Positions 1 to 64,000 of a stretch of DNA of 64,000 bases are shown here, piece after piece. The stretch is taken from positions 310,001 to 374,000 of the forward strand of contig NZ_CP029462.1 of NCBI RefSeq assembly GCF_003367905.1, given 5' to 3'. The notes below the pieces were generated by a model. The model saw only the letters and a program-made list of their open reading frames with translations. It was not told the DNA's origin and did no database searches. How positions within the stretch are numbered: position 1 is the first letter of the stretch; the number at the start of each line of letters is the position of its first letter. The stretch is from Megasphaera stantonii (GTDB lineage: Bacteria; Bacillota; Negativicutes; Veillonellales; Megasphaeraceae). The position numbers were made by a program, and so were the translations under genes.

Positions 1-1176
1 TCGGTCATTGAAGGCTGCTCCGAATATTTTTTAGCAGATCTCGCTCAAAAAGTAAAACGAGGCATGTTGGAAAATGTAATAAATGGCAAATGGCCCGGCG
101 GTAATATCCCTTATGGCTTTTACCTAGGACCTGATAAGCATCTGCACTTTAACCATGAACAAGTCTCTGGCGTTCGCCTCATTTTTTCTCTACTAGCCTC
201 TGGGCAAAAATACTCATCAATCGTAAAGACCTTGAATGAAAAAGGCTATCGCACATCATTTAATAAACCATGGACACGAAATAGTTTGTCCCATATAGCC
301 AGGAATCCTATTTATATCGGGACATTTAACTATCAGGGGCAAGTCTTTAAAAATTACGTTCCCCCAATGGTTTCCCTCGCTGATTTCGACGCTGTACAAC
401 GTATGTTTAATAAACGTAAGAGAACCGGCCTAGTTTCCCCTAAAAGCGCTAACTATGCGTTGGTAGGTAAAATATATTGCGGTCTCTGCGGATGCGCTTA
501 TACGGGCGTCAGCGGCACTTCTCGCAATGGCAACAAGTATTATTACTACACATGCTCATCCAAAAACAACGGTTCCGAGAAAAGCAAGCGTTTGGACAAA
601 AAATGCAGTTCGAAAAACTTACGCCGGGACGAATTGGAAAAAGCTATATTAGACACGACCATTCAAATTCTCTCCGCACCCAACTCTATAAAATCAATTG
701 CAAAACAGGTCGCAGCTTTCCAAGAAAAGAACAAAGATAGCGGCATAGTAGAGCGATTAGAAAAAGAGATGGAAGAAGTGCAGAAAAAGCTAACAAATTC
801 CATCAAAGCCATTGAGCAAGGCATTTTTTCCGAAACAATAAAAAATAATATCGAACGATACGAACATGAAGTGTTAGAATTACAAGAAGCCATTTCTAAA
901 GAAAAGCTAATCGCAAAAGCGTTTACTATAACGGAAGAATTCGTCGAATACTATCTCACATCATTTTTGAAGAAAATAAAAAAATACGACGAATGCAAGC
1001 TCGATATGTTCGAAACTTTCATTCGCCGTATCATAGTCTTTGATGATCATATTGAAATTCAATACAATTACAACAAAGATATTCCAATACTCGACAACCA
1101 CGCGGTATTACCGTGTTCGAGTATGCATAATCTGGTGGGCCCACCTGGATTTGAACCAGGGACCAACCGGTTATGA
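1..1176 (+). CDS. Large serine recombinase, C-terminal part (5' end outside window)
   Basis: The frame is open from the first base, so the N-terminal resolvase domain with the catalytic serine lies off the left edge. What remains starts at the end of that domain (ADLAQKVKRGM), followed by the Recombinase domain (GGNIPYGF, then the LNEKGYRTS and WTRNSLSHIARNPIYIG blocks). A zinc beta-ribbon follows at about 478-640, with CGLCG and two later cysteines, then a coiled coil and the usual C-terminal strand (FIRRIIVFDDHIEIQYN). Such proteins integrate and excise phages and conjugative elements. The base composition is much more AT-rich than the neighbours, which points to transfer. The last 14 codons lie inside the tRNA gene on the other strand and give the tail LVGPPGFEPGTNRL, so the true C-terminus may be set by the junction made on integration. 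Confidence 0.9.
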   Translation, partial: SVIEGCSEYFLADLAQKVKRGMLENVINGKWPGGNIPYGFYLGPDKHLHFNHEQVSGVRLIFSLLASGQKYSSIVKTLNEKGYRTSFNKPWTRNSLSHIARNPIYIGTFNYQGQVFKNYVPPMVSLADFDAVQRMFNKRKRTGLVSPKSANYALVGKIYCGLCGCAYTGVSGTSRNGNKYYYYTCSSKNNGSEKSKRLDKKCSSKNLRRDELEKAILDTTIQILSAPNSIKSIAKQVAAFQEKNKDSGIVERLEKEMEEVQKKLTNSIKAIEQGIFSETIKNNIERYEHEVLELQEAISKEKLIAKAFTITEEFVEYYLTSFLKKIKKYDECKLDMFETFIRRIIVFDDHIEIQYNYNKDIPILDNHAVLPCSSMHNLVGPPGFEPGTNRL

Positions 1177-1207
1177 GCCGGGGGCTCTACCGCTGAGCTA
1201 TAGGCCC
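1133..1207 (-). tRNA. tRNA with CAU anticodon (tRNA-Ile2 or elongator Met)
   Basis: The minus strand folds into a full 75-base cloverleaf with encoded CCA: acceptor GGGCCTA/TGGGCCC, D stem GCTC/GAGC, anticodon loop CTCATAA, and T arm CCTGG-TTCAAAT-CCAGG. The anticodon is CAU. The CTCATAA loop is usual in the lysidine-modified isoleucine tRNA but also occurs in elongator methionine tRNAs, so I do not decide between them. The first pair of the anticodon stem (27-43) is C-U, an oddity. The 3' half is overlapped by the serine recombinase reading frame, which suggests it serves as an attachment site. Confidence 0.93.
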
Positions 1208-1236
1208 TAAAGGTAAGGTAAAACCCTTACCAAATA

Positions 1237-1265
1237 ATTATACGATAAGAAAATAGACTCGTCAA
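1237..1265 (-). promoter_or_regulatory. Promoter of the CAU tRNA
   Basis: On the minus strand TTGACG (1260-1265) and TATAAT (1237-1242) are separated by exactly 17 bases, a near-perfect housekeeping promoter. It lies between the rpoD stop codon and the tRNA, so the tRNA has its own start site. The leader holds a small GGTAAGG/CCTTACC hairpin (1212-1231). Confidence 0.75.
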
Positions 1266-1273
1266 GTTAAGGA

Positions 1274-2542
1274 TTAAAGAAAATCTTTAATCTTTTCCCG
1301 CTTGCCCCAATTGCGCAGCTTGCTGAGAGCCTTGCCTTCAATCTGGCGGATTCGTTCGCGCGTGACGTTAAAATGCTGGCCTACTTCTTCCAGCGTTCTG
1401 GGACGGCCGTCCTTCAAGCCGAAGCGCAGGTACAGGACCTTGCGTTCCCTGTCCGTCAGGCAGGAGAACACGTCTTCGATCTGCTCTTTCAGCAAAATAA
1501 AGGACGCTGCGTCGTCCGGAGCAATCGCTTCGGAGTCTTCGATAAAGTCTCCCAAATGGGAGTCTTCTTCTTCGCCAATAGGCGTTTCCAGCGATACCGG
1601 TTCCTGGGCAATCTTCATGATTTCCCGGACGCGTTCTACGGGAATATCCATCTTTTCGGCAATTTCTTCCGGCAGGGGCTCTCTGCCTTTATCCTGCAGG
1701 AGCTGACGGGAAATGCGGATGAGCTTATTAATCGTTTCGACCATGTGGACGGGAATGCGTATCGTCCGGGCTTGATCGGCAATAGCCCGGGTAATGGCCT
1801 GGCGAATCCACCATGTTGCATAGGTACTGAATTTATAGCCCTTGCTGTAATCGAATTTGTCGACGGCTTTCAAGAGGCCCAGATTGCCTTCCTGAATGAG
1901 ATCGAGGAACAGCATGCCTCGTCCTACGTACCGCTTGGCAATGCTGACGACGAGGCGCAGGTTCGCATCGGTCAGTTTTTTCTTGGCCATAGCTCCGGCC
2001 TTTAATTCTTCTTCCGTCGCATCGGGCGAATTGCCTCGCTCGATAGCCTGGGCCAACGCGATTTCTTCCGTCGCCGACAGGAGGGGTACCCGGCCGATTT
2101 CCTTCAGATACATGCGGACAGGGTCGTCGATATTAATGCCCTCGGGAACGCTTAAATCGACGTTGTGCAGATCGGGAACGGGTTCGCCGTCGTCGTCGAC
2201 GTTAAGGTCGTCGTTGTCGTTCAGGGAATCGTCTTCGCCGATGATGTCGATGCCCTTATCAGCAAACAGCTCGTACATCTTGTCGATTTGTTCCGGCGAC
2301 AGGTCGTCCTCTTCCATGACGTTCATGATTTCCGTATACGTGAGACAGCCTTTTTTCTGGCCCGTTTGGAGAAGCTGCTTAATGTGCTGCAGGACGATTT
2401 CACGGCGTTCTTGTTCGCTCATCTGCTTTGCCGGTTCTTTTTTCTTACTTGTTTTGCGTTTCGGCGCTTTCTTCGCTGTACTTTTCTTCGCGCCGGCTTT
2501 CTTTTCTATTGTATTTTCAACTGCATCTGTCGTTTTTACCAT
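1274..2542 (-). CDS. rpoD: Primary RNA polymerase sigma factor RpoD/SigA
   Basis: This is the housekeeping sigma-70 that directs RNA polymerase to -35/-10 promoters. It is 422 residues from the ATG at 2542, preceded by AGGAG ten bases away; a longer frame exists upstream but has no better start. Region 1.1 follows a lysine-rich N-terminus, then an acidic linker, region 1.2 ([11 protein letters not shown]), region 2 ([29 protein letters not shown]), region 3 and region 4 with the helix-turn-helix ([19 protein letters not shown]). It lies 20 bases behind dnaG in the classic dnaG-rpoD macromolecular synthesis pair. The first ~45 residues are Lys/Ala-rich and longer than in the Bacillus protein. 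Confidence 0.97.
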
Positions 2543-2562
2543 GACGTACAAGCTCCTTTCTC

Positions 2563-4356
2563 CTAAGACCACTTCTTGATTTCTTCGTTTATTCGCTTGC
2601 ATGCTGCTAATTCTTCTATAACCCGCTGGTCGTTATTGCGGCTGTACGCAGTCGCTTTTTGGCTGTGCTCGATATACTGCTTCTGCAGCTCGGCTAAGCG
2701 GAACCGCCTGACATAATCCATCAGCACGGCTTCGTCCATAGGGACGTCCTGCAAAATCATAATCCGCGCTACTTCTTCCGCCTCTTCCGGCGTCAGGCGC
2801 TGCTGAATATCCGCTTTGGCATAGGCCCCCTGCGAGGCGTAGACGTCTAAAATAGTTTGATATATGCGGCGCCGGCGTTCATCCATAAAAAAGGCGATAT
2901 CGATTTTCTGCCGGATGCGTTCGCATGCCGACGGTTTTTCCAATAAGAAGCGCAGAATATTTTCTTCCGCCACAGCCATGGAGCCTTGTCCACGGGCCGC
3001 CGCGTTTTCATGAAACACTGTCGGCGATATGACGACTTGCTGCTGGCCTAATTCCGGATGCTTGGCCACGTATTTATTAAATTCGCTGCGGACAGCTGTT
3101 TCATCAATTTGTATTTGCCTGGCCATTTTCTTTAAAAAGCCGTCTAAAACGACCCGGTTGTCTACGGTCGCCACGACGGGAAGAACCATGGCCGTAATGG
3201 AGGATTTTCCTTCCAGCGTCGTGCCGTCGTATTGGCGCAGCGCCGTCTGGAGCATATAGTCCAGAGCGTTGGGCGCGTTGGCAACGGCTTCTTTAAATTT
3301 TTCCGGCCCGGCTGAATTAATATATTCGTCCGGATCCTTTCCCTGGGGCAGCGACACGACGCGTATCCGCAGGCCCATGCCGCGGACGATCTCCATCGCC
3401 CGCAGCGTCGCCTGCCGGCCGGCGCCGTCCATGTCGTAGGACAGTACCAGCTCGTCGGCCTGCCGCTGCAGCAGGCGGGCCTGCTCCAGCGTAAACGACG
3501 TACCCAGAGAGGCTACGACGTTGCGTATGCCCTTGTCGTGAGCTGCTACGACGTCCATGTAGCCTTCGACGAGGACCGCCTTTCCCTCTTCATAAATGGC
3601 TTTGTGAGCCAGATCCATGGCAAATAATAAGCGGCGTTTATTAAATATAGGCGTTTCGGGAGAATTCAGGTATTTCGGCCGGCTGTCGTCCAGCACGCGG
3701 CCGCCGAATCCGACAATGCGGCTGCGGCCGTCCCGTATGGGAAAGATAACCCGATTGCGGAAGGCATCGTAAAAACGGCCGTTCTTTTCCTTCGCCAGTC
3801 CCAACAGCACCAAATCCTTTCCCGACACGCCTTTTTTCATAAAGGCATCAGTCAGCTTGTTCCAGCTGTCCGGCGCGAAACCGAGCTTAAATTCCCGGAT
3901 CGTCCCGTCGGATACGCGGCGCTTGTGAAAGTAGGCCAGTCCCGGTTCTCCGTAATGAGTTTTCGTCAGACAATTATGAAAAAAATTCCCGGCCATTTCA
4001 TTGATTTGATACAAGCGGCCTGCCAGCCGTTCCCGTTCGATTTCCTCAGCCGACTTCTGGATTTCCGGCAGGGGGATATGAGCCCGCTCGGCCAGCATCG
4101 TCACGGCGTCGGAAAAGGAAACGTGCTCCTGCATCATAATGAATTTAAATACGTCGCCCGAGGCATGACAGCCGAAACAATAAAAAAAACCTTTGTCAGC
4201 GGCGACGCTGAAAGACGCTGTTTTTTCACTGTGAAAAGGACAGCAGGCCCAGAAATTCCGTCCCTGGCGCTTCAGGGACACATACCCTGATATGACGCCG
4301 ACGATGTCGTTGGCTTGCCGCACCTGTTCAATGAATTCACTGGAAAATCTCCTCAC
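2563..4356 (-). CDS. dnaG: DNA primase
   Basis: DnaG makes the RNA primers for DNA replication and works with the replicative helicase. The protein is about 597 residues. The N-terminal CHC2 zinc finger is clear ([12 protein letters not shown] then [13 protein letters not shown]), followed by the primase core and TOPRIM fold ([16 protein letters not shown] with the catalytic Glu, [12 protein letters not shown] with Asp residues), and a C-terminal helicase-interaction region. I prefer the GTG at 4356 ([14 protein letters not shown], with AGGTGA just upstream), which matches the family N-terminus. The GTG at 4365 is possible and adds three residues. It is co-transcribed with rpoD. Confidence 0.97.
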
Positions 4357-4540
4357 GCCAATCACCTGTACCTTTAATTATTCCGACGATAATATATTCT
4401 CTATGGCCCGGCCAAAATCCTTCTTTTATTTCCAAACCGCGAAAAAAACAGGAGACCTGCAAAAAATCCGCAACGCTCCTATCATAATACATTCCCTGCC
4501 CATCGGTCAACGTTCTTTTCCATTTAATTTTATTTGCAAA

Positions 4541-4568
4541 TTGACAAGGGAGCCTAGAAATGTATAGA
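4541..4568 (+). promoter_or_regulatory. Promoter for the RluD-type pseudouridine synthase
   Basis: TTGACA at 4541-4546 and TATAGA at 4563-4568 with a 16-base spacer lie about 65 bases before the gene start. A second TATAAT (4588-4593) lies downstream without a good -35. The element is in the divergent region between dnaG and this gene. Confidence 0.55.
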
Positions 4569-4633
4569 TTTATTTTTTACCATTTTGTATAATATAGATG
4601 AATAATCTTAGATTTGCATTAAAGGATGGTATA

Positions 4634-5527
4634 ATGATTCATTTTACAGTAGGCCCGCTATCCAGGCCCACGAGCCTTCTCGGAGCGCTGCGCCATTTCG
4701 GCGTCTCGTCGACGCTGCGCCGCCGCATCAAACGCAACGGCGTCTGCACGGTCAACGGCCAGATTGCTTCGACAACGCAGTTTGTCTATGAAGGCGACAT
4801 AGTCTGCGTCGACCTGCCTCAGGTCAATTCGTTTTCGCCTGAGCCCATCCCTTTGTCTATCGCCTACGAGGACGACTACCTCCTCGTCGTCGACAAGCCC
4901 GCAGGCCTGCTCATGCACCCGACGGCAGCCGTGCGGCAGGGTACGCTGGCCAACGCCGTGGCGTACTACTACGAGCAAAGCCGTCAGCACTGCTCGTACC
5001 ACCCGATGCACCGCTTGGACAAGAATACGTCGGGCTTGTGCATGATTGCCAAGGAACCGCAGGTACAGTCCCAATTCGATAAAAAAGAGACAGCCTATAA
5101 ACGGCTGTACATGGCGTTGACGGAAGGCCGCTTTCCCAGCCCCTTCGCCACTGTCCGCAGCCCTATCAGCCGCTGCCCGGACAGCATCATTACCCGTCAG
5201 GTCATGGCCGGCGGAAAACCGGCCCATACGGATTTCACCTGCCTGGCCGCCGGCGACGCCTACAGCCTGGTCAGCGTCTGCCTGCACACGGGCCGGACCC
5301 ACCAGATCCGCGTACACAGCGCCTACCTCGGGTATCCCTTGGTCGGCGACGACTTGTACGGCGGTTCACGGGCCCTTATGACGCGGCAGGCGCTGCACGC
5401 CTATGCCATGCAGTTCGTCCATCCCATGACGGGACAGCTTATTTCGGTCAATTCCCCCCTCCCTGCTGATATGGCGCGCCTTGTCAGCCAGGCCGGCTGG
5501 AATTACATATACGCAAGGCTTCATTAA
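4634..5527 (+). CDS. RluA/RluD family pseudouridine synthase
   Basis: Converts uridines to pseudouridine in rRNA or tRNA. The 297-residue protein has an S4-like N-terminal RNA-binding segment (RRIKRNGVCTVNGQ) and the synthase domain with the family motif HRLDKNTSGLCMIAK, in which the Asp is the catalytic nucleophile. A later conserved block is HTGRTHQIRVH. I chose the ATG at 4634 because AAAGGA sits seven bases before it; an in-frame ATG at 4598 has no ribosome binding site. Members RluA, RluC and RluD differ in target, and the exact site cannot be told from the sequence alone. Confidence 0.93.
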   Translation: MIHFTVGPLSRPTSLLGALRHFGVSSTLRRRIKRNGVCTVNGQIASTTQFVYEGDIVCVDLPQVNSFSPEPIPLSIAYEDDYLLVVDKPAGLLMHPTAAVRQGTLANAVAYYYEQSRQHCSYHPMHRLDKNTSGLCMIAKEPQVQSQFDKKETAYKRLYMALTEGRFPSPFATVRSPISRCPDSIITRQVMAGGKPAHTDFTCLAAGDAYSLVSVCLHTGRTHQIRVHSAYLGYPLVGDDLYGGSRALMTRQALHAYAMQFVHPMTGQLISVNSPLPADMARLVSQAGWNYIYARLH

Positions 5528-5555
5528 TTTCATTTATTTTTAGGAGGTATGCCAA

Positions 5556-6521
5556 ATGCCATTAGTCGGAACCACAGAAATGTTTAAGAAAGCCTATGAA
5601 GGACACTACGCCATCGGAGCGTTCAACATCAACAACATGGAAATCGTTCAGGGCGTTACGGAAGCAGCTGCCGAACTGAAATCCCCTATTATTCTTCAGG
5701 CTTCGGCCGGCGCCAGAAAATATGCTAAACCGGCATATTTGAAACACCTCGTAGAAGCGGCTCTGGAAACGAACGACCTGCCCATCGCCCTTCATCTCGA
5801 CCACGGCGCAGACTTTGAAACGTGCAAGGACTGCATCGACGGCGGCTTTACGTCGGTCATGATCGACGGCTCCAAGCATTCGTTTGAAGACAACATCGCC
5901 CTGACGAAAAAAGTCGTCGAATACGCTCACGCCCACGGCGTCGTCGTAGAAGGCGAATTAGGCCAGCTCGCCGGCATTGAAGACGACGTAAAAGTCGCCG
6001 CTCATGAAGCTTCGTATACCCGTCCGGAAGAAGTAGAAGAATTCGTAACCCGCACCGGCGTCGATTCCCTGGCTATCGCTATCGGCACCAGCCACGGCGC
6101 GTATAAATTCAAACCGGAACAGTGCACGCGCAACGAACAGGGCGTCCTCGTTCCGCCGACGCTGCGCTTCGACATCCTCGAAGAAGTTTCCAAACGCCTG
6201 CCCGGCTTCCCCATCGTACTGCACGGCGCTTCGTCCGTCGTTCCGGAATACGTTAAGATCATCAACTCCAACGGCGGCAACTTGGCCGACGCCATCGGCA
6301 TTCCCGAAGACCAGCTCCGCAAAGCCGCTTCCATGGCAGTCTGCAAGATCAACATCGACTCCGACCTCCGCCTGGGCCTGACCGCCGGTATCCGCCAGCA
6401 CATGGCGCAGCATCCCGATCATTTCGACCCGCGCCAGTACCTCACGGACGGCCGCCAGTTCGTCCATGACATCGTAGCGCATAAGATCAAATGCGTTCTC
6501 GGATCGGAAGGCAAAATCTAA
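5556..6521 (+). CDS. fba: Class II fructose-bisphosphate aldolase
   Basis: Zinc-dependent aldolase that reversibly splits fructose 1,6-bisphosphate into dihydroxyacetone phosphate and glyceraldehyde 3-phosphate in glycolysis and gluconeogenesis. At 321 residues it has the usual class II features: AFNINN near the start, HLDHGAD (zinc and catalytic Asp region), EGELG, IGTSHG and VLHGAS (zinc ligands). It has a strong AGGAGG before the ATG and lies 28 bases after the pseudouridine synthase gene. Related members act on tagatose bisphosphate, but the best reading is Fba. Confidence 0.94.
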   Translation: MPLVGTTEMFKKAYEGHYAIGAFNINNMEIVQGVTEAAAELKSPIILQASAGARKYAKPAYLKHLVEAALETNDLPIALHLDHGADFETCKDCIDGGFTSVMIDGSKHSFEDNIALTKKVVEYAHAHGVVVEGELGQLAGIEDDVKVAAHEASYTRPEEVEEFVTRTGVDSLAIAIGTSHGAYKFKPEQCTRNEQGVLVPPTLRFDILEEVSKRLPGFPIVLHGASSVVPEYVKIINSNGGNLADAIGIPEDQLRKAASMAVCKINIDSDLRLGLTAGIRQHMAQHPDHFDPRQYLTDGRQFVHDIVAHKIKCVLGSEGKI

Positions 6522-6539
6522 CTAAATTACAAAAATATA

Positions 6540-6568
6540 TTGATTTTTAGCGCTCTATATGATAGAAT
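6540..6568 (+). promoter_or_regulatory. Promoter of rpsT
   Basis: TTGATT at 6540-6545 and TAGAAT at 6563-6568 have a 17-base spacer. Transcription would start about 30 bases before the rpsT start codon. Confidence 0.6.
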
Positions 6569-6606
6569 ACTTTCTAGTGTTCTTGTAATTTAGGGAGGTG
6601 AATCAA

Positions 6607-6873
6607 TTGCCGCAAATTAAATCCAACATCAAATCCATGGAAAAGGACGCAGCTCGTCACGCAGCTAACTCCAGAGTAAAATCTTCCGTTCATACGGCTA
6701 TCCGCCGCACGACTGAAGCAATTGCCGCTGGTGATGCCGACGCTGTAAAGAAAGCCTTTGATAAAGCAAGCAGTGTAATCGATAGCGCCGCTCAGAAAGG
6801 CGTTCTCCATAAAAACAACGCAGCTCGCAAAAAGTCCCGTCTGGCTGCTAAAGTCAACGCAATGGGAAAATAA
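6607..6873 (+). CDS. rpsT: 30S ribosomal protein S20
   Basis: S20 is a primary binder of the 5' domain of 16S rRNA. The 88-residue basic helical protein begins at a TTG (MPQIKSNIKSMEKD), six bases after a strong AGGGAGGTG, which matches the family N-terminus. The GTG at 6598 lies inside that ribosome binding site and so is not the start. A TTG start is common for rpsT and may hold translation down in autoregulation (known of the family). It is monocistronic, between its own promoter and a terminator. Confidence 0.95.
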   Translation: MPQIKSNIKSMEKDAARHAANSRVKSSVHTAIRRTTEAIAAGDADAVKKAFDKASSVIDSAAQKGVLHKNNAARKKSRLAAKVNAMGK

Positions 6874-6885
6874 TGTAAATGCTGA

Positions 6886-6918
6886 CAAGGCCCGCCGAAT
6901 ACGACGGGCCTTGTTTTT
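6886..6918 (+). terminator. Terminator after rpsT
   Basis: Nine-base arms CAAGGCCCG and CGGGCCTTG with a short loop, followed directly by TTTTT, a classical intrinsic terminator. Confidence 0.88.
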
Positions 6919-6937
6919 CTATTCTCAAGGAGGCCTT

Positions 6938-8275
6938 ATGCAGTTCCCCCAGATTTCACAGTTTAGACATTTTCTTATTTTATTTTTCCCTCTCCTGTTC
7001 ACACAGGTAGCGCAAATCGGCACCAGCGTATTCAGCAGCATATTCAGCGGCCAGGCCGGTACGGTTGACCTGGCCGGCGTCGCCGTCGCCGTCAATATCT
7101 GGGTGCCTATTTTCGCCGGCGTCTGCGGCTTATTTTTCGGCGTGTCGCCGATTATTTCCCAGCTTCGCGGAGCCCGCAAGGACAGCCGCATTCCCATGTA
7201 TATCGCTCAAAGCTTGTACATTGCTGTCTTTTTTACCGTCGTCGCTATCGCGCTCGGCAGCCTCGTCCTGCCGCCCTTTCTCGACTTTATGGGACTGGAA
7301 CCGGCCGTCCGTTATATTGCCGGCGAGTACCTGTTTGCCTTAGCTCTGGGCATTCTGCCCATGTTTCTCATGGCGACGATGCGCTATGTCGTCGATGCCC
7401 ACGGCATGACTCATATTTCTATGGCAATTATCGTATTTCATATGGTCATTACAGTGCTCTTATTCCGCCTGCTCATCTTCGGCGGCCTGGGCCTTGCCCC
7501 TATGGGCGGCATCGGCACGGGGTATGCCCTGACCATCGCCTCGTGGATCGCCTTCTTCATCTTTGCCGCCGTATTCCAATGGAAGGAGCCCTTTCGCTCC
7601 TATGCCATCTGGACGAAGCCCCGCCCCGTCAGCTGGGCCCACTGCTATCACCAGCTGCAGCTGGGAGTCCCCATCTTCATCGCCGTTTTCTGCGAAACGA
7701 GCCTGTTCAGCATCGTCGGCCTCCTCATGGCCGAGTTTGGGACGCTGTACCTGGCGGCCAATCAGGCGGCTATCAGCTACGCCACGCTGACCTATACGAT
7801 TCCCTGGAGCGTCAGCCTGACAGCGACTATCGTCATCGGCTACGAAGTAGGCGCTAAGAATTTTGCCGGCGCCCGCCAGTACGCCCTCCTCTGCCAGATG
7901 ACGGCCTTTGCCGTGGCGACGGTGACCGTTACGGCGACGTACCTGTTTCTGGACCCGATCAGCAGCCTGTTTACCCACGATGCGGAGACCTTCGCGGCTA
8001 TCCGCAAATTTCTCGTATACGCCATGGCCTTCGTCTTTCTTGACGCGGCCGGCACGCCCGTCCAGGGCATCCTGCGCGGCTATAAGGACGTCAAGGTCAT
8101 TACGTACATCGCCTTCGTCACCTACTGGCTCATCAGTATTCCCCTGGGCTACGCCTGCGCTCATCTGACGCCGTACGGGCCGTACGGCTACTGGCTGTGC
8201 TTCGTCATCAGCCTTATCATCAATTCCAGCGCCTTAAATTACCGCTTATGGCGTCATACAGCATTTCAACAGTAA
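6938..8275 (+). CDS. MATE family efflux transporter
   Basis: Multidrug and toxic compound extrusion protein that exports organic cations or drugs in exchange for sodium or protons. The protein is 445 residues with about 12 hydrophobic spans in two halves. The first half carries the QAGTVDLAGVAVAVNIW block, typical of MatE domains, and the second GAKNFAGARQYALL and FLDAAGTPVQGILRGYKD. The ATG at 6938 is preceded by AAGGAGG; an upstream in-frame start at 6911 falls in the rpsT terminator. The substrate cannot be told. The M29 aminopeptidase gene follows 12 bases later, so the two are co-transcribed. Confidence 0.92.
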   Translation: MQFPQISQFRHFLILFFPLLFTQVAQIGTSVFSSIFSGQAGTVDLAGVAVAVNIWVPIFAGVCGLFFGVSPIISQLRGARKDSRIPMYIAQSLYIAVFFTVVAIALGSLVLPPFLDFMGLEPAVRYIAGEYLFALALGILPMFLMATMRYVVDAHGMTHISMAIIVFHMVITVLLFRLLIFGGLGLAPMGGIGTGYALTIASWIAFFIFAAVFQWKEPFRSYAIWTKPRPVSWAHCYHQLQLGVPIFIAVFCETSLFSIVGLLMAEFGTLYLAANQAAISYATLTYTIPWSVSLTATIVIGYEVGAKNFAGARQYALLCQMTAFAVATVTVTATYLFLDPISSLFTHDAETFAAIRKFLVYAMAFVFLDAAGTPVQGILRGYKDVKVITYIAFVTYWLISIPLGYACAHLTPYGPYGYWLCFVISLIINSSALNYRLWRHTAFQQ

Positions 8276-8287
8276 GGAGTGATTCTC

Positions 8288-9520
8288 TTGCCAACAAATG
8301 AACAACTGGCCGTCTATGCCAATATCCTGCTGACAAAAGGCCTGAACCTGCAGAAAGGCCAGGTTCTTGTCATCAATGCCCCTGTCGAATCGAGCGCCTT
8401 CGTGACGATTTTAACCAAGGAAGCCTATATCTGCGGCGCGTCGCAAGTCGTATGCAACTGGCGCTGCGACGATACGGCCCGCCTGCGCTATGAATACGAA
8501 GGCCAGGAACAGTTTGAATCCTTTCCCGAATGGCGGCGCGAATTCAGCCTGTCCTACTACCGCCAAAACGCCGCTTTTTTAAGCCTCATTTCAGCTAATC
8601 CCTACCTCATGAGCGGCATCGACACAAAGAAGATCTTTGCCTGGCAGAAAGCGCAGAATGAAGCCTTAAAAGAATATATCGACGGCATGATGGCTTCCAA
8701 GACGACGTGGCTCGTCGCCGCCGTTCCCAGCAAGGTCTGGGCATCCATTTTATATCCCCAATTGGAAGACGATGCAGCTTATAACGCCTTGTGGAACCAG
8801 ATTCTCCAGTCGTCCCGCGCCGACGGGGCTGATCCCCTGGCAGATTGGGACGCTCATCTCGCCAACTTAGCAGCCCGTCGTCAGTGGATGACGGAGCAGC
8901 ATTTCGCCGCCCTGCACTACACGAACTCCCTCGGCACGGACCTGACGATCCGCCTTCCGGAAAACCATATCTGGCAGGGAGGCGCGGAAACATCTGCCAG
9001 CGGCATTTCCTTCAACGCCAATATCCCGACGGAAGAAATCTACACCGCTCCCCGCGCTGACGGCGTAGACGGCGTCGTATACAGCACGAAGCCTCTCGTC
9101 TATAACGGCAACGTCATCGACACGTTCCACCTCGTATTCAAAGACGGAAAGGTCGTCGAAGCCCATGCCGAAACAGGCGACGACGTCCTGCAGAAGCTCG
9201 TCGCCATTGATGAAGGAGCAAGCCGTCTCGGAGAAGTTGCCCTCATTCCCTACCATTCGCCCATTTCCCTGTCGAATATCCTCTTCTACGAAACCCTATT
9301 CGACGAAAATGCATCGTGCCACCTAGCTCTCGGCGCGTCCTATCCGACCTGCCTGGCCGGCGGAGCGGAAATGACAAAGGAAGAAACGGAACAGGCCGGA
9401 CTGAATGATTCCATGATTCACGTCGATTTCATGGTCGGCTCGCCGGATCTGTCCATTACGGGCATCAAAGCCGACGGCAGCAAAGTACCCGTCTTTCTGC
9501 ACGGCGACTGGGCAGAATAA
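8288..9520 (+). CDS. M29 family aminopeptidase (AmpS/PepS type)
   Basis: Metal-dependent aminopeptidase that removes N-terminal residues from peptides in the cytoplasm. The 410-residue protein begins at a TTG (MPTNEQLAVYANILLTKG), eight bases after AAGGAG. Family blocks with the expected metal ligands are visible: NIPTEEIYTAP (Glu), RLGEVALIPY (Glu), ASCHLALGASY (His) and MIHVDFMVGSPDL (His and Asp). It is the second gene of an operon with the MATE transporter and is followed by a strong terminator. Confidence 0.93.
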   Translation: MPTNEQLAVYANILLTKGLNLQKGQVLVINAPVESSAFVTILTKEAYICGASQVVCNWRCDDTARLRYEYEGQEQFESFPEWRREFSLSYYRQNAAFLSLISANPYLMSGIDTKKIFAWQKAQNEALKEYIDGMMASKTTWLVAAVPSKVWASILYPQLEDDAAYNALWNQILQSSRADGADPLADWDAHLANLAARRQWMTEQHFAALHYTNSLGTDLTIRLPENHIWQGGAETSASGISFNANIPTEEIYTAPRADGVDGVVYSTKPLVYNGNVIDTFHLVFKDGKVVEAHAETGDDVLQKLVAIDEGASRLGEVALIPYHSPISLSNILFYETLFDENASCHLALGASYPTCLAGGAEMTKEETEQAGLNDSMIHVDFMVGSPDLSITGIKADGSKVPVFLHGDWAE

Positions 9521-9545
9521 CGGCTCACGCTGCCTGCATCAGCGT

Positions 9546-9587
9546 AAATCCCCTCGTTACCTGTCCCTATCGGTAACGAGGGGATTT
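9546..9587. terminator. Bidirectional terminator between converging genes
   Basis: Sixteen-base perfect arms AAATCCCCTCGTTACC and GGTAACGAGGGGATTT around a short loop. The arms end in A/T runs, so the hairpin can stop the aminopeptidase transcript and the opposing membrane-protein transcript. Confidence 0.88.
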
Positions 9588-9672
9588 GTATATTCCAATG
9601 CAAAAACGCTCCCTTACGGCAGACGACCGTGCCGTCCTCGCAAGGGAGCTATGGGAAATTCCCGGTATGTTC

Positions 9673-10565
9673 TTACCCTCTGTAGGAAAGATTATTCGAT
9701 TCCACTTCGTCGGGAGCCGTCCTGACATGGCCTTTTACAACCGTTCCGTCACCTTTAATATACGGCCGGACCGTCACCGTAGGCTCGTCGGCATAGGGAT
9801 TTATATAAGAGGAATGGTTGACGTGAGCCCCATGAACGGCGTCATAGGACACTCCGGCGCTGGGATATACGCCGGGATGCACGGTAATGCCGCTGTGAAC
9901 GGTATCAGGATATATAGGAGGCCGTACGATAATACCATCGTGAACGACGTCAGGAGAAGCCGCAGTTCCCGGATATGCAGCAGGACGGACTGCGACGCCG
10001 CTGTGGACGACGTCGGGGGCGGCGCAGCGTCAGGATATACGTCGGGACTTACGACTACGTCGCCGTGAACAACAGGGATTTTTAAGAAGGGCAAGACAAA
10101 AACGACGACCAGCAGCGGCACCAAGCCCATAATGCCGAAGGCCTGCTTCGTCGTATAGCCCATTCGATACAGCCATTTTAATATGACATGCAGCACGAGG
10201 ACTGCTGCAGCAGCTAGGGCATACGTCGTATAGCCGAGAAGGCCTATATGGGACGCGCCAAAGGCTGCGAGAACGCCGTACACATAGGCCCCGGCCAAAA
10301 TAGCGTACATATTTCGGATGATAAACCGTATGCGCATTATAAAAAATACGACGGCCAGTATAAAGGCCACAGGAGCCAAAAAGGGAAAGAGGACGCACAG
10401 CCCGCCGATTATCACGGCCAAGACGACGATCATCTTCAGTACCTGAAAGGACGTGACCAAAAAGAATACCAAAGCGGCGCCTGCCGCAAACAGCGGCGAC
10501 GTACCGGCCAGGACGAGGGCGATAAAATACAGTACTAAAAAGCTTGCGTGCATCGTCTTGTTCAT
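9673..10565 (-). CDS. Multi-span membrane protein with VVHxGxxVxPxxYP repeat tail, frameshifted
   Basis: I do not recognise the family. From the ATG at 10565 (AGGAGG upstream) the first ~165 residues form about six hydrophobic segments. A tail of repeats follows: VVHGDVVVSPDVYP, then after a one-base shift VVHSGVAVRPAAYP, VVHDGIIVRPPIYP, VHSGITVHPGVYP and a degenerate copy. It ends with a small motif (RPYIKGDGTVVKGHVRT) like those ending other short bacterial proteins. As sequenced the frame breaks in a run of five G at 10015-10019 (C on the coding strand). One more base would restore a continuous 297-residue protein that stops at 9673. Without it the frame continues as unrelated sequence to 9801. 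It lies 20 bases behind the HTH regulator gene and is probably co-transcribed with it. Confidence 0.7.
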
Positions 10566-10585
10566 AGTCGTTCCTCCTGACGGAA

Positions 10586-12058
10586 TTACGCGTCTTCGTA
10601 CAAATCAATCGTCCGTTCTACAAATCCCTTATACTGCTCGTACTTCTGCCGGATGTCCGTATAGGCATAATGATGGTACATAGGCATCTGCTTCACTTGC
10701 CTGAAAAAGGTATGGAAGCATTCAACTAATTTTTTATTCGCTACGACGTAAAACGGGCATACTGACTCGCGAATATACTGAGGATTTTTCTTAAAAAAAG
10801 CAGCCGTATAATTGGAATAAAAGGACAAATTCGTCACCTGATATTCCGACATTTCCATAGAGGCCTGAATGACGCCTACAGTGATTTTCGGATTTTTTTC
10901 CATAATATCCAGCGCATGCTGCAGGTGCATCTTGCGATAAGGAGCCTTCATCTTGAATTCCTTATCAGTAAAAAACATATATCCCGTTTCGATATAACGG
11001 ATAATCGACGTCATGGGCAACATAAATTCCACTTCGCCCGAAGCCATCATTTCATCCCACATGATCTGCAGCTGGCCAATCTGCCTCGTCACCTGTTTCG
11101 ACGCCTTGATTTCCGCCAAAAATTCGGAAACGGCCTGCGTCGGCAGCAAGAAATCAACGCCGTTTGTCAGGAAAAAGAAATATTTGTCAGACGAATAAAA
11201 GGCCGTCCGGAACCCAATATCCTCGATTCCCAAGGTTTTCACCGGAGCCAGCGCCGCTTGCTGGTTGGCAAAGCTGACGTAAAACCGGTTATAAATATCC
11301 TGGACTAAAGCCGTGTCAGAAATATAGGTACAAATGCCGATGCTGTGTTCGCTTTGAAGAGAATATTGAATAACAAACTCATTTTCCATGATAATCGTAT
11401 TGCCTTGCTTCAAGACGTCGGAATGATACAGCTTAAACTCGTAATTCAGGTATCTCCCCAAAATGATATACAGCTGCTCCGTATATTTCGTATCACGTGA
11501 CAATTTTTCCAAATCGATGCCGACGTGAATCGTAATGTGCGGCGCCGTTTCATTTGGAAATTCCAAAAATTTCCAGAAATCGATGTCCAGAAGCGTGCAG
11601 AAGTCGCCTAAAATCAGCAGGTTGCTCCCCTCTTTGGCATTTCGCATCTTCTCCTTGAACACGGTATTCATAAACAGGAAGGCGTCGTGATTCCCCGTAA
11701 TGACCTTCGCCGGTACGGAAGCCTCCTGCCGGTGGCGGCCGTGATGCTTCATAGAAAACCGATAGGCCGCACTCAATTGCTGCAATATTTCAAACTCCGC
11801 CGTTTCCCGCGTCACAGGGACGGCAAACAACACGCTCAGCTCGTCGGTCCGCCCGCTGGTGATAACCGCTTCGGCAAAGCATTTAGCCAGTTTTTCATTG
11901 ATCTGCTCGATATATTTCGTCGCCGGCAATTTTACGCCGTTCACCCACTTGCTGATATAGGATACGTCGTATCCCGTTATATTCGCCAAGACTAAATTCT
12001 TCGTTTCCGTTATCGTAATCAGTTTTTTCAATATCACTGCGTATTCTTCAGATACCAA
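10586..12058 (-). CDS. XRE-like HTH protein with a large unrecognised C-terminal domain
   Basis: The first ~60 residues look like an XRE-type helix-turn-helix (ANITGYDVSYISKWVNGVKLPA). The remaining ~430 residues resemble no domain I can name: mixed alpha/beta, with aromatic-rich blocks such as LNYEFKLYHSDV and FYSSDKYFFFLTNGVDF, and no membrane segment or signal peptide. A ligand- or peptide-sensing regulator is possible but is inference. The 490-residue protein starts at a TTG at 12058 with GAGGGGG seven bases upstream; longer in-frame starts lie within that site. It lies behind a consensus promoter overlapped by an inverted repeat, and in front of a membrane-protein gene it may control. 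Confidence 0.8.
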   Translation of the reverse strand: MVSEEYAVILKKLITITETKNLVLANITGYDVSYISKWVNGVKLPATKYIEQINEKLAKCFAEAVITSGRTDELSVLFAVPVTRETAEFEILQQLSAAYRFSMKHHGRHRQEASVPAKVITGNHDAFLFMNTVFKEKMRNAKEGSNLLILGDFCTLLDIDFWKFLEFPNETAPHITIHVGIDLEKLSRDTKYTEQLYIILGRYLNYEFKLYHSDVLKQGNTIIMENEFVIQYSLQSEHSIGICTYISDTALVQDIYNRFYVSFANQQAALAPVKTLGIEDIGFRTAFYSSDKYFFFLTNGVDFLLPTQAVSEFLAEIKASKQVTRQIGQLQIMWDEMMASGEVEFMLPMTSIIRYIETGYMFFTDKEFKMKAPYRKMHLQHALDIMEKNPKITVGVIQASMEMSEYQVTNLSFYSNYTAAFFKKNPQYIRESVCPFYVVANKKLVECFHTFFRQVKQMPMYHHYAYTDIRQKYEQYKGFVERTIDLYEDA

Positions 12059-12088
12059 GCAAATACCCCCTCGTTGTGGCATATTGCT

Positions 12089-12136
12089 ATGCTATCATGT
12101 TTTTCATGGCATGACAAGAATGAAAGGCATGTCATG
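12089..12136 (-). promoter_or_regulatory. Promoter and possible operator of the HTH regulator
   Basis: On the minus strand TTGTCA (12112-12117) and TAGCAT (12089-12094) are separated by 17 bases. An inverted repeat CATGACA (12110-12116) / TGTCATG (12130-12136) covers the -35, as expected for an autoregulated HTH gene. Confidence 0.5.
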
Positions 12137-12167
12137 AGGAATAGTTATGCAATATTACTGAAAATAA

Positions 12168-12215
12168 AAATCGCCCGATATACGCAGTAAATTACAGCAT
12201 ATATCGGGCAATTTT
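12168..12215 (-). terminator. Terminator after the GltD-like gene
   Basis: Long arms TTGCCCGATATATGC and GTATATCGGGCGA enclose a short loop and are followed by TTTTTATTTT on the minus strand. The hairpin separates the GltD-like gene from the HTH regulator promoter. Confidence 0.82.
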
Positions 12216-12279
12216 ATCGTTCCATATTTATTTATTATGAAGAATCTTTATAAGAAATGAATTTTTTTCATAAAGATTC

Positions 12280-13638
12280 TCACTGACACTTAGCCATCAG
12301 GTGCTTGGCCTTTATATACTGGTCGATGCCGACAGCCACTTTCTTCCCTTCGCGCATAGCCAATACGACGGTTGCCGGTTTATGGACGATGTCGCCGGCG
12401 GCGAATACGCCGGGCTGGCTGGTCATGCCGTACGGTTCGTCCTTCGTGAAGATATATCCGTCGCCGTTCATATCGACGTCAAACTGGCGCATGCAGTCCA
12501 ATTCCGGCCGGTTGCCGATAGCGGCAATGATCTTATTGGCCGGTACGACGCCGAATTCTCCTGTCGGCACCATCGTAGCGTCTTCCAAAATCTGCTGTTT
12601 TTCGTACTGCAGGCCTTCTACATGGTCCTGACCTACGACAGCCTTCGGAGCCGAGTAGAATTTAAAGGCGACGCCGTCGGCCTTTGCCGCTTCATATTCC
12701 GAAGGCAGGCACTTCATATTCTTTTCCGCCCGGCGGTATACGATAGTGACCTTGGCCTTCAGGCGCAGGGCCGTACGAGCCGCGTCGATAGCTACGTTGC
12801 CGGCGCCTACGACGATGACGTCGTCTCCGGGCTGAATCGGCAGGTCTTCCTGCTTCGCCTGGCCGAGCTGTACCTGCTGAACCTGAGTCAGGAAATGCTG
12901 CGCGTCGACGACGCCGTCGACCGTATCGTTTTCAACGCCCAAATTCCAGCCTACAGGCGCGCCAGTTGCGATGAAGACGGCTTCATAGCCTTCGGCAAAC
13001 AAATCGCTGATTTGCTTATCCGCGCCGATTTTCGTATTGAATTGGAAGACGGCGCCCAGCTGCTGCAGGTATTCCATTTCCCGGTATACGTGCTTTTTGT
13101 GCAGGCGGAACGAAGGAATGCCGAACATGAGCATGCCGCCCGGTTCGGAAGCGCTTTCAAAAATCGTCACGTCGTACTGCCGGCTGAGCAGCTCGTGCGC
13201 GGCAGCCAATCCGGCAGGGCCGCTGCCGATTACGGCGACCTTAGCGACAGCGTCGCCTTTTTTCGGAAGGGGCAGCAATCCGCCTTCAAAGCACTTGTCG
13301 GCTACAAAGCGTTCCAGCTTGCCGATTTCGACGTGTTTTCCTTTCTTGCCCAATACGCAGGCGCCTTCGCACTGCTTTTCCCACGGGCAGACGCGGCCGC
13401 AGATGCCGGGCAGACAGCTGTTGTGCGCGATGTGTTCGGCCGCTTCGCCGATATTGCCCTGAGCCAGCGCATGAATAAACTGGGGAATTTCATTGTTGAT
13501 GGGACAACCCTTGCGGCACTGCGGAACAGCGCAGTTCAGGCAGCGGCGCGCTTCTTCGACGGCTTCCTTCAAGCTGGCAAAATCGGCGCTTTCCAACGGT
13601 TCCTGTTCAAATCCCAAGACGTCTTTATACTCTACCAT
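12280..13638 (-). CDS. GltD-like FAD/NAD(P) oxidoreductase with iron-sulfur N-terminus
   Basis: Family of the glutamate synthase small subunit, which passes electrons from NAD(P)H through FAD and iron-sulfur clusters. The N-terminus has the two cysteine groups of the Fer4_20 domain (CLNCAVPQCRKGCP and CLPGICGRVCPWEKQCEGAC). An FAD-binding Rossmann motif (VIGSGPAGLAAAHELL), an NADPH-binding motif (VVGAGNVAIDAARTALR) and a C-terminal FAD motif (GVFAAGDIV) follow. Its 452 residues are a normal length. No large GltB subunit lies next to it, so it may be a stand-alone enzyme, such as a GltA-type or NfnB-like/sulfide dehydrogenase subunit, rather than true glutamate synthase. The ATG has AAAGGATGA upstream, and the promoter region carries repeated GTATAC boxes. 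Confidence 0.9.
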   Translation of the reverse strand: MVEYKDVLGFEQEPLESADFASLKEAVEEARRCLNCAVPQCRKGCPINNEIPQFIHALAQGNIGEAAEHIAHNSCLPGICGRVCPWEKQCEGACVLGKKGKHVEIGKLERFVADKCFEGGLLPLPKKGDAVAKVAVIGSGPAGLAAAHELLSRQYDVTIFESASEPGGMLMFGIPSFRLHKKHVYREMEYLQQLGAVFQFNTKIGADKQISDLFAEGYEAVFIATGAPVGWNLGVENDTVDGVVDAQHFLTQVQQVQLGQAKQEDLPIQPGDDVIVVGAGNVAIDAARTALRLKAKVTIVYRRAEKNMKCLPSEYEAAKADGVAFKFYSAPKAVVGQDHVEGLQYEKQQILEDATMVPTGEFGVVPANKIIAAIGNRPELDCMRQFDVDMNGDGYIFTKDEPYGMTSQPGVFAAGDIVHKPATVVLAMREGKKVAVGIDQYIKAKHLMAKCQ

Positions 13639-13661
13639 AGTTTCTCATCCTTTGCGTTTTA

Positions 13662-13690
13662 ATAGTATACAACACGTATAGTATACAACA
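13662..13690 (-). promoter_or_regulatory. Tandem 13-base repeat with GTATAC boxes before the GltD-like gene
   Basis: The minus strand carries TGTTGTATACTAT twice (13662-13674 and 13678-13690), 16 bases apart, each with a palindromic GTATAC that also supplies a possible -10 (TATACT). A perfect 13-base repeat this close to a start codon suggests a regulator site. A related cluster lies before the disulfide oxidoreductase gene at 27029. Confidence 0.45.
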
Positions 13691-13704
13691 TTTCGACAAA
13701 AAAA

Positions 13705-13749
13705 GTCATCCCGAAACAGCAGGACCTAGTTCCCCTGTTTCGGGATGAC
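13705..13749 (-). terminator. Terminator after the 3-hydroxyacyl-CoA dehydrogenase gene
   Basis: Perfect 15-base arms GTCATCCCGAAACAG and CTGTTTCGGGATGAC, followed on the minus strand by TTTTTTT. Confidence 0.9.
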
Positions 13750-13793
13750 AGCTGCATCATCGCGTCAGCACATTCAACGGTCCAGATTGAACC

Positions 13794-14753
13794 TTAGAAT
13801 TTTTGACCAGATGCGTCTTTTTTCAGCCATTCGATGAGGACTTCTTCTCTCGTCCGTTTGATTCTGTCAATATCTTCCGGAGTCCAGTTGTACAAGCCCG
13901 TGCCGGTCTTAGCACCCAAGTTGCCTTCGTCGACGCATTTCTTCATGACGTCGGAAGCTTCCTTATCGTCAGCCAGGTCGGCGTTCAAGTAAGCGGAGAT
14001 GTTGTAGAAGATATCGAGACCGCCAAAGTCAGCCGTTTCGATCGGGCCCGTTACGCCTAAGCGGCGGCCGATGCTGTATTTGCAGATGGTGTCGACAGCT
14101 TCTGCCGTAGCGATGCCTTCTTTTACGCAGTGCAGGGCTTCACGAAGCAGAGCAAACTGGAGGCGGTTGCCGACGAAGCCCGGAGCTTCTTTCAGCAGCG
14201 CAACCGGTTTTTTGCCGATTTTTTCCATGAGCTTCCACGTGATGTCGACCGTTTCCTGGTTCGTCTTAGCGCCCGGAACGATTTCAACCAACGGAATCAG
14301 ATGAGGAGGATTCCAGAAGTGAGCGACGACGAAGCGTTCGGGATGATCCAAAGCCGAAGCGACTTCTGTCGGGGACAATCCGGAAGAGTCCGTAGCAAAG
14401 ATAACGTCGGGTCCTAAGTAGGATTCCATTTCTTTGTAAACGGCTTTTTTGATATCCAGATCTTCTGCAACCGATTCGATGACGAAATCAGCGTTGGCAG
14501 CAGCGTCTTTCAGCGTCGTTACGCCGTGGATGCGGCTGAGGAGGCCTTTTTCTTCTTCTTCCGTCAAGAGGTCGTTCGCTTTCATAACGTCCAGCGTGAA
14601 GTGGATATTTTTCATAGCCCGTTCGATACTGGCATCCTTACGACCGAACATGTTGACTTCGTAACCGCTCTTTGCAAAAGCAATCGCCGTGCCGAAACCC
14701 ATCGTTCCGCAACCGAGGTTGCAAATCGTCTTAATGTCTTCGAATTTTTTCAT
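13794..14753 (-). CDS. 3-hydroxyacyl-CoA dehydrogenase family protein
   Basis: NAD(P)-dependent oxidation or reduction of 3-hydroxyacyl-CoA, as in butyrate metabolism. The 319-residue protein has the dinucleotide motif GCGTMGFGTAIAFAKSG at the N-terminus. The catalytic His block AHFWNPPHLIPLVEIVPG lies near residue 140, then KEAPGFVGNRLQFAL, and the C-terminal domain GPIETADFGGLDIFYNI and GNLGAKTGTGLYNW. The ATG follows GGAAGG. It lies 80 bases behind atoE, so the two are probably one transcript for short-chain fatty acid use. Family members also include carnitine dehydrogenase and lambda-crystallin-like enzymes; 3-hydroxybutyryl-CoA is the likely but unproven substrate. Confidence 0.85.
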   Translation of the reverse strand: MKKFEDIKTICNLGCGTMGFGTAIAFAKSGYEVNMFGRKDASIERAMKNIHFTLDVMKANDLLTEEEEKGLLSRIHGVTTLKDAAANADFVIESVAEDLDIKKAVYKEMESYLGPDVIFATDSSGLSPTEVASALDHPERFVVAHFWNPPHLIPLVEIVPGAKTNQETVDITWKLMEKIGKKPVALLKEAPGFVGNRLQFALLREALHCVKEGIATAEAVDTICKYSIGRRLGVTGPIETADFGGLDIFYNISAYLNADLADDKEASDVMKKCVDEGNLGAKTGTGLYNWTPEDIDRIKRTREEVLIEWLKKDASGQKF

Positions 14754-14833
14754 GTGTTTTTACCTTCCTTCTCTTGTGTATTTTTAATTTTTACTAACTC
14801 TTACTAAACTACACTCTGCTCTCTACTATAATC

Positions 14834-16204
14834 TTAGACTGCAAACGGAATGAATGTCAAGCCGAAGATCATGATAAGAGCCAAAACGATGAAGGCTACA
14901 AAGCTGTAACCGACGAAGTCCTTGAATTCCAAGCCGCAGACTGCCATGAACGGTACGGCGAAGAACGGCTGAACCAATGCAGTCAAGTCGCCGCCAAACA
15001 TGTAGGCGATAACGGTCTGCGCGTCGGGAACGCCCAAGGCCTTGCCGGCAGGAATAAGGAACGGAGCTTCGATAACCCACTTGCTGCCGCCGGACGGAAT
15101 GAAGTAGCTGATGATACTGCTCAGGATAGCAGCGATAGCCGGGAACGTCGTCGTCGTGCTGAAGGAAATAACCCAAGCGGCGATCGTATCGACGAGGCCC
15201 GTAAATTTCATGATACCAAAGATACCGGCATAGAACGGGAACTGGAGGATAACGCCCCAGGCTGCCGGCGTGGAAGCCTTAACAGCTTTCAGCATAGCTG
15301 CCGGAGAACCGTACAGCCAGATGATCAAGGTCAGGAACAAGAAGTTCAAGACGTTGATGTCCAAGGATTGACCGAGGATGAAGAAATGATAGAACAGGTA
15401 CGCCAGGAACATGAGGCCGATGATGTAGGAGCACCACGGTTTATACGTAACCCATTCGCTCGGCGTCTTGATTTCCACTTTCGTATCTGCAGCAGGCGGA
15501 TCGATCTGAGCCAGAGCCGGATTCCACTGAGAAATGGATACCATTTTTTCCTTGTTCTTAGGCTGAAGTACGAAGCCGAAGAGGACGAGGATAGCGATGA
15601 TGGAAGCTGCTGTCAGAATCAGGTTGTACGGATGGAAGATAGTCATGGAAATAGGAATAACGCCCATTTCTTTGACCATGAAGTGGTCAGCCGTAGCGAC
15701 GAGCAGCGGAGCCGAACCGGAAAGACCCATGTGCCAGATGAAGAACGGCGTCCAGCCGGCACCGCACAGATAGCGGTAGTCGATGGCAATGCCTTTGCGT
15801 TCAGCCTGGACAGCCAGGTTCTTACAAATCAGGGCGGCGAATACTAAGCCGAAGCCCCAGTTCAAATAGTAGCCAATCGTGGAAAGGATGACGCAGTATA
15901 CATATACGCCAGTAGGAGAATTAGGTTTGCTGCAGGCCGAGGAAATGAGGCGCGTGCAGATAGGCGTCGTTGCCAATGCATAGCCCGTAATAACGATTAA
16001 GGACATCTGCATGGAGAATGCCAGCAAGGTCCAGAAACCTTTGCCCCAGGCGATAACCGTTTCGAAGGGGCTGGCCGGCGTGAAGATAAGTGCTAAAATA
16101 AATGCGACAATAGTAAGAATTAAAGCGATGACATACGAATCAGGTACCCATTTTTGGGCAAAGTCGGTAAAATAATCAGTAAATTGCTTCTTTTGAGTAG
16201 ACAT
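14834..16204 (-). CDS. atoE: Short-chain fatty acid transporter, AtoE family
   Basis: Inner-membrane transporter for short-chain fatty acids such as acetoacetate or butyrate. The 456-residue protein is almost all hydrophobic, with about a dozen spans. Family blocks include FWTLLAFSMQMSLIVITGYAL, NWGFGLVFAALICKNLA, and near the C-terminus IPSGGSKWVIEAPFLIPA. I chose the second of two ATG codons (16204), which has AAAGGAGAA at normal spacing; the ATG at 16210 is only two bases from it. A dyad operator and a TATAAT lie upstream, and the acyl-CoA dehydrogenase gene follows. Confidence 0.92.
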   Translation of the reverse strand: MSTQKKQFTDYFTDFAQKWVPDSYVIALILTIVAFILALIFTPASPFETVIAWGKGFWTLLAFSMQMSLIVITGYALATTPICTRLISSACSKPNSPTGVYVYCVILSTIGYYLNWGFGLVFAALICKNLAVQAERKGIAIDYRYLCGAGWTPFFIWHMGLSGSAPLLVATADHFMVKEMGVIPISMTIFHPYNLILTAASIIAILVLFGFVLQPKNKEKMVSISQWNPALAQIDPPAADTKVEIKTPSEWVTYKPWCSYIIGLMFLAYLFYHFFILGQSLDINVLNFLFLTLIIWLYGSPAAMLKAVKASTPAAWGVILQFPFYAGIFGIMKFTGLVDTIAAWVISFSTTTTFPAIAAILSSIISYFIPSGGSKWVIEAPFLIPAGKALGVPDAQTVIAYMFGGDLTALVQPFFAVPFMAVCGLEFKDFVGYSFVAFIVLALIMIFGLTFIPFAV

Positions 16205-16304
16205 ACTCATTTCTCCTTTCTTTGTTTTATTGTGACACCTTTCACCTAATACGGCGGTCTTCCGCCTTTCCTTCAGAAGACTGCCTTTTCTCCTAATATG
16301 CTAC

Positions 16305-16340
16305 ACTGTTATTATACCCTGTTTTATATTGAATAACAGT
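16305..16340 (-). promoter_or_regulatory. Dyad operator and promoter of atoE
   Basis: Perfect nine-base inverted repeat ACTGTTATT (16305-16313) and AATAACAGT (16332-16340), with 18 bases between the arms. The minus-strand -10 TATAAT (16311-16316) overlaps one arm and the weak -35 overlaps the other, so a bound dimer would block the atoE promoter. Confidence 0.55.
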
Positions 16341-16710
16341 TAGAATTAATAGACTATATTGACCAAATAAACGAAAAATTGAATTCACTTGATTCATATT
16401 TAAATTTTAACGAATCATATTGAATACTCTTAAATATTTGCCAACCATTTTCTCGTTATATCATAAAACTGATATATTTTCCCTCCTATCTGCCGGAACA
16501 GCACTGTGTACTGCGCCTTACTGCAAAAAAATATCTCTATATATGCTGCCCTGCATGCTCCTTGACTACGGAGATGGCATGCTGTGGAAAGGCAAGAAAT
16601 TTTTTGACTATACGGGAATATTTCGTTTTATAAATTATTTTTGTGCTGCATATTATTTTATACGACAAATATGCAATGCGACAGGCATACTCTTTGTTCC
16701 TAACGTAACA
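16341..16710. other. AT-rich intergenic region without a supported gene
   Basis: This stretch lies between the atoE promoter and the terminator of the topA-TVP38 transcript. A plus-strand frame of about 120 codons runs through it, but it also runs through the terminator, has no ribosome binding site and looks like no protein. I see nothing else in it. Confidence 0.6.
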
Positions 16711-16742
16711 AACCGCCCCCTGCTGACAGACAGGGAGCGGTT
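16711..16742 (-). terminator. Terminator at the end of the topA to TVP38 gene string
   Basis: Twelve-base arms (AACCGCTCCCTG and CAGGGGGCGGTT, one mismatch) with an eight-base loop, followed by TTTG on the minus strand. Confidence 0.75.
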
Positions 16743-16755
16743 CACTGGGAATGGA

Positions 16756-17484
16756 CTATTTTTTCTCCATATTTCTCTTCAATTGTTCTAATACTTTCTT
16801 GGCCTTTTGACGGCGGTTCCAATACCACAGGCCGCCGTATACGATGACGACGATGACGATCAGGACCGTCAGGCGGCCGGCGTTGTCTTCCAGCATTACG
16901 ACGTCGTGCCCGACGACGACTTCCACGGCAACGGAAGGCAGCTTGCCGATCAGCGTGCCCAGTATATAATCGCGGTAGCTGATGCTGCTCAGCGCCCCCA
17001 GGGCCGTAATCAGCCCGTTCGGCGAGTACGGCAGAGCTCTGGCGACGGCCATGGATTTCAGCGTGCTGTATTCGTCCAGCTTGCTGAGCATACGGCTCTT
17101 TTCAATGAGCTCCTTAGCTTTATGGCGAAACAGCGTCCGCATGAAAAAGAAGCTGATGACGACGCCGATCGTCTCGGCCAGCCAGGAAATGACCGTCCCG
17201 GCGGCGATGCCGAATAAGACGCCGTTAGCCGCCGAAATAAAGATAGACGGGAGAAATCCGACGATATTGATGACGATGTCGATGATCATGCTGACGACGA
17301 CGGCCCACACGCCGAAGGAGCGCAGGTATTCAATCGTCCCGTCTAAATTGCCGCTGACGGACAAGTCCCATACAGTGCGGTAAAAATCGGGTATCAGCAG
17401 GTGAATGCCGCCTAATACGCCGATCAGCAAGGCAAAGAATATAATTTTTATATGTGTTTCCGACAAAGTAGCAGCGTGTTTCAT
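16756..17484 (-). CDS. TVP38/TMEM64 family membrane protein
   Basis: Integral membrane protein of the VTT/DedA-like superfamily. Roles in lipid scrambling or membrane homeostasis are proposed for the family; the substrate here is unknown. The 242 residues hold about five hydrophobic segments. The family signature is in the middle: GFLPSIFISAANGVLFG, ISWLAETIGVVISFFFMR and a loop ARALPYSPNGLITALGALS. The C-terminus is basic. It lies three bases after the EamA transporter gene and is the last gene of the long minus-strand string, with a terminator behind it. Confidence 0.9.
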   Translation of the reverse strand: MKHAATLSETHIKIIFFALLIGVLGGIHLLIPDFYRTVWDLSVSGNLDGTIEYLRSFGVWAVVVSMIIDIVINIVGFLPSIFISAANGVLFGIAAGTVISWLAETIGVVISFFFMRTLFRHKAKELIEKSRMLSKLDEYSTLKSMAVARALPYSPNGLITALGALSSISYRDYILGTLIGKLPSVAVEVVVGHDVVMLEDNAGRLTVLIVIVVIVYGGLWYWNRRQKAKKVLEQLKRNMEKK

Positions 17485-17487
17485 GGC

Positions 17488-18375
17488 TTATCCTTTACGT
17501 TCCCGTACGGTCACAATGGTACGATTCCGAATCCGGTCGTGCTTTAATTTCGTCAAATACATGGAACCTCCGACAATGCAGATACCGCCCATAATCGTCA
17601 TAGCCGTCAGCATTTCATCAAAGAAGACGAAGCCCCAGAGGGCGTTGAACACGACGGCAATGTACGCGACGAAGCTGACGACGACAGGGTTTCCGTAAGC
17701 GTAGGCATCGGTCATCCAGATCTGGGCAACGACGGTAATAACGCCTAAGGCGGCGTACAACAGCCATTCCTTGCCGTTCGGCATCTGGAAATCGAAGCCC
17801 ATGAGAATCGCGCCGGCCACGGCTGCGCAAAAGAGAAAATAAAAGACGATTTCGTACTGATGATGGCGGCCGGAACCGGTCAGTTTGCTGATCGTCGTAT
17901 AGGCCATGGCAGCAAACAGGGCCTGGGCCAGCACGAACAGGGAATACACGTTGAACGATGAGAAATTCCACGGCCGTACGACCAGGCAGGCGCCGACGAC
18001 GATGACGACTAAGGGCAGTCCCGCCCCCTTCGGCATGACTTCCTTTAAGAATATGGCCGCAAATATCATGACGAAAAACGCCGACAGCTGGGATAAAATC
18101 GACACGTCAGCCAGAGGCATGCCCCGCAGGGCATAGAAAATGCAAATCATGCCCGCGCCGCCGACGACGCCGCGAAACCACAGCGTCGGACGGTCGTACT
18201 TGGAAAAATGGATGTGCTGGGCCTTCATGAGCGCCAAAATGAGCAAGGCGCTCAAAAAGCCGCGGAAAAACGATATTTCTCCTGTACTCATCGTATACGA
18301 CAATTCTTTAACGATGACATTTTGCAAGCTAAACGCCAGCGACGACAATATCATGTAAATGACGCCTTTACTCAT
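17488..18375 (-). CDS. EamA/DMT family transporter
   Basis: Drug/metabolite transporter with ten predicted spans in two EamA repeats, 295 residues. N-terminal blocks SSLAFSLQNVIVKELSY and GEISFFRGFLSALLIL are typical, and the second repeat starts near YAALGVITVVAQIWMTDAYAYG. Members export amino acids or other metabolites. Lying 31 bases after threonine synthase, it could export threonine or a relative, but that is only inferred from position. The ATG has AAAGGAAG upstream. Confidence 0.9.
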   Translation of the reverse strand: MSKGVIYMILSSLAFSLQNVIVKELSYTMSTGEISFFRGFLSALLILALMKAQHIHFSKYDRPTLWFRGVVGGAGMICIFYALRGMPLADVSILSQLSAFFVMIFAAIFLKEVMPKGAGLPLVVIVVGACLVVRPWNFSSFNVYSLFVLAQALFAAMAYTTISKLTGSGRHHQYEIVFYFLFCAAVAGAILMGFDFQMPNGKEWLLYAALGVITVVAQIWMTDAYAYGNPVVVSFVAYIAVVFNALWGFVFFDEMLTAMTIMGGICIVGGSMYLTKLKHDRIRNRTIVTVRERKG

Positions 18376-18406
18376 ACGACTTCCTTTACCTCTTCCCTAT
18401 CAAGGC

Positions 18407-19909
18407 TCACGCCCGGCCGTGAATCGCGTCGACGAAGGCGAGGACGGCCTGTTTCATATCTTCTTTCTCAATGGAGCTGCCGAAGCGGACGGGCTTATTC
18501 CGCAGTTCTGCCAGCGGCTTAGGCAGGGCCATGCCCGTTACGTCGGCGATTTCAAGAAGCTCGTCGAAGGCATCGTCGTGCTTAGGCAAGGCCAGCGCCT
18601 GGCAGATGACCGGCGGGAACTTATAGGGATGTGCCGTCGCCATGACGACGGTATGGCGGCCTTCGCACAGCCCCTGTCTGCGGCGGTTCATGTATACGCC
18701 GTAGGCTACGGCCGTATGGGGGTCCAAAAGATATCCGTAATCGTTGTACACGTGGTTGATGACGGCTTCCGTTTCGCCGTCGTCGATCCAGCCGCCTTCA
18801 AATTCCCGGCGGAGCTGGGCCAATTCTTCTGCCGATACGGCCATTTTTCCCGTTTCAGACAAGTCCTTTTCCCACTGCGCAACCTTTTCCGCATCCTGCC
18901 CGGCGACATAAAACAGGAACCGTTCAAAGTTACTGGACAGGAGAATATCCATGGACGGGCTGTCTGTCGTAAAGAACTGGCGGTTCATATCGTACACGCC
19001 CGTTTCAAAGAAATCGGCCAGGACCTTATTCTTATTGGAAGCGCAAATCAGCTTGCCGATGGGAACGCCCATCTTCTTGGCAAAATATCCGGCCAGGATA
19101 TTGCCGAAGTTGCCTGTCGGCACGACGACGTCAAAGATTTCCCCTTCGGAAATCGCGCCGTTGTCGACGAGGGATACGTACGTCGAGACGTAATAGGCGA
19201 CCTGCGGGAAGAGGCGGCCGATGTTGATAGAATTGGCGCTGGAAAACAGCACGCCCTTTTCGTCGGCGTAGGCGTTGACGTCGGGGTCGACGAAAACCCG
19301 CTTCAAGAAGCTCTGGGCGTCGTCGAAGTTGCCGTAAATCGCCGACACGTTGACGTTATTCCCTTCCTGCTTCTGCATCTGCTGCTTCTGCATAGGGCTG
19401 ACGCCCTCGCTGGGATAGAAAACCATGATATTCGTCCCCGCCACGTCCTTGAAGCCTTCCAGAGCCGCTTTCCCTGTATCGCCGCTTGTCGCCGTCAGAA
19501 TCAGGATATCCCGGTCTTCCCTTTCCTGGGCCTTCGCCGCCGTCAGCAAGTACGGGAACAAAGACAGGGCAAGGTCTTTGAAGGCCAACGTGCGGCCGTG
19601 GAACAGCTCGGAAATGCTGACATCTGTATCGATGGAATGAAGGGGCACGATGCGTTCGTCCCGGAAGGTGTGTTCATTATAGGCCGAGGCGATCATGGCG
19701 TCGCGTTCTTCGTCCGTAAAATTCGTGAAGAAATACGACAAGACGACGGAGGCGATTTCCTGATACGATTTTCCCGCTAAGTCCTTGTACTGCAGCACCT
19801 GTTCCGGAAAGGTTTCCGGCACGTACAGGCCGCCGTCCGGCGCAAGGCCGTGAAGCAAGGCGTAGGACGGAGCTACGCAGGTATTGGAGCGTGTACTTCT
19901 GAATTTCAT
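18407..19909 (-). CDS. thrC: Threonine synthase
   Basis: PLP enzyme that turns O-phospho-homoserine into threonine. The 500-residue length and N-terminus (STRSNTCVAPSYALLHGLAPDGGLYVP) fit the long type shared with E. coli and yeast. The PLP lysine is in GRTLAFKDLALSLFP, and the phosphate-binding loop is LTATSGDTGKAALEGF; VVPTGNFGNILAGYFAKKMG is another family block. It lies 61 bases after the rRNA methyltransferase gene in the same direction. No hom or thrB is visible nearby. Confidence 0.96.
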   Translation of the reverse strand: MKFRSTRSNTCVAPSYALLHGLAPDGGLYVPETFPEQVLQYKDLAGKSYQEIASVVLSYFFTNFTDEERDAMIASAYNEHTFRDERIVPLHSIDTDVSISELFHGRTLAFKDLALSLFPYLLTAAKAQEREDRDILILTATSGDTGKAALEGFKDVAGTNIMVFYPSEGVSPMQKQQMQKQEGNNVNVSAIYGNFDDAQSFLKRVFVDPDVNAYADEKGVLFSSANSINIGRLFPQVAYYVSTYVSLVDNGAISEGEIFDVVVPTGNFGNILAGYFAKKMGVPIGKLICASNKNKVLADFFETGVYDMNRQFFTTDSPSMDILLSSNFERFLFYVAGQDAEKVAQWEKDLSETGKMAVSAEELAQLRREFEGGWIDDGETEAVINHVYNDYGYLLDPHTAVAYGVYMNRRRQGLCEGRHTVVMATAHPYKFPPVICQALALPKHDDAFDELLEIADVTGMALPKPLAELRNKPVRFGSSIEKEDMKQAVLAFVDAIHGRA

Positions 19910-19970
19910 GTATATCTTCCCCCTTTTATCTAAGCAAAGCTGGTATCAGCCAGTATATCATGAAGCAGGC

Positions 19971-21194
19971 TTATACGACCTGGAACAAATAAAATTTGAG
20001 ATAATCCGTCTCCGGCACGTTCCACAAAATCGGATGGTCCGGCGACTGCTGGCGGCCTTCAATCTGCCGCAGATGGACGCCGGCATCCTTCGCCGCGTCA
20101 CGGAGCATGCGGCGGAACAAGTCGTCGCGCATGAAGTGGGAGCACGAGCACGTGGCGAGGTATCCGCCCCGCGGCAGGAGCTTCATGGCTTTCAGATTGA
20201 TTTCCTTATATCCCCGTATGGCGTTGTGCACCGTATGGCCCGATTTCGTAAAGGCCGGCGGGTCAAGGATGATGAAATCGTAATCGCGGCATTTCTGCTC
20301 GGCTAATTCCGTAAGCAAGTCGAATACGTTGGCCTGCTTGGCCCTCACAATCTGTTCCAGCCCGTTGCGGCGGATGTTTTCATTGGTCATGGCGACGGCT
20401 TCTTCCGATACGTCGACAGCCGTAACGGACGCGGCCCCGCCCTTCGCGGCGTTGAGGGCGAAGGCCCCCGTATGGGTAAAGCAGTCTAATACATGGCGGC
20501 CGGCGGCGATTTTAGCCACGGCCAGGCGATTGTACTTCTGGTCGAGGAAGAACCCCGTCTTCTGGCCGTTTTCTACGTCTACGTCATACAAGACGCCGTT
20601 CTCGTTGATCGTCGTCACGGGACTGCCCGGCTGCGGCAGAAAGTCGGCTTCATACCAGCCCTTATACTGGGTCATGCCGTCGAGCTCCCGCACCTTGACG
20701 TCGTTGCGCTCGTAAATGCCGCGGACGGATACGCCCATGGCGGCCAGCTCGTCGACGAGGGCCTTGAAGATCACCGGCTTGACCTGATCCATGCCGTAGC
20801 ATAAGGTCTGCGCCACCAATATATCGTTGTACCGGTCGACGGTCAAGCCCGGCATTTGGTCGGCGTCGCCGAAAATCAGGCGGCAGCATGAAAAGTCCGT
20901 TGCCCCCATGACAGTATAGCGGTACTGGAGGGCATACTTGACGCGGCGCTGCCAAAAGGCATCGTCGAAGCGGTCGTTGGCGTTATCCGATACGATGCGG
21001 ACGCGGATTTTCGATATGTCGTTGGCAAAGCCCGTTCCCAAATACCGGTCCTTCTGGCTGTAGACATCGACGATATCGCCCGTCGCATACACGCCGTCTA
21101 CGCGGGTGACTTCCTCGCCGTAGACCCAGGGATGGCCGCTGCGGGCAGCCATTTCCCCTTTTCGGGTTATATATAGTTTAGCGTACGGTCTCAC
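19971..21194 (-). CDS. rlmI: Class I SAM-dependent rRNA methyltransferase (RlmI-like)
   Basis: Methylates a cytosine in 23S rRNA (C1962 in E. coli for RlmI). The 407-residue protein starts at a GTG with AAGGAG seven bases upstream. An N-terminal PUA domain (SGHPWVYGEEVTRVDG) is followed by an EEHEE-type region and a Rossmann methyltransferase fold: DCFTHTGAFALNAAKGGA (SAM site), VTAVDVSEEAV, and the catalytic block FIILDPPAFTKSG. It follows hslU by 11 bases. Confidence 0.92.
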   Translation of the reverse strand: MRPYAKLYITRKGEMAARSGHPWVYGEEVTRVDGVYATGDIVDVYSQKDRYLGTGFANDISKIRVRIVSDNANDRFDDAFWQRRVKYALQYRYTVMGATDFSCCRLIFGDADQMPGLTVDRYNDILVAQTLCYGMDQVKPVIFKALVDELAAMGVSVRGIYERNDVKVRELDGMTQYKGWYEADFLPQPGSPVTTINENGVLYDVDVENGQKTGFFLDQKYNRLAVAKIAAGRHVLDCFTHTGAFALNAAKGGAASVTAVDVSEEAVAMTNENIRRNGLEQIVRAKQANVFDLLTELAEQKCRDYDFIILDPPAFTKSGHTVHNAIRGYKEINLKAMKLLPRGGYLATCSCSHFMRDDLFRRMLRDAAKDAGVHLRQIEGRQQSPDHPILWNVPETDYLKFYLFQVV

Positions 21195-21205
21195 TAGAAT
21201 CTCCT

Positions 21206-22609
21206 TTATAAAATATAATGGCTCAGGTCGACGTTCTGGACGACGTCGTTCAGCTTGCCGGCAACGAAATCGCTGTTGACGACGATGTGGTGCTCGTCCA
21301 CATCCGGCGCTTCAAAGGCGACGTCCTCCAGGATTTTTTCCAGCATCGTATGGAGGCGGCGGGCGCCGATATTTTCCGTTTCCAAGTTGACGCGGTGGGC
21401 GTATTCGGCAATGGCGTCGATGCCGTCGTCAGTGAATTCCAGCTCTACGCCGTCTGTCGACAACAGGGACGTATACTGCTTGACGAGGGATTGGTTCGGC
21501 TCGGTCAGGATCTTACGGAAATCGTCGACCGTCAGGGACTGAAGCTCTACGCGGATAGGAAAGCGGCCCTGCAGTTCCGGGATGAGGTCGCTGGGCTTCG
21601 ATACGTGAAAAGCTCCGGCGGCGATAAACAAGATGTGGTCCGTCTTTACCGGGCCATACTTCGTATTGACCGTCGCCCCTTCGACGATAGGCAGGATATC
21701 GCGCTGTACCCCTTCACGGGATACGTCCGGTCCGCCGCCGCGGTTCTTTTCGGCAATCTTATCGAATTCGTCGATAAAGACGATGCCGGCCTGTTCCGTC
21801 GCTTCGATGGCCTTGTCGACGATGACGTCCATGTCGAGGCATTTTTCCAGCTCTTCATCCTTGAAGATTTCCCGGGCTTTCGCTACGGTCATCTTCTTTT
21901 TCTTCTTCTTTTTCGGCATGATGCTGCCCAGCATTTCCTGGAAGTTGCTGGTCAGCTCTTCCGTCGAATTGCCCGTCAAGATGCCCTGTATCGCCCGTTC
22001 CTGTTCGCGGACCTCTACTTCGATTTCCCGGTCGTCCATCTTATGGGCGCAAATGTCTTCGTACATCTTCTGCCGGCGGTCCGACTTCGGTTCTTCGAGC
22101 TGCTTCGGCTGGTCTGCTTCTTCCGTTTCCTCTTCGCTGGAGAAGAAGATATCCATCGGATTGGCTACCTTTTCCTTAATAGCCGTCTTCTTCGGCCAGA
22201 AAACCTGCAGGATGCGCTTATTGGCTTCTTCTTCGGCCTTGGCTTCATAGCGCAGGCTTTCCTGCTCCTGGACCATGCGGATGGCATTGGCTACGAGGTC
22301 GCGGATGATCTGTTCGACGTCGCGGCCTACGTATCCGACTTCCGTATATTTCGTCGCTTCGACCTTGATGAAAGGAGCGCCGACAAGCCGGGCCAGGCGG
22401 CGGGCAATTTCCGTCTTGCCGACGCCTGTCGGGCCGATGAGCAGGATATTTTTCGGAATAATTTCATCCTGCATTTCTTCGTTCAGCCGCTTGCGGCGCC
22501 AGCGGTTGCGCAGGGCGATAGCTACGGATTTCTTCGCTTCTTTCTGGCCTACGATGTATTTATCTAGTTCTGCGACAATTTGCTTCGGTGTCAATTCGAT
22601 TTCGTTCAT
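21206..22609 (-). CDS. hslU: HslU ATPase subunit of the HslUV protease
   Basis: AAA+ unfoldase (ClpY) that feeds proteins into the HslV peptidase. At 467 residues it is full length: Walker A GPTGVGKTEIARRLARL, I domain with a lysine-rich segment (KKKKKKKMT), Walker B GIVFIDEFDKI, sensor region and a C-terminus ending in SHYIL that docks into HslV. It lies 22 bases behind hslV, the usual order. Confidence 0.97.
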   Translation of the reverse strand: MNEIELTPKQIVAELDKYIVGQKEAKKSVAIALRNRWRRKRLNEEMQDEIIPKNILLIGPTGVGKTEIARRLARLVGAPFIKVEATKYTEVGYVGRDVEQIIRDLVANAIRMVQEQESLRYEAKAEEEANKRILQVFWPKKTAIKEKVANPMDIFFSSEEETEEADQPKQLEEPKSDRRQKMYEDICAHKMDDREIEVEVREQERAIQGILTGNSTEELTSNFQEMLGSIMPKKKKKKKMTVAKAREIFKDEELEKCLDMDVIVDKAIEATEQAGIVFIDEFDKIAEKNRGGGPDVSREGVQRDILPIVEGATVNTKYGPVKTDHILFIAAGAFHVSKPSDLIPELQGRFPIRVELQSLTVDDFRKILTEPNQSLVKQYTSLLSTDGVELEFTDDGIDAIAEYAHRVNLETENIGARRLHTMLEKILEDVAFEAPDVDEHHIVVNSDFVAGKLNDVVQNVDLSHYIL

Positions 22610-22631
22610 GTCATTCCCTCTTCTTTAGTTG

Positions 22632-23183
22632 TTATATTTCTTCTACGATGACGTTGTGGTTAGTATACACGCAGATATCGGCGGCGATGTGCAGCGATTT
22701 TTCCGCAATATCGCGGGCCGACAGGTCTGTGTTCTGCATCAGGGCCCGGGCCGACGCCAAGGCGTAGTTGCCGCCGGAGCCGATGGCTGAAATGCCGTCG
22801 TCGGGCTCGATGACTTCGCCGTTGCCGGAAATCAGGAGGATGCGCTGGCTGTCAGCTACGAGGAGCAGCGCTTCCAGCTTGTGCAGTATTTTATCGGAAC
22901 GCCAGTCCTTGGCCAGTTCTACGGCGCTGCGGACGAGATTTCCGTTGTATTCGTTCAGTTTTTCTTCAAAATGGTCAAACAAGGTAAAGGCGTCGGCGAC
23001 AGATCCGGCAAAGCCGCTGATGATCTTGCCGTGGTACAGGCGGCGTACCTTCTGGGCCGTGCCCTTCATAATGACGGCGTTGCCCATCGTCACCTGGCCG
23101 TCGCCGGCAATGGCCGTCTTGCCGTTGCGCTGTACGGCGACGATAGTCGTCGCGTGAAATTCTGTAGACATCATATCAGACAT
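22632..23183 (-). CDS. hslV: HslV peptidase subunit of the HslUV protease
   Basis: Proteasome-like threonine peptidase that forms a double hexamer. The mature enzyme starts at the Thr of [19 protein letters not shown], which requires removal of the short propeptide ending in FHA. Further family blocks are [19 protein letters not shown] and [16 protein letters not shown] use the ATG at 23183, which overlaps the trmFO stop (ATGTCTGA) and has AAGGAG ten bases away; an ATG at 23171 would give a shorter propeptide. Confidence 0.96.
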
Positions 23184-24498
23184 TCTCTATCTTCTCCTTC
23201 ATCACTTCAATTTCTTCCAAAGCCCGCTGCGCCAGCATAGCGTTCTTTTCCTTCTTTTTCATGCGCTTCTTGATGCCCAGCGGCTCCATAATGCCGAAGT
23301 TGATATTCATGGGCTGGAAATTATCGTTCGGGCCGCTGGAGATATACTGGCTCAGGCCGCCGATAGCCGTGCGGCGCGAAAAGGTCAGGCAGTCTTTCCC
23401 TTCCAGCATGCGGGCGGCGTTGATGCCGGCCAGCAGGCCCATGGCAGCCGATTCCAGATACCCTTCGACGCCTGTCAGCTGACCGGCGAAAAAGATGTTC
23501 TTATTGCGGCGGTACTGCAGCGTCGGTTCCAGAAGTTCCGGCGAATTGATATACGAGTTGCGGTGCATGACGCCGTAGCGGACGAATTCTGCCTGCTCCA
23601 ATCCGGGAATCATGGAAAAGACCCGCTTCTGCTCGCCGAATTTGAGGTGCGTCTGGAAGCCGACGATGTTGTACAGCGTCGCGCTGCCGTTGTCCTGCCG
23701 CAGCTGGACGACGGCGTAAGGCATTTCGCCCGTGTCGGGCAGCTCCAGGCCGACGGGCTTCATGGGGCCGTAGCGCATCGTGTCGACGCCGCGGGAGGCC
23801 ATGATTTCAATGGGCATGCAGCCTTCGAAGACGTTGTCGTTCTTTTCGAAATCGTGCAGCTCGGCGCATTCGGCCGTCGTCAGGGCCTGCCAGAAGGCTT
23901 CGTATTCTTCCTTCGTAAAGGGGCAGTTCAGATAATCGGCCCCGCCCTTGCCGTACCGCGCCGCCCGATAGACCTTGCTCATATCCAGCGAGTCGACGGT
24001 GACGATAGGAGCCGCAGCATCGTGAAAATGGAAGTAATCGGCGCCAGTCATAGCCCGTATCGTTTCGGCCATGGCGTCGCTGGTCAGCGGCCCCGTGGCG
24101 ACGATGCAGATCTGGTCGTCCGGCAGCTCCGTAATTTCTTCATTTCGTACCGTAATGAGAGGATGGTTCCGCAGCCGGTCCGTTACGAACTGGCTGAACG
24201 GCACGCGGTCTACGGCTAAGGCTCCGCCGGCAGGCACGCGGTGCGTATCGGCTGATTCCATGATGATAGAGCCGAGACGGCGCATTTCCTCCTTCAGCAG
24301 CCCGACGGCGTTTTCTATGTTGGCGGCGCGCAGCGAATTGCTGCACACCAATTCTGCAAATAATTCTGTATGATGAGCCGGCGACGATTTAACGGGCCGC
24401 ATTTCCGCGAACTCGACGGGAATCCCCCGCTTCACCAGCTGCCATGCCGCTTCGGAGCCGGCAAGTCCCGCTCCGATGACAAGTACGCTATTCTTCAT
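23176..24498 (-). CDS. trmFO: Folate-dependent tRNA (uracil-54-C5) methyltransferase
   Basis: Makes ribothymidine-54 in tRNA using methylene-tetrahydrofolate and FADH2; the usual Firmicute replacement for TrmA. The 440-residue protein starts with an FAD-binding motif ([17 protein letters not shown]). Conserved cysteines in [10 protein letters not shown] and [12 protein letters not shown] are the family's catalytic pair. The C-terminal region has [21 protein letters not shown] chose the ATG at 24498, which overlaps the topA stop and has AAGGGTGA upstream. The topA-trmFO-hslV-hslU order is standard. Confidence 0.96.
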
Positions 24499-26761
24499 TG
24501 ATGGCTTCACCCTTCTTATGGTTTTCACACTCTGCGTTGCTGCAGAAGATTTTATCCGGTCCTTTTTTATAATGCTTGACGACCATGATGCTGCCGCAGA
24601 CAGGACATTTTTTATCGATAGGCTGGTTCCACAGGACGAAATCGCAGTTAGGATATTCGCTGCAGCCGTAGAACACGCGGCCCCGCTTCGATTTGCGCTT
24701 GATCAGGCTCCCTTGGCCGCATTTGGGGCAGGTAATGCCCAAATCCTCGACGATAGCCTTCGTGTTGCGGCATTCGGGGAAATTGGAACAGGCCAGGAAT
24801 TTGCCGAAGCGCCCGAATTTATATACCATAGGCGCGCCGCAGAGTTCGCAGACCTGACCGGAATCCTGACCGGCTACGGCTACCTTTTCCATTTGCTGCT
24901 CCGCCACGTCCATTTCCGGCTTAAACACGTCGTAAAATTCCTGCAGGACGTGCGTATACGTGTCCTTCCCCTGTTCAATATCGTCCAGCTCTTCCTCCAT
25001 ATGAGCCGTAAAGCCGACGTTGATGATGCGTTCGAAATACTTTTTCAGCAAGTCGACGATGATGACGCCCAGCTCCGTCGGAATGAACTGCTTATCCTTC
25101 TTTTCCACATAGTTGCGGTTTTGAATCGTATCCATAATCGGCGCGTACGTGCTCGGCCGGCCGATGCCCTTTTCTTCCAGCGTCTTGATAAGGCTGGCTT
25201 CGGTATAGCGGGCCGGCGGCTGCGTAAAATGCTGCGCCGGTTCTACGGTCTGATTATGAACGACGGAGCCTTCTTCGATATGAGGCAGCTCCGACAGGGT
25301 CTTATCCTTTTTCGCATCTTCGTACAGCTCCGTAAAGCCTTTAAACAATACTTTATATCCGGCTGCCCGCAGCTCGTATATGCCGCTGGCGATGCTGATG
25401 GCCATGTGCTCTGTTTCTACGGCTTCCATCTGGCTGGCGAGGAAACGGTTCCAAATGAGCGTGTACAACCGCAGCTGGTCCCGCGTCAGGAACGGCGAGA
25501 CGACGTGCGGCGTCAGTTCCAGCGATGTCGGGCGGATCGCCTCGTGGGCATCCTGACTGGACTGCTTCGTCTTGTATACGCGGGCCTTTTCCGGCACGTA
25601 TTCCTTCCCGTACGTCGACATGATGAAATCGCGGGCCGCCTGGACCATGTCGTCATTGATACGCGTCGAGTCCGTACGCATGTACGTAATCAGGCCCACG
25701 TGGCCCTGTTCGCCGATATCCAGGCCTTCATACAGCTGCTGGGCCAGCATCATCGTCTTCTTAGCGCCGAAGTTCAGCTTGCTGACGCATTCCTGCTGCA
25801 TCGTCGACGTCGTAAAGGGCGGCTGGGGCTGACGCTTGCGCTTTCTCTTTTCGACCTTGACGATTCGGTCCGGTTCGCGGCCTTCTTCGCCGCGCTGTTC
25901 CCACTGCAAATCGGCGGCAATCTTCTGAGCCATGTCTCCATCGCTGATCTTGGCCTTTTCACCGTCGATTTTCACCAGCTCCGTCGTAAGGACCAGGCCC
26001 TGTTCGGTCTTGTACGTCCCGCCGACAGTCCAGTATTCTTCCGGCACAAAGGCCTTGATTTCTTCTTCGCGCTCACAGATAAGCCGCACGGCTACGGACT
26101 GCACGCGGCCGGCGCTCAGCCCCTTACAGACCTTTTTCCACAGCAGGGGGCTCAACTTGTACCCTACGATGCGGTCCAGGACGCGGCGGGCCTGCTGGGC
26201 GTCGACCTTCTTCAAATCGATGGGCTTAGGGTCTTCCATGCCGGCCAGTACGGCCTTTTTCGTAATTTCGTGGAACATGACGCGGCAGGCGTCCTTCGGG
26301 TCGATTTCCAGCAAATGAGCTAAGTGCCAGGAAATCGCTTCGCCTTCGCGGTCCGGGTCAGTCGCCAGATATACTTTTTTAGAACGGATGAACTCGTCCT
26401 GCAGCTCTTCAATGAGCTTGCGCTTATCCCACATGTTCGTATACGACGGCGTAAACCCGTCTTCGATATTGACGCCGAACTGATTGCGCGGTAAATCGCG
26501 GAGATGGCCGCGGCTGGCCATTACCTTATACGAGCTGCCTAAAAAGCGTTCAATCGTCTTGGCCTTGGCCGGCGATTCCACGATAACCAGATTTTTGGCG
26601 TTTTTCGGCAAGGGGTCCATTTTTTTCAGCGGCTTCTTTTCCGGCAGATTCACGGTTCCGTTAATGACCATCTTTTCGCCGTCGTCTTTCTTCTTGCGGC
26701 CCCGCTTCTTTTTCTTCGTATCGTCAATAATAATCGTTCGTTTAATCGGAAATTCCAGCAT
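24488..26761 (-). CDS. topA: DNA topoisomerase I
   Basis: Type IA topoisomerase that relaxes negative supercoils. The 757-residue protein has the TOPRIM domain ([20 protein letters not shown], then [13 protein letters not shown]), the active-site region with the catalytic Tyr ([13 protein letters not shown]), and three C-terminal zinc ribbons (CELCG...C, CPKCG...C, CPVCG...C). I start at the ATG at 26761 after GGATGGAG. Before the TOPRIM domain there is an unusual basic N-terminal extension of about 58 residues ([15 protein letters not shown]). It heads the long minus-strand gene string. Confidence 0.97.
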
Positions 26762-26843
26762 ATATCTCCATCCTAACTTCCCTGCCGGCATTTAAGCCGG
26801 ATTTTCTGTACAAGCTAACACTTAGCAACAAATCTATTTTAAA

Positions 26844-26872
26844 ATAATACACTATTCCGACGGGCCTTTCAA
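26844..26872 (-). promoter_or_regulatory. Promoter of the topA gene string
   Basis: TTGAAA (26867-26872) and TATTAT (26844-26849) on the minus strand with a 17-base spacer, about 80 bases before the topA start. Confidence 0.65.
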
Positions 26873-26959
26873 GGTTTGACCTTAGGATATACCTATTCTG
26901 CAGGACAATACGTATTCCCATAAAGGGCTGGCAGCGACAAAATTTAAAGGGCGGATCCC

Positions 26960-27011
26960 TTGCGGACTTTTTAAAATTACCGTATACTAAAAGCATACAA
27001 AATTCGTATAC
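26960..27011 (+). promoter_or_regulatory. Promoter with three GTATAC-like boxes
   Basis: TTGCGG (26960-26965) and TATACT (26983-26988) have a 17-base spacer. GTATAC (26982-26987), GCATAC (26993-26998) and GTATAC (27006-27011) overlap and follow the -10, just before the ribosome binding site AAAGGAGA. The arrangement suggests repressor sites and recalls the GTATAC repeats before the GltD-like gene. Confidence 0.5.
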
Positions 27012-27028
27012 AAAAGGAGACGATACGT

Positions 27029-28540
27029 ATGAACCACTATGATGTCATCGTCATTGGCACCGGCGCTGCCAATATTATTACCGACGCGGCCCAGCGGCAG
27101 GGCCTGCGCATTGCCGTCGTCGAACGGGACCGCTTCGGCGGCACCTGTCTGAACCGCGGCTGCATCCCCACGAAAATCATGGTCACGGCGGCCAACGTCG
27201 TCCGGGAAATGGAGGAAGCGCGCCGCATCGGCGTCTATGCCGACAACGTGCGCATGGACTGGGACGTCATCACCCGCCGCCTGTGGCATAAAATCAACGA
27301 AAACAGCGCGATCAAGGACTATTACGCCGCCTTCCCGAACGTCGACGTCTACGAAGGCACGGCGTCCTTTACGGGCAAAAAGAGCCTGCATATCGCCATG
27401 AACGACGGTACGGCCCAGGACATCAGCGGCGACAAGATTTTCATCGGCGTCGGCGCCCGTACCAATATCCCCGACCTGCCCGGCCTGGAAGAAACGGGCT
27501 ACCTGACATCGGAAACGCTGTTCGGCAGCAAATATCCGAAACGGCCCTACGACAGCCTGCTCATCATCGGCGGCGGCCCTATCGGCTGCGAATTTGCCCA
27601 CGTATTCAACGCCGCCGGCACGAAGGTTACCATCGTTCAGCGCAACGTCCGCCTGCTGCCGAAGGAAGACGAAGATATTTCCGCCTTTATTTTGAAACAG
27701 CTTACGAACCACGGGATTTCCGTCCGCCTCAATCAGACGACCCTTTCCGCCTCGGTCAAGGACGGGAAAAAATGCCTGACCGTACAAGACAAAGCGACGG
27801 GAGAGACGACGGAATTGTACGCCGATGAAATCCTCGTTGCGCCGGGCATCCGCCCCATGACGGACCTGCTTCATTTGGAACATACAGACGTACGCACCGA
27901 CGACCGCGGCTTCATCATGACCAACGAATTCCTCGAAACCAGCGCCGAAGGCATCTGGGCCATCGGCGACGTAAACGGCCAGGCGCCGTTCCGCCACAAG
28001 GCCAACCACGAAGCGGAAATCTTGTCGCACAATCTCTTCTCCGACGTGCCGCCCGAACAGTGGCGCTGGGTTCATTACGACATCGTCCCGGCCGTCACCT
28101 TCACCTATCCCGAAGCGGCTCACGTCGGCCTCAGCGAAGCCAGCGCCCGCAAGAAAGGCTACGACGTCGAAATCGCCGTGAACCATTACTCAGCTTCGGC
28201 TAAAGGATATGCCATGGGGCTGGAACCAGGCGACGATGACGACGGATTCGTCAAGCTGGTGATCGACAAGAAAACAAAGTATATCCTGGGAGCCCATATT
28301 ATCGGCCATGAAGCATCTATCCTGATTCAGCCCTTCGTCAATCAGCTGACCTGCGGCTTCCATACCATCGCGCCGATTCACGAGGACATCGCCTCGCCGA
28401 CGGCCCAAATGCTGCGTGCCCTGCCGTTGACCAGGAATCTGGCCCCGAATCCAGTCTACACCCTCAGCGAAACGATGACGCCTCATCCGGCCTTGTCAGA
28501 AGTCACCATGTGGACGCGGTACTATTACGAAAAGAAATGA
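27029..28540 (+). CDS. Pyridine nucleotide-disulfide oxidoreductase (mycothione reductase/Lpd-like)
   Basis: FAD flavoprotein that moves electrons between NAD(P)H and a disulfide. The 503-residue protein has FAD motif VIGTGAANIITDAA, redox pair GGTCLNRGCIPTK, NAD(P) motif IIGGGPIGCEFAHVFNAAG, second FAD motif GIWAIGDVNG, and a dimer domain ending with the catalytic His-Glu pair (TPHPALSE). The variant FAD site (GTGAAN in place of GxGxGG) is like that of mycothione reductases and some mercuric-reductase-like proteins. No lipoyl enzyme complex genes are adjacent, so the disulfide substrate is open. It is monocistronic with its own promoter and terminator. Confidence 0.9.
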   Translation: MNHYDVIVIGTGAANIITDAAQRQGLRIAVVERDRFGGTCLNRGCIPTKIMVTAANVVREMEEARRIGVYADNVRMDWDVITRRLWHKINENSAIKDYYAAFPNVDVYEGTASFTGKKSLHIAMNDGTAQDISGDKIFIGVGARTNIPDLPGLEETGYLTSETLFGSKYPKRPYDSLLIIGGGPIGCEFAHVFNAAGTKVTIVQRNVRLLPKEDEDISAFILKQLTNHGISVRLNQTTLSASVKDGKKCLTVQDKATGETTELYADEILVAPGIRPMTDLLHLEHTDVRTDDRGFIMTNEFLETSAEGIWAIGDVNGQAPFRHKANHEAEILSHNLFSDVPPEQWRWVHYDIVPAVTFTYPEAAHVGLSEASARKKGYDVEIAVNHYSASAKGYAMGLEPGDDDDGFVKLVIDKKTKYILGAHIIGHEASILIQPFVNQLTCGFHTIAPIHEDIASPTAQMLRALPLTRNLAPNPVYTLSETMTPHPALSEVTMWTRYYYEKK

Positions 28541-28573
28541 CGATACCTGTATTGGTTCTTATTACAGCATATA

Positions 28574-28607
28574 GAAAAAGCAGAGGCATGGCGCTTCTGC
28601 TTTTTTC
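28574..28607. terminator. Bidirectional terminator between the oxidoreductase and fumC
   Basis: Arms GAAAAAGCAGAGG and CTTCTGCTTTTTTC form a hairpin with A and T runs on both sides, suitable for stopping both converging genes. Confidence 0.8.
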
Positions 28608-28629
28608 TATATATCTATATATACAATAT

Positions 28630-30018
28630 TTATGCTTTTACTCCTGCTAACTTCGCCGGATCCATGGCGGCGTCGAACTGCTCGCCTGTAACCCAGCCGC
28701 TGGCAACGGCCGATTCACGCAGCGTCAGCCCTTCCTTCGCCGCAGTCTTGGCGATCGTGCAGGCCTTGTCATAGCCTACGAGGGGTACGAGGCCCGTAAC
28801 GAGGATCAGCGACTGATGCAGGTTGTAGTCGATTTTTTTGAGATTCGGCTGAATGCCAACGACGCAATGCTTGCAGAACGAATCCATGACGTCGCTCAGA
28901 ATGCGGATAGACTGCACCATGTTGTAGGCGATTACCGGCATGAACACGTTGAGCTCAAAGTTGCCCTGGCTGGCAGCAATGCCGACGGTCGCATCGTTGC
29001 CCATGACCTGTACGGCTACCATGGTCATAGCTTCGCACTGCGTCGGGTTTACCTTCGACGGCATGATGGAGCTGCCCGGTTCATTTTCCGGAATGGTGAT
29101 TTCGCCGATGCCGCAGCGGGGGCCAGATGCCAGCCAACGCACATCGTTGGCGATTTTCATCAAATCGCAGGCCAAGGCCTTCAGCATGCCGTGGACGACG
29201 ACGAGCTCGTCCTTACTGGTCAGGGCGTGGAATTTATTCGGCGCCGTATGGAACGTTTCACCCGTCAGCTTGCTGAGTGTTTCGGCAAACCTTACGTCGT
29301 ATCCTTCCGGGCAGTTGATGCCCGTGCCGACAGCCGTGCCGCCCATGGCCAGATCGCGAAGGAAATCAATTCCCCGTTCCAGCATTTCCTTATTGCGTTC
29401 GATCATGCGGGCCCAGCCGCTGAACTCCTGTCCCAAGGTAAGGGGTGTAGCGTCCTGCAGGTGGGTGCGGCCAATCTTAACGATGCCGGCATATTCTTCC
29501 GCCTTGGCGTGGAGCGCATGGTACAGCGTGTCCATGGCCGGGAACAGCTGACGCTTGATGAGCAGGAGCGACGCTACGTGGAGCGACGTAGGGAATATAT
29601 CGTTGGAGCTCTGCGAATGGTTGACGTGGTCGTTCGGATGAACGTTGACGTCTTCTCCCTGTTCCTGCAACAGCTGCATGGCCCGGTGCGCGATGACTTC
29701 GTTCATGTTCATGTTGAACTGCGTGCCGCTGCCGGTCATCCATACGGCCAAGGGGAAATTGCCGTCCAATTTGCCGGCCAGGACGTCGTCGCAGGCAGAG
29801 GCAATGGCGTCGGCCCTGTCGCCGTCTACGGCACCCAGCTCTTTATTGACTAAGGCGGCCGTTTTCTTTAAATAGGCAAATACCGTCACCAATTCAGCTG
29901 GAATCTTTTCCGTGCCGATTTGGAAATTTTCAAAGCTCCGCTGCGTCTGGGCCCCCCACAATTTATCGGCAGGCACCTTCACTTCTCCCATCGAGTCTCT
30001 CTCTATGCGATATTCCAT
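28630..30018 (-). CDS. fumC: Class II fumarate hydratase
   Basis: Iron-independent reversible hydration of fumarate to malate. The 462-residue protein starts YRIERDSMGEVKVPADKLWGAQTQRS, typical of FumC; it has the substrate-binding GSGTQFNMNMNEV, the TGTGI-like block GTAVGTGINCP, and the superfamily signature GSSIMPSKVNPTQCE with the catalytic Ser loop. It is single, between two terminators, so it is not part of a visible cycle operon. Confidence 0.96.
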   Translation of the reverse strand: MEYRIERDSMGEVKVPADKLWGAQTQRSFENFQIGTEKIPAELVTVFAYLKKTAALVNKELGAVDGDRADAIASACDDVLAGKLDGNFPLAVWMTGSGTQFNMNMNEVIAHRAMQLLQEQGEDVNVHPNDHVNHSQSSNDIFPTSLHVASLLLIKRQLFPAMDTLYHALHAKAEEYAGIVKIGRTHLQDATPLTLGQEFSGWARMIERNKEMLERGIDFLRDLAMGGTAVGTGINCPEGYDVRFAETLSKLTGETFHTAPNKFHALTSKDELVVVHGMLKALACDLMKIANDVRWLASGPRCGIGEITIPENEPGSSIMPSKVNPTQCEAMTMVAVQVMGNDATVGIAASQGNFELNVFMPVIAYNMVQSIRILSDVMDSFCKHCVVGIQPNLKKIDYNLHQSLILVTGLVPLVGYDKACTIAKTAAKEGLTLRESAVASGWVTGEQFDAAMDPAKLAGVKA

Positions 30019-30081
30019 GTTCGTATCCTCCTGTCTATCCCGTAAAAACGGGCATGATACATATCATATGTTTTTATGAAA

Positions 30082-30103
30082 AAGGCTCCCCGCAGGGAGC
30101 CTT
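30082..30103 (-). terminator. Terminator of the purine operon or upstream of fumC
   Basis: Nine-base perfect arms AAGGCTCCC and GGGAGCCTT around CGCA (plus strand), followed on the minus strand by TTTTTC. It lies 42 bases after the purD stop. Confidence 0.88.
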
Positions 30104-30144
30104 GCTTCGTCTTACGCTCTGTCTCAACAGACTGCAGACGTTTC

Positions 30145-31416
30145 TTACTGTAAATGCTTCAAGCCCTTCGCGCCGATGTCGCTGCGGACCTGCTGGCCGT
30201 CGAAGTGGATAGCCGCGACGTGACGGTACGCTTCGTCAATGGATTCCTTCAAGGTCGGAGCTACAGCCGTCACACCGAGAACGCGGCCGCCGTTCGTCAC
30301 GTACTGGCCGTCCTTCTTAGCCGTGCCGGAATGGAATACCATGGCCGTATCGTCGAGGGCGTCCAAGCCGGAAATGACGTCGCCTTTATGGGAAGACGCC
30401 GGATATCCCGCCGAGGCCATGATAACGCAGCACGCCGAAGCGTCTTTCCAGGCTACCATATCTTTCGTCAGCGTCCCCTGCGTGCAGGCGTACATGATTT
30501 CCGCCAAATCGCCGTCAAGGAGAGGCAGTACAGCCTGTGTTTCAGGATCGCCGAAACGGCAGTTGAATTCGACGACCTTCGGGCCGTCGGCCGTAATCAT
30601 GAGGCCGGCGTATAAGCAGCCCTGATATACGATGCCTTCCTGAGCCAATCCGTCTACGACGGGGCGGAGGATTTTTTCTTCTACTTCCTTCACCAGTTCA
30701 GGCGTCATAACCGGAGCCGGAGCGTATGCGCCCATGCCGCCCGTGTTTGGGCCTTCGTCGTTGTCGAAGATGCGCTTGTGGTCCTGAGCCGAAATCATGG
30801 GAACGATAGTCTTGCCGTCGACAAAAGCCAGCAGGCTCGCTTCTTCGCCGACCATGCATTCTTCGACGACGATGCGGCCGCCTGACGCACCGAAGATGTG
30901 GTCTTCCATCATGGCGTTAACCGCTTCTACGGCTTCTTCTTCCGTCTGGGCGACGACGACGCCCTTGCCGGCAGCTAAGCCGTCGGCCTTGACGACGATG
31001 GGAGCGCCCTGTTCATGAATATATTTCTTTGCCGCTTCCCCATCGGTAAAGGTTGCGTACGCCGCCGTCGGAACATGGTATTTTTTCATGATGTCCTTAG
31101 CAAAGGCCTTAGAGCCTTCCATCTGCGCGGCAGCCTTGTTCGGGCCGAATACAGCCAGCCCCTTAGCCTGACAAATATCTGCCAAGCCTTCCGTCAAAGG
31201 AACTTCCGGGCCGACGACGAGCATGTCGATTCCTTCGCCGCAGCAGTATACGGCGATTTTTTCCAAATCCGATACGGGGATGTCGATGCATTCGGCAATT
31301 TCCGCCATAGCGGCGCTACCGGGGATAGCGTATAATTTTTCAACGGTTTTGCTCTGCGCCAGCTTCCAGGCCAGGGCGTGTTCGCGGCCGCCGCTGCCGA
31401 TCACTGCTACTTTCAT
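30145..31416 (-). CDS. purD: Phosphoribosylamine-glycine ligase
   Basis: Second step of purine synthesis: joins glycine to phosphoribosylamine with ATP. The 423-residue protein has the N-domain start VAVIGSGGREHALAWKLAQS, the ATP-grasp core (PIVVKADGLAAGKGVVVAQT), and the metal-binding block EFNCRFGDPETQAVLPLL. Its ATG overlaps the IMP cyclohydrolase stop by one base (TAATG), so the two are translationally coupled. It is the last gene of the pur cluster here. Confidence 0.97.
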   Translation of the reverse strand: MKVAVIGSGGREHALAWKLAQSKTVEKLYAIPGSAAMAEIAECIDIPVSDLEKIAVYCCGEGIDMLVVGPEVPLTEGLADICQAKGLAVFGPNKAAAQMEGSKAFAKDIMKKYHVPTAAYATFTDGEAAKKYIHEQGAPIVVKADGLAAGKGVVVAQTEEEAVEAVNAMMEDHIFGASGGRIVVEECMVGEEASLLAFVDGKTIVPMISAQDHKRIFDNDEGPNTGGMGAYAPAPVMTPELVKEVEEKILRPVVDGLAQEGIVYQGCLYAGLMITADGPKVVEFNCRFGDPETQAVLPLLDGDLAEIMYACTQGTLTKDMVAWKDASACCVIMASAGYPASSHKGDVISGLDALDDTAMVFHSGTAKKDGQYVTNGGRVLGVTAVAPTLKESIDEAYRHVAAIHFDGQQVRSDIGAKGLKHLQ

Positions 31417-32021
31417 TATTTCGCAGCTCCTTTCGCAACCTGGCCGGCCAGGTATTCGGCAATGGCCGTGTCGTATACGGCCGTATGATGGAACGCTTCC
31501 TGCGCCAGTTCCAAACGGTATTCGTCGCTGAATTCGCCGTCTTTGCGGAGGATGTCGATGATTTCGCCGTATTTAGCCGGATTCGTAACGATAGCTACGT
31601 ACTTATTGTTCTTAGCCGACGCCCGGACCATGCAGGGGCCGCCGATATCGATGTTTTCAATGGCTTCGGCCAGCGTGACGTCCGGTTTGGCAATAGTCTG
31701 CTGGAAGGGGTACAAGTTGACGACAACCAGATCGATCGGCGTAATGTCGTGGTCTTTCATGGCCTGGACATGTTCCGGATTGTCGCGGACGGCCAAGATA
31801 GCGCCGTGGATTTTCGGATTCAGCGTCTTGACGCGGCCGTCCATCATTTCCGGGAAGCCCGTAACGTCCTGTACGGCCATGACCGGTACGCCGGCTTCTT
31901 TCAGAGCCCGCATCGTGCCGCCTGTAGAAATGATTTCAACGCCCATATCGGCCAGAGCCTTGCCTAATTCGACGACGCCCGTTTTATCGGATACGCTGAT
32001 GAGCGCGCGTTTAACCTTCAT
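31416..32021 (-). CDS. purH: Stand-alone IMP cyclohydrolase (N-terminal half of PurH)
   Basis: Closes FAICAR to IMP, the last step of purine synthesis. The 201-residue protein matches only the N-terminal MGS-like half of the usual ~510-residue bifunctional Pur[56 protein letters not shown] and [16 protein letters not shown]. It stops after [14 protein letters not shown], where the AICAR transformylase domain would begin. The next gene (purD) starts at the stop codon, so this is not a frameshifted remnant: no transformylase sequence follows. The transformylase must be encoded elsewhere. The start has a strong AAGGAGG. Confidence 0.92.
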
Positions 32022-32033
32022 GATAATTCCTCC

Positions 32034-32648
32034 TTATGCTTGCGTGCCTTTGACGACGCCGCCTTCAATGCGGAGCTTGTCGTCGCAGAACAGAGAAACG
32101 GCTTTGATAAATGTAGGATGTTCCTTCGTCAAGATACGGGCCGCCAGCGTATCTTCCGTGTCGTCGTCCATAACGGGGACAGACGACTGCAGAATAATCG
32201 GGCCGGCGTCCATATCGGGAACAACGAAGTGAACGGTGCAGCCGGCAATTTTTACGCCCGCTTCCAAAGCCTGGCGCTGGGCGTGCAGGCCGCGGAAGGA
32301 CGGCAGCAATGCCGGATGGATATTGATGATTTTATGTTCGTAGCGGGAAATGAAATCGCCGCTGAGAAGCCGCATAAACCCGGCCAGGCAGATGACGTCG
32401 GCCTGATACGGCGCAATCTGGTCGAGGATAAACTGTTCAAACTCCGCCTTGGAGCCAAACTGCTTGCGGTCTGCCAGGATAACCGGCACACCCCATTCCC
32501 TGGCCCGGTCCATGACAGGCGCGCCGGGAATATCGCAGACCAGCGCCTTGACTTCGGCATTAATAGCGCCGGCTTCCACGGCGTCATGCAGGGCGACGGC
32601 ATTGGAGCCGCGGCCCGAAGCAAAGATGACCATGCGCTTCTTAGTCAT
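32034..32648 (-). CDS. purN: Phosphoribosylglycinamide formyltransferase
   Basis: Transfers a formyl group from 10-formyl-tetrahydrofolate to GAR. The 204-residue protein has the N-terminal [14 protein letters not shown] block and the catalytic Asn-His-Asp set in [24 protein letters not shown] and DMDAGPII. The ATG at 32648 overlaps the purM stop (ATGACTAA) and has GGGAGG upstream; a longer in-frame start lies inside purM. Confidence 0.96.
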
Positions 32649-33705
32649 TGAACGCGCCTCCCTGCAGCGTGACCGGCACATCCGAATCGACGACCTTGCC
32701 GATGACATAGGCCTTTTCGTCCCGTTCAGCCAGGTTAGCCATGACGGCGTCGGCGTCTTTTGCGTCGACGATCATGATCATGCCGATGCCCATGTTAAAG
32801 GTGCGGTACATTTCGCGCTTGTCTACGTTGCCCCATTTCTGGAGAAGGCCGAAAATCGGCAGCTGCGGCCACGACGTCACGTCGATTTCCACGCCTACGC
32901 CCTTCGGCAGCACGCGGGGAATATTTTCATAGAAGCCGCCGCCTGTAATGTGTACCATGCCCTTGACGTCGAAATTGCGGATAATGGGCAGGCACGGTCT
33001 TGGATAGAGGCGCGTCGGCGTGAGCAGACATTCGCCGATGGTCATGCCCAATTCGTCGACGTATTGGTCGAGCTTCATGTTCATCCGTTCAAAGACGATC
33101 TTGCGGACCAGTGAAAAGCCGTTGGAATGGACGCCTGTCGACGGAAGGCCGATGAGGACGTCTCCGGCTTTGATCGTTTCGCCCGTAATGACTTTTTCAC
33201 GGTCGACGATGCCGACGCCGAAGCCGGCCAAGTCATAGTCGTCTTTCGCGTAGAAGCCGGCCATTTCAGCCGTTTCGCCGCCGAGAAGGGCGCAGCCCGA
33301 TTCCTTGCAGGCATTGGCGACGCCTTTTACGATCGTCGCTACCTGTACGGGATCCAGCTTTCCTACGGCGATGTAGTCCAGGAAGAACAGCGGCTCTGCC
33401 CCTTGGACGAGAATATCATTAATGGACATGGCTACGCAGTCCTGGCCAACCGTATCATGCTTGTCCATCATGATAGCTAGGCGCAGCTTCGTGCCTACGC
33501 CGTCGGTACCGCTTACTAAAATCGGATTTTTTATCTCGCTGTTCATGAGAGAAAAGAGGCCGCCGAAGCCGCCGAGATCGCCGAGGACTTCCGGGCGGTA
33601 CGTCGCTTTGACCGAATCCTTCATGAGTTCTACTGCTTTGTTGCCGGCATCGATATCTACGCCGGCGTCTGCATAGGTTAATCCTTTATTTGTGTTCGAG
33701 AGCAT
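32641..33705 (-). CDS. purM: Phosphoribosylformylglycinamidine cyclo-ligase
   Basis: Makes AIR from FGAM with ATP. The 354-residue protein has [46 protein letters not shown] and [16 protein letters not shown], all PurM hallmarks. I chose the ATG at 33705 with AAGGAG upstream; it lies inside the end of purF, a 20-base overlap. Confidence 0.97.
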
Positions 33706-35113
33706 ATTTTTCTCCTTCCTCATTCGCCGTGGGAATGGCCGTCGGGTAGTCGTTGTTGAAGCAGGCCAGACACATATCTTCCCGCGGAATATTCGAAATA
33801 GCACGGCTCAGGCCTTCGATGGAAATGAAATGCAGCTTGTCTACGCCGATGTATTTCTGTATCTGTTCTACGTTGAGAGTCGACGCGATGAGTTCCTTGC
33901 GGACCGACGTGTCGATGCCGTAGAAGCAGGGATATTTAATCGGCGGCGCCGACACGCACATGTAGACTTCCTTCGCTCCGGCTTCGCGCAGGAGCTTGCA
34001 GATAATGCCGCTCGTCGTGCCGCGGACAATGGAGTCGTCGACCATGACGATGCGCTTGCCCTTTACGACGGATTTGACGACGTTCAGCTTCATGCGCACA
34101 GCCAGTTCGCGCTGCTTCTGATTCGGTTTGATGAAGGTACGGCCCATGTAACGGTTTTTGATGAGGCCGTGGCGGAACGGAATGCCCGAAGCCTGGGAAT
34201 AGCCGATAGCCGCCGTGTTGCCGCTGTCCGGCACGGAAATGACCAGATCAGCGTCGTACTGCGTTTCATTCCACATTTCCTTGCCCATATTCAGACGGGC
34301 CTGGTATACGTCCTGTCCGTCAATAGTGCTGTCCGGACGGGCAAAATAAATATATTCAAAGGAACAGATTTGTTTGCGGTCTACTGTTGCAAAGATTCTC
34401 GATTTTACGCCTTGTTCCGTAATTTCCACGAATTCGCCGGGCTGTACGTCGCGGACGAAGGTCGCGCCGATAGCGTCGAGAGCGCACGTTTCCGACGCCA
34501 ATACCCAGCCGCCGCCGTCGGTCCGGCCGATGCACAGCGGACGGAAGCCGTAGGGATCGCGGGCGCCGTACAATTTATCCTTGGTCATCAGCACGAGGGA
34601 ATAGGCTCCGCCGAGACGGTTCATGCTTTCCATGATGCGTTCTTCCATCGTTTCCTTCTGGCTGCGGCTGATCAGGTTGACGATGATTTCGCTGTCCATG
34701 GTCGTCTGGAAGATGGCGCCGTTTTTATCCAGTTCTTCCCTCAGGGCGCGCGTATTGGTCAGGTTGCCGTTGTGAGCCAGGGCCAGCTGTCCCATAGGCG
34801 TATACACGGCCAACGGCTGGATATTGCGGGGATTATTGGAGCCCGTCGTCGAATAGCGGACGTGGCCGATGCCGATGGGGCCGCCTTCTTCGTCGGGAAC
34901 ACCTTTTTCAAATACCGAGCTGATAAGGCCCATGCCGCGGTAGGTGTGAATATCTACGCCGTCGGTCAAGGCCATGCCGCCGCTTTCCTGTCCGCGGTGC
35001 TGCAGGGCGAACAGCCCCCAGTAAATGTAGCGGGGAATATCCAGAGTTTTGTCAAAAATACCTAATACGCCGCATTCTTCATGCTGCTTATCCCAAATCG
35101 GATCGTAAAACAT
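33686..35113 (-). CDS. purF: Amidophosphoribosyltransferase
   Basis: First committed step of purine synthesis: glutamine plus PRPP gives phosphoribosylamine. The 475-residue protein has an N-terminal propeptide of 13 residues before the nucleophile Cys of [11 protein letters not shown]. The glutaminase domain follows ([33 protein letters not shown]), and the PRPP site is [14 protein letters not shown]. Cysteines near the C-terminus suggest the iron-sulfur type known in Bacillus. It lies 36 bases behind purE. Confidence 0.97.
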
Positions 35114-35149
35114 GAAAACCTCCTGTTTGCTAAATGCTGAAATTTTGGA

Positions 35150-35644
35150 TTACAACGCCTGTACGGCTTCTTGAATCTTTTTGTTCTTTTCCATGACCTG
35201 GTTCGCCATGTCTTCGCGGTAGGCTTTGTATTTTGCAGCCAACGCCGGGTCGCTGACCGCGCCGATCTGCAGAGCCAGCAGGGCCGCGTTTTTCGCGCCG
35301 TTTACGGCCATCGTCGCTACAGGCATGCCCGACGGCATCTGCACGATAGCCAGCAGGGCGTCCATGCCCTTCAGGCTGCCGCTTTCCAAAGGCACGCCGA
35401 TAACCGGCAGCGTCGTAAAGCTGGCGACGACGCCGGGCAGATGAGCCGCCATGCCGGCGCCGGCGATGATGACGCTGATGCCCCGTTCTTCCGCGCCGGA
35501 GGCGAAGTCCCGCACGGCAGCCGGCGTCCGGTGGGCCGAAGCCAATAATACTTCGTACTCTACGCCAAATTCTTTCAACACATCAACCGCTTTTTTCATG
35601 ATCGGAAAATCTGAATCGCTTCCCATAATAATGCCGACCTTCAA
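35150..35644 (-). CDS. purE: N5-carboxyaminoimidazole ribonucleotide mutase
   Basis: Class I PurE, 164 residues, converts N5-CAIR to CAIR. MGSDSDFPIMKKAVDVL, LLASAHRTPAAV (catalytic His) and AGAGMAAHLPGVVAS are diagnostic. Translation starts at a TTG, eight bases after AAGGAGGG. It is the first enzyme gene after a leader of about 170 bases with a small ORF and a hairpin. No purK is next to it. Confidence 0.96.
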   Translation of the reverse strand: MKVGIIMGSDSDFPIMKKAVDVLKEFGVEYEVLLASAHRTPAAVRDFASGAEERGISVIIAGAGMAAHLPGVVASFTTLPVIGVPLESGSLKGMDALLAIVQMPSGMPVATMAVNGAKNAALLALQIGAVSDPALAAKYKAYREDMANQVMEKNKKIQEAVQAL

Positions 35645-35667
35645 AAAAATCCCTCCTTAGAATAAGT

Positions 35668-35702
35668 AAAACCCAAAAGTGAGGCAATCACCTTTGGGTT
35701 TA
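35668..35702 (-). terminator. Leader hairpin before purE (possible attenuator)
   Basis: Arms AAACCCAAAGGTGA and TCACTTTTGGGTTTT (minus strand) form a strong hairpin followed by a weak T tract (TTTTACTT). It sits between the small leader ORF and the purE ribosome binding site, so it could act as an attenuator or partial terminator. Confidence 0.6.
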
Positions 35703-35707
35703 TTCAC

Positions 35708-35773
35708 TTAGACGCACTGCTGCATTGCCCGTTTACAAACCGCTTCACTATCAGTCCATAAAGCAATGTCCAT
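35708..35773 (-). CDS. Putative 21-residue leader peptide before purE
   Basis: AAGGAG lies seven bases before an ATG that opens a 21-codon frame (MDIALWTDSEAV... ending MQQCV) and stops six bases before the leader hairpin. It follows a consensus promoter, so it is transcribed. The good ribosome binding site and the position favour a translated leader, but the product is too short to classify. There is no run of one regulatory codon, so a simple amino-acid attenuator is not obvious. It could also be an independent small protein. Confidence 0.45.
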   Translation of the reverse strand: MDIALWTDSEAVCKRAMQQCV

Positions 35774-35817
35774 AGCGCATCTCCTTATTGAATCATAACT
35801 TATCAAAATACACCTAG

Positions 35818-35846
35818 ATTTTACCAAAAACGCCTATACGTGTCAA
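35818..35846 (-). promoter_or_regulatory. Promoter of the purine operon
   Basis: TTGACA (35841-35846) and TAAAAT (35818-35823) on the minus strand with a 17-base spacer. The -35 hexamer contains the TGA stop of pyrD. I see neither a purine riboswitch nor a clear PurR box. Confidence 0.8.
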
Positions 35847-36757
35847 TCGTTTATCTTGCCGATAATCTCGCTGATATGGGAAATTCCCATCTTTTCGCAG
35901 TAGGCGTCCATGCCTTCGGCAATTTCTTCTACGGCGCAGGGATTGACGAAGTTATATGCCCCTACGGCAACGGCGCTGGCGCCGGCCAGCATAAACTCGA
36001 CGGCGTCCTGCCACGACGCGATGCCGCCTAAGCCCAGAACGGGAATCTTCACGGCGTTGGCAACCTGCCATACCATGCGCAGGGCCACGGGCTTTACGGC
36101 CGGACCGGATAAGCCGCCCGTAATATTTCCTAACAGAGGCTTCTGCGTATAGATGTCGATAGCCATACCTGTCAGCGTATTAATGAGCGATACGGCGTCG
36201 GCTCCGGCGTCTTCCACGGCTTTAGCCATGACGGTAATATCCGTCACGTTCGGCGACAGCTTCATGATGACCGGCTTGCTCGTGTGGTCCTTGACGCTGC
36301 GGGCTACCGACGCGGCGGCCTTCGGGTCGGTGCCGAAGACGATGCCCCCCTCTTTGACGTTCGGGCAGGAAATGTTGACTTCTAGGGCGGCGACGCCGTC
36401 TACGTCGAGCTTTGCAGCCAATTCGCCGTATTCTTCCGCCGTACCGGCCGAGATATTGACGATGAGCGGCGTACTGTGACGGCTTACTTCCGGCAGGATA
36501 TCCCGCTTAAAAGCGTCTACGCCGGGATTTTCCAGGCCGATGCAGTTCAGCATGCCTGCCGGCGTTTCGGCGACGCGCACGCCCGGATTGCCCGGCCGCG
36601 GCAAAGGCGTAATGCCCTTGGATATAATAGCGCCGATGTTGTCAATGTCGAGGAAGTCGGCGTATTCCAGGCCGAAGCCGAAGGTTCCCGACGCCCCCAT
36701 GACCGGCGTTTTCATAGAAATGCCGGCAAAGTTCACAGCTATGCGTTCCTTGTTCAT
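35843..36757 (-). CDS. pyrD: Dihydroorotate dehydrogenase B, catalytic subunit
   Basis: Oxidises dihydroorotate to orotate in pyrimidine synthesis, passing electrons through PyrK to NAD. The 304-residue protein has an FMN barrel with [12 protein letters not shown], the catalytic Cys block [14 protein letters not shown] (Cys identifies class 1B), and [22 protein letters not shown]. The start codon overlaps the pyrK stop by one base (TGATG), so the two are translationally coupled. Confidence 0.96.
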
Positions 36758-37518
36758 CAGAAAACCTCCTTCGCCGGGAATACAGGGCCGTCGGCGCAGA
36801 CCTTATAGCGCTTGCCGCTCAGCTTGCTTTCAAAGGTACAGCCGAGACATACGCCAATGCCGCAGGCCATCCGTTTTTCCATGGAAACCTCGCAGGCAAC
36901 GCCGGCCGCGTCGGACGCTTCGGCAATGGTCTGCATCATGACCGTCGGGCCGCACACCGACACGCGGTCGATTGGATTTTCAGCAAAAATCGCCGGCAAA
37001 GCGTGGACGGCAAATCCCTTGATGCCCAGCGAGCCGTCGTCGGTCGTCACGTAAATCTTTTCCGCATAGGGCTCAAAAAACTTCGTCCAGAACGTTTCTG
37101 CCGCCTTCTTTCCAGCTACGAGCACGACGGGCTTATCCAGCTTCTTGGCCAGGAAAATAAGCGGAGCTAAACCGACGCCGCCGCCGACGAGGAGCGCTTT
37201 GCCCGGCGCCGTCGTGAACACGCCTTCGCCCAAAGGGCCTTCGGCGCTGATGACCTCGCCGGCTTTCATGGCTGTCATTTCCTGTGTCCCCGTGCCTACG
37301 AGGCGGTAAATGATCGTAACGGCTCCCGTCTCCGTATCGGCGTCGACGATGCCGAAGGGACGGCGCAGGAACGTCTTACCTCCCTGCTTCTGCATATTGA
37401 CGAACTGGCCGGGCTTTGCTTCGGCAGCAATCTTCGGCGCATGAAATACCATTTTCCAAACGTCGGGAATAATCGCTTCATTCTGCAAAATTTCCGCGTT
37501 TTCCAAAAACTTTTTCAC
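36757..37518 (-). CDS. pyrK: Dihydroorotate dehydrogenase B, electron-transfer subunit
   Basis: Iron-sulfur flavoprotein that hands electrons from PyrD to NAD. The 253-residue protein has the FAD site ([10 protein letters not shown]), the NAD-binding [16 protein letters not shown], and a C-terminal [2Fe-2S] set ([11 protein letters not shown] plus a later Cys). I start at the GTG at 37518, eight bases after GGAAGGATGG; longer in-frame starts lack a ribosome binding site. It lies just before pyrD. Confidence 0.94.
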
Positions 37519-37626
37519 TTGTCCCCATCCTTCCACTATCATAGTTATTAGTATTGTATCATAGAACGGCATCCAGATAAATACACGAAAGGCCGCCTTT
37601 TCCGCCTCCGCGGCAATATATACGAC

Positions 37627-37655
37627 AACCCGGCCGCAGGGACGCAGCCGGGCTC
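37627..37655 (-). terminator. Hairpin after the sensor kinase gene
   Basis: Eight-base arms AGCCCGGC and GCCGGGTT around a 12-base loop, just past the kinase stop. There is no T tract, so termination here is only possible. Confidence 0.35.
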
Positions 37656-37665
37656 GTTGCAATCA

Positions 37666-39210
37666 TTATCCTTTTTGAATGGTAAACCAGAAGGTCACGC
37701 CGTCCGCTTCGTTGCGCACGCCGTACTGCTGTCCGTGAAGCTTGACCAGGGCGGCGACGATGCCCAGTCCCAGGCCGTGACCGCCGAAGGTCCGCCGGAC
37801 GTTGCGGCTTCGCGCCGTGTCGACTTTGTAAAAGGGCTCCCAAATACGGGGCTGGTACTCTTCGGGAATTTGAATTCCCTGGTTATATACGCTGACGACG
37901 TAATTCGTTTCCTGCTCTTTACAGCTGACGGCAATCCTGCCGCCGTCAGGCGTGTAATCGATGGCGTTGCTCAGGAAATTGCTGAGAACGATGTCGATTT
38001 GCTCCGGATCGCCATACACCGTCATTTCATCGGGCACGTGCCATTCCATATGGATGCCCTTCTTGTGAATGGCGTTGGCGAAGCGCTCCTTCGCCTCATC
38101 CGTCAGGGCGGCGAAATCAAAGGCCGTCTTTTCTAATTTAAAAGACCCCGTTTCCAGCCGCGACAGGTTCAGAAGGCTCTTGACGAGGTTGTCCATCTTG
38201 ACCGTCTCGCTTTGGATAACATGACAGTACTTCTGCCGCGTCGCCTCGTCAATGTGCAGGCTGTCCAATCCTTCGGCGTAGCCCTGAATGATCGCCAGAG
38301 GCGTCTTCAATTCATGAGACACGGCGAAGATAAAGGACTGGCGCATGTGTTCGACTTCTTTGGCCTTGTCGAGCTGCTTCTGCAGCTCTTCGTTCGACTG
38401 CTTCAGCGCCGTCAGGGCTTCGTTCAGCTGATCTGACAAGATATTGAGGCTCGTGCCCAGCTCGCCGATTTCATCAGTCCGCTTCCCCTGCCACTTCTTG
38501 GTGAAATCCAAGCGGGTCATGGCCGCCGACAGGCTCTTGAGCTCCAGTAGGGGCCGGGTCATCTTGTTGGTCAGGAGCACCGTACCGACGGCGGCGATGA
38601 TGAGCCAGATAATGCCGCAGGTGACGATGAACTTCTGGACGAGGTAGATGCTTTCCTGCATAGGCGCCAGCGGACAGATCATCAGCAGGTACGCGCCGTC
38701 GTCCATACGGGTCACGAGGTCGAAATAACGGAAATTATTATCGCGCTCATAAAAACGAACCTTGCCGATCGTCGCCGCGTCGGGCTCCCGGCCGTGCAGT
38801 AAATCCGTCAGCTCCCGTATATGCTGCGGCATCTGAGTGTTGGCGTCGTGCTTTTGCGCTTCTGTTTCCTTGCCGACGACGACTACGACGTCGTTTTCAT
38901 CCATCTTCGGCGGGCTGACCCAGACGCGGCGGCTCGGCCGCGACGAATATACGAGCTGGCTGTCGTCGACGATGAGCACGTCTACGCCGATATTTTGACT
39001 GACCATATCGATGGCTTCTTCTCCATTCCGGCCCTGCTCGGCGTAAATGCGGCCGATTTCGCGGCTTGCCTCCATCATGGCGTCTTTTTTGCTTTCGTAA
39101 AAATAATGGTTAAACCCGAAACCGATCGCTCCGATAAGGGTCAGGATAAAAAACAGGGTAAAACTGAGGACGTACATGCCCGACTGTACCCGCAGGGACA
39201 GGCGCATCAT
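37666..39210 (-). CDS. Two-component sensor histidine kinase
   Basis: Inner-membrane kinase of 514 residues. A first span near residues 12-35 and a second near 190-215 bracket an extracytoplasmic sensor domain of ~150 residues. A HAMP linker follows (TNKMTRPLLELKSL), a coiled coil, the phospho-acceptor His in FAVSHELKTPLAIIQGY, and the ATPase with N box (NFLSNAIDYTPDGG) and G2 box (GGHGLGLGIVAAL). The kinase half resembles VanS/PhoR types. It overlaps the response regulator gene by four bases. The signal is unknown. Confidence 0.94.
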   Translation of the reverse strand: MMRLSLRVQSGMYVLSFTLFFILTLIGAIGFGFNHYFYESKKDAMMEASREIGRIYAEQGRNGEEAIDMVSQNIGVDVLIVDDSQLVYSSRPSRRVWVSPPKMDENDVVVVVGKETEAQKHDANTQMPQHIRELTDLLHGREPDAATIGKVRFYERDNNFRYFDLVTRMDDGAYLLMICPLAPMQESIYLVQKFIVTCGIIWLIIAAVGTVLLTNKMTRPLLELKSLSAAMTRLDFTKKWQGKRTDEIGELGTSLNILSDQLNEALTALKQSNEELQKQLDKAKEVEHMRQSFIFAVSHELKTPLAIIQGYAEGLDSLHIDEATRQKYCHVIQSETVKMDNLVKSLLNLSRLETGSFKLEKTAFDFAALTDEAKERFANAIHKKGIHMEWHVPDEMTVYGDPEQIDIVLSNFLSNAIDYTPDGGRIAVSCKEQETNYVVSVYNQGIQIPEEYQPRIWEPFYKVDTARSRNVRRTFGGHGLGLGIVAALVKLHGQQYGVRNEADGVTFWFTIQKG

Positions 39211-39872
39211 TTGGCATCGTAGCGGTATCCGTAGCCGCGGACGGTTTGAATGTATTTTCCCTTATCGCCCAGCTTGATGCGCAGGCGGTTGATATGTGTG
39301 TCGACAGTGCGCAAATCGCCGTAATAATCGTAGTTCCACACCTTATTGAGAATCTGACGGCGGCTCAATGCCTTGCCGGCGTTGCTGACCAGATAGGTCA
39401 GCAGCTTGTATTCCGTCGGGCTCAAATCGATGTTCTTGCCGTCTAGGACGACTTGGCGCGCTTCCTGGTCGATAGACACGCCGTCCTCAATCTTCTGCAC
39501 TTCCTGCTCCTTCTGGACGCGCCGCAGGAGGGCCTTAATCTTTGCCACCAGGATTTTCGGGCTGAAGGGCTTGGTAATATATTCGTCGACGCCCAAATCG
39601 TAAGCAAAGAGCTGGTCGATTTCCTCGCCCTTGGCCGTAAGCATCATGATAGGCACGGCCGATTCGCGGCGGATTTCGCGGCATACAGTCCAGCCGTCGT
39701 AGCCCGGCATCATGACGTCGAGAAGGACCAAGTCGGGATGTTCCTTCTTATACAGCTCCAGCGCTTCCTTGCCGTCGGCCGCTTCAATGAGCTCATAGCC
39801 TTCGGGCTGGAGAAAATCTACGACAAGCTGGCGCATGAGCTGCTCGTCGTCGGCAATCAATATTTTTTCCAC
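39207..39872 (-). CDS. OmpR/PhoB family response regulator
   Basis: Cognate partner of the kinase that follows. The 221-residue protein has a receiver domain with the acidic pocket ADDE, the phospho-acceptor Asp in LVLLDVMMPGYDG, Thr in MLTAKG and Lys in YITKPF. A winged helix follows (LSPTEYKLLTYLVSNAGKAL, VDTHINRLRIKLGD, VRGYGYRY). It lies 15 bases after folK, at the end of the folate operon. Confidence 0.96.
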   Translation of the reverse strand: MEKILIADDEQLMRQLVVDFLQPEGYELIEAADGKEALELYKKEHPDLVLLDVMMPGYDGWTVCREIRRESAVPIMMLTAKGEEIDQLFAYDLGVDEYITKPFSPKILVAKIKALLRRVQKEQEVQKIEDGVSIDQEARQVVLDGKNIDLSPTEYKLLTYLVSNAGKALSRRQILNKVWNYDYYGDLRTVDTHINRLRIKLGDKGKYIQTVRGYGYRYDAK

Positions 39873-39887
39873 TACGCTTTCCCCCTT

Positions 39888-40367
39888 TTACACGTATGGC
39901 TTGACCTGACCGGCATCAGGCAGGTCGTCTATCCACTGGTCAATAGTCTTTCCTTCCAGGATCAAATCCGGAGCAATATCCCGCAGCGGCACGAGGACAA
40001 AGGCCCGTTCCAGCATATAGGGATGGGGCAGCTTCAGCGTCTCCGTACAGCTCCGCTCATCCGGGCTGTACACGAGATCGATGTCGATGACCCGGGCTCC
40101 CCATTTTTCATGGCGCACCCGGCCCAGCTCTTTCTCGATGGATAAGCAAATATCCAGCAGTTCTTGTCCGCTCATGTCTGCGTCGACGGCCGCTGCGCCG
40201 TTAAGAAAGGCCGGCTGGTCCGTCTTGCCCCACGGCGGTGTTTCATACCACGGCGACACCGCTGCGACAGCGACGCCCTCCGTCCGGCGCAGGCAGTCGA
40301 TAGCCTTGCGCAGACTCTGTGCCCTGTCGCCCAGATTTGCGCCGACGCTGATATAAAATCTAGCCAT
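39888..40367 (-). CDS. folK: 6-hydroxymethyl-7,8-dihydropterin pyrophosphokinase
   Basis: Activates hydroxymethyl-dihydropterin with ATP in folate synthesis. The 159-residue protein has SVGANLGDRAQSLRKAI at the start and the family signature WGARVIDIDLVYS; PHPYMLERAFVLVPL is the other conserved block. Its start overlaps the folB stop by eight bases (CATGGCTAG), so the two are coupled. Confidence 0.95.
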   Translation of the reverse strand: MARFYISVGANLGDRAQSLRKAIDCLRRTEGVAVAAVSPWYETPPWGKTDQPAFLNGAAAVDADMSGQELLDICLSIEKELGRVRHEKWGARVIDIDLVYSPDERSCTETLKLPHPYMLERAFVLVPLRDIAPDLILEGKTIDQWIDDLPDAGQVKPYV

Positions 40368-40722
40368 GACGTCTCCTTTCCACCGTCACCGCCACGTCGT
40401 CAAAGGGGCCGCCAATCGGAGCCTGCGGCTTGTGCACGGCGACGCGCACGGCGTCGACAGGAAAAGCGGCCAGCACCTCGTCGGCAATGACCGCAGCCAA
40501 CCGTTCGATGAGCCGGTACGTCCGGCCTTCTACGATAGACTGTACGAGCTGATACACCTTGCTGTAATCAATCGTATCGTTCAGCTCATCGCTGGTCCCA
40601 GCCTTTGACAAATCGGCGTACAGTACGGCGTCGACGTGAAAGGGCTGTCCCGTCCGCTGTTCTTCCGGCAGACAGCCGTGATAGCCGTAAAAATGCATTC
40701 CCTTTATGGTTATGGTGTCCAT
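40360..40722 (-). CDS. folB: Dihydroneopterin aldolase
   Basis: Converts dihydroneopterin to hydroxymethyl-dihydropterin and glycolaldehyde. The 120-residue protein has ITIKGMHFYGYHGCLPEEQ at the start, the family block TIDYSKVYQLV, and the catalytic Lys in VAVHKPQAPIGG. I start at the ATG at 40722, within the last codons of folE; the longer frame upstream is a shadow of folE. Confidence 0.94.
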   Translation of the reverse strand: MDTITIKGMHFYGYHGCLPEEQRTGQPFHVDAVLYADLSKAGTSDELNDTIDYSKVYQLVQSIVEGRTYRLIERLAAVIADEVLAAFPVDAVRVAVHKPQAPIGGPFDDVAVTVERRRHG

Positions 40723-41342
40723 GATTCTTCCTCTTTCATCAGTATAGTACCGGCTCCGGCATCGCCCATGAGAAGCTTCCAGGCCTGGTCGTATTCCTTC
40801 GTGCCGGCCTGAAGGCAGCCGCTGGTCGCCGCCGTGACGATGTCGGCGTCGGCAGCCATGCCTTCGCGCATCATCAGGCACAGATGGGTTGCCTTGACGA
40901 CGACAAGCACTCCTTTCGGCTGGAGTCCCCGGCACAGCGATTGGCATAAGTCCTCAGTCAGCCGTTCCTGCAGCTGCGGGCGGCGGGCCAGGACACCGAC
41001 GGCCCGGGCAAAATGTCCGAAGCCGGCAATGCGCCCGTCTTGGGGATAATACGCAATATGGGCGGTCCCGAAGAACGGCAGGAGATGGTGCTCGCACATA
41101 GACTGGAAGCGGATATTGCGGACGGCTACCAAGCCGTTCGTCTGCGATAGAATCGGAGCGGCCCACTCGTCGTCAGGATTTTCCCGCAGGCCGGAAAAAA
41201 ACTGGCTGAAGGCCTCAGCGACGCGGTACGGCGTCTTTTCCATGCCCAAGGCCGTCAAATCCAGTCCCAAGGCTTCCAAAAATTGTTTCATAGCCTGCAC
41301 GGCTTCAGGATTGACCGGATAGGATGATGTCATTGTCGTCAT
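40710..41342 (-). CDS. folE: GTP cyclohydrolase I, divergent
   Basis: First step of folate synthesis: GTP to dihydroneopterin triphosphate. The 210-residue protein keeps the zinc ligands (MCEHH and THLC), QERLT, and the Arg of the LCLMMR block. The usual S-K pair (GLSK in most family members), which helps hold the triphosphate, reads GFGH here, and the MRG motif reads MREG. With folB and folK behind it, GTP cyclohydrolase remains the best call. The ATG at 41342 follows AAAAGGAGGAG. Confidence 0.88.
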   Translation of the reverse strand: MTTMTSSYPVNPEAVQAMKQFLEALGLDLTALGMEKTPYRVAEAFSQFFSGLRENPDDEWAAPILSQTNGLVAVRNIRFQSMCEHHLLPFFGTAHIAYYPQDGRIAGFGHFARAVGVLARRPQLQERLTEDLCQSLCRGLQPKGVLVVVKATHLCLMMREGMAADADIVTAATSGCLQAGTKEYDQAWKLLMGDAGAGTILMKEEESWTP

Positions 41343-41369
41343 AATCTCCTCCTTTTCCGTCCTCATATA

Positions 41370-41768
41370 TTACAAAAGATAGTAGTAAGCGAAAATAAAA
41401 ATCAGCCCCCCGACAATCACGAAAAACGGGCTGGCATACTGCTGCCGCAGGCTCTGCTTGTGATACAAATAAATTTCTTCCGGATTATCCGGGTTGTAGC
41501 GCAAATCCACTTCGTCGCCGGCGACGATATCCCATTCAGGCGAGCCGAAGCCATACCGGGCCCGATAGGTTTGTTCGCCGTCGCTGAACTCGACGACGGG
41601 AAAATACCGGTCGCCGCTTTTCGATTTCTGCTGCTCAAAGCCCAGCAGCGTACCTGTAGCAGCAGCCTTGCAGCGGCCGACGAGGCGGCGGAGCTTCCAG
41701 CCGTGATAGGTGCCGACGATGATAAACACGATGCCGATGAGAGCCGGCAGGTAATAAAATATGCTCAT
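41370..41768 (-). CDS. DUF3592-type membrane protein
   Basis: Small 132-residue protein with a hydrophobic span at each end (LPALIGIVFIIVGTY and PFFVIVGGLIFIFAYYYLL). Between them lies a beta-rich domain (YFPVVEFSDGEQTYRARYGFG, DLRYNPDNPEEIYL) typical of DUF3592 proteins of unknown function. The ATG at 41768 has AGGAGG ten bases away. It lies between the ECF S-like gene and folE with short gaps of 28 and 27 bases. Confidence 0.8.
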   Translation of the reverse strand: MSIFYYLPALIGIVFIIVGTYHGWKLRRLVGRCKAAATGTLLGFEQQKSKSGDRYFPVVEFSDGEQTYRARYGFGSPEWDIVAGDEVDLRYNPDNPEEIYLYHKQSLRQQYASPFFVIVGGLIFIFAYYYLL

Positions 41769-41796
41769 GAATGCGTTCCTCCTAAAACGACAGGTA

Positions 41797-42318
41797 TCAG
41801 TGCGGTCCTTCCAGACGGGGCAAGCGCTTGACAATGACATAGGCTAACACGCCGCCGGCTGCGGCCGTCACGATTTGAGGCCAGCTCATGACCAGCAGTA
41901 TCATGTGCCGTACGGCAGCGGGAAATTCCACATAGCTGAACAAGACATAAAAAGAGCCGTACACGACGGCGGCCTTGCACAGCGCCGCGCCAGCTAAACC
42001 GGCCGCGCGAAACCGCCGCAGCCCATCGACGGCGAAGACAAAGGCGCAGTTTCCGGCCGCGACGGGAAATATGAAGGGCAAAAAGGGCAGCATCCCTTCC
42101 AGCCAGGCAAAGACAGGCGTCACGCAGGCCACGACCAGACCGGCTTTCCGTCCGACGCTCCATACTGCCAGCACCAGACAAGCGTTGACCAGAGAGCCGA
42201 TAACAAACATGCTGACCTGCGGCGGCACGGGAATAAACAGCCGCAGCCCCTGCAAGATCAGCGTCGCCGCCAGCAGCAGGCCCGTCCGGGTGATGCGTTT
42301 CGTCATAGATTGATTCAT
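41797..42318 (-). CDS. ECF transporter S component-like membrane protein
   Basis: 173 residues with five or six hydrophobic spans. It resembles substrate-binding S components of energy-coupling-factor transporters (TRTGLLLAATLILQGLRLF, GSLVNACLVLAVW, FPVAAGNCAFVFAVDGL), which capture vitamins and their precursors. Heading an operon with folE-folB-folK, a folate-related substrate is a fair guess but unproven. The ribosome binding site (GCAGG) is weak; an ATG at 42306 is an alternative. Confidence 0.65.
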   Translation of the reverse strand: MNQSMTKRITRTGLLLAATLILQGLRLFIPVPPQVSMFVIGSLVNACLVLAVWSVGRKAGLVVACVTPVFAWLEGMLPFLPFIFPVAAGNCAFVFAVDGLRRFRAAGLAGAALCKAAVVYGSFYVLFSYVEFPAAVRHMILLVMSWPQIVTAAAGGVLAYVIVKRLPRLEGPH

Positions 42319-42345
42319 ACTGATACCTGCTTAATGCGTCAAAAT

Positions 42346-42374
42346 TTGATATAATAAATACGTCTTTTTATTAT
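42346..42374 (+). promoter_or_regulatory. Promoter of the acyltransferase gene
   Basis: TTGATA (42346-42351) and TATTAT (42369-42374) with 17 bases between, in the divergent region between the ECF S-like gene and the acyltransferase. Confidence 0.55.
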
Positions 42375-42415
42375 ACCATACTATACACATCTTATTGTAT
42401 CTTTCGAGGTGCCTA

Positions 42416-43522
42416 ATGTCAAAGCGATTTATTCATTCCATCAATTATATGCGCGGCCTGTGCATGCTCGGCGTCATCGGCATTCACGTCGGCTCCGTGG
42501 CCATTGCCAATCCGACGCCTAATCTGTGGCTCGTCGCCGTATTGGAAATCCTGTCGCGGTTTTCCGTACCGGCCTTCTTCTTCCTGTCGGCCTTCGGCAT
42601 GTTCTGCAGCCAGCCCCTGAACCAGCCCTTTTCCTACAAAGACTACCTGCGCCGCCGCCTGCGGACGGTCTTTGTCCCCTATATTGCCTGGTCCCTGTTT
42701 TACATGCTGTACGTATCCGTTCTCAGCCACAATTTCAACCTGTTTCAGCCGTTGGCCTTCGTGAAAACCCTGTGGTATGGCCTAGCCATGTATCATATCT
42801 ACTTTCTCGTCATCCTGCTGTGGTTTTACCTTCTCATGCCGCTTTGGCGCGGTCTGCTCCAGCAGATGGAAAAGGCGCCTCTCGCGTCGTTTACGCTGCT
42901 GTTCGCGGCCAACGTCGTCTTCAATTTTTATTCCAGCTATATCTGGACGGCGCCGACGGACTCGCCGTTCCTGCACGACGCCTTCGTATACCGGCTGAAC
43001 TACGTCGTCTTCCACTACCTGTTCATTTTCATGTTCGGCGCCTTTATAGCCGAGCATTTCCAACGAGCCGTCGATTGGATCAGCCGACACGGCGTCTTCA
43101 TCAATGTCCTGCAGCTGGCCGCTACGGCAGGCATGCTGGCCGCCTACTACGGCGTCATGGATTACCTCCATTACGACGTCCTGTCCGCCGTCTTTACGGT
43201 CCACCAGCTCAGCCCCGTCGGCATGGTCTATACGGTCACGACGATTGTCTTCTTCCTGTACTGGCTCGAATGCCATTCCGTTCCTCCGGTCATGCATCGC
43301 CTCTTGTCTATGCTGGGAAACTATTCCTATCCCATTTACCTGGTCCATCCCGTATTCCTCAGCGCCTGCACCGGTCTGGCAGCCCATTTCCACCTGTACC
43401 TGCGGGCCGTCCATATCCTCGCCATCTACCTCATCGTAGCCGGCCTGGCTGCGGCCTATTCCGCCGTCATCATGAACCTTTCCCTGCCCCGCTGGCTGTC
43501 GGTATGCCTGAAAGGCAAATAA
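42416..43522 (+). CDS. Acyltransferase 3 family membrane protein
   Basis: Integral membrane O-acyltransferase, 368 residues, about ten spans. The N-terminal family block (SINYMRGLCMLGVIGIHVGSV) carries the conserved Arg and His, followed by FSVPAFFFLSAFGMF and VPYIAWSLFYMLY; GNYSYPIYLVHPVF lies near the end. Members modify surface polysaccharides, lipopolysaccharide or peptidoglycan. The ATG at 42416 has GAGGTG upstream. No sugar or cell-wall genes are adjacent to suggest the acceptor. Confidence 0.88.
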   Translation: MSKRFIHSINYMRGLCMLGVIGIHVGSVAIANPTPNLWLVAVLEILSRFSVPAFFFLSAFGMFCSQPLNQPFSYKDYLRRRLRTVFVPYIAWSLFYMLYVSVLSHNFNLFQPLAFVKTLWYGLAMYHIYFLVILLWFYLLMPLWRGLLQQMEKAPLASFTLLFAANVVFNFYSSYIWTAPTDSPFLHDAFVYRLNYVVFHYLFIFMFGAFIAEHFQRAVDWISRHGVFINVLQLAATAGMLAAYYGVMDYLHYDVLSAVFTVHQLSPVGMVYTVTTIVFFLYWLECHSVPPVMHRLLSMLGNYSYPIYLVHPVFLSACTGLAAHFHLYLRAVHILAIYLIVAGLAAAYSAVIMNLSLPRWLSVCLKGK

Positions 43523-43540
43523 AACTGCCCCTGACACGAT

Positions 43541-43588
43541 AAAACTCCCCGCCGCGAATGCGCCTGCATTCCGTAACGGGGAGTTTTT
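43541..43588. terminator. Bidirectional terminator between converging genes
   Basis: Eleven-base arms AAAACTCCCCG and CGGGGAGTTTT enclose 25 bases that contain a smaller hairpin (GAATGC...GCATTC). T and A runs flank it on both strands. Confidence 0.82.
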
Positions 43589-43614
43589 ACACGTATGTAA
43601 GAAGGGCCGCTGAA

Positions 43615-44001
43615 TTATTTCCGGCGTTCCTGACGTACCTTTTCCAATACGTCGTTGGCCATGCGGGCCCGCGCTTTGATGACGCTGTTGCCGTCTTTGA
43701 TATCTTCGGGATAGAAGCTGCTCTTGTATTTGCTCTTCTTCGTCTTGGTTACCATTTCCTTGAGCTGGATCGTCTGGTCGTCTACGTTGTAGACATACGT
43801 GCAGTAGTCCGTCGTATCGCCGGCCACTTCGATAGTTTCAAAGGTCAATACTTCACGGCCCATGTCATAGGAAATCTTTGCCGAATCCATATCAATCGTC
43901 GTGTATTTATTGTATTGCCACATATTATCTTTCGCTGCGAACGCCGTCGCCGAGATTGCCAAGGTCATAGCCAGAGCCAGTACGATTTTTTTTGTTTTCA
44001 C
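43615..44001 (-). CDS. Small exported protein of unknown function
   Basis: 128 residues with a clear Sec signal peptide (KTKKIVLALAMTLAISATAFA, cleavage after AFA) and a mature domain of ~105 residues. The domain is rich in beta strands (TIDMDSAKISYDMG, TIEVAGDTTDYCTYVYNV) and has a basic helical tail. It has one Cys and no lipobox, so it is probably periplasmic. I do not recognise a family. It lies 33 bases upstream of converging sequence and has its own start after a gap from queF. Confidence 0.75.
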   Translation of the reverse strand: MKTKKIVLALAMTLAISATAFAAKDNMWQYNKYTTIDMDSAKISYDMGREVLTFETIEVAGDTTDYCTYVYNVDDQTIQLKEMVTKTKKSKYKSSFYPEDIKDGNSVIKARARMANDVLEKVRQERRK

Positions 44002-44086
44002 CTGTATGCACCATCCTTTATTACAGTTACTAATAAGATGATTATACCATGAACGCCGAAAAAAAAGAAGACGCGGCCCGGCGGCT

Positions 44087-44581
44087 TTAACGATTATCTA
44101 CCTTTTCCGGATACAAATCATGCTGGGACAGGCGCTGCCAGGCTACTTGCTCCCACGGTGTTCCCTGGCGGCCATAGTTGCAGTACGGGTCGATGCTGAT
44201 GCCGCCGCGGGGCAAAAATTTTCCCCACACCTCGATGTATTTCGGGTTCATGAGGGAGATTAAGTCGTCCATGATGATATTGACGCAGTCTTCATGGAAA
44301 TCGCCGTGGTTGCGGAAGCTGAATAGGTACAGCTTCAGCGACTTGCTTTCGACCATCTTTTGGTCCGGCACATAGGAAATATAAATCGTCGCGTAGTCAG
44401 GCTGGCCTGTCTTGGGGCACAGGCTGGTAAATTCCGGACAGTTGAATTTGACAAAATAATCCCGGCCGGGATGCTTGTTGTCAAAGGTTTCCAGCAGTCC
44501 CGGGTCATAATCCTGACGATACGTCGTATGCTGACTCCCCAACGAAGCCAGCTGGCTTAATTCTTCACTTGTTCTGTTCAT
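44087..44581 (-). CDS. queF: preQ0 reductase (NADPH-dependent 7-cyano-7-deazaguanine reductase)
   Basis: Reduces the nitrile of preQ0 to the amine of preQ1 for queuosine synthesis. The 164-residue protein is of the short, unimodular QueF type. The nucleophile Cys is in [15 protein letters not shown], the family motif [17 protein letters not shown] follows, and the catalytic Glu/His region is FHEDCVN. Its start overlaps the queT stop by four bases. Confidence 0.96.
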
Positions 44582-45072
44582 ATATGCTCCTTATTGACAC
44601 GATATGCCTTGGTCAAGGCGTGGATGAGAAATACGCCGCAGAGAGCCGGCAGAAATTGTCCTGCCGACAACGACGCGACGAGCATGCCGTAGGGAAGGCC
44701 AAATAAGTAGGACAGCCACAGGCTGACGCCCAGCGACGGAACCCACCAGATCGGCAGAGCCGCAAGCCAGACGTTCCATCCTCGCAGGCGGACCTGCACG
44801 ATGAGCCACGTCGTCAGCCAGCCGACCAGACAGCCGCCGGCCATATCCAGCAGTCCCAGGCCGCCAAACAAGAAATTAGCGGCAAAGTTTGCAATCCCCA
44901 TAGGCACGACCAGGAAGGGGTACACGAAAGCCAATGCATACAAGGCCGTGGCGATTCGGATTTGATAGGGGCCAAAGGAAACGCCCTGCGTCACATACAG
45001 CAGAACGATATACAAAGCAATGACCATACTGGACATAGTCATGCGTTTCGTATTTGCCAGGAAATTATACAT
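44578..45072 (-). CDS. queT: QueT family queuosine-precursor transporter
   Basis: 164-residue membrane protein with about five spans, the S component of an ECF transporter for queuosine precursors. The N-terminal block [25 protein letters not shown] (first part) and the Arg-rich loop are typical of QueT. A preQ1 riboswitch with a terminator lies directly upstream, and queF overlaps its end. The ATG follows GGGAGG. Confidence 0.93.
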
Positions 45073-45102
45073 CAGCGCCGCCTCCCTTCATTTCATTACA
45101 AT

Positions 45103-45134
45103 TAAAAAACGGGCTTGTCCAAAGGCAAACCCGT
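45103..45134 (-). terminator. Expression-platform terminator of the preQ1 riboswitch
   Basis: Nine-base arms ACGGGTTTG and CAAGCCCGT (minus strand, one G-T pair) around CCTTTGGA, followed by TTTTTTAA. It lies 37 bases after the aptamer and before the queT ribosome binding site. Confidence 0.85.
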
Positions 45135-45171
45135 CGGCATACATACATAAAAATTCATGTCATGTACAGCT

Positions 45172-45211
45172 TCCTAGTTTTGTTTACCGACAGGATGGAT
45201 TGCGAACTGTC
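45172..45211 (-). promoter_or_regulatory. preQ1-I riboswitch aptamer
   Basis: The minus strand shows stem P1 GACAG/CTGTC around TTCGCAATCCATC, followed by the A-rich tail GGTAAACAAAACTAGG, which makes the pseudoknot. The layout and the TCGCA loop closely follow the Thermoanaerobacter preQ1-I aptamer. It controls queT-queF. It starts 17 bases after the lepB stop, so its promoter must lie in the end of lepB (a CATAAT with TTGGGC 18 bases upstream fits weakly) or it is read from lepB. Confidence 0.88.
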
Positions 45212-45227
45212 TTGTGAAATTATGGTA

Positions 45228-45788
45228 CTACCAAATTACCTTGCCCAATACGTGATCCACAGGCACGGGACCGATAAAGCGGCTGTCGCTGCTGTGATTG
45301 CGGTTGTCCCCCATGCAGAACACGTAGCCCTCGGGAATCTTGATTTCGTCCTTGCGGCTGTAATTCATGGGCTCGTTGATATACGGCTCGTCCAAGGGCT
45401 CGCCGTTGCGCCATACCTTGCCGTCGCGGAAGGCCAGCGTATCGCCGGGCCGTCCGATAACCCGCTTGACCCAGACGTTTTTCGTCTGCAAGTCATGATT
45501 GAAAAAGGCCAGGTAGTTATTCATAGGCTCCGTCACATCGTCCTTCCAGGTCCGTTCGTACAGCACGCGGCTGTCGATGATGACGATATCACCGTAATCC
45601 GGCACATCGCCCATGACGTGCCCCAGCTTGGACACAATGAGGTATTCGCCGTTATGAAGCGTCGGTACCATTGATTCGCCGGACACGCGCGTCGGCTGGA
45701 AAAAGAAAATGTGAATGACCATCGCGATGGCCAACGCTATGATAATGGAATATACCCACTCATATACTTCATGCAAAATTGTATTCAC
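45228..45788 (-). CDS. lepB: Signal peptidase I
   Basis: Membrane protease that removes signal peptides from exported proteins. The 186-residue protein has one N-terminal span (SIIIALAIAMVIHIFFF), the nucleophile Ser in SGESMVPTL, the general-base Lys in VKRVIGRPGD, and the C-terminal box FCMGDNRNHSSDSR. The length is that of Gram-positive type enzymes. It lies just upstream of the preQ1 riboswitch. Confidence 0.95.
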   Translation of the reverse strand: MNTILHEVYEWVYSIIIALAIAMVIHIFFFQPTRVSGESMVPTLHNGEYLIVSKLGHVMGDVPDYGDIVIIDSRVLYERTWKDDVTEPMNNYLAFFNHDLQTKNVWVKRVIGRPGDTLAFRDGKVWRNGEPLDEPYINEPMNYSRKDEIKIPEGYVFCMGDNRNHSSDSRFIGPVPVDHVLGKVIW

Positions 45789-45927
45789 AGCAAACCCTCC
45801 TTATGCACTGCATTTATTGTAACAAAGGGAGGCATCAAAAGCAAGATGAGACGGCATACATTTATCGTCATAACCGCGCCGGGCCGACCAGGGATGATTC
45901 CTTTGCATCCTCAACGCCGCACGCCGC

Positions 45928-47043
45928 TCACGCCATCTGCTCCCACCATGCCGAAAAGGTCTGCCTGTCGTCGCCGATGCGGACGGTTTCGCCGATTTTG
46001 GGCGTGAGAAGCCGGTACGGTTTGCCTATGCTGGCAACCGACAGGCGCTGGTACGGCTCAGCCCAGGGATGACGGCTCAGGGCGAATTTACCGTTGTGCA
46101 CGGATAAGATGGCCTTCGCGCCGACGTCGACAGCCGCCCGGGCCGCTTCCTCCGGCATGAGATGAATGCGGGCCCAGCGTTCGTTGTACTGGCCGTTTTC
46201 CATGACAGCCAGATCAAAAGGCCCCAAGGTCTCGCCGATATGGCGAAAATGGCTCCCATAGCCGCCGTCGCCGCTGACATAGACGCGCCGCCCCGGCGTA
46301 ATGAAGGCAAAACCGGCCCACTGGGTCTGATTGCGCTTGAACAGGCGGCCGGAAAAATGCTGGCTCGGCAGAACATGCACCGTCAGGCCGTCGGCCAGAG
46401 GAATTTCCGTATACCAGTCTTCCTCGTGGACGCGGGCCATGTCGAATCCCCACTGCTCGAAATACTCGCCGACGCCCAAGGGGCAGACGATGTCCTTCAC
46501 CTTGTCTTTCAAAGCCATGACGCTGAGATAATCGAGATGATCCCAGTGGTCATGAGACAGAACCAGTACATCCACAGGGGGAATATCAGCAGCCGCATAG
46601 ACATTGCTGCCATCAAAGGCCCGGTTGATGAAAAAGGCCGGCGAAGCATAGCTGCTGAACACCGGGTCGACAAGGATGCGATAGCCGCCGAGGTGCAGGT
46701 ACAGCGACGAGTGGCCCATCCAGACGACACAGTCCTCGTCGAGAGGCAGGGAATGCAGGTCCGTTTTCTGGGAAATCATCCGTCCTTTCGGCTTCAATCC
46801 CTCGGAGCTGCCGAAAAGGAACTCGGCCATAGCCTTGGCTTCTCCCCCTTTGACAGTCTGGTCGATAGGCTCCAAATTCTGAAACTGCCCGTCGTAATAA
46901 TGAGGCGAGGCCAAGATGCGCTCCCGCCGTTTCCCCGTCGGCAGGCAGCCGAACTCCGGCCGGTTTACATAATACGTACCGCCGAGAGCCAGGCCGGCTG
47001 CGCCGATTCCCATAGCTTTTAAAAACTGTCGTCTGTTCATCAT
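45928..47043 (-). CDS. Tat-signalled MBL-fold metallohydrolase (NAPE-PLD/UlaG-like)
   Basis: 371 residues. The N-terminus has a twin-arginine signal (NRRQFLKAMGIGAAGLALGG), so the folded protein is probably exported to the periplasm. The metallo-beta-lactamase fold has VWMGHSSLYLHLGG, the metal site VLVLSHDHWDHLDYL, and GDGGYGSHF with metal ligands. The type is close to NAPE-phospholipase D-like enzymes, so a phospholipid or phosphodiester substrate is possible but unproven. Two ATG codons open the frame; I use the first. Confidence 0.86.
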   Translation of the reverse strand: MMNRRQFLKAMGIGAAGLALGGTYYVNRPEFGCLPTGKRRERILASPHYYDGQFQNLEPIDQTVKGGEAKAMAEFLFGSSEGLKPKGRMISQKTDLHSLPLDEDCVVWMGHSSLYLHLGGYRILVDPVFSSYASPAFFINRAFDGSNVYAAADIPPVDVLVLSHDHWDHLDYLSVMALKDKVKDIVCPLGVGEYFEQWGFDMARVHEEDWYTEIPLADGLTVHVLPSQHFSGRLFKRNQTQWAGFAFITPGRRVYVSGDGGYGSHFRHIGETLGPFDLAVMENGQYNERWARIHLMPEEAARAAVDVGAKAILSVHNGKFALSRHPWAEPYQRLSVASIGKPYRLLTPKIGETVRIGDDRQTFSAWWEQMA

Positions 47044-47310
47044 CTATGCTCCATTTCTGCGTTTTTATTTCATTATACTCGTTAGAGTGAAGTTTAAGTC
47101 AAGCTGTTTTACTTTTCACCGCACATACAATTTTGACGAAACAACACAGGGAACGCTTCTCGAAATTCATAACCTATGCTGCCGGCAGCATCATACCGGA
47201 AATTGCCGTCGTACACTACAATCCGGCAGCATACTAAAATAGAAGCAACACACGCTGCCGCCGCAAGGGACGCATTCTCTGCAACGTCAGCGTGTTCTCT
47301 GAAGTTTCTG
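47044..47310. other. Intergenic region without a supported gene
   Basis: It holds the promoter side of the metallohydrolase gene and the space up to the adhesin terminator. I find no frame with a ribosome binding site and no RNA structure I can name. Confidence 0.6.
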
Positions 47311-47338
47311 AAAAACAGACGCCTGCATTGCAGGCGTC
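47311..47338 (-). terminator. Terminator after the adhesin gene
   Basis: Perfect palindrome GACGCCTGCA/TGCAGGCGTC followed by TGTTTTTC on the minus strand, 20 bases after the stop codon. Confidence 0.85.
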
Positions 47339-47359
47339 CAGTTGTATTGCCATATACCA

Positions 47360-50300
47360 TTAGAGTTCCATGCCGCCGTCGACGAAGCAGATTTCCGCTT
47401 TTCGTTCGCGGAAGTCTTCCTTTCGGCCGAAGGGCGCGTCGTAGATATCGGGCACGATGCGGTCGGTGACGGTAAGATCGCCCGGTTCCAGGCGGATGTC
47501 GTAGTTGCCGACGAAGAGGCCGGACAAGTCCGATCCTTGGCCGTAGAAGGCGCCGCCGTATTGGAAGCCGATGACGCCGGCGTACCGCCCCGGCCGATAT
47601 TCCTTAGAGGTATCGCTGGCAGACAAGCCGAAGACGACAGGGCCGAAAACGTCGCCGTTGACAAAGGGCGATACGCTGCCGGTATACAGTGCCGGCATAC
47701 CGACAGGAATGGTCAGGTCATCGGCGCGGATCGTGAGAGCTGCCGGCGCGACGTGCGATTTGCCTATCGCCGTTACGGTCAGGGACGACGCATCCTTCAG
47801 TTTGTAATTGCCTAGAACCGAAGCGTCGAAGGTGACGCTCCAATCGTAGCTGCCGGCGTCGTTCGTCTGCCGCAGGCTGCCGATACCATCTGCCGCGCCG
47901 TCGGCGACGGCAAGACGGTCCCGAATACGCCGCATATCATCGTCAAAGCCCTGCACGTCCAAGGTTCTCCCCTTGCCGTTCGTCGCCGTAAGGTGAAGGA
48001 AATCCTGGTAGTCCGGCACGATGCGGCCGCCGGCTCCGCCTCCATGCATCTGACCGTTTCCGTATATACGGTAAATATCATCGAGGGTCACGTCCAGCGT
48101 CGCCTTGTCTACAGAAATCTTGCCGTTGTCCGACGCCCAGGCGACATCATAGCCTAAGTTATTAGGAGCAAAGGATTCGCCATGGCCGCGGCTGATTTGA
48201 GCCGAAGCCAGCCATTCCGTGTAGTCTTTCGCTTCAATCTGTCCCTTCGCATTGTACAGCAGGCTGCCGTTTCCATTGTCATCAGCAGAAGCCGTCGTAT
48301 GGTCGTAAGCCGCAAAGGGCGCATCCATGCCGTCGGGGCCGGTAAGAAAGCCCTTGGCGATAAGATTCTGAATGTCCAAATCCTGCTCCCGGCCAGTATA
48401 GGTCAGGCCAAGGTATTCGTCAATAGATATGGCCTTGCCGTCCACGACAGCCTTGTCCTTCATGGTCAAGGTCGTCAGGAATACCTTCAGGAGGGGCGTG
48501 CTGCTGCCGTCGTAGATCCGCCAGGTATAGGCAAAATCATAGCCGCCATAGGAGGATTTCTTCGTCTGCTGGAACGAAGGATCCGACAGGTCGTAGCCAT
48601 TTCCGGCGGCCGTTCCCGCTCCGACGAGCGTCCCTGTGCCGTAGACATTAGCCAAGGTACCCGTATTGTCGCCGGCCACAGCACCGACTGCTCCATCTCC
48701 CCTTGCCTCGCCTGCGCTGTAAGCGTTCGACACGGTGCCGCTATTCGCCCCGACGATACCGCCGACATTCGTCTTACCTTGTACCGCTTCATTTGTACCG
48801 TCAGCCGTCATAATATGGCTGAATACCTGATTGATCTTGCCCGTGCCGCTGTTGCTGCCGGCAATGCCGCCGACATTGACGCTTCCTGCCGCATCGACAG
48901 CGCCGGTATTGTAGGCTGCCGTTATGACGCCGCGGTTCATCCCGACGAGGCCGCCGATATTTTCTCCGGCAGCGCCCGTATGGATTTCGCCTGCGTCAAC
49001 GAGTTTATCCCCATCGGCATCCGTCCACGTGCCGACACTGACGACGCCGTTGTTGTAGACCTGATACTTGTAATAGCCGCCTTTGTCGTCGCGGCCGCCG
49101 GAAATCGACCCCTGGTTGTCGCCAATAAGTCCGCCGACAGTATGCTGGCCTGCGACCTGGGCCCCAGCGGTATTCACTGCCTGGGAGCGGGAAACCGTAC
49201 CAGTATGGGTGCCGATAAGGCCGCCCACCGCACCCGTCGTCCCTACGACGGTGCCGCTATTGATCAAGCTGGAATCCGTCATAGCGCCGCCGTTTTGGCC
49301 GAAAAGGCCGCCGGCTCCGCCCTTCGTCGCCTTCACTTCGCCCGTATTGGACGCCGTAAGGCCGTTGAAGTCCGCCTGATTTTCCCCGGCTACGCCGCCG
49401 ACGAAATCACTGCCTATGACGTTGCTGACATTGCCGACCTCTCCGGCCAGTGCGCCCTCATTCAAGCCGACAATTCCGCCGACGTACGTCGCGCCGTCAG
49501 CGTACACCTCGGCCTCAGTCATGGCGTTGGTAATGGTCGCGCCACGTTGATTGATTCCGGCCACGCCGCCGAAGTACCGGGCGTCGCCGCTTCCCGGCTT
49601 GACGTGCAGTTCGACGGTATTTTTGATATTTTCCAGCGTGCCGTCGATGCGGGTATTTTCGATGACGCCGCCGTCTTCGTTGCTTCCGGCTACGCCGCCG
49701 ACATATTCACGGCCGGTGATCTTGCCGCGGTTGACCAGGAGCGGCCCGTCCGCACCCTGCCCGTCGCCGGCAGCGGAAATCGTGCCGACGTTTTTGCCGG
49801 CAATGCCGCCGACATAGCTGTCGCCTGTAATGGCCGCCGAGCTGTCGTTGACAATGCGTTCCATCTTAGCGCCCTGCTGATTGATGCCTACCAGGCCGCC
49901 GACGTAGGCTTGACCGGTGATTTCGCCGTTGTTGCGGCCATTCTGCACAATGCCGCTGTTATCGCCGATGAGGCCGCCGACATATTGGCTGTCGGCTGTC
50001 CCCGTAATATTGGCGGCGTTGACGACGTTGGAAACGGTCTTTCCGCTGTGATTTATGCCGATGATGCCGCCGACGTTTTGTTCGCCGCTGATAATGCTTT
50101 CGTTGTAGGCGTTGTACATCGTCCCGTCGTTGATGCCGATGACGCCGCCGACGTTGCTGCTGCCGGAGTCGCCGCCATTGGTCACGCCCAAGGAATCGAT
50201 ACGGTACACGCCGCCGGTATTATAGCCGACGACGCCGCCCAGGCCGCCGCTTGAAGCCGTACCATCTGACGTGACGGCACTGTTGCTGTAGCTGAAATCG

Positions 50301-53300
50301 ACGACGCCGTCAGCTTCATTCGTACCGGCAATACCGCCGGCTATCGCTTCTCCGCCCTTGGCAATAACGCTGCCGACAGCTTCTACGTCGTAAATCCCTC
50401 GCTTGAAATCAACCGCTCCGGCAGCTTCATCAAAGGCAGCGTCGCCGTTCCGATTGATGCCGGCAATGCCGCCGGCACTGCCCTGGGAGCTGATGGTATT
50501 GCCAAAGGTATTGACTTGCGCAATCGTGCCCTCATTCACGCCGGCTACGGCTCCAGCCGTTTCCGTACCGTCAAAGGTACTGCTGTAAATATTAACGTTT
50601 TTCACCGTACCGGACGCGCCGATTTGCGAGAAGATACCAGCGTGTTCCACAGACTGCACATTGCCGTCAGACCCTTTCGCCGCATCCAGACCGATAATAT
50701 GATGGCCCCGGCCATCGAAGGTCCCCATGTAGCCGTCGCTGCCAGTACCGATAGCCGTATAGCCGGTCAGGTTGCTGGCATTGATGTCCTGCTTCAGGGC
50801 GTAGTTGTAGTGGAGGGCCTCCGTATCGTTGCTGCCGCCATCAAGTCCATTTTTATAAAACGTTTGAATCCCCCGCAGCTGTTCTGCACTATTTACCCAC
50901 AGGTACATGAAGTTATTAGTATGGACCCCTTCTTCTTGTGCAATCGACTGCCCGTTGACAGCAGCATTCATGCTATTGAATTTATCTCTAAGCCCAAACT
51001 GGCTGCCAAATTTTTCAAAGGTATATTTTCCAGCCGTTTCATCCCACAAGTCGACAGCAAATTTCGCATCGCCCGATGCTGCATTCAAGGCAATGGAAGG
51101 CCCATTGGCATCGCTGAAATGATCCATAAACTGGCTAAGCCCTGTCACCGAATCCGCAGCAGTGCCCTGTCGGGCCTGCACTTGGCCGATATGGGTAATG
51201 TCGAGGACGACTTCGCTGTGTTCCCCTGTGCTTTCCAAGGTCAGGCTACCGCCGAGGGCCAAGTCGCTGTCGACGAATACGTCGCCCCGGCCAGTTACGG
51301 TCAGGTTGCCCTGCGTCGTAATCAGGCCATCCTGCTTATTGCCGAAATAGAGGTGGGCATGACCCTGACCGATAGACTCAGTCTGGCCATTGACGGTTTT
51401 CGTACCAGCTGTAATCGTGATATCACCGTTTTTCATCGCCGGATTATTCGTCGTGTAAGCAAACCAGTTTCCTATAGAATTTACGTCCTGACGCGGGTCA
51501 GATACAATATCCACCGTTCCGGCCTGCCAGGTGCCGTCGCTTGCCGCTGCGAGACCGGGAATCGTGAGAGTCTCGCCATCCTTTGCCGAGGTCAGCGTAC
51601 CGTATACGTCCACATCGCCGGCTGTAATGGCAATATCGCCTTTTCCGCCATTGCCCGTCGCCGTCACGTCGCCATATACCGTAACCGTTCCGTCAGCATT
51701 TAAGGAAACAGATGAGCCGTACAAGGCCGCACCCGTACCCAGCCCCAGGCCGGCTCCGTCCTTGGCATTCAGCGTCAGCGCACCGTCGCTGTACAGCAGG
51801 CCGCCGTAATATGCCGCATCAGCCGCCGTATCGACGCCATTCAAGGTCAGGCCGCCGCCGTATACGGCCAGCCGCCCTTCGCCAGACAGACCTAAATCAC
51901 TCCAGTTAAAGGTTACATCCTGCTTCGCCCTGACGATGGTCAGCAGGGGATCATAGGCTGTACCGTATTGCACCGTGTCTATTCCCTTCATCCTATCGGG
52001 ATGAGCCGCCGTATCGCCGAAATACTCCGCCGACTTCGGCATGAAGGCATTTAAAATCGGCGTGGTCTGGCCTTCGTAGATGCGCCAGTCTGTCGAAAAG
52101 TTTAAGTTTTTATAGAAATCCTTCGATTGCCGATCTGCATACGCAATTCTGGTGCCTTGCTTATCATTGAGATCGGTAAATATCGATGTATCCTGCGGCG
52201 CAATGTAATATCCGCTACCATTAGTTACAATTGCCCTATCACCACCAGTTCCTGTGCCATACAAACTTCCTAAGCCTATTGTAGTGGAATTGCCATCAGC
52301 GTCAGCGGCATATAAATTTCCTGTCGTATATACATTGGTCAACGTGGCAGGACCACGGCCAATAATACCGCCAACAGAATTATTGCCTATCGTACGATTC
52401 TTTCCCTGATAGCTGCGAATCGTGCCTAAATTATATGCACTCTCTATGAGTCTTGAAGTACTGGAACGAGAACCCGCTCCGACTATGCCGCCAACCGAGC
52501 TGGTACCGCTACGATTGCCGGTAGAATCATTGTTCACTACAGTTACATTACCCGTATTAAAGGAATTCCGAATTTTCCCACCATAAAAAAATCCAGTAAT
52601 GCCGCCGACTACGTTATATCCGTTATATATATCGCCAGCATTATACGATGTATCTACTATGCCGTTTAGGCGGCCAACAACGCCGCCGACGTGGCGGGCA
52701 TAATAGGTATAGGTCTTATCGCCGATTTCTCCTTTGTTATATACATTATACAACAGAGCCTTAGCTGCACTACCGCTCTCCGTCGTATCGCCGACAATAC
52801 CGCCTATATTAGCAGCAGGCAAATTATCATCAGGGCTAGCTGTTCTTGTCATATTGACGGTGCCTAAGTTATAAGAATCAGCGACTTCACCATTAAACAT
52901 CATGCCGACAACGCCGCCGATGTTGATAAAGCCGCGGATATTCCCACTATTATAGCTTTCGCTGACAGCTGCCGCTGCCGTATCGCGCTTTATGTCATCC
53001 AGTGGTTTGGTACTGTCCCGATCCAGTTTGCCGATAATGCCGCCGGTATTGCCGGCTTTACTGGCCTTACTGACAGCCTCCTTCGAAGCAATCGGCAGCG
53101 AATGAACCGAGCCGCTATTGGCACTTTGGGTCACATATACATTGCCGCCGTTCAAATACCCGGCTATGCCTCCCATATTGCCGATAATAGTTGTTTCTGT
53201 ACCCTCCGAGGTATTATCGCGCACCAATTCAGTGACAAACCCAGCTGCATTGCGCGCCCCCGTCGCCATGATATCGCCGCCGTCATTCAATCCAGACGCA

Positions 53301-55336
53301 ATGGTATACGTCCCGCTGGCTGAACTGCTGCCGAAGTACCCAGCAACGCCGCCGACGTTATGAGCGCCGCGGACGGCATTTTCCCGGTTTCTCACAGCGG
53401 TAATATCCGTATTCACCGCTTTGCCAACAATGCCGCCGACATTTCCGGCAGTGAAGAAATCCTGACCCTCTTGGATATGACTGCTGATATTTCCATCATT
53501 CAGGACCTGACGAAGCCGGCTGTCCTGCGGTATCCCATCGCCGTCATAGGTACTGCTGGTTCCGGCGATGCCGCCGACATTTGCAGCCTGCACTGCTACT
53601 GTTTTTCCCTTAGATGGGGAATTATAGGAATGATATGTATAGTCTTCTGTCGCATAGCCTTCTGCATGTACATCGCCATGGTTTTCTGCATGCTGTACCG
53701 TCGTACCTTCCATATTCCCCACGATGCCGCCGACGTTATAGGCCCCGGTCACGTCTAGGCCGTTGTAGACACGGCCATCTGCGGCATGGTCGTTGCCGAT
53801 CTCAGAAAGGACGGCATGGCCGACTAAGCCGCCGACGTTGTACCCTTCGCCGGATACGTCGCCGATATTATAGCTCGTCCCTTTGATATCGCCGTGGTAC
53901 AAATAGCCGATCAGGCCGCCGGCATTGCTGACGTTACTGCCGCTGCCGTCTGGGCTGCCCTTGCTGAGGATAGTCCCCATGTTGACGAGATGGTCAAACG
54001 CCGCGTCGGTCTTGACGTCTGCCGAGCGGTTGGCTTCACCGGCATTCTTCACGGTGCCGCCGCTGTAGCCGACGATGCCGCCGACGTCGCTATGGCCTGT
54101 AACGGCTGCGCTGTTCGTTCCATAGCGGATATGCGTGTTGCCTACGGCTGCGCCGGCGACGCTGCCGACGAAATGACGGCCCGTAATGCTGCCGCCGACT
54201 AAGGTAACGCGGCTGATATCGGCGTCATGGGATACGCCGAACAAGCCGACGTTATCCGTATCGCCCCGGTTGATCGTCAAGCCGAAAATGTTGTAATCCA
54301 GGCCGTCGAAGGCGCCGTAGAAGCCGTATTTGGCCGCGCCGTCTGCAGTGCTGACGGATACCTTTCCATCTGCGCCGACGCCGACAGGCTTAAAGCCCTC
54401 GCGTACCGTATCGCCGTCATCGTCGTGCCAGGCCGCCGTCCCCGTAGCGTCAATGCTGTTGCGCAGGGCATATTTTCCGCCGAGATTGGTGTCCATCGCC
54501 TGAAGCTGCCTGGCGTCTTCCACCCACATGTAGCCGCTGACACCTTGTACTTCGCCGTTTACCTGGACATTTGCAAAGGTCTTGTCCTTGTCTGCATAGG
54601 TGTGATTTGCCTCATCGTAGGCGTCGTAGCCTAAAAGCACGCGGCTGGCGTCGCTGGCCCTGACGACGAAACCTTCGTTCTTTTTATTGTCTTCGCTGCG
54701 CACCCGTTCCGTATCGATGACAATGCGCCCGTTGCTTTCAAAGGAGACGCTGCCGGCGTTGATGTTACCGAGGCTCATGAGCTCGGCGTCGGTATGGCAG
54801 TCCTGGGCGGCGTTCATGAACTCTTCCATATTCGTATCGGCCTGTATACGGCTCAGCATCTCATCTGTCAGACCGGCAGCAGACACATGCAGGCCGCCGG
54901 CATTGATCTGGGCGCTCGGGCCGATTTGCACGCCAGCCGGATTGACGACGTAGATATTGCCGCCGGCAGCGTTAATCGTACCGTAAATCTGCGACGCCTC
55001 TATACTACCCTTGACGTAGTTCAGCGTATTGAAATTCGCCGCGTCGGCTGAGAAGTTGACGACGGCGTTGGCCCCGATGTTGAAGCTGTCCCAGGTAATG
55101 ACGCCGGTTTTCCCGTTCTGACGGATATTCATGACCGGATTCGTCGCCGTACCGGCATTCTGATTTAATCCCGTATGGCCGCCCAAGACAGACGCCCCGC
55201 CGGCAGGCAGTTCGTTATTAGGTACGACAGCCGCGGCCCCATAGGCTTCGGGCGCTGCGTACAGTGCCGTCGCGCCGGCCAACAGGCCCAGGACTATGCG
55301 GCGCTTTAAGTAATAATATTTCGTATAGGTATTCAT
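47360..55336 (-). CDS. Giant two-partner secretion adhesin (TpsA) with GLUG repeats
   Basis: Secreted surface protein of 2,658 residues. It has a long signal peptide (KRRIVLGLLAGATALYAAPEAYG), then the TPS domain at about 35-250 with the filamentous-hemagglutinin pattern (GVITWDSFNIGANAVVNF, NIYVVNPAGVQIGPSAQINAGG). Two blocks of GLUG motifs (NVGGIVGxxxG type, about 35 copies) at about 380-1000 and 1560-2240 are separated by a filamentous-hemagglutinin-like beta-helix region. Two MBG-type domains follow near 2410 and 2540, ending in a short charged tail. The likely role is adhesion or biofilm formation. It lies 47 bases behind its transporter gene tpsB and starts at an ATG after GGAGG; an upstream frame to 55411 lacks a site. 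No LPXTG or C-terminal anchor is visible. Confidence 0.93.
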   Translation of the reverse strand: MNTYTKYYYLKRRIVLGLLAGATALYAAPEAYGAAAVVPNNELPAGGASVLGGHTGLNQNAGTATNPVMNIRQNGKTGVITWDSFNIGANAVVNFSADAANFNTLNYVKGSIEASQIYGTINAAGGNIYVVNPAGVQIGPSAQINAGGLHVSAAGLTDEMLSRIQADTNMEEFMNAAQDCHTDAELMSLGNINAGSVSFESNGRIVIDTERVRSEDNKKNEGFVVRASDASRVLLGYDAYDEANHTYADKDKTFANVQVNGEVQGVSGYMWVEDARQLQAMDTNLGGKYALRNSIDATGTAAWHDDDGDTVREGFKPVGVGADGKVSVSTADGAAKYGFYGAFDGLDYNIFGLTINRGDTDNVGLFGVSHDADISRVTLVGGSITGRHFVGSVAGAAVGNTHIRYGTNSAAVTGHSDVGGIVGYSGGTVKNAGEANRSADVKTDAAFDHLVNMGTILSKGSPDGSGSNVSNAGGLIGYLYHGDIKGTSYNIGDVSGEGYNVGGLVGHAVLSEIGNDHAADGRVYNGLDVTGAYNVGGIVGNMEGTTVQHAENHGDVHAEGYATEDYTYHSYNSPSKGKTVAVQAANVGGIAGTSSTYDGDGIPQDSRLRQVLNDGNISSHIQEGQDFFTAGNVGGIVGKAVNTDITAVRNRENAVRGAHNVGGVAGYFGSSSASGTYTIASGLNDGGDIMATGARNAAGFVTELVRDNTSEGTETTIIGNMGGIAGYLNGGNVYVTQSANSGSVHSLPIASKEAVSKASKAGNTGGIIGKLDRDSTKPLDDIKRDTAAAAVSESYNSGNIRGFINIGGVVGMMFNGEVADSYNLGTVNMTRTASPDDNLPAANIGGIVGDTTESGSAAKALLYNVYNKGEIGDKTYTYYARHVGGVVGRLNGIVDTSYNAGDIYNGYNVVGGITGFFYGGKIRNSFNTGNVTVVNNDSTGNRSGTSSVGGIVGAGSRSSTSRLIESAYNLGTIRSYQGKNRTIGNNSVGGIIGRGPATLTNVYTTGNLYAADADGNSTTIGLGSLYGTGTGGDRAIVTNGSGYYIAPQDTSIFTDLNDKQGTRIAYADRQSKDFYKNLNFSTDWRIYEGQTTPILNAFMPKSAEYFGDTAAHPDRMKGIDTVQYGTAYDPLLTIVRAKQDVTFNWSDLGLSGEGRLAVYGGGLTLNGVDTAADAAYYGGLLYSDGALTLNAKDGAGLGLGTGAALYGSSVSLNADGTVTVYGDVTATGNGGKGDIAITAGDVDVYGTLTSAKDGETLTIPGLAAASDGTWQAGTVDIVSDPRQDVNSIGNWFAYTTNNPAMKNGDITITAGTKTVNGQTESIGQGHAHLYFGNKQDGLITTQGNLTVTGRGDVFVDSDLALGGSLTLESTGEHSEVVLDITHIGQVQARQGTAADSVTGLSQFMDHFSDANGPSIALNAASGDAKFAVDLWDETAGKYTFEKFGSQFGLRDKFNSMNAAVNGQSIAQEEGVHTNNFMYLWVNSAEQLRGIQTFYKNGLDGGSNDTEALHYNYALKQDINASNLTGYTAIGTGSDGYMGTFDGRGHHIIGLDAAKGSDGNVQSVEHAGIFSQIGASGTVKNVNIYSSTFDGTETAGAVAGVNEGTIAQVNTFGNTISSQGSAGGIAGINRNGDAAFDEAAGAVDFKRGIYDVEAVGSVIAKGGEAIAGGIAGTNEADGVVDFSYSNSAVTSDGTASSGGLGGVVGYNTGGVYRIDSLGVTNGGDSGSSNVGGVIGINDGTMYNAYNESIISGEQNVGGIIGINHSGKTVSNVVNAANITGTADSQYVGGLIGDNSGIVQNGRNNGEITGQAYVGGLVGINQQGAKMERIVNDSSAAITGDSYVGGIAGKNVGTISAAGDGQGADGPLLVNRGKITGREYVGGVAGSNEDGGVIENTRIDGTLENIKNTVELHVKPGSGDARYFGGVAGINQRGATITNAMTEAEVYADGATYVGGIVGLNEGALAGEVGNVSNVIGSDFVGGVAGENQADFNGLTASNTGEVKATKGGAGGLFGQNGGAMTDSSLINSGTVVGTTGAVGGLIGTHTGTVSRSQAVNTAGAQVAGQHTVGGLIGDNQGSISGGRDDKGGYYKYQVYNNGVVSVGTWTDADGDKLVDAGEIHTGAAGENIGGLVGMNRGVITAAYNTGAVDAAGSVNVGGIAGSNSGTGKINQVFSHIMTADGTNEAVQGKTNVGGIVGANSGTVSNAYSAGEARGDGAVGAVAGDNTGTLANVYGTGTLVGAGTAAGNGYDLSDPSFQQTKKSSYGGYDFAYTWRIYDGSSTPLLKVFLTTLTMKDKAVVDGKAISIDEYLGLTYTGREQDLDIQNLIAKGFLTGPDGMDAPFAAYDHTTASADDNGNGSLLYNAKGQIEAKDYTEWLASAQISRGHGESFAPNNLGYDVAWASDNGKISVDKATLDVTLDDIYRIYGNGQMHGGGAGGRIVPDYQDFLHLTATNGKGRTLDVQGFDDDMRRIRDRLAVADGAADGIGSLRQTNDAGSYDWSVTFDASVLGNYKLKDASSLTVTAIGKSHVAPAALTIRADDLTIPVGMPALYTGSVSPFVNGDVFGPVVFGLSASDTSKEYRPGRYAGVIGFQYGGAFYGQGSDLSGLFVGNYDIRLEPGDLTVTDRIVPDIYDAPFGRKEDFRERKAEICFVDGGMEL
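48620..50660 (-). repeat. Second GLUG repeat block inside the adhesin
   Basis: About 20 copies of a 20-30 residue unit with the core VGGIVGxNxGT, in coding sequence. The DNA repeats the codons for GGI/VGG, visible as recurring gccgccgac strings. Boundaries are approximate. Confidence 0.8.
52350..54190 (-). repeat. First GLUG repeat block inside the adhesin
   Basis: About 15 copies of GLUG units with a core such as NVGGIVGNMEG or GGVVGRLNG, and longer spacers with YN-rich loops (SYNLGTVN, SYNAGDIYNGYN). Boundaries are approximate. Confidence 0.8.
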
Positions 55337-55383
55337 ATGGTACTTCCTCCACCATACAGCGTATCTGAAACAAAAAAAATAAA

Positions 55384-57021
55384 CTAAAACATCTTGTAGA
55401 CCTGGAACCACCAGCGGTCGTCGTGGTCTGTCGGCTCCGACCAGTCGCGGCGGCCGTCGATCTTACGGGCCCAATCGAGCTGTACGTACCAGTCATTGGG
55501 CTTGCTGTAGCGCAGGCCCAGGCCCCAGCCGGACAGATGCTCGCTGTATCCCACCGCCTTGTTATTGCCGTAGCCTTCATCGATAAAGGCCGCCGCTTCC
55601 AGACCTTCGACGCCTGTCTGCCGGCGGATTTCCACGCTGCCCAGCCAGCCGGCGTCGCCGTAGCCGTCGTTGTTTCCGTAGGCCCGGACGCCGTTCATGC
55701 CGCCGAGGTAAAACTGCTCGCTGCCATCCAGCGCCCGGTTTGCCAACTGCCCCTGAAAGCGGACGCGGTAATTCCACAAGCCGTCATACCATATTTTCAG
55801 CAGGCTTCCCGTCAATTTATGGTACGCACCGTCATAGTATGCGCCGCCGTCCGTATCCATGTCGCCGTACCAGTAGATCAGGTCGTATTGGGTAAACTCG
55901 TTCGGATAGTATTGGCTGCCGCTGAGCCCGGCATGCCAGACGTCGGCCCGCTTGCCGACCTTGAGCTCCGGCCAGGACGCAGTCCGGAAGCGGTAGCTGT
56001 CTTCCATATCCCGGCGGTCGTAGCCGTACATAGCCGTCAGGCGGTTCATGCGGTCCCGGTACAAGGGCGTCATGCCATAGAGGCTGATGCCCCGCGATCT
56101 TCCCAGGGAAGTATACAGGCTGTTCGTATGAAGCTCGTATTCGCTCTGGCTGAACGCCGCGCCGAGACGCGTGCCGCCGCGGCCTGCCGGCGTTTCGTAG
56201 CGGACGCTGTAATTCTTGACGTCGTGACTGGACATCATGCCGCTCAAGGTCACCTTGTCGCCGTCGCCGCCGGGATTGTTGATTTCCGTATGAAAGCCGT
56301 AGCGGTACCGGCCGGAGTAATAGCCGCCGCCATTGTCGGTAAAGACGTAGTTATTCCACACGGGCCGCCGCTCGACCTCCACGTCGACAGACGTCGTTCC
56401 CTCTTCCCTGCCGGGACGGAGGACGGCGCGGGCTGTCACGCCGGGCAGGTCGTTGAGATTATTCATCGCCAGCTCCAATTCCCTGTCGGTCATGACTTCC
56501 CCCTGTTTCAGCCTGTACAGATACCCCTGCAGGACCGAGTCGGCCACGTCTGACGTGTTCTGCGTAATGCGCACTTCATCATACGCTGCGACGTAAACCT
56601 TGATTTCCAGCTGCCCGCCGGCGATTTCCTGCGGCGGTACGACAGCCTGGGCTACGGTGTAGCCGCTGCTCTTAGCATACTTCGTAATGGCATCGGTCAG
56701 CTCTTTCAGCTCCGATACCTTGACGCTGCGGCCGCTGTAAGCGTTCACTATCTCTTTCAGCCTTCCTTGTTCGTCGGGAAGAGGAAATCCCGTCAAAGTA
56801 ATCTGGCGGACAAAAAAAGCCGGTTCCCTATCCGTCCCCGTATTGCCGGGCAAATAGGCCTCAGACGTCGCCTCGTCGACTATGACATCCTGCCGGCCCG
56901 TCCGATTGTACGGATGAACCGTCACGGCTTCTTTATCAAACGTCGGTATAGGCGACTGGGCCAACGCCGGACAAGCCAAAGCCAGGCTAAACATCATCGT
57001 TGCATACATGATTTTTGTCAT
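55384..57021 (-). CDS. Two-partner secretion transporter TpsB (ShlB/FhaC/HecB family)
   Basis: Outer-membrane barrel that exports the adhesin encoded next to it. The 545-residue protein has a signal peptide (MTKIMYATMMFSLALACPALAQ, first part). A first POTRA domain follows (FFVRQITLTGFPLPDEQG, ITKYAKSSGYTVAQAVVPPQ), a second POTRA (YLYRLKQGEVMTDRELELAM), and a beta barrel starting VWNNYVFTDNGGGYYSG. It ends in Phe (VYKMF), the usual outer-membrane signal. The L6 motif that is normally VRGY reads VRAYGNN. The ATG at 57021 has AAAGGG upstream. Confidence 0.94.
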   Translation of the reverse strand: MTKIMYATMMFSLALACPALAQSPIPTFDKEAVTVHPYNRTGRQDVIVDEATSEAYLPGNTGTDREPAFFVRQITLTGFPLPDEQGRLKEIVNAYSGRSVKVSELKELTDAITKYAKSSGYTVAQAVVPPQEIAGGQLEIKVYVAAYDEVRITQNTSDVADSVLQGYLYRLKQGEVMTDRELELAMNNLNDLPGVTARAVLRPGREEGTTSVDVEVERRPVWNNYVFTDNGGGYYSGRYRYGFHTEINNPGGDGDKVTLSGMMSSHDVKNYSVRYETPAGRGGTRLGAAFSQSEYELHTNSLYTSLGRSRGISLYGMTPLYRDRMNRLTAMYGYDRRDMEDSYRFRTASWPELKVGKRADVWHAGLSGSQYYPNEFTQYDLIYWYGDMDTDGGAYYDGAYHKLTGSLLKIWYDGLWNYRVRFQGQLANRALDGSEQFYLGGMNGVRAYGNNDGYGDAGWLGSVEIRRQTGVEGLEAAAFIDEGYGNNKAVGYSEHLSGWGLGLRYSKPNDWYVQLDWARKIDGRRDWSEPTDHDDRWWFQVYKMF

Positions 57022-57340
57022 AAAGCATCCCTTTCTATGAGCTGAACCCACCGCTGCGCATATACTCGCAGCGGCTATTAAATAAAACAATTTATATATA
57101 TAAGTATATATTATTCTAGATTTTTATTATCTAATATTGGTGCAAAAAAAATAATACTTTCATCATTCCCCAGCGACAAACCACTGTATTATTTATAATT
57201 ATATATTATTCTATCATTGTATATTATTATTTTTTACTATTTTTATATACATTTTATCATATATTATTTTCCCCTGTTTGCCAATAGCTTTTCTATGTAA
57301 ATAATGAAAATGATCTATAGCCTTTGTCTCCTGCATAACA
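57022..57340. other. Very AT-rich region upstream of tpsB
   Basis: No gene is visible. The region is made of TATA-like runs. The string TATATTATTCTA occurs twice, about 100 bases apart (near 57107 and 57205), and many -10-like hexamers prevent choice of one tpsB promoter. AATAATGAAAATGATCTAT (57300-57318) matches 14 of 19 bases of the Fur box by eye, which is not strong in such AT-rich DNA. Confidence 0.5.
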
Positions 57341-57372
57341 AAAAAAGAGCAAAACCCAACAGGATTTCGCTC
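57341..57372 (-). terminator. Terminator after the C-GCAxxG-C-C gene
   Basis: Eleven-base arms GAGCGAAATCC and GGGTTTTGCTC (minus strand) with a TGTT loop, followed by TTTTTTT. Confidence 0.85.
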
Positions 57373-57400
57373 CTTTATGCAGCAATACAGATCATGCCGT

Positions 57401-57832
57401 TTATTTTTTCAGCAGGCCTTTTTCTTCGATGAAGTCCGACACCATATCGGCAGCCGTCGCCGTGATGTTAATGCACTGCTTGCGGTATTCCGGCGTGCCG
57501 AAGCTCAAGCGGTTCAGGGCCCGGCAGCAGGTCGTGCCGAAATGAGCCTTGAAACGGTCGTGGAATTCGTGGGTATATTGATATACTTCCGGCAATTCCT
57601 TTTCCGACGGGTCGAGACGGCCAACCAGGGCGCTGATAATCAGACAGGAGCCGCTCAATGCGCCGCAGACGCAGCCCGAACGGCCGATGCCGCCGCCCAA
57701 GCCGCAGGCCATGCGGATGGCTACGTCGGGAAGATTCAGGTTCATGCTGTCGTTGCAGGCCTTGACGACCGATTCGACGCAGTTATTTCCTTCTAAATGA
57801 TATTGTTCGGCAAGCTTGTATACACTTTCCAA
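57401..57832 (-). CDS. C-GCAxxG-C-C family protein
   Basis: 143-residue cytoplasmic protein of a family of probable redox role named from its cysteines. The N-terminal Cys is in LEGNNCVESVV, then GLGGGIGRSGCVCGALSGSC, and the C-terminal Cys pair in HFGTTCCRALN. The biochemical function is unknown. Translation starts at a TTG seven bases after AGGAGGGG; an ATG within this stretch is in another frame. It lies 52 bases behind the iron-sulfur aldo/keto reductase gene, so the two may be one redox operon. Confidence 0.88.
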   Translation of the reverse strand: MESVYKLAEQYHLEGNNCVESVVKACNDSMNLNLPDVAIRMACGLGGGIGRSGCVCGALSGSCLIISALVGRLDPSEKELPEVYQYTHEFHDRFKAHFGTTCCRALNRLSFGTPEYRKQCINITATAADMVSDFIEEKGLLKK

Positions 57833-57884
57833 TTCATAACCCCTCCTATGATATAATCAAGATTCATTATACCATGAAGAGACA

Positions 57885-59030
57885 TTACTTGCCAAACAGG
57901 GCCGCCGCGTCGGCCATATTCCGCCGTATGTCGACGGAAAAGGGGCAGCGCGTTTCGCAGGCGCCGCACTGAATGCATTCCGATGCTGTATGAGGCAATA
58001 CGGCGTAGTGTTCCCGCACCGTTTCAGGAATATCGCCCTGAGCCTTGCACAGGTTGAGGAATTTCGTCACCGCCGCCACGTCTATTCCCTGCGGACAGGG
58101 CGCGCAGTGGCTGCAGTACATGCAATGGCCCTTCCAGCTGATATTCGGAAAGGACGCCAGCGCCGCAGCGTAGTCCTTTTCTTCGTCAGAGGCGTCTTCA
58201 TAGTCCAGGTTCTGTTTCATTTCCTCTACAGTCCGCGCGCCGTTCATAATAGACGCTACGGCCGGCCGGTCCAAGGCATAACTCATGCACTGGAAAGGCG
58301 TCAAAGCCTTCCCTGCCGGCGAAATATCGCCGTTCAGCAGGTCGCCGCCGCCGAAGGCCTTCATGACCGTAATGCCTACGCCCAGCCGCTGGCACGTTTC
58401 ATACAGCCGCTGCCGCTGGGGGTCCATGTTGAGCAGGGGCTTTGCGTAGCTTTCAGGAGCCCACAGGAGCTCAAGGTTTTCGTTGCCGGGCTGCAAATCG
58501 TAACAGGGATTGACGCTGAACATGAGCACGTCGACGAGGCCGCTTTCGACAGCCGACAACGCCGCCTCAGGGTTGTGGCTCGACATGCCGATGCTGCCGA
58601 TGACGCCGTCTTTCTTCAACTTCAAGGCATATTTCATGATGTCGCCGTCCTGGATCTGCTGCCAGTCCGACAAAGAATCGACGTAGTGAACCATGCCGAT
58701 TTCCAGATGGTCGGTCCGCAGCCGTTTCAGCTGGTCTTCAAAGCCGGCCTTCACGTCTTCGATATCGCGGGTGCGCTTATACTGCCCGTCCTTCCAAATG
58801 GTGCACAAATGAGCCTGCAAGACGAATGTATCCCGCCGTCCCTGCAGCGCCTTGCCCAAGGCATCGCGAAAATCCGGATGGGGCGCGTACAAATCGATGC
58901 AGTTTGCCCCATGGGCTTCCATGACGTCGATAAACGCTTCCGTCCATTCGGGGTGCTCTACCATGCCTTCGCAGCCAAAGCCGATTTCGCCGACGGAAAG
59001 GCCTGTCCGTCCCAATACTCTGTATTTCAT
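57885..59030 (-). CDS. Aldo/keto reductase with C-terminal 4Fe-4S domain
   Basis: 381 residues. The AKR barrel starts YRVLGRTGLSVGEIGFGCEGM, has the Asp/Tyr pair in HGANCIDLYAPH, and a cofactor-site block GVGITVMKAFGGG. The C-terminal part has two cysteine sets (CMYCSHCAPCPQGID and CIQCGACETRCPF), as in the ferredoxin-like aldo/keto reductases of anaerobes. Electrons may come from clusters rather than only from NADPH; the substrate is unknown. The ATG has AGGAGG upstream. Confidence 0.92.
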   Translation of the reverse strand: MKYRVLGRTGLSVGEIGFGCEGMVEHPEWTEAFIDVMEAHGANCIDLYAPHPDFRDALGKALQGRRDTFVLQAHLCTIWKDGQYKRTRDIEDVKAGFEDQLKRLRTDHLEIGMVHYVDSLSDWQQIQDGDIMKYALKLKKDGVIGSIGMSSHNPEAALSAVESGLVDVLMFSVNPCYDLQPGNENLELLWAPESYAKPLLNMDPQRQRLYETCQRLGVGITVMKAFGGGDLLNGDISPAGKALTPFQCMSYALDRPAVASIMNGARTVEEMKQNLDYEDASDEEKDYAAALASFPNISWKGHCMYCSHCAPCPQGIDVAAVTKFLNLCKAQGDIPETVREHYAVLPHTASECIQCGACETRCPFSVDIRRNMADAAALFGK

Positions 59031-59104
59031 ACTATACCTCCTGACATATCACGTTCTCTGCTGTAAGCATAGCACATGGAGGGCGCTTCAAGTCAAGCCG
59101 TTTC

Positions 59105-59581
59105 TTACAGGTCCTTCTGCATGAAAATAGCCGGAATGGGATTATCATAGTACGGCGGGATTTCGTAAAATCCGTACTGCCGGTAGAGGCCGATGGCCAC
59201 CGTCATAAAGGGCAGCGTGTCCAGCCGCATCTGCCTGTAACCGATCTGCTTCGCCTCGCCGATGCACTGCTCCATAAGCAGCCGGCTCAGGCCTTGTCCC
59301 CGACAAGCCGGCTGAATATACAGCCGTTTCAGCTCGCAGCATGTCTCATCGAGACGGTGAATGGCCGCGCAGCCTACGAGACGCCCGTCGTCGCCACAGA
59401 CGCCGTACAGCCGCCCGTCAGGCAAGCCGTATTTTTCCTCTGCATGATCCAGCTCATCGCCGTAGCCCTGCGCCGCCAGACAAGCCTTTACCGTCTCATC
59501 CGTCTCGACCAGCATGGCCGTATATTCCTGAAACAGCTGCCGTATATCGTCCAATTTGTCATAGGCCAACACAATCTGCAT
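59105..59581 (-). CDS. GNAT family N-acetyltransferase
   Basis: 158-residue acetyl-CoA-dependent acetyltransferase. The acetyl-CoA site is in YIQPACRGQGLSRLLMEQCI (RGQGLS), after the strand CELKRLY. The C-terminal part (GFYEIPPYYDNPIPAIFM) fits family members that act on small molecules. The substrate is not predictable. It is single, with its own TATAAT (59620-59625, minus strand) upstream. Confidence 0.88.
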   Translation of the reverse strand: MQIVLAYDKLDDIRQLFQEYTAMLVETDETVKACLAAQGYGDELDHAEEKYGLPDGRLYGVCGDDGRLVGCAAIHRLDETCCELKRLYIQPACRGQGLSRLLMEQCIGEAKQIGYRQMRLDTLPFMTVAIGLYRQYGFYEIPPYYDNPIPAIFMQKDL

Positions 59582-59887
59582 AATCCTGCCTCCCTTGCAT
59601 GAATACTGTCTATATATGTATTATAACAAAATCTGTAATTTCTAATCTCCTTATTTTTTGCAGTCCTATGCTGCTGCCAAGTGCATAAGCAATGTGTTCA
59701 CAAAGTTTATAAATAGAAAGCTGCTAATAACGTTTCTTCATTTTATTCAAGCTGGCCGAATTTCAATATACATTATCATTATATCATTTTTTAATTAAAA
59801 TTTAATGTACATTCTTCGTTTTTTTAATTTTAGTTTTATTTTCATCCTATATAATGACATATAACATCTGTTGGAGGTGACCGACTT
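59582..59887. other. AT-rich intergenic region between GNAT and REP-type transposase genes
   Basis: Divergent region with a -10 for the GNAT gene on one side and a TATAAT (near 59849) with a strong GGAGGTGA for the transposase on the other. I see no gene or RNA, and no clear stem-loop of the REP type. Confidence 0.5.
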
Positions 59888-60376
59888 ATGAATACTAACA
59901 AAACAAACTCTCCCTGGCCGGCCCATCGCGTCCAATTCATCACACTCTGCACGCACGAAAAGCAGACTACTCTCGGAAGGATTTATAAGGATAAAAACGG
60001 ATTCGTCTGGCAGCCGACGGTATGGGGAATGGCCGCGGAGGAAGGGCTGCGGAAGCTGAAGCTTTCATCTCAGCTCGTTCTGATTCAGGATTACGTCATC
60101 ATGCCCAATCACGTGCATCTGCTCGTCTTGTACAGGCGATGCAACGACCGCGTCGTCAAATGGTTCATATCGCACTGCAAACACACTATGGCCCAACACA
60201 TGCTGAAAGCACAGCATGCAAACGAACCGATCTGGGAAACATCCTATTCAAGTCACTATGTGCAGCGAGAACACACGCAGCTTGCACTGAGCCAAAACAT
60301 ACGGGAACATAAAACCCGCTGGCATTACGACAGCCTGAACACGTTTTTGCCGCGCCCCTATTCTCCAAAAGTTTGA
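59888..60376 (+). CDS. REP-associated tyrosine transposase (RAYT), apparently lacking the catalytic Tyr
   Basis: 162-residue Y1 transposase-like protein of the IS200/RAYT group. The start (HRVQFITLCTHEKQTTLGRI) and the HUH motif IMPNHVHLLV are clear, and a W-x-x-S-Y-x-x-H block follows. Where other family members have the catalytic Tyr (YI..NP), this copy reads QNIREHKTRWH, so Tyr has become Asn. By eye it is a dead or repurposed protein. The GGAGGTGA before the ATG is strong. It lies beside a 64-base palindrome. Confidence 0.78.
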   Translation: MNTNKTNSPWPAHRVQFITLCTHEKQTTLGRIYKDKNGFVWQPTVWGMAAEEGLRKLKLSSQLVLIQDYVIMPNHVHLLVLYRRCNDRVVKWFISHCKHTMAQHMLKAQHANEPIWETSYSSHYVQREHTQLALSQNIREHKTRWHYDSLNTFLPRPYSPKV

Positions 60377-60414
60377 CACAAGCCACATGATTTTCAAAAC
60401 ATAAAGTCTTTCAT

Positions 60415-60478
60415 GCTGCAAAAAAAAGAGAAGCAAGAAATGAGAAATCTCATGTTCTGCTTCTCTTTTATATGCAGC
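60415..60478. repeat. 64-base palindrome between the RAYT gene and atpC
   Basis: Two 31-base arms (60415-60445 and 60448-60478) around AA, with about 7 mismatches; the core GAGAAGCA pairs perfectly, and the ends GCTGCA/TGCAGC do also. The A/T runs in the arms mean it may serve as a bidirectional terminator for the converging RAYT and atp transcripts. Its size is larger than the other terminators in the window. Confidence 0.8.
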
Positions 60479-60483
60479 ATTTT

Positions 60484-60906
60484 TTAATGTCCGCCGTATT
60501 TTTTTGCCGTGTCCAAGCGGCACAAAGCGCGCTTGAGCGCCATTTCCGCCCGATGTACGTCTATGTCCTTCCGCTGGCTGTGAAGCAATGCTTCCGCCCG
60601 CTGCTGGGCTGCTTCTGCCCGCTCGACGTCAATGTCTTCAGGCTTTTCCGCCGCCGGCGTAATGACGGTAATCGCATTATTGCTCACTTCCAAAAATCCG
60701 GAAGCTACGCTCAGGCAATGGCGCTGGCCGCCTACATCGTACATAAGCGGCCAGATATCTAAAGACGCGATGAGCGGCGCGTGATTGGGCATAATGCCCA
60801 AATCGCCGTCTAAGGCCCGCACGAGGACGAATTCCACATCTTCGTTTAATACGGCAGCATCGGGAGTAATTACTTCCAAACGGATAGTCTTTCCTTTTTC
60901 TGCCAT
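60484..60906 (-). CDS. atpC: ATP synthase epsilon subunit
   Basis: Rotor stalk and inhibitor subunit of F1. The 140-residue protein has a beta sandwich (IRLEVITPDAAVLNEDVEFV, GDLGIMPNHAPLIASL) and a two-helix C-terminal domain (DVERAEAAQQRAEALL). It is the last gene of the operon, three bases after atpD. Confidence 0.96.
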   Translation of the reverse strand: MAEKGKTIRLEVITPDAAVLNEDVEFVLVRALDGDLGIMPNHAPLIASLDIWPLMYDVGGQRHCLSVASGFLEVSNNAITVITPAAEKPEDIDVERAEAAQQRAEALLHSQRKDIDVHRAEMALKRALCRLDTAKKYGGH

Positions 60907-60909
60907 AGC

Positions 60910-62349
<1,440 letters not shown>

Positions 62350-62366
62350 TTAGTTTTACTCACGCC

Positions 62367-63230
62367 CTACTGCAGGGCATTAGCACCGCTGACAATTTCT
62401 GTCAGTTCGTTCGTAATGCCGGCCTGACGGACTTTGTTATAATGGACAGTCAATCTGTCGATCAGCTCGCCTGCATTATCCGTTGCCGACGTCATAGCCG
62501 TCATACGGGCCCCGAGCTCGCTGGCCGCCGACTGGAGCAGGCTGTTGTACACAAGCATGTCCAGATACTGGGGCAAAAGCGATTCCAAGACCTGATGGGC
62601 ATCCGGCGCAAAGAGATACTCTTCTTTCGGACCGGTTTTTTCAGAGCCGTCCTGCTGCGAAATAGGCAGTATTTTGACGGTTTGTACTTCTTGCGATAAG
62701 GCTGACTTAAACTTCGTATAAATGATATATACTTCGTCAACTTCGCCAGCCAAAAATTGTTCTGTAGCAACATGGGCAATCTGCTGGGCATCGGTGAACT
62801 GCGGCTTATCGGAAAAGCCCGTCCACTTCTGGTCCGGCACGATATGCAAATGCTTTAAATATTCAGCAGGCTTACGGCCTGTCACGAGCAGCATCGAAGC
62901 GCTGCGGGGCTTATCTTTCAGCACGGCAACCATGGCCTTGTTGATATTGGAATTAAACGCGCCGGCCAGACCTTTATCAGCCCCGACGATAATGTAGCAC
63001 GTCCTCTTCACTTCGTCATGAGGCGTAAACAAGGCGACTTTTTCGCCTGTAGACGCCGCTGCCAAGCGCTGCAGCATGCCTTCGATTTTTTCCGTATACG
63101 GCGCTGTGGCCAACGCCCTTTCCTGTGCACGGCGCAGTCGTACAGACGATACCATTTTCATGGCTTTCGTAATCTGCTGAGTATTCGTAACGGATTTGAT
63201 CCGCCGGTTTATTTCGCGTGCACTCGGCAT
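62367..63230 (-). CDS. atpG: ATP synthase gamma subunit
   Basis: Central rotor shaft of F1, 287 residues. It has the N-terminal coiled-coil start REINRRIKSVTNTQQITKAM, a conserved SDKGLAG-like block (VGADKGLAGAFNSNI), and the C-terminal helix with the family ending AGITNELTEIVSGANAL. It lies three bases after atpA. Confidence 0.97.
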   Translation of the reverse strand: MPSAREINRRIKSVTNTQQITKAMKMVSSVRLRRAQERALATAPYTEKIEGMLQRLAAASTGEKVALFTPHDEVKRTCYIIVGADKGLAGAFNSNINKAMVAVLKDKPRSASMLLVTGRKPAEYLKHLHIVPDQKWTGFSDKPQFTDAQQIAHVATEQFLAGEVDEVYIIYTKFKSALSQEVQTVKILPISQQDGSEKTGPKEEYLFAPDAHQVLESLLPQYLDMLVYNSLLQSAASELGARMTAMTSATDNAGELIDRLTVHYNKVRQAGITNELTEIVSGANALQ

Positions 63231-63233
63231 AGA

Positions 63234-64000
63234 TTATTCCTCCTCTTTAATCAGCTCATGGGTGGCGCTATACTGCTTTGTATATTCGCCGATGGCCTTC
63301 TGGAGGGTTGCTTCTGCGTCCTGGCCGAGTTCCTTCGTCGTCTTGATGCTTTCGCCGACTTCCGGATAATTGGTATGCATGAACGTGATGAAGCCGTCGG
63401 CAAACTGCTGTACTTCCGATACCTGAATCGGCATGAGGTAGTTTTTAACAGCCAAATAAATCTGCATAACCTGGTCTTCGACCGGCATAGGATGATACTG
63501 CGGCTGAATTAAGAGCTGCATCGTCCGTTCGCCTTTATCGATCTGGGCCTTTGTGCTCTTATCGAGGTCAGAGCCAAACTGGGCGAAGGCCGCCAATTCG
63601 CGGTACTGCGCTAAATCCAGGCGAAGGGTACCGGCAATTTTCTTCATAGCCTTAATCTGGGCGGAGCCGCCTACGCGGGATACGGACAAGCCGACGTTGA
63701 TAGCCGGACGGATACCAGAGTTAAAGGCTTCCGTTTCTAGGAATATCTGACCGTCCGTAATGGAAATAACGTTTGTCGGGATGTACGCCGACAAGTCGCC
63801 GGCCAGCGTTTCAATGATCGGCAAGGCTGTAATGGAGCCGCCACCCAAATCATCAGAAAGCTTTGCTGCCCGTTCCAGCAGACGGGAATGTAAGTAGAAT
63901 ACGTCGCCGGGATAGGCTTCACGTCCAGGCGGACGGCGGAGCAGCAAGCTCATGGCACGGTATGCCTGGGCGTGTTTGGACAAGTCGTCATATATGCAGA
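63234..64000 (-). CDS. atpA: ATP synthase alpha subunit, C-terminal part (5' end outside window)
   Basis: Non-catalytic nucleotide-binding subunit of F1. The frame is open to the right edge, where it reads [21 protein letters not shown], so about half the gene is missing, including the P-loop. Then come the [26 protein letters not shown] block and the alpha signature [17 protein letters not shown]. It ends 3 bases before atpG. The apparent internal start near 63983 is not real. Confidence 0.97.

Follow-up and report, generated by a model that had tools for sequence, protein, structure and literature searches.

A membrane-protein gene of Megasphaera stantonii lies on the minus strand of the 64,000-nucleotide stretch of DNA analyzed here (the window; 53.9% G+C, in a genome of 2,652,760 bases) and is split just before its tail by a small break in the reading frame. 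In all probability, the locus corresponds to a single gene for a repeat-tailed membrane protein with one small break, which stems either from a very recent mutation inactivating the gene or from a consensus error, and is not a switch. The single gene would encode a multi-pass membrane protein with a hydrophilic tail in which four short repeats are followed by a conserved C-terminal motif. Its one small frame break would fall between positions 10032 and 10012, most likely in a run of five C, and, if the break is real, the ribosome would read into an unrelated run-on of 72 codons and the native tail would be lost.

Two reading frames sharing one repeat

The open reading frame (ORF) in frame 0 extends from an ATG at 10565 to 9801 and encodes 254 amino acids. 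Its first part (P0001, 10565–10020, 182 codons) translates into a hydrophobic multi-pass domain, for which homologues are found in seven other genomes of the order, followed by the first repeat unit, VVHGDVVVSPDVYP. Past the break, frame 0 runs on for 72 codons and a stop at 9803–9801 (P0003, 10019–9801), giving an unrelated, partly hydrophobic sequence. The tail frame (P0002, 10029–9673) is the -1 frame relative to frame 0; a stop lies immediately upstream of 10029, after which the frame stays open through 118 codons (10029–9676) until the stop at 9675–9673, encoding three repeat units and a C-terminal motif common to the homologues. The offset between the membrane-domain frame (10565–10020) and the tail frame (10029–9676) is one base. 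Hydrophobicity analysis displayed several hydrophobic segments in the membrane domain, none of the corresponding peaks in the hydrophilic tail, and hydrophobic peaks again in the run-on. Both frames described by an earlier reading of the sequence alone, one before 10019 and one after 10015, are thus confirmed as the frame-0 ORF 10565–9801 and the open -1 frame 10029–9673.

The two frames are tied together by a short repeat. The motif VHx[GD]xxVxPxxYP occurs exactly four times in the six frames of the whole window, and all four copies are at the split gene, one in frame 0 (10070) and three in the tail frame (10008, 9945 and 9900). The units retrieved by this motif search are VVHGDVVVSPDVYP at 10073–10032 in frame 0, and VVHSGVAVRPAAYP at 10011–9970, VVHDGIIVRPPIYP at 9948–9907 and TVHSGITVHPGVYP at 9903–9862 in the tail frame. 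The best match of unit 1 within the tail covers 28 of 42 bases, a value reached by none of 2000 dinucleotide shuffles of the tail (maximum 27, mean 19.6). As the DNA spacings between successive units are 62, 63 and 45 bases, only the first is out of frame. Summed over the six pairs of units, differences at codon positions 1, 2 and 3 number 24, 24 and 41, respectively, a bias as would be expected if the motif itself was conserved. The four copies straddling the break, one in frame 0 and three in the tail frame, bear out the earlier claim that both frames carry the same repeat.

The repeats also delimit the break. With 10032 as the last base of unit 1 in frame 0 and 10011 as the first base of unit 2 in the other frame, the break must lie between 10032 and 10012, and the tail frame is open only from 10029. 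This interval includes the five-C run at 10019–10015, which is the obvious candidate and the likeliest site, although other positions within the interval would fit the data too. The sequence-only reading had placed the break exactly at a missing base in this run; the run does lie inside the interval, yet the exact base is not proven. Codon usage was also considered as a means of locating the break. Taken alone, the codon-usage model locates the frame switch near 9903 instead of near 10015, and from about 10015 to 9903 the codon statistics do not favour the tail frame. As this disagrees with the repeats, codon usage was rejected as a locator, the repeats and the relatives together outweighing the placement near 9903.

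Gene end, relatives and neighbourhood

The tail carries a conserved C-terminal motif, Y...DG..V.......PD....NN.S..G, at 9777–9676, as defined by comparison with homologues, and the tail frame ends in PDEVESNNLSYRG, a variant of the PDGIxxNNxSYHG found in homologues. Pairwise BLASTP against three homologues gave E values of 3e-5, 2e-4 and 8e-6, each from a single comparison. Starting 23 bases past the tail-frame stop, a hairpin resembling a Rho-independent terminator, then GTTTTTG, is found at 9649–9608. The predicted fold has an energy of -30.6 kcal/mol and a z score of -4.74, with none of 200 shuffles as stable, while a simple consensus terminator scan did not list it. Because the conserved end motif and this terminator-like hairpin accompany the tail-frame stop, the tail frame is considered the real end of the gene.

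Within the family, 5 of the 16 other genomes contain the membrane part (17 searched, including its own). When 61 genomes of the order, again including its own, were searched with an alignment-based method, the membrane domain was identified in seven others (G002, G004, G007, G010, G011, G022 and G024) and the tail motif without the membrane domain in one further genome (G021). In all seven, domain and tail are in one frame with no internal stop, within open frames of 306–452 codons, and all seven tails contain PDGIxxNNxSYHG. The blocks FPFLAP and LPF.K are conserved in the membrane domain, as seen in an alignment that took in five of the seven homologues. The present gene shares with this family both the membrane domain with its FPFLAP and LPF.K blocks and the hydrophilic tail with PDGIxxNNxSYHG. 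However, the family members are unbroken, have other tail lengths and extend past the motif, whereas the present gene ends at the motif and carries the VHxGxxVxPxxYP repeats. The locus displays two marks of a gene disrupted by a frameshift: its parts are recognizable as one protein by the repeats on both sides and the conserved end motif, and unbroken homologues exist elsewhere (all seven with the domain, among the 61 genomes searched). A former continuous protein of about 297 residues, as the earlier reading had proposed, is well supported by the repeats and the seven unbroken homologues.

Pfam returned only matches below its cutoff, e.g., DUF2897 and DUF3892, NCBIfam and PHROGs had no match to the protein of the split gene, and a PDB profile search gave nothing better than E 0.31. 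Searching the 17 family genomes with the tail only produced weak matches (E 0.03–0.38), which were not counted. No same-species or near copies were retrieved from genome_contigs with an exact 25-base pattern or P0001, nor from viral_contigs with a gapped pattern across the run or P0002. In a DNA search of 15 genomes of the genus, the only match outside its own genome was one 107-base stretch at 71%, so the run itself has no close relative for comparison. When 16-kb stretches of five relatives were inspected, the membrane gene was the only ORF of the window with strong matches; two other window ORFs matched at 20–30% identity.

The genome with the tail motif only encodes a small protein (G021:C31, L039, open frame from 1396, 82 codons) that shares the motif as Y...DG..V and PDG..NNYS. 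It is apparently secreted, as it looks like it begins with a signal peptide, and from this signal-peptide-like start it could be suggested that the tail resides outside the cytoplasm. The small protein also hints that the motif may form a small extracytoplasmic module.

Upstream, on the same strand, 12082–10586 encodes a 498-amino-acid protein whose N-terminal part weakly matches an HTH model (HTH_3, E 0.03, below the Pfam cutoff); this gene stops 20 bases short of the membrane gene and may belong to the same operon. The family of this protein is multi-copy, present at three places in its own genome and in 12 of the 17 family genomes (own included), and, in the stretches examined from five relatives, none of its copies adjoins the membrane gene. 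Copies in two relatives (G001:C112:40532-41992 and G002:C1:761787-763175) contain one in-frame TGA each; broken copies thus exist in the neighbour's family too.

Origin of the frame break

In 264 kb of the genome, comprising the window and 10 stretches with 173 ORFs of at least 200 codons after overlap removal, a coding-frame scan flagged four places, the split gene among them. Two of the others look like ordinary neighbouring gene pairs, as judged by eye from their translations. The remaining flag, at 32617 on the plus strand, faces a gene boundary of the minus strand at about 32648, likewise judged by eye. An initial, less strict pass gave more flags, mostly at ordinary gene ends or on the strand opposite a gene. 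This crude scan recovered 33 of 55 simulated one-base losses, a rate at which about four in ten would go undetected. With four flags in 264 kb, the assembly is not riddled with breaks, though one consensus error could still be present. The undecayed tail is equally consistent with such an error and with a very recent mutation, and the two are rated about equal; we infer that any genuine change would be recent. The sequence-only reading had offered recent mutation or sequencing error as an alternative to switching, and this alternative is judged the better one.

Phase variation would require a reversible exchange of the repeat tail for the run-on end through slippage in the C run. Simple-repeat contingency loci are phase-variable genes, and the present gene resembles them in that the frame break is at or near a homopolymer in a gene for a membrane protein, here one with repeats. 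Yet known contingency tracts are usually longer than five bases, and the tract here is not unusually long: the 64-kb window contains 31 comparable G/C runs, 27 of them five and 4 of them six bases long. In addition, all seven relatives with the membrane domain are unbroken. A switch of this kind is very unlikely, and the earlier suggestion of one finds no support, the five-base run being ordinary and no relative being broken. Similarly little probability is given to slippage at the short run, in DNA or during transcription, by which a fraction of cells or messages would make the repeat-tailed form.

The tail being in the -1 frame, open and conserved, could also be accommodated by programmed -1 ribosomal frameshifting, yielding both a short and a full-length protein. 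However, inspection by eye of the zero frame on either side of the run revealed no canonical X XXY YYZ heptamer, the downstream RNA is not unusually stable (z -0.50, with 57 of 200 shuffles as stable, in a pseudoknot-free fold test), and the seven homologues are all continuous and need no shift, making such frameshifting extremely improbable. It is scarcely credible that the locus instead holds two genes, one for the 254-amino-acid membrane protein and one for a separate small tail protein: while the tail frame has a listed GTG start at 9882 and the codon model changes frame near 9903, the first tail repeats precede this GTG, no Shine-Dalgarno-like start was picked up by the scan close to the codon-model switch, and relatives have the motif fused to the membrane domain.

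For annotation, the consequence of the preferred reading, a single gene with one break, is one interrupted membrane-protein gene and not two. Were slippage nevertheless true, the strain would be varying the surface tail of an order-specific membrane protein. More broadly, the locus points to a membrane-protein family with a conserved tail motif, known so far from this order, the sole order that was profile-searched.
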